From the NCBI GenBank assembly GCA_016342715.1, contig JAEINW010000030.1, positions 1 to 33,254 of the forward strand: a stretch of DNA of 33,254 bases, read 5' to 3'. Shown in pieces: positions 1 to 33,254 of the stretch. This DNA is from Salinivirgaceae bacterium. GTDB taxonomy: Bacteria > Bacteroidota > Bacteroidia > Bacteroidales > SZUA-534. A model generated the notes under the pieces. It was given only the letters and a program-made list of their open reading frames with translations, had not been told where the DNA came from and ran no database searches. The translations under genes and the position numbers were made by a program. How positions within the stretch are numbered: position 1 is the first letter of the stretch; every line of letters starts with the position of its first letter.

Positions 1-276
1 AACATTGATTAACGATTTAAGAAGTTGTTAATTCTTAAATCAAAATTCGTTAACTTCTCTCATGAGCGTTAGCGAATTTGTACTTTTCTCCAAGGGTCTT
101 TAATCCTAATGCCATTGATTTAAGGTTTTTTTTTGTTGGATATTGAATTAAATGAAATAGTTTAAGAACAAGGAACATTGATTAACGATTTAAGAAGTTG
201 TTAATTCTTAAATCAAAATTCGTTAACTTCTCTTATGAGCGTTAGCGAATAACTTCTCTCATGAACGTTAGCGAAT
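1..276. repeat. Two 77-nt direct repeat units plus a 26-nt partial unit
   Basis: The unit at 1-77 recurs at 174-250 with a single C/T difference (61 versus 234), and its last third recurs imperfectly at 251-276. Each full unit folds as two adjacent hairpins. The first has the perfect 10-bp stem GATTTAAGAA/TTCTTAAATC (14-23 and 32-41). The second pairs ATTCGTTAAC with GTTAGCGAAT (45-54 and 68-77) with one G-T wobble. The 96 bp between the full units is unrelated AT-rich sequence. The first unit starts exactly at the window edge. No gene is seen in 1-345. The array lies downstream of the GH13 gene stop at 346, so it could also act as a 3' mRNA structure; that is inference. Confidence 0.85.
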
Positions 277-345
277 AATCTTTGTTCGATATTCAATGAA
301 ATCTTATATAAACCATTAAATATTCTAAAGTAAATGGCATTACCA

Positions 346-1983
346 TTAATCCCGAGCTTCCGGTATTTTGTAAATAATAAAATCGTTGGTGTGTAATTCT
401 GGCAAACCCAGCATTACCAAGGCATTATCAGGCAATTCAACAGTACGTGATTTTCCAAAATTAATAACAACATTAATTTTAGAATCCTGATAGCTTCTTA
501 TGAAATGAATACAATCATCATTAATGCTAAGCTTTTTGTAAGATCCGTATTGCAACACAGGTTCCGAATTACGCAATGCAATTAGTTGTTTGTATTTTGA
601 AAGCATCGACTCTGCATCGCCTTTTTGTTGTGCTGCATTTAATGTAATATAGTCAGGATTGACCGCAATCCAACTTTGGCTTGCAGAAAAACCTGAAAGT
701 GTATCGGAATTCCACTGCATGGGACTGCGTGATTTATCACGATTATGGTTATTTCCTATTTCAAGTGCTTGTTCATGTGTTTTTCCTGCTTGAATGGCCA
801 GGCTATAATGGGTAACTCCCTGAATATCTTTAATTTCATCAAAAGAGTTAGCCCTATGATTTTTCATACCTATCTCTTCGCCAAAATAGATAAACGGTAC
901 TCCCTTGGCTGTTAGCATCAAAACGGCTAAAGCATAAGCTCTATGTGGATTGTTTTCTGCCAATCGACTTTGTAAGCGCGGCATATCATGGCTGCCAAAA
1001 AACAAAGTTGGATAATTACTCATATTACTTTCCATGCTTTGGAGTTCATTAAAAAGCTTTTGCGCCGAAAATTCAGGTATGCTTCCAAAATTAAAATTGA
1101 ACACCACATCTAACAATTCATTTCCCTGATATTGTTTAAGCACCTCTATTTTGTCGCTTCCTATTTCTCCAACAATAAACCTATTCTCATATTCATTTAC
1201 AGTTTCACGAATAATTTTCATGGCCTTCTTTACGCCTTTTTGATCAATATCATACCGGTGTTCCTGATTTCCATTTTCATCCATCGGATTATCAAAAGTT
1301 ATACCTTTGGTAGTTAAAAAGTTGATTACATCTAGACGGAATCCATCCACACCTAAATCCAACCAATGGCGGAAAACTTTTTGAATCTCCTCAATTACCT
1401 TAGGATTTTGCCAATTTAGATCTGCCATTTGTACCGCAAACTTATGGTAATAATATTGCTGTGTTACCGAATCATACTCCCAGGCAGTACCTCCAAAAAG
1501 CGATTCCCAATTGTTGGGTTTGTCTTTCCAAATATAAAAATCACGATAGGGATTGTCTTTTGACTTACGAGCTTCCTGAAACCACATATGCTCCGTCGAG
1601 GTGTGATTAACAACAATATCCATAATGACCTTTATGTCACGTTTGTGGGATTCGATAATAAAAACTTCAAAGTCGTTTAAGGTTCCGTAGGTTTCATCAA
1701 TTTCATAATAATCACTAATATCGTATCCATTATCCACCTTGGGAGATTTCAAAAAAGGCGTTAACCATATACCCTTTACTCCCAATGATTGGATATAGTC
1801 CAATTCTCCTGTCATTCCCCTAAAATCACTATAACCATCACCATCGCTATCTTTGTAACTTGGCATGTATATTTCGTAAAAAACCGTCTCTTTCCACCAG
1901 ATTTTATTTGGTGTATTATTGGTGCACGAGCTGGTAAGAATTAAGCAAATGAGTATAGATAGGAATGAGCAGAACAGTTTCAT
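346..1983 (-). CDS. GH13 alpha-glucosidase / alpha-amylase-like lipoprotein
   Basis: This is a retaining GH13 glycosidase, expected to hydrolyse alpha-glucosidic bonds in oligosaccharides in the periplasm or at the cell surface. The 545-residue product (from the ATG at 1983) starts with a lipoprotein signal ending at Cys20. A calcium-site-like DSDGDGYSDFRG segment follows near residues 45-56, as in oligo-1,6-glucosidase/alpha-glucosidase relatives. All GH13 signature regions are visible: DIVVNH (122-127), GFRLDVINF with nucleophile Asp218, VGEIG with acid/base Glu273, and FFGSHD with Asp333. The last has Ser in place of the usual Asn before His-Asp. An in-frame ATG at 2007 would add eight residues before the signal; 1983 is preferred because it gives a normal lipoprotein leader. 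It is the last gene of the leftward PUL operon, separated from the preceding gene by about 500 bp with strong hairpins, so it may have its own promoter. Exact substrate specificity is not readable. Confidence 0.93.
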   Translation of the reverse strand: MKLFCSFLSILICLILTSSCTNNTPNKIWWKETVFYEIYMPSYKDSDGDGYSDFRGMTGELDYIQSLGVKGIWLTPFLKSPKVDNGYDISDYYEIDETYGTLNDFEVFIIESHKRDIKVIMDIVVNHTSTEHMWFQEARKSKDNPYRDFYIWKDKPNNWESLFGGTAWEYDSVTQQYYYHKFAVQMADLNWQNPKVIEEIQKVFRHWLDLGVDGFRLDVINFLTTKGITFDNPMDENGNQEHRYDIDQKGVKKAMKIIRETVNEYENRFIVGEIGSDKIEVLKQYQGNELLDVVFNFNFGSIPEFSAQKLFNELQSMESNMSNYPTLFFGSHDMPRLQSRLAENNPHRAYALAVLMLTAKGVPFIYFGEEIGMKNHRANSFDEIKDIQGVTHYSLAIQAGKTHEQALEIGNNHNRDKSRSPMQWNSDTLSGFSASQSWIAVNPDYITLNAAQQKGDAESMLSKYKQLIALRNSEPVLQYGSYKKLSINDDCIHFIRSYQDSKINVVINFGKSRTVELPDNALVMLGLPELHTNDFIIYKIPEARD

Positions 1984-2320
1984 AATATTTGAGATTAGGG
2001 TAACCATTTAATAAATATAGGGTTCAAGTTTAAATCAGCGTTGATTTTATAATGTTTATGCCACCCTCTCCCTGTCAAGTTGAGGGTAACTAAAAAGTGC
2101 TAATTATCTAGTCAATAAAGAGTAAAAAAAAATCAAACAATTAACAACACATCACTCAACAACAGCCAATAAAAACATAATGATGTGAGACATAGCTACA
2201 CATCATTATATTTTAAACCCAAAAATGTCATTAACACTTTATTTTCTAATGGCGGTCATTAGAAATACATTCATCTAAACTGCTATAAATAAATAATTTA
2301 CAATGACATTTCGATAAATA

Positions 2321-2357
2321 AAATCTAAATATTTCAACAAGTTGAAATGTAAGATTT
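2321..2357. repeat. Intergenic hairpin with nested 6- and 8-bp stems
   Basis: AAATCT at 2321-2326 pairs with AGATTT at 2352-2357, and inside them ATTTCAAC at 2331-2338 pairs with GTTGAAAT at 2341-2348 across a two-base loop. It lies in the roughly 500-bp gene-free stretch between the GH13 gene and the 791-residue gene. The rest of that stretch is AT-rich and holds one further short inverted repeat (ACCCTC/GAGGGT, 2063-2087). No gene was recognised there. Confidence 0.6.
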
Positions 2358-2372
2358 TCTAAATCGGGATTT

Positions 2373-2433
2373 CTCAAATCTAGCCATTGGAAAGGCTTGC
2401 GCCACGTTTTTCTTTTCCAATGACTGATTTGAG
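2373..2433. repeat. Long imperfect stem-loop between two PUL genes
   Basis: CTCAAATC (2373-2380) pairs with GATTTGAG (2426-2433), and inside it CATTGGAAA (2385-2393) pairs with TTTCCAATG (2414-2422). This gives about 17 pairs interrupted by a small internal loop, with a 20-nt apical loop. It begins about 55 nt downstream of the stop of the 791-residue gene on the minus strand. It could be a 3' end-protecting or termination structure for that part of the operon, or a dispersed palindromic element. There is no clear T-run directly after it on the minus strand, so a classical intrinsic terminator is not established. Confidence 0.55.
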
Positions 2434-2487
2434 TTAAACATTAACAAACAACAAAACAACTACTCGATAACAATTTATAAATACAAT

Positions 2488-4863
2488 TTATTTTTCTCTC
2501 ATTTCGCCCACTTCAAGTGCTATAAGTGTAAAAACATTCCAGCTAAAAACCCTTGCCGAAGGCCACCAACAATTTGGCTGAGAAAGATCCATTGGAATTA
2601 TTTCATGACTAAAGGGCTCGTTATAATTAAGATTGATTTCAGCCAGCATTCTTTTTTCTATTCGTTCTTTTGCTGGCTCCCAGCCATGTTTTTTACCTAC
2701 AACATAAGCACAAATTTCATTCCTCATCCAACTACCCCCATTATAATATTGTCCATTAGGCCACATCTGTTCTGGCAGAAAAGGTTTGTTTTCCTGAGTA
2801 AAAAAAGTATCCGCCACATGGAAAATAACAGGTGAACAATCGTTAATTACCGGTACTTTATTTAGAGTGTTTATAACCATTTCAGAGTCGAGTAATGGAG
2901 TATTCCACAACCACCACGACATAAATTCGGGCATAAGATCGGTAAATGAAACAACATAGGGGAAATCTTTGTCGGAAACGATATACCCTCTTCCTTTATC
3001 ATAAAAATTTCTGTATTCCTTTACAGCCTTGTTAATATATTCTTGCTCAATATCGAATCCCAATTCTTTAGCCGCCCTAAGTGTTATTGCATAAACACCT
3101 TGGTTTACTGCAAGATTTGACATTTTCTCTTTGTAGTAAACTACATCATTTTGGCTTAATGAAAAATGTGCACTAACAATACCATCCTTGTCGGGATCAA
3201 ATTCCTGATAGCAAAATTCTAATGCCTTTTTTAAACGTACAGTATCTATGTGTGAGTTAAATCTTCTTTTATTAATCAATGCCCACCAAATCCATTCACA
3301 GGTAGCCTCATTTCCCTTTTTCTCAATACTTCCCATATAAGGAGTGATTATGGTTCCAATGGCTCCGTGTTTGTCTTGTGTACCGCCCCATTTTTTCCAT
3401 ACCGATTCATTTAAATCTTTATCGTAAACAGAAACAATACTCCAAAATGAATCTCGGTTGTACATATCCGGGGCATAATTAATACTTGGTACGTTATGTG
3501 GACTAAAATCGTTAGCTCCGCTTATCCAAGTTAGCATCATTAAGTCGGCGTACAACACTTTTTCAACATCAGAGCCTTTGAAGCCTAATCCTTCGGCAAG
3601 TCTAGTTTGGCTTGCCAATCGTATATCTCTAATATCTTTGGCTTTTTGAACAAACATTACAATAGTTTTTGTTTGTTTTTCACCTATTGGCATACGGTGA
3701 TATGGATTTTTTTTAGGACTAATCTCCAGAATTTCAAAGTTCTTAATTTCAATATCTGATTTGCTTTCAATTAGTAATTGGGCAGTGCTTCCTTCAATGC
3801 CTTGCAGCAAGACCGATTCTTCAAAAGTAAGCCATTCATCAGCTGAGGCAGGCAGTCCTGATTTGTAATGAAAGCCAACTACTTCTTCTGTATTATTATG
3901 GCTTTTAAAAAGTCGTAAATTTAATGGCTTTGCTGCTTTATAGTTAAATTTTATGGTGTAAAATCCATCCTTTGCAGTAAATGGTATTTTAATACCTGAA
4001 TTTTGTTCGGACTGTTTATTAGCAGTTGTAACTAAAAAATTATTGTCTTTTAATGCTTTTATATTTCCTCCATTTTGAGAATAGGATTTTGATAGATAAC
4101 TGTTATTTAATACAGCTATTTCTCCGCTATTATAATCTGATAGTTCACCAAAGGTTAAGCTGACATACTGATTATTTTGTGTGCGTTCTTCATTATTTGC
4201 AATACGGTAAAGATTAACATCGGCAATGGTTTGTACCGCTTGAAAACCTATATTATTGACACCTTGATCGGTTGGTCGCTTGCGTATGTTGCGTGTCCAT
4301 TGGTTGCGATACCCGGCATCGGTTAAAAGACCTACGGCAATGGAATCTTCGAAAAAGAAACCTGCAGCAGGATATATTTCTCTTATGGCTCCCCCCTGGT
4401 GGTTTAAATGATCGAAACTCCAGTATGAAACATCGTTGGAACAGGGGTTTAATTTGTTTTCAATTTGGTAAAATAGTAAAGGGATGTTGTTTTGTTCCAA
4501 GCTGATTTCCTTCTTTATTACATTAGCATTTACCATGTAATAATCGACTTCAACCGTAATAAAGGTCATTAAAGTTTTCAGATAATATTGTCCTGAAAGC
4601 TTAATCCCATCTTTGTTTTGAATAGCTGAAGATGCTTTCCAATTATGAATGGTATCAGAAAAGCTACGATCGGCATTTTCAATAATGAGGCTAAACTCAC
4701 CACTGCCTTCATTGCAGGATACTGTTTTATCATTCCAAATTAAATTAACTCCATACCCGCTTGTCTCATTGCCAAACAACTGAAGTGATGCGTTTTGAGA
4801 GAACAGAGCAGTGGTTGAGGTAATAATTATTAGAAGAAATAAAGTGGCTTTTTGCATCAACAT
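2488..4863 (-). CDS. Secreted putative six-hairpin glycosidase, family unassigned
   Basis: This 791-residue exported protein has a signal peptide ending near residue 23 (hydrophobic run LFLLIII, then ALFSQ). An N-terminal beta-rich part spans about residues 25-400. A C-terminal helical part of about 430-785 is rich in Trp, Asp and Glu (for example MYNRDSFWS near 463, ATCEWIWWA, and NGGSWMRNE near 735). This layout, a beta-sandwich followed by an (alpha/alpha)6-type barrel, resembles six-hairpin glycosidases such as the GH63/GH78/debranching-type enzymes, but I cannot assign it to a family. Context supports a glycan-degrading role, since it follows the LamG glycan-binding gene in the PUL operon after a 185-nt gap with a terminator-like hairpin. 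An in-frame ATG at 4857 is an equally good start. Glycosidase function is inferred; export is seen. Confidence 0.85.
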   Translation of the reverse strand: MLMQKATLFLLIIITSTTALFSQNASLQLFGNETSGYGVNLIWNDKTVSCNEGSGEFSLIIENADRSFSDTIHNWKASSAIQNKDGIKLSGQYYLKTLMTFITVEVDYYMVNANVIKKEISLEQNNIPLLFYQIENKLNPCSNDVSYWSFDHLNHQGGAIREIYPAAGFFFEDSIAVGLLTDAGYRNQWTRNIRKRPTDQGVNNIGFQAVQTIADVNLYRIANNEERTQNNQYVSLTFGELSDYNSGEIAVLNNSYLSKSYSQNGGNIKALKDNNFLVTTANKQSEQNSGIKIPFTAKDGFYTIKFNYKAAKPLNLRLFKSHNNTEEVVGFHYKSGLPASADEWLTFEESVLLQGIEGSTAQLLIESKSDIEIKNFEILEISPKKNPYHRMPIGEKQTKTIVMFVQKAKDIRDIRLASQTRLAEGLGFKGSDVEKVLYADLMMLTWISGANDFSPHNVPSINYAPDMYNRDSFWSIVSVYDKDLNESVWKKWGGTQDKHGAIGTIITPYMGSIEKKGNEATCEWIWWALINKRRFNSHIDTVRLKKALEFCYQEFDPDKDGIVSAHFSLSQNDVVYYKEKMSNLAVNQGVYAITLRAAKELGFDIEQEYINKAVKEYRNFYDKGRGYIVSDKDFPYVVSFTDLMPEFMSWWLWNTPLLDSEMVINTLNKVPVINDCSPVIFHVADTFFTQENKPFLPEQMWPNGQYYNGGSWMRNEICAYVVGKKHGWEPAKERIEKRMLAEINLNYNEPFSHEIIPMDLSQPNCWWPSARVFSWNVFTLIALEVGEMREK

Positions 4864-4899
4864 TTAATGTTTTAAATTAAAAATTATTACAAGTGTTCA

Positions 4900-4955
4900 T
4901 TTTAAAAAGGGAGGCTCGATTCTCTGCATATTTCCTATACAGAATTATTGAGCCT
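4900..4955 (-). terminator. Terminator-like hairpin inside the PUL operon
   Basis: AGGCTC (4912-4917) pairs with GAGCCT (4950-4955), with an inner ATTCT/AGAAT stem (4919-4923 and 4941-4945). Read on the minus strand, the hairpin is followed by CCCTTTTTAAAA. It lies about 95 nt downstream of the stop of the LamG gene and upstream of the 791-residue gene. Partial termination here would lower expression of the distal hydrolase genes relative to susCD. The stem is interrupted and the T-run is short, so confidence is moderate. Confidence 0.4.
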
Positions 4956-5048
4956 GACCCTAATTAATCTAATACAAACTTAAATCAGAAGCTTTAGTCC
5001 TATGAAGAATATTAAAAAACTCTCGTAGGGCTCCATTACTATAAAAAA

Positions 5049-6104
5049 TTACGGCTTTTCGTCGTTGTACAGTTTTGAAACTTGTCCATCGGCTAAAGCA
5101 ATGTTATAGATTTTTAGTTCATCGATTGCGCCTTTGAAGTAACCAAGAGAAGTTGGAGTCTCAGTCCATGTCCATGTTGCAAGTTCAGCATCTGTGGCCA
5201 CACAACCGATTATAAAAGGTTGAACTGAGGGAAGCGTTTGTGGAAAAGCTAAAATACCTTCTGTAGATGTCCATTCTTTTGTGAGTGTTCCTGCTACGAA
5301 AAACTTCATTATTTTTGTTGTGGAATTCAAGGTAATCACAATGTGATTCCACTCATTGACTTTAATAGAGTTATCCGTTTCATTATCTTTATTTATATAT
5401 TCATCACCTGACTTGTAGGTAAAGAAAGGTTTTCCACCACCTTGAGTTTGTAATTTATAACCCTCCCAGTAATTCTGCGATAGAATATAGTTGTTTTCGT
5501 ATAACTCAATAGGCTTAATCCAAACAGAGATAGATATATCAACTGGGATAAATGCTGTTGTATAAGGTACTTGAAGGTTGGCGCCCTTATCAAGATACAC
5601 TGCATTTCCACCTTTTACTCCTGCAACCCATGTTGGAGACAATGCTTCAGCCCCAAAAACCCCAGCATTTCCTTCGGTAAATGTTCCCACATGTTTTACG
5701 GTTGAGTAAGCAGTAGCTGTAGTACCGGTTCCTTCATCAAAATGCCAACCTGCATTTAAGTAGAGCGACTCATCGATAAAACCATAAGCTGAAGCCATAA
5801 ATGTGTCCATAGCTTCAGTTAACTGAACTACAAGGTTATCAATTTGTGCCTGTGTTAGCGCACCAGCAACAGCGTCTTTAACAGATGCAATGGTTGCCTT
5901 GTAGTTATCGATAGCAGCTTGAGGATAATCAGCTGATGTAGCAGAAGCAGCAAGGGCATCGGCCTCAACAATTAAGGTATTGAGTTCTGTTTTGTCACCC
6001 TGAACTACTTCATCATCTTCTTTACACGACCCAAAAATTAATAATGAGCCTACAATAAGAGCAAACAACATGTTGTGCACTTTTGTCAAATTTTTAAATT
6101 TCAT
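5049..6104 (-). CDS. LamG-domain surface glycan-binding lipoprotein (SusE position)
   Basis: The 351-residue protein begins with a lipoprotein signal whose lipobox IFGSC ends at Cys27, followed by an acidic KEDDE stretch typical of surface-exposed Bacteroidota lipoproteins. Residues about 38-105 look like a three-helix spacer of FIVAR type, rich in Ala, Leu and Asn. Residues about 118-350 form a LamG/concanavalin A-like lectin fold, shown by GWHFDEG near the start, DISISVWIKP in the middle and GAIDELKIYNIAL near the end. It sits immediately after susD (39-nt gap), the usual place for a surface glycan-binding protein, so it probably presents glycan to SusC/SusD. No catalytic motif was seen. 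The LamG type is also found near the C-terminus of the T9SS protein at 15617-18721. Confidence 0.88.
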   Translation of the reverse strand: MKFKNLTKVHNMLFALIVGSLLIFGSCKEDDEVVQGDKTELNTLIVEADALAASATSADYPQAAIDNYKATIASVKDAVAGALTQAQIDNLVVQLTEAMDTFMASAYGFIDESLYLNAGWHFDEGTGTTATAYSTVKHVGTFTEGNAGVFGAEALSPTWVAGVKGGNAVYLDKGANLQVPYTTAFIPVDISISVWIKPIELYENNYILSQNYWEGYKLQTQGGGKPFFTYKSGDEYINKDNETDNSIKVNEWNHIVITLNSTTKIMKFFVAGTLTKEWTSTEGILAFPQTLPSVQPFIIGCVATDAELATWTWTETPTSLGYFKGAIDELKIYNIALADGQVSKLYNDEKP

Positions 6105-6143
6105 AATTTTTAAATTTATTAGTGAATAAATAATTAAATTGAT

Positions 6144-7637
6144 TTATTGATTTTGCCCCTTTAAGGCGCTATTTGCATCTATTTCCGCTTGAGGAATTGG
6201 CTGATACCGATTGGTTTCATAGTTAAAATCAGGTCCAAGTGCAGCTTCAGCAACAGACTTGCCCCAACGCATCAGATCGAAATAATGGTGGAACTCTTGT
6301 GCTAATTCAACCCTGCGTTCTTTCTGGATGGCAATGCGAAGCAAATTCTGATCGGATGTAACCACATCAGTAAGTAAATCAGCTGGTGGCGTTCCACTAA
6401 AACTTGCCAAAGCGCGTTGCCTAACTTTGTTGATGTTAACAATTGCCGAATCGTTTTTGTTGGTTTCATTAAAAGCTTCTGCTTTCATTAGTAATACATC
6501 GGCATAACGAAGGTATATGTAATTGAGATCGCCATCGCCTTTGAGTGATGATGAGATTTCAGAAAGCGGCTGCTGGTGTTTTTTAGTAAGAAATCCGGTA
6601 GGCGACCAAGAAGCGCTAAAGAGGTCTCCGTTTAGCCAAGGCTGACCATCACGACCAATAGAGGCGTCCAGACGAGGATCAACTTCGCCCGTAGTGCTTT
6701 TCTCAAAAGCATCAACCAAGCTTTGTGTAGGAGCATTGAAATAATAACCACCTTCCTGCGCTGGAGCAAACCATTGATTCAAGGCACAGCCAGTAAATGG
6801 GTTTTGGCCTGTTAAATGTTGAATTTCGAAAATTGATTCACTGCTGTTTTCATTTGCCAGCTTAAAGTTATCAGCATAATTTGGCAACAACTTATAAATT
6901 CCTAAGTCTTCCATTTGTTGAAAATAACCGATTGCAGCATGCCAATTTCCCTGATACATATTAATTTTACCCAGCATTGCCAAAGCAGCACCTTTGGTAA
7001 CACGGCCTATTTCTGATGCACTGTATGAAACGGGCAAAACAGCCGCTGCATCCACCAAGTCATTCTCAATCTGATTATAAATACCCGCCACATCGCTTAG
7101 TGGCACATGAATGGCTTCCTGGGTAAGTTGTGGTAATAATTTAAGAGGTACTTTTCCAAAAATATTCACCAAATTAAAATACGTGTATCCACGGATAAAT
7201 TTAGCTTCTCCAACAATACGACTCTTAAGGATTTCATCCATAGGAACTTCTGCAATATTAGCTATTAAATTATTAGCCCGGGCAATAGCTTCGTAAGCAA
7301 AACTCCAGTAGTTGGTGCTAATACCATTTGTTGCATCAGTATTAAACTCATCGATGTAAGTAATTTCAGACTGATCTCCAGGATTACCACCTTTTACGGC
7401 ATCTTCGGACGCCACATCGCCAAAAACCCACATGGCATTGTCAAAGCGACTAAATGTAATACCTTGATAAGTGCCATTCATCGCTTGAATTGCCTGACTT
7501 TCATTTTTATAAAAAATGTCGGTTGAAAATTCCCCTTTCAGATCTTCAGTTAAAAAATCGGTGCAGGCACTAGATAAAACCAAGGTAAATACAAGCAATA
7601 ATTTTGAAGGCAATTTCTGATTGTATTTACCTACCAT
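6144..7637 (-). CDS. susD: SusD/RagB family outer-membrane lipoprotein
   Basis: SusD-like nutrient-binding lipoprotein that caps the SusC porin and captures oligosaccharides at the cell surface. Typical SusD features are visible: a lipobox ending LSSAC, then TDFLTED, an N-terminal AMNGTYQGI helix, the EAKFIRGYTYFNLVNIFGKVP repeat-helix region, YLRYADVLLMKAEAFNE, INKVRQRA, and a C-terminal RRVELAQEFHHYFDLMRWGK. The start at 7637 gives a 25-residue leader with Cys at 25. It is preceded on the minus strand by AAGGAATGAAAAA, a plausible ribosome site. An in-frame ATG at 7697 would add 20 basic residues to the leader and cannot be excluded. It follows susC by about 100-160 nt, in which a short palindrome (7773-7785) occurs. 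The symbol denotes the family, not the starch-specific gene. Confidence 0.96.
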   Translation of the reverse strand: MVGKYNQKLPSKLLLVFTLVLSSACTDFLTEDLKGEFSTDIFYKNESQAIQAMNGTYQGITFSRFDNAMWVFGDVASEDAVKGGNPGDQSEITYIDEFNTDATNGISTNYWSFAYEAIARANNLIANIAEVPMDEILKSRIVGEAKFIRGYTYFNLVNIFGKVPLKLLPQLTQEAIHVPLSDVAGIYNQIENDLVDAAAVLPVSYSASEIGRVTKGAALAMLGKINMYQGNWHAAIGYFQQMEDLGIYKLLPNYADNFKLANENSSESIFEIQHLTGQNPFTGCALNQWFAPAQEGGYYFNAPTQSLVDAFEKSTTGEVDPRLDASIGRDGQPWLNGDLFSASWSPTGFLTKKHQQPLSEISSSLKGDGDLNYIYLRYADVLLMKAEAFNETNKNDSAIVNINKVRQRALASFSGTPPADLLTDVVTSDQNLLRIAIQKERRVELAQEFHHYFDLMRWGKSVAEAALGPDFNYETNRYQPIPQAEIDANSALKGQNQ

Positions 7638-7797
7638 TTTTTCATTCCTTAGCTGAAACTTGATTGTATCAGTTATTCTTTTAAAATTTATTTTCATCTG
7701 TTTATAATTTAAATTTAATGGTCAGATCGAATATCCATAATAAACATTTCCGGTTTGTGTAAGCCTTAGTACATGAATAATTCATAGCTGATAATCA

Positions 7798-10700
7798 TTA
7801 AAAAGTGATATCGATTCCAAGCATAAAAGTCATTGCTGACGGGTAAGTTCCCCAGTCAATACCCGAAGCACGATCGCCTTCGCTAGAAGAATTATTACTT
7901 ACTGTCATTTCAGGATCAAGACCTGAATATTTGGTAAGTGTGAATAAGTTGGTACCCGATACGTAAACCCTTGCTTTTGACAAACCCACTACCTTAGATG
8001 TATTCTCAGGAATGGTATATCCAAATTGCAAGTTCTTTAATCTCAGATACGAACCATCCTCAAGAAACCGCGATGAGGGTCGAGCATTGTTTGATTTAGC
8101 AGTCCACGATGGTCGAGGTTGGGTATTAGATGACCCATCACCTGTCCAGCGTTCATCAAAATATCGCTGCGTAACTGTAAAACCTCGGTAAAATCCTTCA
8201 ATATCCTGATTGATCTGAACATAAATTTTATTACCATAAGTACCCTGAAAGAATACGCTTACATCAAAATTTTTATAATTGGCTGCCAGATTAAGTCCTG
8301 CTGTAAATTTTGGAATAGCGCTTCCCAAGTGCTTTCTATCCTCAGAATCAATACGGCCATCACCATTCTGATCTTTGAATTTTACATCGCCGGGATGTAT
8401 GTTATTACCTTGAAAAGCAGATAGTAAAATATCGGTTTGATTCTGAAATATACCATCCATTTCGAGCAAGTAGAATGACCCTATGGGCTGTCCTTCTTCA
8501 GTTTTAGTAGCATATACACCCGATTCAACTACTCCCCCAAAAAGTGGAGCGTCCAAATCAAGTACTTCGTTATGCAGAAAGGCAACATTTCCTGCAATTG
8601 AATAGCCATAGTCGACCTTTGATTGACGGTAAGTAGCTTCCAATTCAATACCTGAGTTCAAAACAGATCCACTATTTATCCATGAAGCAGAAGCATAACC
8701 GGTTGATGGTGGGTTAGGTGCTTTAACAAGCATATTTTCTGTAACTTTATAATAATAATCGAGTGAGAATGCCAATGCTCCACTGTAAAGACCAGCATCT
8801 ATCCCAGCATTATACTGATAGCTGGTTTCCCATTTTAAGTTTTCGTTTCCAAGCGAAGTTTGAGCATATCCACTATTGGATATTCCGCCCAATGGATAGT
8901 TATAATAAGGAGAAATACGGTCACTATAAGCATAAAGTCCTATGTCTTGATTTCCAATAGCGCCATATCCTGCACGTATTTTAAGGTTTTCAAGCCACAC
9001 AACATTCTCAAGAAAACTCTCTTGCGTTAACACCCAACCGGCTGAAACAGAATAGAAAGTTCCCCATTTGTTATTGCTTGTAAACCTTGAAGAACCATCG
9101 CGACGAAGAGTCCCCGACAGGAAATATTTTTCTTTGAAATCATAATTTAACCTACCAAAAAAAGATGCCAATGTAGAAGCCCACTCGCTTTGACTACTTA
9201 TTTTAGTCCCAAGTCCATTGCCAATGTAGATAAGCTCTTCCTGCTCAATGGGGAAATCCATATCACTAGAGTACAAGGCTCTTCCTCCGTCTTTAATAGC
9301 CTCAAAGCCCAATAAGCCTGAAAGGGTAGATTCACCAAATGTTGTTTCATAATTAAGAAGATTATTTAACATCATGTTAACAGTGCGTTCATCGCTGACA
9401 TTCAAGCCATTTATTGAGTTTATCCTATCGAAAGTTCCCCAGGTTGGACTGAAGCGGCGGTTGTAGGAATTGCGAAAGTCAATCCCCAGATTCGTAGTAA
9501 ATTTTAGTTTTGAAGTTATTTTTGCAATAAAATAGGCATTACCCAAATAACTATCATCTTTACGGTTGTTGTCGTTATAATCACTCATGCCAATAGGATT
9601 GTATCCATCGCCAAGAAAAGAATCATACTTTTGGTCTCCAAAGTATTCGGCTGGACGATCTACATAGGTACCATCATCAAATCGAATAGGAATAGCTGGA
9701 TTGCGAAAAAAAGCATAACGAATGACGCTACCACCATTTCCACCAGCACCGTCGCCTGAACTTCCAATCATATCTGTACTGGAAAACCCAGCCAGCATAC
9801 TCATGCCCACCGTAAGCCATTTACTTGCTTCAGTAGTTACATTAAGTTTGGCTGTTCCACGGGAATAACCAGAACCGCCAATAGTACCTTTTTGGTTAAA
9901 ATACGAGGCGGAAAGTATAAAAGTAGTTGATTCATTCCCTCCTGATACGGCAATTTCATGTGAATTTACAGGTGCCGTTTGAAGCAATTCCTCTACATAA
10001 TTTACATTAGCAAAACCTACGGCATCGTCTGAGGTAATAAGGTTGCGATGAAGAGCTGATGGTAGAAACGAATTATCGTTAGTAGCGGCTTCGTTATAAA
10101 TAGTAATATAATCTTCAGTGTTTACCATATCTGTAAGCCGGGTAGCTTTCTGAAAACCTGTTTGCCCGTGATAAGTAACTATAGTTTTACCTTTAACTCC
10201 TTTTTTAGTAGTTATTAGCACCACGCCATTATTTGCTCTAGAACCATATATAGCAGAAGCTGATGCATCTTTCAATACGGTTATATTTTCAATGTCGCCG
10301 GGTGAAAGAATTTTAAGTGCATCAGCGGTTGGTATCCCGTCAACAATATAGAGTGGTTCATTATTGGAAAAAATAGATCCCGTACCCCGTATTCGAACAG
10401 AGACTCCTTCGCCGGGGGCTCCAGTGTTTTGTGTGACCTGAACCCCTGCTGCCCGGCCTTGCATAGCTTGAGATACGTCTGCTACGGGCACTTTGGAAAG
10501 CTCGTTACCATCAACTTTGGCAACCGCTCCCAGCACACTGCGTTTCTTGGCAGTACCATATCCCACCACAACCAACTCATCTAATTGAGTTACATCGGGC
10601 AGCATTTTTACATTAATATTTTTTTGATCGCCAAGAGTTATCTCCTGAGTAATGTATCCGATAAATGATACGGAAAGCGTAACGCCCTGAGAATAATTTA

Positions 10701-10893
10701 AGGAAAAATTACCATCAAAATCAGAAATTGTACCCACCGTTGTGCCAGTAATAAAAACGGTTGCCCCAGGTAAAGGTTCACCTGAATTGCCATCCAGTAC
10801 AATTCCACTTATGGTTTTTTCCTGTGCATACAGGTGTGTACTAAATACGAATCCAACAAAGAGACTAAAAAATATTTTTACTATTATTTTCAT
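7798..10893 (-). CDS. susC: SusC/RagA family TonB-linked outer-membrane transporter
   Basis: A 1031-residue TonB-dependent transporter that imports oligosaccharides across the outer membrane with its SusD partner. The order of parts is: signal peptide (about 1-23); carboxypeptidase-D regulatory-like domain (about 27-112, starting ISGIVLDGNSGEPLPGA); the SusC signature LDELVVVGYGTAKK (about 105-120); plug domain with DVSQAMQGRAAGVQV and SASAIYGSRANNGVVLITTKKG; then the beta-barrel, ending in a terminal Phe as usual for outer-membrane barrels. Length is normal for the family. It lies 54 nt downstream of the uncharacterised 571-residue lipoprotein gene, so it is very likely in the same transcript and not the first gene of the PUL operon. 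Confidence 0.98.
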   Translation of the reverse strand: MKIIVKIFFSLFVGFVFSTHLYAQEKTISGIVLDGNSGEPLPGATVFITGTTVGTISDFDGNFSLNYSQGVTLSVSFIGYITQEITLGDQKNINVKMLPDVTQLDELVVVGYGTAKKRSVLGAVAKVDGNELSKVPVADVSQAMQGRAAGVQVTQNTGAPGEGVSVRIRGTGSIFSNNEPLYIVDGIPTADALKILSPGDIENITVLKDASASAIYGSRANNGVVLITTKKGVKGKTIVTYHGQTGFQKATRLTDMVNTEDYITIYNEAATNDNSFLPSALHRNLITSDDAVGFANVNYVEELLQTAPVNSHEIAVSGGNESTTFILSASYFNQKGTIGGSGYSRGTAKLNVTTEASKWLTVGMSMLAGFSSTDMIGSSGDGAGGNGGSVIRYAFFRNPAIPIRFDDGTYVDRPAEYFGDQKYDSFLGDGYNPIGMSDYNDNNRKDDSYLGNAYFIAKITSKLKFTTNLGIDFRNSYNRRFSPTWGTFDRINSINGLNVSDERTVNMMLNNLLNYETTFGESTLSGLLGFEAIKDGGRALYSSDMDFPIEQEELIYIGNGLGTKISSQSEWASTLASFFGRLNYDFKEKYFLSGTLRRDGSSRFTSNNKWGTFYSVSAGWVLTQESFLENVVWLENLKIRAGYGAIGNQDIGLYAYSDRISPYYNYPLGGISNSGYAQTSLGNENLKWETSYQYNAGIDAGLYSGALAFSLDYYYKVTENMLVKAPNPPSTGYASASWINSGSVLNSGIELEATYRQSKVDYGYSIAGNVAFLHNEVLDLDAPLFGGVVESGVYATKTEEGQPIGSFYLLEMDGIFQNQTDILLSAFQGNNIHPGDVKFKDQNGDGRIDSEDRKHLGSAIPKFTAGLNLAANYKNFDVSVFFQGTYGNKIYVQINQDIEGFYRGFTVTQRYFDERWTGDGSSNTQPRPSWTAKSNNARPSSRFLEDGSYLRLKNLQFGYTIPENTSKVVGLSKARVYVSGTNLFTLTKYSGLDPEMTVSNNSSSEGDRASGIDWGTYPSAMTFMLGIDITF

Positions 10894-10947
10894 TGTTGTT
10901 TAGTTTAAAAAGTTATAGTTTTTTTATATTTATTGTTTCCATAATTA

Positions 10948-12663
10948 TTAAAATGCAATTACAATTTCGTTAACGTAAACTTTTCCATCACGGTGTTCAA
11001 TGTTTGAACCTGCAGGAATAGCTACTAATAATCTTGACTCTTGTTTTTCAATACTAAATTCTGCATTTGCTACTACATTTTCAGCAATGACCTTTCCTGT
11101 AAATACATCATATAAATCTATTGCATCACCGCTGTAGGTATAAATTATATTTTTCACTTCATCGTATGGATTATAGTAAAGGTAAGTTGGGTAAGCTTCT
11201 GAACCATAAAAATCGGTTGCAAGGCAGTTAAGGCGCAACACCTGTTCAACATTGGTAGTTGAAACAATTGCACCAAAAATACCCACATGCGCAGAACCAT
11301 AAATACTGAACATTGAATGCCTTGGTTGATTTACTACCCAATGAGGGCCATCACCCAATGCAACCGGGCTTACTCCTTTTAGGCGCTCATCGCCATATAC
11401 ATCAACTTTACGGATGCCTTCATAGGCAATTATGTTCCTGGTTATATCCTTCAACTCTGGAACTGACTGGTTTTTATCGGGTATTTCGTATGGGTAAAAC
11501 AGACGAGTTGCATTGGCTGCATTCAGCATCCATTTACCTATTGATTCAGCATATTGAGGAGCATATCGAACCATAGGAACTAAAGGCCAAGCCATATCGA
11601 ATGTATTCATTAAAAACGCATAACCTCCTCCATCAATAATACTGCCTTGCAGGCCGTAAACATCATAGTCGCCAAAACGATCGGAGATAATTCCCCAACC
11701 TGTACGGCCTTTTTCAGCAGTGCAACCATCAAAAGTCCAATTAAGAATTTTGTTAATATCAAAAGAGCTACCCTGTTCAGCATTCAAACGTGCTGCAGTA
11801 AGAGCTCCAAAAGGCATTAAAACTTCGTAAAATCTGCTTTCAGTTTGCGACTCAAGGGCAGACATTGCTGATTTAGCCCCTTGTAAAAACTTATCGTCGC
11901 CAAACTTTTGATACGCACTATATAGCACATACGCATGTCCGGCTGCGGCATCTTGCTGATAGGGTATTTGATTTTTTTGCCCGGTCATGCTTGAATAATT
12001 AAAGTAAGAATAATCGTAGTTCCCATCCAATACTGAATCGGCCTTATAAAACTGCTCTGCTATTGTATATTGTAGCTTATCTGCATTTTCAACACCTTCA
12101 AAAATATCGGAAACTGCATAATAAAGTACATTTGGGAAAACATCGTACCACCAATCGCGGCCATAACCACCGCCTAATAAAGCAACTTCAGGACAGGTAT
12201 TATTCATCATAATATTCCATCCATTATCGCTATTAAAATAGTTTTGAACCATTTTAACATAGTTCAAACTATCTTGATTCGTTTTATCAATTCCAACTAA
12301 CCCCGCTCCCATTAATGCTCCCATTGAATTAATTGCCTCGTGAAACTCCCCGTTATTTACATCTGCACCTTGGCGTACATCACCAATAACTGTAAAGAGC
12401 CCAAATGTTCGTTGATCAATGTTTCGTGAATTATTATCAAACCATATAAATGGACGATAATCCCCTTCAACAAGCGTATCAAAAATGAACTCATCAAAGT
12501 TTAGTGCTTTTTCATGCCAATCAAGCATTTTGTATGGCTGCGGATGTTGCGGCATATCAATTACCCTTTGAATTGGCACTTGCTTAATTGCAACATCATT
12601 ATGTGTAGAGCAAGCACTAACAAACAAGGCTATACTGAAAATTAAAATGTTCGTTTTATACAT
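10948..12663 (-). CDS. Uncharacterised PUL lipoprotein, candidate glycan-active enzyme
   Basis: I do not recognise a named family. The 571-residue protein has a lipoprotein leader with Cys18 (FVSAC). It has a long Trp/Tyr/Asp-rich, probably mainly helical domain and a beta-rich C-terminus. It is clearly paralogous to the N-terminal 540 residues of the product of 15617-18721. Shared blocks in the same order are EAIN, GIDKTNQ, DWWYD, TAAR-NAE, NW-FD, YAF-MN, LVPMVRY, IGKW-LN, RLFY, YGS-H-GIFG, TD-YG-EAYP and a final IEH...IVI. Two conserved acidic and aromatic clusters (DWWYD; the Glu of EAIN and of NAE) are plausible active-site elements. Its place between the MFS gene (26 nt) and susC (54 nt), and its lipid anchor, suggest a surface or periplasmic glycoside hydrolase or lyase. 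That function is inferred from context only. Confidence 0.88.
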   Translation of the reverse strand: MYKTNILIFSIALFVSACSTHNDVAIKQVPIQRVIDMPQHPQPYKMLDWHEKALNFDEFIFDTLVEGDYRPFIWFDNNSRNIDQRTFGLFTVIGDVRQGADVNNGEFHEAINSMGALMGAGLVGIDKTNQDSLNYVKMVQNYFNSDNGWNIMMNNTCPEVALLGGGYGRDWWYDVFPNVLYYAVSDIFEGVENADKLQYTIAEQFYKADSVLDGNYDYSYFNYSSMTGQKNQIPYQQDAAAGHAYVLYSAYQKFGDDKFLQGAKSAMSALESQTESRFYEVLMPFGALTAARLNAEQGSSFDINKILNWTFDGCTAEKGRTGWGIISDRFGDYDVYGLQGSIIDGGGYAFLMNTFDMAWPLVPMVRYAPQYAESIGKWMLNAANATRLFYPYEIPDKNQSVPELKDITRNIIAYEGIRKVDVYGDERLKGVSPVALGDGPHWVVNQPRHSMFSIYGSAHVGIFGAIVSTTNVEQVLRLNCLATDFYGSEAYPTYLYYNPYDEVKNIIYTYSGDAIDLYDVFTGKVIAENVVANAEFSIEKQESRLLVAIPAGSNIEHRDGKVYVNEIVIAF

Positions 12664-12689
12664 AATTCAAAATTTTACTAATATAAAAA

Positions 12690-13979
12690 TTATAAGCCAT
12701 CTACTCCTTGCTTTAATTCACCTTCAGCTTCACCGGTACGTTTAATAATGTGTTTTGCTAAGGGTATTGATAGTAGCTGCACAATTGCAATTATAGGCAA
12801 TGAATATTTTAAAGCAAAAGTGTTAGAAATACCAAATGACAATGATATAAATAGAACCAGACCCGTGAATCGACCAACATACAACCCAAATTCATGATTA
12901 AAAAGGTAGGCAAACTCACTGCGTTTCTCCTTTTTTGAAACCACATTGATAACGTGCATTTGTATTGGAAAATAAGCAATATCGTGTAAGGGTTGAAAAA
13001 GTACTTTCATCAGCATGAAAATAATCACTCCCACTGATGAGAATAGAATTGCATTTGCTATAGTACCTATTACAAATGCGATGAGACCAGCAATAAAAAT
13101 ATAGATACGGTGTTCTGGTTTTGCAAAGCGACCAAGAAAATAGAGTATTACAGCTGTTACCACGCCACTTATTGATTGAATAAGCCCAAGCGAGTTTTCA
13201 TCGCCCACCAAAGTCATTACAAGAATGGCTGGAGCAGTTACTAAATATCCCTGTGCAAGCCCTTTTAATCCAGACAACACCAACATTTTTTGCCAAAGCA
13301 CATCAAATTTGAAATATACAAATTTTTTCTGTTTAGGATTTCTAAACTTATCGCGATGAGCAACTATAGTTGCAATAATTGTTAAAAGAAATACGCCTAT
13401 AGTTACTAATCGATATGACATAATAATAGTTCCTCCAAACCAGCCTCGTTCTTGACTTGATACAATAAACCACCCCACAAAAAGGGGTATTATTATGGCT
13501 GCAATAGTATAGAAAAAAGTTTCTACCCCATAATAGTAATTTCTATTTCCATCATTGGTTGTATCCAATGCTAAAAAATCGCGATTGGCCCAGAAGAAAC
13601 CAAATGATATGCCCATTACTAAACCAACCATTGCTACACCTATATGATTTAAGCCTTCAAGACTCATCATATATATCATTGAAATACCACTCATAAGCAT
13701 TCCCAAGCTATAAAGTCTCACAATTTTAACGGACTTTAATAGAAATCCATTAATAAAAAAAGTTATAGGAATGCCTGTATAAACTGCCAATTGATAAACT
13801 GCTACCATGGTTTGGTCGTTTGAGCTACGCATTATGTATGCCCCAACAAAAATGTCGACAATAGGTAGCACCAATGCATAAATCATATTTGTTAATAACA
13901 CCGTACGCATATCGCGAGGGTGCGACTTAAAAAAATCTATCTCGTTTATGAGTGCCTTAAATATTTTAGTTCCCTTCAT
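12690..13979 (-). CDS. Major facilitator superfamily sugar transporter
   Basis: A 429-residue inner-membrane protein with about 12 hydrophobic segments, no signal peptide, and the MFS pattern of a first half (about 25-205), a charged cytoplasmic loop (HRDKFRNPKQKK, about 208-219) and a second half (about 225-415). It starts 4 nt after the GH130 stop, which strongly suggests translational coupling. MFS carriers next to GH130 phosphorylases in Bacteroidota PULs bring disaccharides or short oligosaccharides from periplasm to cytoplasm, and this pairing is the basis for the call. The transported sugar is not identified. The acidic/basic C-terminus (KRTGEAEGE) is cytoplasmic by prediction. Confidence 0.9.
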   Translation of the reverse strand: MKGTKIFKALINEIDFFKSHPRDMRTVLLTNMIYALVLPIVDIFVGAYIMRSSNDQTMVAVYQLAVYTGIPITFFINGFLLKSVKIVRLYSLGMLMSGISMIYMMSLEGLNHIGVAMVGLVMGISFGFFWANRDFLALDTTNDGNRNYYYGVETFFYTIAAIIIPLFVGWFIVSSQERGWFGGTIIMSYRLVTIGVFLLTIIATIVAHRDKFRNPKQKKFVYFKFDVLWQKMLVLSGLKGLAQGYLVTAPAILVMTLVGDENSLGLIQSISGVVTAVILYFLGRFAKPEHRIYIFIAGLIAFVIGTIANAILFSSVGVIIFMLMKVLFQPLHDIAYFPIQMHVINVVSKKEKRSEFAYLFNHEFGLYVGRFTGLVLFISLSFGISNTFALKYSLPIIAIVQLLSIPLAKHIIKRTGEAEGELKQGVDGL

Positions 13980-13983
13980 AAGC

Positions 13984-15030
13984 TTAATTTTCCAATGTTT
14001 TTAGCAACTCTGCAATAGAAAAATCAGCTTTACAAATTACTTCATCAGAAGCTCCATAATACATCGACACTTTATCACCATCAACTATATGTCCGTTTGT
14101 AAATACAACATTTCCAAAAAACCCTTCTTGCTCATATTTTGCAATAGGTTCCATTATTGGTTTATTACTGCGCGCAACAACTATCGACGGATCATCTAAA
14201 TCTAAAAGCAGTAAACCTAAACAATAACGATGCTCCTCGGTTGCGCCATGGTATATTTCGAGCCATCCTTTTTCGGTTCTTATTGGTGCTGCACCTGCCC
14301 CAAGTCGTGCACTATCCCACATCCCTTTTCGTGTAGTGGCCAATAATTTATGATTTCCCCAATGTAAACCATCAGGCGATTCAGCTATCCATATATAGTT
14401 TCCTCCTAATTCCGGACTACTCGGACGATGTAAAGCATAATATTTACCATTTATGCTTTCTTCAAACAATGCACAATCTTTATTATGCGGAGGAAACATC
14501 ATGCCTTTTCTTTCAATACTCTTCCAATCTTTAGTAAAAATATATCCCACAGCAACGGCATAAGGCGATACCATTGTATATGTAAGATGAAAACCATCGG
14601 CACGAGTTGCAACTCTGCAATCTTCTATTCCAAAACTCTCTAAAATACCTTTTCCTATAATTGGTTTATATCCTTCAGGCTCATAGAATTTTTCACCATC
14701 ATCACTACACACTAATCGTAAATGAGAAAGTGTTGTTAAATAGTCTTTTCCTTTATATTTAATTATGCGTGCATCGCTAGCATCTAAATCCTGATCGTCT
14801 TCATTAAAACTTAACACCTCAACAAATCCTTCTGCGTTAAAAATTGGAAAACTAATTTTGCCTGGTTCCTGAACTGGACGTTCGGCAACTCTTAATAGTA
14901 ACCATTTTTTATTCTCAAATTGAAATACTCCCGGGTTTAATAAACATTCAATCTCCATGCCTGGTATGCTAGGAGTTATATCAATAGGCCGCATTATTGG
15001 GTTTGATTTTGATCGTATTGCGTTATCCAT
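13984..15030 (-). CDS. GH130 family glycoside phosphorylase (possible mannoside phosphorylase)
   Basis: A five-bladed propeller enzyme of GH130, whose members phosphorolyse (or in some subfamilies hydrolyse) beta-mannosides. The 348-residue protein lacks a signal peptide, so it acts in the cytoplasm. The GH130 core is visible: GIEDCRV with the catalytic Asp137, NKDCALF (183-189), LHRPSS with Arg202, DSARLGAGAAPI with Arg242, and GWLEIYHG with His261. The retained Arg202/Arg242 basic residues fit phosphate binding and favour a phosphorylase over a hydrolase. The usual EDPR motif reads EDCR here, and the Lys often found in the DS-K-G motif is Arg. It is the first gene of the leftward operon, 30-40 nt after a consensus promoter, and abuts an MFS transporter. 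Subfamily and exact linkage are not assigned. Confidence 0.92.
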   Translation of the reverse strand: MDNAIRSKSNPIMRPIDITPSIPGMEIECLLNPGVFQFENKKWLLLRVAERPVQEPGKISFPIFNAEGFVEVLSFNEDDQDLDASDARIIKYKGKDYLTTLSHLRLVCSDDGEKFYEPEGYKPIIGKGILESFGIEDCRVATRADGFHLTYTMVSPYAVAVGYIFTKDWKSIERKGMMFPPHNKDCALFEESINGKYYALHRPSSPELGGNYIWIAESPDGLHWGNHKLLATTRKGMWDSARLGAGAAPIRTEKGWLEIYHGATEEHRYCLGLLLLDLDDPSIVVARSNKPIMEPIAKYEQEGFFGNVVFTNGHIVDGDKVSMYYGASDEVICKADFSIAELLKTLEN

Positions 15031-15066
15031 ATTTTAATATTTTCTTTATTCTTAAAAATCTTAAAA

Positions 15067-15095
15067 CAAAGCTACAACCAGCCCTTTGTAAACAA
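15067..15095 (-). promoter_or_regulatory. Bacteroidota-type promoter for the PUL operon
   Basis: On the minus strand, TAGCTTTG (15074 down to 15067) matches the Bacteroidota -7 consensus TAnnTTTG exactly. A TTG at 15095-15093 lies 18 nt upstream, a suitable distance for the -33 element. Transcription would start near 15060, leaving about a 30-nt leader before the GH130 start codon at 15030. It is the only full consensus match noticed in 15031-15616. Whether the neighbouring hybrid regulator binds next to it cannot be read from the sequence. Confidence 0.55.
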
Positions 15096-15214
15096 GTGCA
15101 ATATAGAACCAACAGTGTGTACTATACTACCTAAATACTGAAATAGAACTCTATTACACACATTTGGGAATAGAGTATCCTAAACTGCATTTCCTTGTAA
15201 ATTCTTAAGTCATG

Positions 15215-15462
15215 CGAATCAAGGGTTGAAATTATTTGTTTTTCAGGCTGAAAGCCTAATTTAGTTCAGCCCAATGCAACGCATTGGGTTTTTGATAAGT
15301 AGAAATTAGCGTCCTGTAAGGACAATTGAAATTAAGCTGCCTTTTCAAGGCGATTATTTGTTCGCGATTTTAAGACCCAAGGCGTTGCCTTTGGGTTGAA
15401 TTTAACTGCACTTTCAGTGCGTTATATTGAAAACGTATTGTCAAATTTCAACCCTTGATTCG
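15215..15462. repeat. Six-hairpin element enclosed by a perfect 19-bp inverted repeat
   Basis: The arm CGAATCAAGGGTTGAAATT (15215-15233) is exactly complementary to 15444-15462. Between the arms are six hairpins: AGGCT-gaa-AGCCT (15245-15257), CCCAATGC-aac-GCATTGGG (15270-15288), GTCCT-gta-AGGAC (15311-15323), GCCTT-ttc-AAGGC (15339-15351), CCCAAGGC-gtt-GCCTTTGGG with one bulged base (15376-15395), and GCACT-ttc-AGTGC (15408-15420). Stem lengths 5-8-5 are mirrored as 5-8-5, and the spacers are similar in mirror order (12, 22, 15, 24, 12). The element occupies the centre of the 586-bp divergent region 15031-15616. No other gene is seen in that region. Confidence 0.85.
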
Positions 15463-15616
15463 TATAAGTCATAATTTAATATTGGATACTAACTTAAGAA
15501 TTTATTTCGCTAAGTAAAATCGATAATTTGGATACGATGGATACAATTATGGAAACCAGGTACACGCTATTAAAAGCTGTTTTGGTTATTTTTACAAAAT
15601 ACTAAGAAAACAATTC

Positions 15617-18600
15617 ATGAAAAACATAAGTACTACATTATTATGCATTTTTACCTCGGTTGTAATTGGCAATGCACAACAAATAAATATTGATAAAATT
15701 GATTTAATGCCCAATATTCCTAATCCTATGGAAATTCAAGATTGGAAGAGTGTTACATCGGCCTATGATTCATTGGTATTTTCATCATTAAACCAAGGAA
15801 CTTACCTACCATTAGTTAGTAATTGGGAAAGCGGCATTGTTATAACTAATGAACCTACATTTGGACTCCCAAGTTATGTGGGCAGCGAAATGCCAACTCG
15901 TGGTGAAGCTATTAATATGATACCCGCTTTAATAAGCGCTTCATTAATTGGTATTGACAAAACAAATCAATTCGGAAAAAATTGGGTTGAAATGATTCGT
16001 GATTTTTTTAATCCCGATCAAGGGGTCTATGTCAATAATCCCGGTGGAAAAACAGGAAGTGATTGGTGGTATGATACTATGTGTAACATTTTCTTTTATC
16101 AGTTAAAAAGTCTTTACCCTGAAACATTAGAATTCAATACTCAATTCCGCAGCATTGCTGATAGTTGGCTAGAGGCGGTTGTTGCAATGGGAGGCAGTGC
16201 AACACCATGGCAAGTACCCTATATGAATTATAGAGCCTGGAATTTGGAAACTATGGAACCTCTTGATGAGGGTGTTATAGAACCTGAAGCAGCCGGAGCA
16301 ATTGGTTGGATACTCTATAATGCATTTGTAGAAACTGGTGAAGATAAATATAGAATTGGCGCAGAATGGTGTATCGAATTTTTAAACAGTTTAGATGAAA
16401 ATCCAAGTTACGAATTGCAACTTCCTTATGGAATATATACTGCGGCAAGAATGAACGCTGAACTTAATACAAACTATGATATTGAAAAGATGGTTAATTG
16501 GTCGTTTGATATTGGTCCATTGCGAGAGTGGGGATGCATAATTGGAACCTGGAACGGCAATGATGTATCGGGACTAATTGGTGAAGCCGAAGCTTCATAT
16601 CCTGACTATGCCTTTTTTATGAATGGTGCAGAGCAATTTGGAGCTTTGGTTCCAATGGTGCGTTACGACGACCGCTTTGCACGTGCCATTGGAAAATGGG
16701 CACTAAACCTTACCAATGCATCACGTCTGTTTTACAGTGCATATCATGATGCCGAGCACCAAGATAATAAAGATTGGATTAGCCAATACGATACAAAAGG
16801 AGGTATGGCTTATGAAGCTTTAAAAGAAAGTAAAAATGGAATAGAAGGTTACGCTACAGGTGATGCTATGGGCGGTGGATGGGCAGAAACTAACCTTTGC
16901 CTTTATGGATCATCTCATGCCGGTATTTTTGGAGGAATAATTTCCGAGGTTCATAACAGCAACATACTTCAGCTCGACCTACTTAAAACAGATTATTATG
17001 GTGCTGAAGCGTATCCATCATTTCTATTTTTCAACCCACTTAATACATCATCAAATATTCAGATGACTCTTCCTACTGGGACTTGGAATATTTACGATGC
17101 AACACAAAACACGGTGCTTAATACTACCGTTTCCAATTCAACAACAATAACACTCACCACAGATGAAGGTACAATTATAGTACTTGTACCGAGCGATAAA
17201 CCAATTGAACATATTGGTCAAAAAAGTTTGGCTGGTGGTATTGTAATTGATTATAACAATGGACAAGTACAAGACTCAAAATTACCAAGATTAAAAACAA
17301 TTGCTGCTGAAGACACCTTGGTTGAATTTGGTTCACTTACTAAAATATATTGTACCGTTGATCAAGAAATTGAACAAACGCTGCAATACCAATGGCTTAT
17401 TGATGGAATAGTTATTACCACTGAGACTAAAGATAGCATGGTATTTTTAGCCGGCAATATCGAAAAACAGTCAATAATTAAATGCATTGTTAGCGAAACA
17501 AACGGATGGACAGATTCGGCATCTTTAAAAATTACAACTATAAATGCGGTTCCAATTGCACCAAAAATTAATTCTATTGAGGCTGAACCAAGAAAAATAG
17601 AACCCTCTGCTTCATCGACCTTTACTACTTATGCAACAGATTTGAATAATGACTCATTGAGTTATCTGTGGTTCAACATAAGTGGAGATATCATTGGCAA
17701 CACGCCTTCAATTATTTGGAATGCACCATTAGAAGAAGGAATATATAGCTTTAGCTGTAAAGTAACTGATACTGATCTACTGTATGATATAGCATCTATA
17801 GATATTCTTGTACGAAGAGAACAAGAACAGGCTGTTCTTGTTGCTGATTACCCTTTAAATGGAAATGCCAGAGATATTTCAATAAACAAGAATCATGGTA
17901 TTGCACAATATGTTGAATACTATGGCGAACCTGATGCTTTTTTGGGTAAATCTGCTTTTTTGAACAACGGCCAGTCACTAATACGCATTCCTAATAATAC
18001 AGAACAACAAGGAAATACTGCTTTAGCAATTGCTTTCGCCTTCAAAATCGATAATATTCCAAGCAATGAGGCATTTATAATCTCGCACGGCAGTTGGCAA
18101 GAACGTTGGAAATTTTCGATTTCAGATGGAAAGCTTCGCTTTACTATGAAAACTACTTCAAAAACAGTAGATATAGACAGTGATCTATTGGAAACAAATA
18201 AATGGTATGAAGTTGTTGGTCAATATTCTGGGACTGAACTTGAACTTTATATGAACAAGAAACTAGTCGTATTTAATACATTAGTTGGAGAAATTTCAAA
18301 TACACCAAAAGATATTTCGGTAGGCCAAATGTTACCCAACGATTTCAACTATCCTTTTTCAGGATATATTGATAATTTGCTAATTTTTACTGGTACTCTG
18401 ACAAATCAAGAGATTGATACAATACATGAAATTTATGATAGTATTCGTTTAATTGCTAATTCTGAACAGATTATTTGCTATCCAAATCCAGCAAACGATC
18501 AAATCAATCTAATATTTCCAAAACATAGTGTAACAAAAGCCAATATTTCAATCTATTCAATAAGTGGGCAATGCATTTACAAAGAATTAATCGCTATTTT

Positions 18601-18721
18601 AGATGAGTCGACAAATTATTCAATTAATATATCGCAACTAAAATCGGGAGTATATTTTCTTAAAACTAATATAAATAACGAAAGCTACGCAGCAAAAATA
18701 ATTAAAATACATGCCCCATAA
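15617..18721 (+). CDS. T9SS-secreted multidomain paralog of the PUL lipoprotein, with LamG module
   Basis: A 1034-residue exported protein. A signal peptide (about 1-20, ending GNA-Q) is followed by an uncharacterised N-terminal domain (about 25-550) sharing ordered blocks with the 571-residue lipoprotein: EAIN, GIDKTNQ, DWWYD, TAARMNAE, NWSFD, YAFFMN, LVPMVRYD, IGKW, RLFY, YGSSHAGIFGG and TDYYGAEAYP. Then come two Ig/PKD-like beta domains (about 558-640 and 645-735), a LamG lectin domain (about 741-942), and a type IX secretion type-A sorting domain (about 949-1034) with YPNPANDQINL, IYSISGQ and LKSGVYFLK. So the protein should be exported through T9SS and attached to the surface or released. 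The N-terminal domain probably acts on the PUL glycan and LamG binds it, but catalysis is inferred. It is divergent from the main operon and 121 nt ahead of the regulator gene. Confidence 0.93.
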   Translation: MKNISTTLLCIFTSVVIGNAQQINIDKIDLMPNIPNPMEIQDWKSVTSAYDSLVFSSLNQGTYLPLVSNWESGIVITNEPTFGLPSYVGSEMPTRGEAINMIPALISASLIGIDKTNQFGKNWVEMIRDFFNPDQGVYVNNPGGKTGSDWWYDTMCNIFFYQLKSLYPETLEFNTQFRSIADSWLEAVVAMGGSATPWQVPYMNYRAWNLETMEPLDEGVIEPEAAGAIGWILYNAFVETGEDKYRIGAEWCIEFLNSLDENPSYELQLPYGIYTAARMNAELNTNYDIEKMVNWSFDIGPLREWGCIIGTWNGNDVSGLIGEAEASYPDYAFFMNGAEQFGALVPMVRYDDRFARAIGKWALNLTNASRLFYSAYHDAEHQDNKDWISQYDTKGGMAYEALKESKNGIEGYATGDAMGGGWAETNLCLYGSSHAGIFGGIISEVHNSNILQLDLLKTDYYGAEAYPSFLFFNPLNTSSNIQMTLPTGTWNIYDATQNTVLNTTVSNSTTITLTTDEGTIIVLVPSDKPIEHIGQKSLAGGIVIDYNNGQVQDSKLPRLKTIAAEDTLVEFGSLTKIYCTVDQEIEQTLQYQWLIDGIVITTETKDSMVFLAGNIEKQSIIKCIVSETNGWTDSASLKITTINAVPIAPKINSIEAEPRKIEPSASSTFTTYATDLNNDSLSYLWFNISGDIIGNTPSIIWNAPLEEGIYSFSCKVTDTDLLYDIASIDILVRREQEQAVLVADYPLNGNARDISINKNHGIAQYVEYYGEPDAFLGKSAFLNNGQSLIRIPNNTEQQGNTALAIAFAFKIDNIPSNEAFIISHGSWQERWKFSISDGKLRFTMKTTSKTVDIDSDLLETNKWYEVVGQYSGTELELYMNKKLVVFNTLVGEISNTPKDISVGQMLPNDFNYPFSGYIDNLLIFTGTLTNQEIDTIHEIYDSIRLIANSEQIICYPNPANDQINLIFPKHSVTKANISIYSISGQCIYKELIAILDESTNYSINISQLKSGVYFLKTNINNESYAAKIIKIHAP

Positions 18722-18842
18722 TATTCCTTTCCTTTTAAGCACTTTTCATTTTATCGATATTCTATTTTATTAATCGTAGAAATAGCGCTAAATTTATTGA
18801 AAAAACAACTTAAATATGCTGCTTCAGTTGATATGTAAAATA

Positions 18843-21800
18843 ATGAAATTAAGCCTATTATTGTTATTTATAATCATAGCTCCACTATTATATGCTTATG
18901 AAAATACTGGTGTGCAACACGAAAATATTGGCAACAACAATGGCCTTTCAAATAGTGCCGTAACATTAACCTACGAAGATTCAAGAGCTTACGTATGGTT
19001 TGGAACTTGGGATGGATTAAATAGGTACGATGGAAGTGAAATTGTAGTTTTTAAACCAAATCCATTAAAAGAAGGGTTTATTAGTAATAATATAATAAGA
19101 GATATATTTGAAGATGCAAACAATAATCTATGGGTAGTTACAGAAAATGGCATTAATCGCTATAACTATGCCAACGATAGTTTCGAGGCACATCTTGTTG
19201 ATTTTAATACCAAAGAATATAAAGAGAATCAGTACATAGCCAAAGCATCCTACGATGGCTCCATTTATTGTTTAATTAAGGAAATTGGTTTTTATAAGTA
19301 TAATACTGAAAACAAGAGTTTTGATAATTTACGTAGCTCTACCAGCAAAGGCATTATAAATTTCTTTATCGACGATAATAACAATGCTTTTTTTATTTCT
19401 AAAAATGGAATAGTCGAGCATTATTTATTAAACCCCTATAGCCTTATTAAAGAGTATAATTTAAACCAAACCATTAATGCAGAAAATACATGGCTAATTG
19501 AAAACAATTTAATACACTATCTTGCTTATTCTCCAGAACTTGGTATAATAAACTTTCTTTCCATTGAGAATTCAAATGTCATACAAATAAATTTACCTTC
19601 AAGCCTAATGCTTGCTACAACAATAAAAGCTTCTAAAAGCAGCAATAAATACTGGATTGGATGCGATAATGGCGAAATTATTAGCATTGAAAAGCTAACA
19701 TCGGAAAAGCCAATTATTAAGCAAATCTTTTTGGAAAAAATTTCGGAGCTCAACATTAAAATATGGGATATTTCTGAAACAAACCCAGACCTGTTATGGA
19801 TTGGAACAGACGGGAATGGCGTTCATAAATACTCATTTAACGGGAAACCATTTCACCGTTTAACTAAAGGCGATTTGACAAAAGGAAAGCTTTCACATAA
19901 TATAGTTAGGGCGATTACTGAAACTAAATATGGTGATTTTTTTATTGGAACACGAGGTGCTGGATTAAACAAGGTTAAGTTTGGCAAAAGCACTCAAGAA
20001 ATTAATATTAATAATGGCTTATCTAATAATGCCGTTTTATCGCTTGAAATTGACAAATATGAAAATATTTGGATTGGAACCGATGGAGAAGGAATTGATA
20101 TGCTCGATATAAAAAATGGAAAAATATACCACTTCCCCGATGATTTTTTAAATGCTCCAAACCTTAATTTCCGCTCCGTTTATGCTATTTGTTTAGATAC
20201 CTATGGTAATATTTGGATTGGCACAAGTGGATACGGAATTATACAACTATATATAGAGAAAAATAAAGATAATTGTTACACGGTTAAGCATTGGGAGCAG
20301 TTTAATACGAACACCCAAAATGGACTAATAAGCAATATAATATATGCTATTGAAGAAGGCGAACCAAATACTCTATGGATTGGCAGCAGAAGAGGCGGCC
20401 TTCAAAAATTCAATACATTAACAAAGAAATTTAATGCCTTACATATTAATGATAAAGAAATTCTTAATAACAACGATGTTCTTTCAATTTGCTACAATCA
20501 TAACCAGGAATTATGGGTAGGAACCAGTGGTGGGCTAAACCATATTAATTTATCAATAAATCCTTTAGAAGTAACTTATTATACCGAAAATACCAATTTA
20601 GCTAATAATACTATACATGCTATTGAACAAGATAAACTCGGTAATATATGGGTTAGCACAAACAAAGGCCTATGCAAAATTGATAGAGAAACAAATGTAA
20701 TTTCCAACTTTAATTCAACTGATGGATTAGGGAATTTAGAATATACTGATGGTGCCTCATTTCAAAGCATGAAATCAGGAAACATTTACTTTGGCGGTAT
20801 TAATGGGATAGACTGGTTTCACCCCGATTCAATTTTAATATCCCAACATTTTCCAAAGTTAGTAATTACTGATTTTTACATAAATCAAGAAAAACAAATA
20901 GCAGAAAAAAAAGGCTCGCCATTAACAAAGCACATTAGCGAAATCGACACGCTTTTATTAAGCCACAATCAAAACTTCTTTTCGTTCTCATTAACAACGC
21001 TTAACTTTCATAATAAAACAAAAACTGAGTACGCCTACATACTTGAAAATTTCTATCCTGAATGGATAAAAGTGAAAAATGGGCGAAATATTTCATTTAC
21101 AAACGTTCCTCCTGGTGAATACAACTTCAGAGTGCGCTGGACAAATGAAGATGGAATTTGGAATAAAGAAGAACATTCAATATTTATTAAAATTAAACCC
21201 GCTTGGTATCAAACCATATTAGCATATATATGTTATTTTATAGTAATATTATCACTTACAATCGTAGTATTTAGGTTTTATATTTGGCGCGAAAAAGAGA
21301 AAAACAAACTTGTTGTACAAGAAATTAAGTATCAAAAACTTGAGGAAATTAATCAATATAAGCTTCAATTTTTCACGAATATTGCTCACGAATTCAGAAC
21401 CCCGTTAACCTTAATTATGGCACCAGCTATTTCTCTGCTAGAAAAGTTTGAAAATAATTCAACTATAGGGCCAGCACTCAAAACAATACATAATAATTCA
21501 AAAAAACTAATTACACTTATTGCAGAATTAACCGACTTTAGAAAGATAGAGACTGGTAATAGACGACTGAGAATTCAATTTTCGAATCTGACTCAATCAA
21601 TATTAAAAATTACAGAGGTATTTTTACCATTTGCAGAACAAAATAATGTCAAACTTAAATTTAATAGTAAAATATCCGTGTCTGGTTGGTTTGATTCTAA
21701 TGTGATTGAAAAAATTATCACAAATTTAATTTCAAATGCAATAAAATATACGCCAAAAGGAGGTAGGGTTACCGTTAATATTGAGCAATCAGATAATAAT

Positions 21801-22925
21801 GCCATTATATCAGTTATTGATACAGGAATTGGTATGTCAAAAGAAGTACAAAAAAAAGTGTTCGATCGGTTTTTCTACCAATCAAGTGAATTACCAAAAT
21901 TAAAAGGAGCACCTGAAGGTTCTGGCGTAGGATTAGCACTAACAAAAAGTTTAATTGACTTACACCGAGGCACAATAGTACTTAAAAGTTCATTGGGAAA
22001 AGGCTCTATTTTTAAGCTTACAATCCCCATACATAAAGACCTTTTCAAAGAGGATGAAATAATTGAATCTGAAAATCTTTCGCCAATATCAAATGACCCT
22101 TGTTTAGAATTTATCCCTGAAACATCTTCAAAAAAAATATTAACTCTACCGTCAAATAGTATAAAAATACTTATTGTTGATGATAACTGTCAAATAAGAG
22201 AATTATTAAAAGATGTATTAGCCGAATATAACATCTTAGAAGCTGAAGATGGACAAGATGCTGTGTCGATACTTTGCGCAGAACATATTGACATAGTAAT
22301 TAGTGATGTTATAATGCCAATCATGGATGGACTTGAACTTTGCCGCTACATTAAACAAAACTTTGATACTTGTCATATACCAGTTATACTATTAACCGCA
22401 AAAGGAAGTGTTGAGCACCGAATTGAAGGTATTGAAGAAGGTGCAGACAGCTATATCCCAAAACCTTTTGATCCACGACATTTAAGAGCTCGTGTTTATC
22501 AATTAATTGAATCAAGAAATAAACTTCGTCAAACCATAGCAAATGAAGGATTTATTCCAACCGAGCTTATTGCAGATTATGATACTCGAGATTCTAAATT
22601 TATTAAATCACTAAATCAATTTATTAATAAAAACATAGATGTTGCTGAATTGAACTCTGAATCGATGATGCAAGAATTGTCAGTTAGCAAAACTCAATTA
22701 TACCGAAAGGTAAAGGCACTCACAGACCTAACTCCTCATGGTTACCTAAAAAGAATTAGAATTAAATCTGCATTGCAATTATTAGAAACTACTGATTTAA
22801 GTGTTTCTGAAATAATTGATAAAACGGGATTCAATAACCGAACTTATTTCTATCGTACATTTAAAGAAGAGTTTGGAACCTCACCTAAAGAATACATTAA
22901 AAAGTCTAATTCAAATAATATTTAA
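18843..22925 (+). CDS. Hybrid two-component system sensor/regulator (HTCS) of the PUL
   Basis: A single protein combining sensor kinase and response regulator, which senses glycan fragments in the periplasm and activates PUL genes. From the start at 18843 (1360 residues): signal peptide (1-18); two-component propeller repeats with recurring WIGT/NIWIGT motifs (about 25-690); a Y_Y_Y domain (about 700-780); one membrane helix (about 790-812); HisKA with FFTNIAHEFRTPL and phospho-acceptor His849; HATPase with NLISNAIKY, DTGIGM and GSGVGLAL; receiver domain with phospho-acceptor Asp1155 in ISDVIMP and Lys in KPF; and a C-terminal AraC helix-turn-helix (about 1255-1355, ending FGTSPKEYIKK). An in-frame ATG at 18816 would add nine residues; 18843 gives a clean signal peptide. 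All phosphorelay residues are present, so it appears functional. Confidence 0.96.
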   Translation: MKLSLLLLFIIIAPLLYAYENTGVQHENIGNNNGLSNSAVTLTYEDSRAYVWFGTWDGLNRYDGSEIVVFKPNPLKEGFISNNIIRDIFEDANNNLWVVTENGINRYNYANDSFEAHLVDFNTKEYKENQYIAKASYDGSIYCLIKEIGFYKYNTENKSFDNLRSSTSKGIINFFIDDNNNAFFISKNGIVEHYLLNPYSLIKEYNLNQTINAENTWLIENNLIHYLAYSPELGIINFLSIENSNVIQINLPSSLMLATTIKASKSSNKYWIGCDNGEIISIEKLTSEKPIIKQIFLEKISELNIKIWDISETNPDLLWIGTDGNGVHKYSFNGKPFHRLTKGDLTKGKLSHNIVRAITETKYGDFFIGTRGAGLNKVKFGKSTQEININNGLSNNAVLSLEIDKYENIWIGTDGEGIDMLDIKNGKIYHFPDDFLNAPNLNFRSVYAICLDTYGNIWIGTSGYGIIQLYIEKNKDNCYTVKHWEQFNTNTQNGLISNIIYAIEEGEPNTLWIGSRRGGLQKFNTLTKKFNALHINDKEILNNNDVLSICYNHNQELWVGTSGGLNHINLSINPLEVTYYTENTNLANNTIHAIEQDKLGNIWVSTNKGLCKIDRETNVISNFNSTDGLGNLEYTDGASFQSMKSGNIYFGGINGIDWFHPDSILISQHFPKLVITDFYINQEKQIAEKKGSPLTKHISEIDTLLLSHNQNFFSFSLTTLNFHNKTKTEYAYILENFYPEWIKVKNGRNISFTNVPPGEYNFRVRWTNEDGIWNKEEHSIFIKIKPAWYQTILAYICYFIVILSLTIVVFRFYIWREKEKNKLVVQEIKYQKLEEINQYKLQFFTNIAHEFRTPLTLIMAPAISLLEKFENNSTIGPALKTIHNNSKKLITLIAELTDFRKIETGNRRLRIQFSNLTQSILKITEVFLPFAEQNNVKLKFNSKISVSGWFDSNVIEKIITNLISNAIKYTPKGGRVTVNIEQSDNNAIISVIDTGIGMSKEVQKKVFDRFFYQSSELPKLKGAPEGSGVGLALTKSLIDLHRGTIVLKSSLGKGSIFKLTIPIHKDLFKEDEIIESENLSPISNDPCLEFIPETSSKKILTLPSNSIKILIVDDNCQIRELLKDVLAEYNILEAEDGQDAVSILCAEHIDIVISDVIMPIMDGLELCRYIKQNFDTCHIPVILLTAKGSVEHRIEGIEEGADSYIPKPFDPRHLRARVYQLIESRNKLRQTIANEGFIPTELIADYDTRDSKFIKSLNQFINKNIDVAELNSESMMQELSVSKTQLYRKVKALTDLTPHGYLKRIRIKSALQLLETTDLSVSEIIDKTGFNNRTYFYRTFKEEFGTSPKEYIKKSNSNNI

Positions 22926-23019
22926 TTGAGCAACTCAGCAAGCTAATTTCCCAGCATATTTGCTTTTATTAGAAAAATAATATTTCCTATCAAACATAAT
23001 TGTAAGAAAGGCACCTGTG

Positions 23020-23772
23020 TTACACCCCATATTTTTCCTTTAATGGGGCATTAATAACCTCATGAAGTTTCGTCTGCAAGGCTTCAGTATCTTTTCTTGT
23101 TAGTCCCGCAGTTGAAATTAAAGGGTGAATGATTACCTCAGCAATACCAGGGCTTGCTTTTCCTTTAAACAGGCCACTACGTTGCAATCTTTTCCAATTG
23201 GTTGTTTGTGTGACTGGTAAAATAGGTATTTGCTTTTGAATGGCAATAGCTACTGCCCCTGCTTTAAATTCACCCAATTTAGGAGCATCTATAGGAATGG
23301 TTCCCTCAGGCAAAATTACCAAAGGATGTTTATTATCAATAACTTCCATCATTTTTTTAAAACTTTTTAAAGCTCCCATTTTATTGTGCCGGTCAACTAA
23401 AATATTCATGCCCGAAGTATAAAAGATATGGAATAAGGGCCATTTCTCAATTTCCTTTTTCCCCGTAAAAACAAAGTATTGTGGAAATATAGCATACAAG
23501 GTAGCCGGGTCGATAAATGAACTATGATTTGAACATATTAAAAAAGGTTGATCTTTAATTATATTTTCTCTCCCCTTCACACGCATAAATATTCCTGAAC
23601 CATATAACCAAACTCTGGCGTATACTTTTATTACTTTAAATGCCTTTGGAAATCTTTCTTCTTTTGACAGAAGAAATTTAAAAATTGGAAAAAATATAAT
23701 TAGAGATAATACAAAATATAACAGAAAATAAATTTTGTAAATTATGCGCAGTGGAAATAAAATTATATTCAT
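23020..23772 (-). CDS. plsC: 1-acyl-sn-glycerol-3-phosphate acyltransferase family protein
   Basis: A membrane-associated acyltransferase that adds an acyl chain to lysophosphatidic acid (or a related lysolipid) in phospholipid synthesis. The 250-residue protein has one or two N-terminal hydrophobic segments (about 8-35). The family catalytic motif is NHSSFID, with His83 and Asp88, and the substrate motif is LPEGT (154-158), followed by KAGAVAIA. Length is normal. It is convergent with the HTCS gene (94-bp gap without a strong terminator) and separated by 220 bp from the next gene upstream. A -7-like TACTTTTG on the minus strand (23871 down to 23864) has no matching -33 and is only a weak promoter candidate. 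Other lysolipid acyltransferases of the same family cannot be ruled out. Confidence 0.9.
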   Translation of the reverse strand: MNIILFPLRIIYKIYFLLYFVLSLIIFFPIFKFLLSKEERFPKAFKVIKVYARVWLYGSGIFMRVKGRENIIKDQPFLICSNHSSFIDPATLYAIFPQYFVFTGKKEIEKWPLFHIFYTSGMNILVDRHNKMGALKSFKKMMEVIDNKHPLVILPEGTIPIDAPKLGEFKAGAVAIAIQKQIPILPVTQTTNWKRLQRSGLFKGKASPGIAEVIIHPLISTAGLTRKDTEALQTKLHEVINAPLKEKYGV

Positions 23773-23992
23773 TCGTAACTATTAAAATTAATTAAAAATA
23801 AAATACCGTGGACAAGCTAAAAATTTTCATTAAACAGCATAAATATGCTATTAACATCCACAGCAAAAGTAAACATAACATTTTATTATTACTAGAAAAA
23901 AAAAGAGAAGATGCCTGCAAGTTAAACCATATCATTTCGTGCAAATTTAAATAGCCTTGAAATAAACATACATTAACTTATTCTAAAGCCTT

Positions 23993-25000
23993 TTACTTGG
24001 TTCTCATTTCCTTAATAATATCAGAACTTATCCAATAAATATCAGAACTACCGTTTCCGGGAACTGCGGCTAATTCTAATAATTCTGAAATACGATATCC
24101 CGGATTAATTTCTGGTTTATCCAATGCTTTTTTCGACGATCCAAAAAACAAATACTTACCATCGTTTGAAACACTAGCCGAAGTTGCTCTTATTCCGGGA
24201 AAGTTCACCCGCTTATCAAAAGGAAGCAAATCGCCCCATTCATCATTTTCAGTTCTGAAAGCAACACAATATAAAGCATTATTTACATCAGAAAAACCTT
24301 GAGCACAGCTTACAATAAAACTTTCATCGGCAGCTACAAAGGCATTATATACAGCTAGATTCGAGTCGTTTTTAAATCGTATAACCTCAGGCTCTATGTA
24401 TTTACCGTTTACTTTTTTCGATCTAAAAACTGAAGTTTTATTATCAGGTAAATTTCTTGTAAAATATAAGGTTCCATCTCTTGTTACCGAAGGAAAAAAT
24501 TCGCCATCAAGCGTATTAACCATCTCACTCAAATTGTAGGGTTCCGACCATCCTTTTTCAGTTTTATCCATGGCCCAAATATCCTGATAAAACCAACCCG
24601 TTTTTGCTTCCTGCCCTTTTTGCGGGCGAGTAGATAAAAACATCAATTGCTTTCCATCTGGTGTAATATGTGCTTCGTAATCAAACCAATCTTCACTGCC
24701 CGAAAAACCAGCAACAGCAGGTTCTGTCCAAATACCATTTTCTAATTTCGAAGTCATAATAAAATTATAACCACGACTTGATATTGAGAAAAACAATTCA
24801 TCACCTTTGGGAGCTATTGTAAAATCACGAGTGTACATTCCTGTTGAAACTATGTTTGGTGCAAACAACACAGCAAGAGAATCTGGAGGTGTTTGCCCCA
24901 AATAAGATCCTTTTAATATTGAAAAAGATGCTTTTTCAATCCGACAGCAATTGCTAAATAATAATAGAATGAATGCAAAAATTAATGAATTCTTAACCAT
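23993..25000 (-). CDS. PD40/TolB-like beta-propeller lipoprotein
   Basis: A 335-residue protein with a lipoprotein leader ending in FSNCC (Cys18 or Cys19). Repeated WD40-like PD40 blades are recognisable from phrases such as TIAPKGDELFFS, HITPDGKQLMFLS, SVTRDGTLYFT and SVSNDGKYLFFGS. Such propellers occur in periplasmic or outer-membrane-anchored proteins that bind peptides or sugars; TolB and OmpA-fused PD40 proteins are relatives. There is no catalytic motif and the role is unknown. It lies 85 nt downstream of the butyrate kinase gene on the same strand, so it may share that transcript, but nothing in it suggests a metabolic link. Confidence 0.85.
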   Translation of the reverse strand: MVKNSLIFAFILLLFSNCCRIEKASFSILKGSYLGQTPPDSLAVLFAPNIVSTGMYTRDFTIAPKGDELFFSISSRGYNFIMTSKLENGIWTEPAVAGFSGSEDWFDYEAHITPDGKQLMFLSTRPQKGQEAKTGWFYQDIWAMDKTEKGWSEPYNLSEMVNTLDGEFFPSVTRDGTLYFTRNLPDNKTSVFRSKKVNGKYIEPEVIRFKNDSNLAVYNAFVAADESFIVSCAQGFSDVNNALYCVAFRTENDEWGDLLPFDKRVNFPGIRATSASVSNDGKYLFFGSSKKALDKPEINPGYRISELLELAAVPGNGSSDIYWISSDIIKEMRTK

Positions 25001-25085
25001 AGCGATAGGTATTTGATTTATAAAACAATAACACCACTTCTTTTAAATTAATTTGTTACACATTATCAAAGAGCTTACTATTATG

Positions 25086-26156
25086 CTAATATTCCTGTGC
25101 TTGTTCTTCGCCATCAATAACACGAAAAGCACCTTCAGCCAGCGCTTCCATTTCATTTTCGCCAGGAAACACATGAAACTCCGTTAAAGCTCCAACATAT
25201 TCTTTCAAATCGTTTATAAAGGGTTCGTTATAAGCAATTCCTCCGGTTATGATAATTGCTTGCGCCTTGCATTTTGAGGCAACAAAATAAGCACCAATTT
25301 CTTTAGCAACCTGATAAACAAAAGCATCGTAAATCAGCTTGGCTTTTTTGTTCCCATTTGCAATTAACTTTAATACTTCACGCATATCCTCAGTTCCCAA
25401 ATAGCCTTGAAAACCACTGTTTTTCGCAAACAAACGTTCAGCGTCATACTTTGGCATGTCGTAACAAATACGCATTATGCCCCTTACCGGTAGCGATCCT
25501 GCCCTATTGGGCGAAAAAGGTCCCATTCCCAATAAACCATCGTTTATATCAACAAGTTGTCCGTGCAATAAATGAGTAATTGATATACCGCCTCCCAAGT
25601 GAGCAACAATGTAATTTGCTTCTTCAAATGAAATATTTTGAATTTTTGCAATTTTTCTGGCCGTCATTTTTATATTTAAAGGATGCCCACGCCCCACTCT
25701 TTTTATCTGAGGAACACCAGAAATTTCAGCTACATCAGACATGTTATTAACTGAAACCGGATCAACCGTATAACAAGTTTCTAATCCAAAGTCATCTTTT
25801 AATGCGTGGGCCATTACACTACCTAAATTTGAAGCATGTTCGCCATATTCGCAAGATAAAGCATCTTTTAAAAAGGCCTCATTAATTCGGTAGGTTCCGC
25901 CTAACAATGCTTTTACTATGCCACCCCGGCCAACGGTTCCGACTATTTTTAAATCATTTTCTTTTAAAATTGGATTGATAAAAGATCGCACATGATGCAA
26001 TCTAAAATCAAGTTGCTCGCCAATGGTTTTGTAAGCATCTAAATCGCTTTGATTGTGATTTAAATTCTCTGAAAATAATTTTGCATCTCTAGAATAAACA
26101 GCAATTTTTGTAGATGTTGATCCCGGATTAATTACTATTACGGCCTCTGTACTCAT
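25086..26156 (-). CDS. buk: Butyrate kinase
   Basis: An ASKHA-fold acyl kinase that interconverts butyrate (or a branched short acid) plus ATP with acyl-phosphate plus ADP in the cytoplasm. The 356-residue length fits butyrate kinases and is shorter than acetate kinase (about 400). Visible motifs are the phosphate-1 loop INPGSTSTK (9-17), GRGG (76-79), VDP (131-133), HLGGG (186-190), GPFSPNRAG (212-220) and a late GGIAYNE segment. The usual partner, phosphotransbutyrylase, is not next to it. Instead the gene starts 18 nt after the stop of the ferredoxin/membrane-anchor gene, implying co-transcription with a molybdopterin oxidoreductase. That linkage is unusual and suggests the kinase is fed by, or serves, the same redox pathway; this is inference. 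Confidence 0.93.
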   Translation of the reverse strand: MSTEAVIVINPGSTSTKIAVYSRDAKLFSENLNHNQSDLDAYKTIGEQLDFRLHHVRSFINPILKENDLKIVGTVGRGGIVKALLGGTYRINEAFLKDALSCEYGEHASNLGSVMAHALKDDFGLETCYTVDPVSVNNMSDVAEISGVPQIKRVGRGHPLNIKMTARKIAKIQNISFEEANYIVAHLGGGISITHLLHGQLVDINDGLLGMGPFSPNRAGSLPVRGIMRICYDMPKYDAERLFAKNSGFQGYLGTEDMREVLKLIANGNKKAKLIYDAFVYQVAKEIGAYFVASKCKAQAIIITGGIAYNEPFINDLKEYVGALTEFHVFPGENEMEALAEGAFRVIDGEEQAQEY

Positions 26157-26174
26157 AAAAATATTTTACGAAAA

Positions 26175-27470
26175 TTAGTTTAATTCACTGGTCGGTGTTG
26201 GCACATCCAGATTATTATAAAAATCTATTCGCCCAAGTAATTCCCCTACCACAAACACCTGTAATAAGATATGAAAATTAAGTGAAAAATAGGCTCCAAA
26301 AATAGCTGTTGTTAAGAACATTATTCTTAAAACATGTATAACCATTATCCCTTGCTTTTTGAGAATGATTTGCAACACAAACAAACAAATCCGAATAAGT
26401 GCAATTATAGCAAACAAAATGACGTAGTTACTTAATAAAAAAATAGCCGAAAGTGCTATTAATACCGTCTGTTCTGAGGAAAATTTAAAAGGCCATTTCC
26501 ACATAGCAATTTCATACAAGCGGTCAACCGATAAAAGTAAAACAAAGCCAACCGTAATAAGTATCACAGGTTTTACCGGATATACGAAAGAATCAATTGC
26601 CAACAGACTAATAAAAACAGTAAATGCCATTATTTCGCGACTTAGCCACGAATTTTTCAGGTTTAAAACCGATCGCCAGGCACCTTGTTTTTTTCCAAGA
26701 TGCAAGGTACTTAAAACGCCTGCAATAATTCCCAGAGCCAATAAAGATATTTTACTCACCGATACTGCAAGTTCATTTTGAACAGAAACCAGAGCAACCA
26801 AGCCTGAAATTAGTAAAGAAAAAACAACTAATGGCCATTCTTTTGCTGCGTTAATCTTTTGCTTTTTAGTAACTGGAATGTTTTTTGGAACATCTTCAAA
26901 CAGCGATTCGTCTATTTCCGGACCATTTGCACTTCTTAGTTCTATTCTTTTAAAATGAGCTCCAATAGCTACGTCCACCGGACTTGATTTTAGCGATTCC
27001 TCAGCAGAAAATTCAATATTTTCAAAATCTAAGGCTCCAACAGGGCACAATTGTGCACAAGCTGGTTTTTCATTTTCTGCTATTCGCTGATTACAAAAGG
27101 TGCATTTTTCAATCACTCCTTTACTATCATTGTATTTTGGAGCATCGTAGGGACAGGCCCATGTACAATACTTACAGCCGATGCATTTTTCAGCATCATG
27201 GATAATTGCACCGCTACTTTCATCTCTGGAATAAGCCAGAGCCGGACAATTATTCATACATGGTGCATCATCGCAATGATTGCAAGCCAACGATAAATAA
27301 AACAAGGGCAAAGTAGGCAGGTGTGCATCATTTGAGTGGTGAATATTTCGCCAACGCACTGGCGACTGAAAACCATTTTCATTCATACAAGCAACAACAC
27401 ACGCTCCACAGCCCACACATTTATTGGCATCAAAAACAAATATATTTTTTACCGATAGTTCAGTGCTCAT
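26175..27470 (-). CDS. Four-cluster ferredoxin subunit fused to a DmsC-like membrane anchor
   Basis: A single 431-residue protein that joins the two accessory subunits of a molybdopterin oxidoreductase. The N-terminal half (about 1-185) holds 16 cysteines in four 4Fe-4S groups: Cys18/21/24/28, 63/66/71/75, 96/99/102/106 and 123/126/138/142, the DmsB/PhsB arrangement. After a linker (about 186-208), residues about 210-420 form about eight hydrophobic helices like DmsC, which exchange electrons with menaquinone. The fusion implies one-to-one electron transfer between quinone pool and catalytic subunit. It begins 53 nt after the catalytic gene stop and is followed 18 nt later by the butyrate kinase. 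DmsB-DmsC fusions are known in some anaerobes; the electron direction is not readable. Confidence 0.92.
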   Translation of the reverse strand: MSTELSVKNIFVFDANKCVGCGACVVACMNENGFQSPVRWRNIHHSNDAHLPTLPLFYLSLACNHCDDAPCMNNCPALAYSRDESSGAIIHDAEKCIGCKYCTWACPYDAPKYNDSKGVIEKCTFCNQRIAENEKPACAQLCPVGALDFENIEFSAEESLKSSPVDVAIGAHFKRIELRSANGPEIDESLFEDVPKNIPVTKKQKINAAKEWPLVVFSLLISGLVALVSVQNELAVSVSKISLLALGIIAGVLSTLHLGKKQGAWRSVLNLKNSWLSREIMAFTVFISLLAIDSFVYPVKPVILITVGFVLLLSVDRLYEIAMWKWPFKFSSEQTVLIALSAIFLLSNYVILFAIIALIRICLFVLQIILKKQGIMVIHVLRIMFLTTAIFGAYFSLNFHILLQVFVVGELLGRIDFYNNLDVPTPTSELN

Positions 27471-27523
27471 AGTTCAATAATTAATCTCTTATCACCAAAT
27501 TTTTAAAATAACATTCTGCGTTC

Positions 27524-29563
27524 TTAATTCTCAATTCTACCTATAGAAACCATACAATCGTGAAATGCCGCTCCATAACCCATGTCGGTTTCTCGTCCTT
27601 TGGATAAGGTATTCGGACAAGCTCCTTCCTGATGCCAATATCCATTGCAAATAGAGACACATCCCGGTCGTAAACTTGCATCAATTTTAGCTTTAATTTT
27701 AAGTTCGCCTCTATCGTTAAACACTCTTAAAATATCGCCATTGCGAAGACCCATATTCTTTGCATCTCTGTAACTAATTAATACAAAAGGATCGTCGGCT
27801 TGTGTTTTTATAAGATCTAAATTCCCAAATTGCGAATGAATTCTATTTTTAGTATTGGGTGATAATAATTGAATCTTATGATTGGAATGCTGTTTGTTTT
27901 CTAATGTTTTCTCATAGCTAGGCACTGCTGAAACGTCCCATTTTTCTTTGGCATACTCCGAATATAATTCGATTTTACCCGATGGTGTGTTGAATTTAAA
28001 ATCGTCGAAAGCAATCTCCTGCAATCCGGGAGCCAAACATGGGCCCTGTTCCAGTTGCTCCAATGATATTTCTGGAAATGGCTTTAGCTTTTCTGTTAAC
28101 CAGTTTCTTATGCTTTCATCATCCGATTTGGGGATATATTTTTCAATTTCAGCAACATCAAAACCCAGTTTTTGAGCCAACAAGTAATATATTTCTGTTT
28201 CAGGTTTTACTTCCCCAGGGGCATCCATCACTTTGGGCTTAAATTGTATGTAAGGATTCCAATACGAGCTAATGATATCGCTCTGGTCAAACATCGATTT
28301 TGCTGGTAAAACAATATCTGCTTCCAAGGCAGTATCTGTTAAAAATTGCTCAACAACAACTCGAAATTCGAGTTTTCTAAAAGCTTCTTTCACTTTAGCA
28401 CTATCCGGATTTTGAGTGATTGGGTTACCACGCTCTACCCAAACCATTTTTAATTCCGGTTGAACCAATTTCATCATATCCTCCCCAAGTCGGGCGGTTG
28501 AAATTTCTCTACGGAAAACCCCGGTAGGTTTATCCGGCGGAAAATAACTCATGGGCTCTTTCACCGAACTAAATATATCGCCTTGAATATCGGCATAATG
28601 AAAAGTAGCTCCCGATTTTCCAATATTTCCTGTAAGAATTTGCAAAGTCAATAAGCAACGTATGGTTTGCCCACCGTTTGAAAAACGCTGCATACCATAA
28701 CCAGGAACAATAGTCATCGGACGAATGGTGGCTATCCAATGTGCCAATTTTTCGATTAAATAAACAGGAATTCCACATTCCTGACTGGCAAACTCTAAAC
28801 TTAAGTCGCTTAAGGAATGCTTAAATTCGTCAAATCCAAGCACATGTTCCTTTACAAAAGAATGATTTACCTGCTGATTATCAATCAAAAGCTTTGCAAT
28901 AGCCAAAGCCAAAATCGCATCGGTTCCGGGAATAGCTTGCAGCAGCAAATCGGCACGTTCTGCCGAAGCCGTTCGGCGAGGATCGATCACCACCAATTTA
29001 GCACCTTTAGCTTGGGCTTTTTCAATGGGTATCATTTGCTGAATATTGGTTTCAGCCGGATTTTTGCCCCAGAGAATAATCAATTTGGCATTTTCCAAAT
29101 CCCAAGCGATGTTGTGTTTAGTATCTCCTAAAGTTAAGCGTACGGCTTCTAAACCCGCAGGCCAACATAAGTTTCCATAAACCGTGGTCGCTCCACCAAT
29201 CATTCGCCAAAAATTAGAACTTACCTCGTTTAACAAGCCAGAACTTCCACTGGCTGCATAAAACAATATGGAATGGTTTCCATAGTCCTTTTTAAAATTG
29301 GTGATTTTTGATGCAATTTCATTTAATGCATCTTCCCATGAAATTTGCTTAAATACTCCGTTTACCTTTTTTAAGGGATATAAAATTCGGTCTTTAGAAT
29401 GGGTTCTTTCCACATAACTTAACCCTTTCAAACAAACCCCTTTAGGAGTGGCTTTATTTAATGGCTGTGGTTCAATGCTCAGCACTTTATTGTCCTCCAC
29501 TCCTACTTTAAACGAGCAAGTGCTATAACAATTCCGCGGACAGGCTGTATTATATATTTTCAT
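27524..29563 (-). CDS. Molybdopterin oxidoreductase catalytic subunit (DMSO reductase superfamily)
   Basis: A 679-residue Mo/W-bisMGD enzyme. It starts MKIYNTACPRNC with no Tat signal, so the catalytic subunit should face the cytoplasm. The N-terminal 4Fe-4S ligands are Cys8, Cys12, Cys16 and Cys44. The probable metal ligand is Cys133 in GNLCWPAG (codon TGT, not selenocysteine). Further family segments are LIILWGKNPAETN, AKLVVIDPRRT, a VPGYGMQR region and the C-terminal molydopterin dinucleotide-binding domain with LRNGDILRVFNDRGE. It is smaller than DmsA or nitrate reductase and resembles the compact thiosulfate/polysulfide reductase-like or uncharacterised group. It is the first gene of a cluster with the ferredoxin-anchor and butyrate kinase. 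A -7-like TAACTTTG (29692 down to 29685, minus) lies about 120 nt upstream, without a -33. The substrate is unknown. Confidence 0.92.
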   Translation of the reverse strand: MKIYNTACPRNCYSTCSFKVGVEDNKVLSIEPQPLNKATPKGVCLKGLSYVERTHSKDRILYPLKKVNGVFKQISWEDALNEIASKITNFKKDYGNHSILFYAASGSSGLLNEVSSNFWRMIGGATTVYGNLCWPAGLEAVRLTLGDTKHNIAWDLENAKLIILWGKNPAETNIQQMIPIEKAQAKGAKLVVIDPRRTASAERADLLLQAIPGTDAILALAIAKLLIDNQQVNHSFVKEHVLGFDEFKHSLSDLSLEFASQECGIPVYLIEKLAHWIATIRPMTIVPGYGMQRFSNGGQTIRCLLTLQILTGNIGKSGATFHYADIQGDIFSSVKEPMSYFPPDKPTGVFRREISTARLGEDMMKLVQPELKMVWVERGNPITQNPDSAKVKEAFRKLEFRVVVEQFLTDTALEADIVLPAKSMFDQSDIISSYWNPYIQFKPKVMDAPGEVKPETEIYYLLAQKLGFDVAEIEKYIPKSDDESIRNWLTEKLKPFPEISLEQLEQGPCLAPGLQEIAFDDFKFNTPSGKIELYSEYAKEKWDVSAVPSYEKTLENKQHSNHKIQLLSPNTKNRIHSQFGNLDLIKTQADDPFVLISYRDAKNMGLRNGDILRVFNDRGELKIKAKIDASLRPGCVSICNGYWHQEGACPNTLSKGRETDMGYGAAFHDCMVSIGRIEN

Positions 29564-29793
29564 TCCTTGTGTGCTTTAGTAAGCCTACACGAAGATAAAA
29601 AAGCAAAAGCAATATTTCTATAGTTAGCTATTTTTAAAGATTATTTTTCTAGCGTAAACTCTAATGACTAGATAATTCTTCTGCCAAAGTTAGCTGATAA
29701 AGAATTTCCTTAGACTTTTTTCTTTTATCTACTACAGAACAAAAAATCACGAATTTTAAAACACCTAATTTTTTATTTACACCTTTGCAAGCC

Positions 29794-29813
29794 ATTATTA
29801 TTATTATTATTAT
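29794..29813. repeat. (ATT) microsatellite
   Basis: Six complete ATT triplets followed by AT lie in the gene-free stretch upstream of the oxidoreductase cluster. Short tandem repeats like this can change length by slippage. It is about 230 nt upstream of the start codon at 29563, so an effect on transcription is possible but not supported by anything else seen. Confidence 0.8.
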
Positions 29814-29958
29814 CATAAATTTTAAAGGAAAAATAGAGCAAATATTGCTATTGTTGCCCATGTAAATATTGTGTAACTACATTGAATAATATTTTAAAAT
29901 TTGCTTCAATTTTTAACCACAAATATAAAATTGAGAGTACTCTTTTTATTCCACCTAA

Positions 29959-29977
29959 CCTCCCTTAAAAAGGGAGG
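29959..29977. repeat. Perfect 8-bp triloop hairpin
   Basis: CCTCCCTT (29959-29966) pairs exactly with AAGGGAGG (29970-29977) across a three-base loop AAA. It marks the left end of the repeat-rich island (about 29940-30960) inside the 1.47-kb gene-free stretch 29564-31036. In that stretch I see no convincing coding region; the remainder is AT-rich, with the repeats listed separately. Confidence 0.75.
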
Positions 29978-30085
29978 AACTTAGCATAGCGTTCTCGTGA
30001 ACGAAGTGAGTAATTACATTCTGCCAAATTGAAAGAACACAACCAAAAAATTAACGAAACAAATTCTAATTGAAATACAATGAAG

Positions 30086-30239
30086 CTCCCTGCCTATCGG
30101 CAGACAGGCCACCTTACTAAGGAGGGCTGGGGAGGATATTATTTTACAAAAACTAACACAAAAAACAAAACCCATCTATTTAGCCAGGCTTTGTTTTATC
30201 TTATATTTTTCTTTTTTTACTTTCTTACCACACGAAAGA
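30086..30239. repeat. About 153-bp dispersed direct repeat, copy A
   Basis: This stretch, from CTCCCTGCCTATCGGCAGAC to the run CACACGAAAGA, recurs at 30674-30826 with only a handful of substitutions and a one-base length change. It contains a TGCC-tatc-GGCA hairpin and an imperfect ACCTT-act-AAGG hairpin, and is followed at 30231-30246 by CACGAA-agaa-TTCGTG. No coding potential is apparent in either copy. Confidence 0.85.
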
Positions 30240-30253
30240 ATTCGTGCGGTAGC

Positions 30254-30479
30254 AAGGAAACATAAAGCCTGTAAGGCTTACATATTTCAACTTGGGGCAA
30301 CGCCCCAAGCACAAGCAACCGCAAAAAACCGTCGCAAGCAGCCAGATTTAATTATTAGCAAAAATCAGCATGCGACGAAACAAACAGCATAAAAAAAACA
30401 GGGAACATTTTGTTACATAAAAACAACAACAACAAATAAAACCACTGCTTGCAGCTATTTTATTCGATACCCAATTCCT
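30254..30479. repeat. 226-bp perfect direct repeat, copy 1
   Basis: Positions 30254-30479 match 33029-33254 base for base in the stretches compared, with a constant offset of 2775. The repeat holds three structures: AAGCCT-gta-AGGCTT (30265-30279), CTTGGGGC-aac-GCCCCAAG (30291-30309) and CGTCGCA...TGCGACG (30330-30336 with 30371-30377). It has no open reading frame of note and no transposase. The left boundary is sharp; the right boundary is unknown because copy 2 runs into the window end. Confidence 0.92.
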
Positions 30480-30539
30480 TGCGTTGTCCAAGGCTTAATT
30501 AAGAAAGTCCTCCAGGCATTTACTTATTATTCCCTCTCA

Positions 30540-30567
30540 GTCCTTCGGACAGCTCTCCCAAGAGAGC
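30540..30567. repeat. Two adjacent short hairpins
   Basis: GTCC-ttc-GGAC (30540-30550) is followed directly by GCTCTC-ccaa-GAGAGC (30552-30567). They sit between the 226-bp repeat copy 1 and the second copy of the 153-bp repeat, and add to the palindrome-rich character of the island. Confidence 0.6.
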
Positions 30568-30673
30568 ACTTTTGCTAAATATGCTTTTGCTAGTGTAAAT
30601 AGCAAATTTAAAATGCCGCCAAATCATGCGATGTTGACGGAAAAAAACATGTTTCATTGAAAGTACTCACTAA

Positions 30674-30826
30674 CTCCCTGCCTATCGGCAGACAGGCCTC
30701 CTTACTAAGGAGGACTGGGGAGGATATTATTTTACAAAAACTAACACAAAAAACAAAACCCATCTATTTAGCCAGGCTTTGTTTTATCATATATTTTTCT
30801 CTTTTACTTACTTAACACACGAAAGA
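30674..30826. repeat. About 153-bp dispersed direct repeat, copy B
   Basis: Second copy of the repeat at 30086-30239, offset by 588 bases at its left end and 587 at its right. In this copy the internal hairpin is perfect: CCTCCTT (30697-30703), loop ACT, AAGGAGG (30707-30713). The corresponding hairpin in copy A carries a mismatch. Confidence 0.85.
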
Positions 30827-30898
30827 TTAGCTTCGCTGAACTCGCAAGCTCGTGCGGCAGCAACTTTTCTCATGAGCAAAGCGAACTATTCTCACGAT

Positions 30899-30940
30899 CC
30901 CGAGACTCGGGAGAGTAATAATATGAACCCACATTGTGGG
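30899..30940. repeat. Two 5-bp triloop hairpins upstream of the T9SS protein gene
   Basis: CCCGA-gac-TCGGG (30899-30911) and CCCAC-att-GTGGG (30928-30940) lie about 100-140 nt upstream of the start codon at 31037. Both have five perfect pairs and a three-base loop, like the shorter hairpins at 15245-15420. A regulatory role on the downstream gene is possible but unsupported. Confidence 0.6.
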
Positions 30941-31036
30941 ATTCAAAAAATATTTTGAAACAGATTTTTAATTTTGTTTTTATCAGCTTTGATAAATATC
31001 TTTAACCAAGCAATTTGAAAATCAATAATTAAAGCC

Positions 31037-31909
31037 ATGAAAAAACTAAATTTACTCGTTGCATTTGTAGTATTATCAACAAGTATTTTTTGCCAATCGT
31101 TAATTTTTCAAGAGAACATTGAAAGTAATGAACATTGGCTTTTTGAGCAATATTTTGATTCCGAGTATAATGATACTGCTTTTGCAGGCATTGAAAATAA
31201 CCGCTTAATAATGTTTTGTTATCAAGGCTGGGGATGTTGTACTGCCAATGCTGATTTTTCGATACAAAGTAATACGCTCCCAGAAAATAATTACTCAATA
31301 AAAGTGTTTTTTAATACAGCTAAATCATCATATAGAGATATTGGTTCATTGGCATTTCACATTAAAGACGATTTAATAACAATCCCTTTCTATCATATCT
31401 TCTTTGAAAATGGCTTGACGTTAATAATTGAGCGAAATGAAACTTTGAACATCACTTTTGAAGGTGAACCAGATTACACTGAATTTGAACAGTTTAAAGA
31501 TTCAATTATAAAATACACTGAATTAACTACCGTTACATCTGACTCATTATTTAATTTTTCATTTTCCATTAAAGCCTGTGGTGCCGATGGATCGCACAGT
31601 TCACAAATTGAAATAGATTCTATTTCAGTATATGATGAAAATTCAACACTTATTATTGAAAAGAATTTTGTTCACGACAACTTATTAATACAATATGGGA
31701 AAAACAATGAATTACACTTTATTATTGCGGCTAATTACGAAAATTATAAAAACATTGAAATAATTGATATTTCAGGAAAAACCATTGCACTTTTACCTGT
31801 AGATAATGAAATACTTATAACTAATTTACCCACCCTTACATCGGGAATATATTTAGCAAAAATTACTGCTAAAAACAGGAGCAGTGTTATTAAATTTTAT
31901 AAAAATTAG
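31037..31909 (+). CDS. Small secreted protein with T9SS sorting domain, function unknown
   Basis: A 290-residue exported protein. The signal peptide covers about residues 1-20 (LLVAFVVLSTSIFCQ). The middle part (about 21-215) is beta-rich, resembling the jelly-roll or cleaved-adhesin type domains of Bacteroidota surface proteins, with a Cys-rich YQGWGCCTAN segment near 58-68. The last 75 residues form a type IX secretion type-A sorting domain, shown by IEIIDISGKTIALL and LTSGIYLAKI. It is therefore expected on the surface or in the medium. No catalytic motif is recognised. It is transcribed away from the repeat island and lies between the two 226-bp repeat copies together with a toxin-antitoxin pair. 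Confidence 0.85.
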   Translation: MKKLNLLVAFVVLSTSIFCQSLIFQENIESNEHWLFEQYFDSEYNDTAFAGIENNRLIMFCYQGWGCCTANADFSIQSNTLPENNYSIKVFFNTAKSSYRDIGSLAFHIKDDLITIPFYHIFFENGLTLIIERNETLNITFEGEPDYTEFEQFKDSIIKYTELTTVTSDSLFNFSFSIKACGADGSHSSQIEIDSISVYDENSTLIIEKNFVHDNLLIQYGKNNELHFIIAANYENYKNIEIIDISGKTIALLPVDNEILITNLPTLTSGIYLAKITAKNRSSVIKFYKN

Positions 31910-32124
31910 TTTTTTATAAGGCTATAACGATAATGCTCTAAAAAGTACGATACTAGTGGCTTGTAGCGTTTTATGAACCTTCATGCAAATCAAATGAACT
32001 CGCAAATATAATAATATTTAAGGCGTTCGTGAGTAAATTGTTTGCTGGCTTTCAAGTAATAATAATGTTTGCAATAGCACATAACCCGTATTTTTTTATG
32101 AGCATGTGCCAACTGTACTTTGTT

Positions 32125-32493
32125 TTACTGAGCTAATTGATAATCTTTTATTAATAGTTCCGCTGATAAATTTAAACGAACTATCAATTTTCTAATCATC
32201 TCAATTGTCAATTTGCGTTTTCTATTTAATATCTCTGAAACTCTACTTTTTCCACCAATCTCTGAAACCAAATCAATTTGTTTTAAATGCATTTCTTCCA
32301 TCCGAATTTTAATAGCTTCAATTGGATCTGGAGCTTCTATAGGATAGACTTTTTTCTCGTATTCATCAATCATTAAACCTAAAATATCAGCTTCATCACT
32401 TTCTATGGTGCCTATTGGTGCATCAAAAAGTTCTTCAAGTCTTTTTAATGATTTTCTATAATCTGCCGCTGTTTTTATTAGCTTAATATCCAT
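32125..32493 (-). CDS. higA: HigA-type antitoxin with XRE helix-turn-helix
   Basis: A 122-residue antitoxin. The N-terminal half (about 1-58, LIKTAADYRKSLKRLEELFD) is the HigA-family region that wraps the toxin. The C-terminal half (about 60-118) is an XRE/Cro helix-turn-helix with RMEEMHLKQIDLV and IGGKSRVSEILNRKRKLT, which should bind the operator and repress the pair. It starts 11 nt after the stop of the toxin gene, and the toxin-first order is the usual one for higBA. Length is normal and the gene looks intact. Confidence 0.92.
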   Translation of the reverse strand: MDIKLIKTAADYRKSLKRLEELFDAPIGTIESDEADILGLMIDEYEKKVYPIEAPDPIEAIKIRMEEMHLKQIDLVSEIGGKSRVSEILNRKRKLTIEMIRKLIVRLNLSAELLIKDYQLAQ

Positions 32494-32504
32494 TTCTATA
32501 TTTT

Positions 32505-32801
32505 TTAAATTTCGTCTGCATTAATTTTATCATATTCTGAATGAGTCCCTATAAACCTTATAAAAGCCCATTGTTTCTCAAAATTAAATTTTACAATCAA
32601 TCGATATGAGTTTCCTTTTATATTAAAAACAATTCTTCCATTTTTCAGAATACTTACATTAACGTATGTTTGTTTTACGTCGTTAGGAGTTTTCCAATTC
32701 AAATTCATAGCAATATCATACCAAGTTTTCAAATATTGTTCTGAGTCCGTTTGTTTTTCCCAAATATCTCTTAATGTGCTTCTTGCAAATATTCTCTTCA
32801 T
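32505..32801 (-). CDS. higB: HigB-type mRNA interferase toxin
   Basis: A 98-residue toxin of the HigB family, which cleaves mRNA on the ribosome and is neutralised by HigA. Visible family features are the N-terminal RSTLRDIWEK, the central WKTPNDVKQTY, RIVFNIKGNSYRLIVKFNF with its conserved basic residues, and the C-terminal FIRFIGTHSEYDKI. It appears intact. Upstream on the minus strand, TATTTTTG (32827 down to 32820) matches the -7 promoter consensus; the nearest TTG is only 14 nt away, so the promoter call is weak. The pair lies between the two copies of the 226-bp repeat. Confidence 0.93.
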   Translation of the reverse strand: MKRIFARSTLRDIWEKQTDSEQYLKTWYDIAMNLNWKTPNDVKQTYVNVSILKNGRIVFNIKGNSYRLIVKFNFEKQWAFIRFIGTHSEYDKINADEI

Positions 32802-32819
32802 ATCAAATTAGTTCTTACA

Positions 32820-32827
32820 CAAAAATA
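32820..32827 (-). promoter_or_regulatory. Possible -7 promoter element for higBA
   Basis: TATTTTTG on the minus strand fits TAnnTTTG and lies 19 nt upstream of the higB start codon. The only nearby TTG (32844-32842) is spaced 14 nt away, shorter than usual, so this is a tentative call. The rest of 32802-33028 is AT-rich, with no gene recognised. Confidence 0.25.
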
Positions 32828-33028
32828 ATAAGAAATATTCTCAATTTGTGAACTTTGTTTCAATTTAGTAGAAAGTCCAGTATAGTTGGCTACTCCATGA
32901 TAGGAAGCATCAATTTAAAAAATTGTAGAGCAAGCTAAAAATTTTGATAAGGTCAGTCATTAATGATATAGTAGAAAATAAACTACCTCGCTAAGAGCAT
33001 CGGGAAAAAGACACAAGAGGCTTGAAAA

Positions 33029-33254
33029 AAGGAAACATAAAGCCTGTAAGGCTTACATATTTCAACTTGGGGCAACGCCCCAAGCACAAGCAACCGCAAA
33101 AAACCGTCGCAAGCAGCCAGATTTAATTATTAGCAAAAATCAGCATGCGACGAAACAAACAGCATAAAAAAAACAGGGAACATTTTGTTACATAAAAACA
33201 ACAACAACAAATAAAACCACTGCTTGCAGCTATTTTATTCGATACCCAATTCCT
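33029..33254. repeat. 226-bp perfect direct repeat, copy 2, cut by window end
   Basis: Identical in sequence and orientation to 30254-30479, including the hairpins at 33040-33054 and 33066-33084. The match runs to the final base of the window, so its true length is at least 226 bp. Confidence 0.92.

Follow-up and report, generated by a model that had tools for sequence, protein, structure and literature searches.

The stretch of DNA analysed here (the window) comprises 33,254 nucleotides from a Salinivirgaceae bacterium and carries a locus with SusC-, SusD-, GH13- and GH130-type genes, in fair agreement with the PUL setting that had been proposed when the letters alone were inspected (the sequence-only reading). 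Beside the divergent PUL genes, at 18816-22925 on the plus strand, lies a hybrid two-component regulator (Reg_prop, HisKA, response regulator and AraC-type HTH), which is more likely the controller of the locus. The element under study sits at 15215-15462, between the divergent genes 13984-15030 (minus strand) and 15617-18721 (plus strand). Direct analysis of the sequence confirms the six hairpins with 5-8-5/5-8-5 stems and the perfect 19-bp closing stem that had been reported for it; the stem lengths are right, except that one of the 8-bp stems, at 15376-15395, contains a 1-nt bulge. The description as an inverted pair of three-hairpin units, here termed modules R and L, is also correct:

15240-15330, plus strand: three-hairpin module R (covariance model 87.3 bits, E 1.6e-16, the window modules belonging to the training set of the model; structure scan)
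15245-15257, plus strand: HP-A of module R, 5 bp, loop GAA
15270-15288, plus strand: HP-B of module R, 8 bp, loop AAC
15311-15323, plus strand: HP-C of module R, 5 bp, loop GTA
15332-15425, minus strand: three-hairpin module L, inverted (covariance model 91.0 bits, E 2.6e-17, with the same training set; structure scan)
15339-15351, plus-strand reading: HP-C of module L, 5 bp, loop TTC
15376-15395, plus-strand reading: HP-B of module L, 8 pairs with a one-base bulge, loop GTT
15408-15420, plus-strand reading: HP-A of module L, 5 bp, loop TTC

Neither the fold nor the architecture is reached by shuffled sequences. The DNA fold of the element has an energy of -57.7 kcal/mol, whereas shuffled versions average -24.7 kcal/mol (z -8.7) and none of 200 does as well, and the predicted RNA fold is strong on both strands (z -8.8 and -8.9). 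A module rule, which specifies three hairpins with set stems and spacings, is matched on both strands of the real element and on neither strand of 1000 dinucleotide shuffles made from its 254 bases.

The region had also been described as lying between two divergent promoter regions: divergent genes are indeed found on both sides, but the promoter motif TTTG-N17-22-TAnnTTTG did not turn up in a simple scan of the intergenic sequence, which contained a single TAnnTTTG, at 15067-15074 on the minus strand. An Rfam scan of the whole window gave no match at the gathering score, and no orthologous intergenic region was found in 19 other genomes of the family, where, besides matches of the element, the locus hits only a GH130-type gene, at 68%, in one genome (G004).

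The terminal repeats and the nested core

The perfect 19-bp closing stem (15215-15233/15444-15462) lies within 22-nt arms that are 95% complementary. It had been taken as part of the hairpin element; it belongs instead, as the 21-bp terminal repeat, to a different, MITE-like element, which encloses the hairpin core and is bounded as follows:

15206-15212, no strand: left target-site duplication TAAGTCA, a 7-bp direct repeat
15213-15233, plus strand: left terminal inverted repeat (TIR), 20/21 match with the right TIR
15444-15464, minus strand: right TIR, pairing with the left TIR
15465-15471, no strand: right target-site duplication TAAGTCA, a 7-bp direct repeat

The outer element thus combines 21-bp TIRs (20/21 match; type TGCGAATCAAGGGTTGAAAT) with 7-bp duplications and the lack of a gene, as MITEs do, and the chance of a 7-bp target duplication is about 2e-4 per site at the base composition of the window flanks. 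The arm TGCGAATCAAGGGTTGAAATT, or a near copy of it, also occurs as single arms, without the core, on contigs C22, C86 and C191 of the window's genome; in another genome of the family (G001:C88) a facing TIR pair surrounds an unrelated interior, with 7-bp repeats of its own (TATGTAA) immediately outside, so that each of the two complete TIR pairs has its own matching 7-bp repeats directly outside. Repeats of this kind are the signature left when a TIR-recognising transposase moves a MITE, and the TIRs together with the target duplication suggest that the last insertion at the window site was made by a TIR-recognising transposase of the cut-and-paste type. On contig C276 (L003), a 96% match over element positions 6-62 joins the left closing arm to the start of the core, so that the composite was present at more than one location.

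Other associations of hairpin units with inverted repeats were encountered. Contig C70 (L012, about 1057-2248) contains a broken tnpA-Y1 unit inside another TIR element, with GGATCA..TGATCC ends and 8-bp near-perfect direct repeats (GTTTCGTG/GTTTCATG, 7/8), so that here too a hairpin unit is carried within a TIR element. At G001:C34 (L023, about 1475-1700), the gene-less module pair nearest to that of the window is enclosed by unrelated 11-bp inverted arms (ACTTTACGAAG/CTTCGTAAAGT), which are either another closing stem or a palindrome that was already there when the pair was inserted, so that a closing stem may also have arisen in the latter way; among 20 gene-less copies of a related genus, which are described below, the flank inverted repeats (4-9 nt) are not longer than those of mispaired flanks. 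Outside the outer element of the window, a perfect 13-bp inverted repeat, TAAATTCTTAAGT, is found at 15198-15210 and 15492-15504; its left arm shares bases with the left target duplication, and it is perhaps an older palindrome at the insertion site.

A Y1 transposase gene between like modules

A search of the window's own genome (G000, 358 contigs) with the element returned 14 matches; two of these are the element and its inverted half, and the remaining 12 lie on 10 other contigs. One of the 12, on C99 (L002), is 94% identical over element positions 33-173, with decayed hairpins and without the closing arms, and that on C137 is interrupted by the contig start. On C77, C83 and C70 the matches adjoin Y1 transposase genes, and on C52, C199, C256 and C327 the match directly precedes the start of a Y1 gene that ends at the contig end or breaks off. 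The gene of the RAYT/Y1 type, for which a search had been suggested, is therefore present and is flanked by like hairpin modules. It is intact on C77 (L011), where it encodes 151 aa (Pfam Y1_Tnp, E 3.1e-18), with DNA matching element positions 213-121 upstream and 128-33 downstream. Since the two flanks of this gene match both halves of the core, the core in the window amounts to both ends of a unit of this kind with no gene between them. Broken copies of tnpA match the element on both sides on C70 and C83, and downstream only on C114.

The modules of the window are 74-80% identical to the flanks of the C77 and C83 genes (C77: 74-78%) and up to 84% identical to the gene-less pair of G001:C34; in view of this limited identity to the C77 and C83 flanks, the enzymes of the genome are no more than candidates for the cognate one. 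A second intact Y1 tnpA, on C352 (L192, G000:C352:35500-38021), has its own, different hairpin set (CTTGGGGC..GCCCCAAG), so that at least two module subfamilies coexist in the genome.

Among the best 80 of 117 confirmed relatives of the C77 protein, taken from genome contigs, the HuH motif is found in 80/80, Y---Q--HH in 77/80 and Y---NP in none, and the median length is 151 aa; by record titles they are mostly from Bacteroidota, together with MAG contigs titled Planctomycetota, Verrucomicrobia and others. By these motifs the transposase of the unit is assigned to subclass 1.2 of TnpA-Y1, which, according to Quentin et al. 2018 (PMC6006769), is generally devoid of the typical terminal IS200 structures, and for which a table of the same paper gives no REP. 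The NCBIfam IS200 model scores the transposase at 40.9 bits, below its cut-off of 55 bits, and the best match in a search of solved structures is the ISHp608 transposase (E 0.047, by itself not significant). A relative of the C77 protein at E<=1e-15 occurs in 157 of 395 sampled genomes of the window's phylum, the signature being present in 28 of the 29 loci that were fetched and checked.

The association of gene and modules extends to this wider family. Within 260 nt of the gene, a module in the right orientation is found upstream in 21 and downstream in 18 of the 80 loci (both sides in 10, either side in 29), as compared with wrong-orientation modules in 2 cases upstream and 7 downstream and with none in 785 windows more than 800 bp from the gene, on each strand. 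The perfect-stem version of the scanner, which had missed bulged 8-bp stems, gave 13/80 on each side; the rule was relaxed to one bulge or mismatch and then checked on new loci. These were 29 fetched loci, none near-identical to the first 80, of which one is without the signature ORF; the remaining 28 have right-orientation modules upstream in 12 cases, downstream in 9 and on either side in 14 (wrong orientation, 3 and 1), and no module appears in windows more than 500 bp away, scanned on one strand. With the simpler measure of at least two hairpins within 150 nt of the gene, the counts are 40/78 upstream and 52/78 downstream versus 14/1510 distant windows, and, in the replication set, 19/28 and 15/26 versus 7/314. 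The distant windows include coding DNA, hence an intergenic control, in which at least two hairpins were found in 3/63 and 2/83 flanks of other ORFs. All of these near/far counts are independent of the hand-picked alignment rows considered below. The strict rule leaves many of the genes without a module, which speaks against the reading, but the module counts are low, as the scanner found modules in just 3 of 13 related-genus loci having covariance-model hits, probably because the long hairpin there has a bigger loop.

The sequences of the modules vary widely between clades. Their spacers, within the ranges allowed by the rule, cluster at 10-12 nt (28/40) and 21-27 nt (31/40). At its 5' foot the 8-bp hairpin has a tetranucleotide that reads TCAG and TCAA in the window and whose last two bases are AG in 22 of 40 scanned modules; it was considered as a guide or cleavage site and set aside, being too loose for naming the cut.

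That the whole element might be a single TIR-type MITE, with internal hairpins that are its ordinary content and are unrelated to the Y1 transposase, is improbable. It would account for the TIRs and 7-bp target duplications that bound the whole, for the arms of the outer TIR family found elsewhere without the core and for the junction on C276, where the left TIR is joined to the module start and the composite may have moved as one; against it, Y1 tnpA genes have flanks that match the hairpin core, the core is found without these TIRs (L002, G001:C34 and the related-genus copies), and TIR copies elsewhere hold other interiors. The core at 15240-15425 is very probably a gene-less, REPIN-like derivative or relative of a subclass-1.2 Y1 (HuH) unit, lying inside a TIR-type MITE, and the suggestion of a REPIN-like non-autonomous mobile element is in this respect supported.

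Gene-less pairs, their dispersal and stem covariation

Hits of the module covariance model are present in 18 of 20 genomes of the family, and in G000 there are at least 86 at E<=0.001, a lower bound since 150 of 3976 candidates were scored, and one that covers more than one module subfamily. Among the 150 listed hits, neighbours at most 60 nt apart are arranged tail to tail, with HP-C inside, in 15 cases, head to head in one and on the same strand in 6; for neighbours 61-700 nt apart the corresponding numbers are 7, 4 and 2. Six of the seven wider tail-to-tail pairs, which have 224-666 nt between them, coincide with tnpA matches, the exception being G006:C8 (224 nt). The 15 close pairs, drawn from 8 genomes, include some that depend on one another: G017:C12 and G009:C4 represent the same site (98% over 1491 nt), and long stretches are common to G018:C35, G018:C38 and G010:C14. 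A relative of tnpA was found in 17 of the 20 family genomes. Modules were present and no tnpA was detected in G005 and G013, G002 has a tnpA with an internal TGA and lacks the module, and neither was found in G003.

In a related genus, 20 gene-less copies (the query and 19 of the listed matches, L302 being shortened at its right end) can be aligned over the whole span between the feet of the two outer hairpins (HP-A). Other short repeats occur in their flanks, which form 6 single-link groups at E 1e-5; the boundary test kept 14 copies, those with longer shared flanks (L289, L293, L296, L300, L301 and L302) being dropped. In these 14, the mean pairwise identity on the inner side, over 10 nt, is 0.80 at the left foot and 0.92 at the right, falling to 0.29 and 0.33 over the 10 nt on the outer side, so that the copies end sharply at the outer hairpins. 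No target preference is visible in the flanks of the related-genus copies. One intergenic site is occupied by the pair in G010 (the C16 query), whereas G013 and G016 lack it there and G018 retains only a single hairpin as a remnant. As the surrounding DNA has diverged, the junctions cannot be placed to the base, and the listed matches do not bring the two flanks of this site close together in the remaining genomes of the genus. The locus first used as an empty-site query, G018:C35, lies in a repeat array. Tandem or clustered arrays of modules, which resemble BIME-like clusters, were also observed in the related genus at L211 (G008:C23), L195 (G009:C58) and G015:C14:125035-125477; some of the model hits overlap by 25 nt.

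The dispersal of the copies bears on the function of the element at the window locus. A captured DNA element now serving as a cis-regulator of the PUL, either as a cruciform or as a protein-binding site, would fit the location between divergent genes, and a long palindrome could extrude as a cruciform; since related copies occur elsewhere with different immediate flanks, this reading, close to the DNA-structure control element that had been suggested, has little probability.

Covariation of the stems was analysed in 26 modules of the nearer clade, aligned by hand (alignment A1). In these eye-chosen rows, the pair counts of which lean towards well-formed modules, 97.2% of the pair cells are standard and 14 of 18 pairs have changed on both sides, with a covariation score of 0.428 as compared with at most 0.093 when the partners are slid. 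Copies lacking compensatory stem changes had been named beforehand as evidence that would tell against the element; compensatory changes are present in this set of 26. The alignment omits both sides of L034, L039, L040, L042 and L043, all of L045-L108, the upstream sides of L036, L037 and L041 and the downstream side of L031. The 461 pair cells comprise 445 Watson-Crick pairs, 3 G-T and 4 A-C. RNA is expected to tolerate G-U pairs, and therefore the equal and tiny numbers of G-T and A-C mispairs favour selection on DNA; the stem covariation with almost no G-T, in rows picked by eye, points to the same.

A large structured RNA controlling the PUL, be it a riboswitch-like leader or an sRNA, is improbable: the strong predicted RNA fold of both strands and the position between divergent genes would suit it, but there is no Rfam match, G-T pairs in the stems are as few as A-C, and related copies have different immediate flanks and adjoin transposase genes. 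A structured RNA and a dedicated PUL switch are both unlikely. An integron attC site, considered as a further candidate, is put aside because the arms of the palindrome read the wrong way.

A proposed life cycle and its relation to known systems

The reading of the core as a REPIN-like relative of a Y1 unit can be put as follows. The full unit consists of a module, a tnpA gene (Y1, subclass 1.2 by motif) and an inverted module. Within a module, the three hairpins measure about 5, 8 and 5 bp and are separated by about 10-12 and 21-27 nt. In the short form both modules are kept, tail to tail, and the gene has been lost or was never there. The transposase is envisaged to bind the modules as hairpins in single-stranded DNA, for instance in the lagging-strand template; by analogy, the subclass-1.2 enzyme would cut by means of its tyrosine and rejoin near the feet of the modules, and may in this way move or copy the unit in trans. 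Recognition of hairpins and cutting near their feet are established for IS200/IS605 elements and for TnpA-REP of the E. coli type, as stated in passages of PMC8266576. The copy in the window is now probably a passenger and may be inert, and any effect of the core on PUL promoters would be secondary.

The units combine features of several known systems. With IS200/IS605 elements (IS608 and ISDra2) they share a Y1/HuH transposase of about 150 aa, with hairpins next to its gene, and bulged stems, the stem of IS608 having an irregular base; they differ from them in having three hairpins per end, in mirror image, in place of the single small subterminal hairpin at each end that is described for these elements in PMC6006769. 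The likeness to the REPIN/BIME and REPtron systems lies in the dispersal of inverted pairs of hairpin units through the genome (15 of the 16 adjacent opposite-strand pairs being tail to tail), with multiple copies in one genome, in the presence of the same kind of unit on both sides of a Y1 transposase gene (C77) and, among the listed hits, in the excess of gene-less adjacent pairs over gene-bearing ones (15 against 6). The differences concern size, a three-hairpin module of about 80-90 nt here versus one REP of 21-65 nt in PMC6006769; the foot, where the two tetranucleotides of the window depart from the canonical GT[AG]G; and the enzyme, which by motif belongs to class 1 and not to class 2, whose Y---NP is absent from all 80 relatives. 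The fit with TnpA-Y1 subclass 1.2 is close as regards Y---Q--HH, HuH, the median length and the wealth of Bacteroidota among record titles, but the genes are here often flanked by hairpins and three-hairpin modules. As to MITEs of the TIR/TSD type, the outer element agrees with them in its 21-bp TIR, 7-bp target duplications and absence of a gene, and differs in carrying a nested REPIN-like core. No description of three-hairpin modules was found in the titles, abstracts and passages of the open-access literature that were covered, including passages of PMC6006769, PMC3733652 and PMC8266576, an absence that carries little weight.

On balance, subclass 1.2 probably represents a widespread system of single-strand DNA mobility with three-hairpin modules of its own. 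From clade to clade the modules would keep their architecture and spacing, their sequences being free to change, and the system would give rise to gene-less, REPIN-like copies that can travel inside TIR elements unrelated to it. If so, an orphan subclass of transposases would gain a substrate and become testable, the REP/REPIN idea would extend from single hairpins to composite three-hairpin modules, and hairpin-rich repeats in the intergenic DNA of Bacteroidota, otherwise open to misreading as regulatory RNA or terminators, would find an explanation. The window element also shows one kind of mobile DNA carried within another.

Module-like sequences are also seen at the edges of assembled DNA. 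Many of the module hits in G000 lie within about 200 bases of contig ends (e.g. C254:55, C34:55, C256:55, C82:33 and C9:33), and for this reason the repeats seem to break the assembly. In the window, two further, more distant module-like copies are present on the plus strand at 30261-30346 and 33036-33121 (41.8 bits each), with a weak partner on the minus strand at 30437-30523; the two copies lie inside a near-identical repeat of more than 200 bp, the second copy of which meets the contig end.
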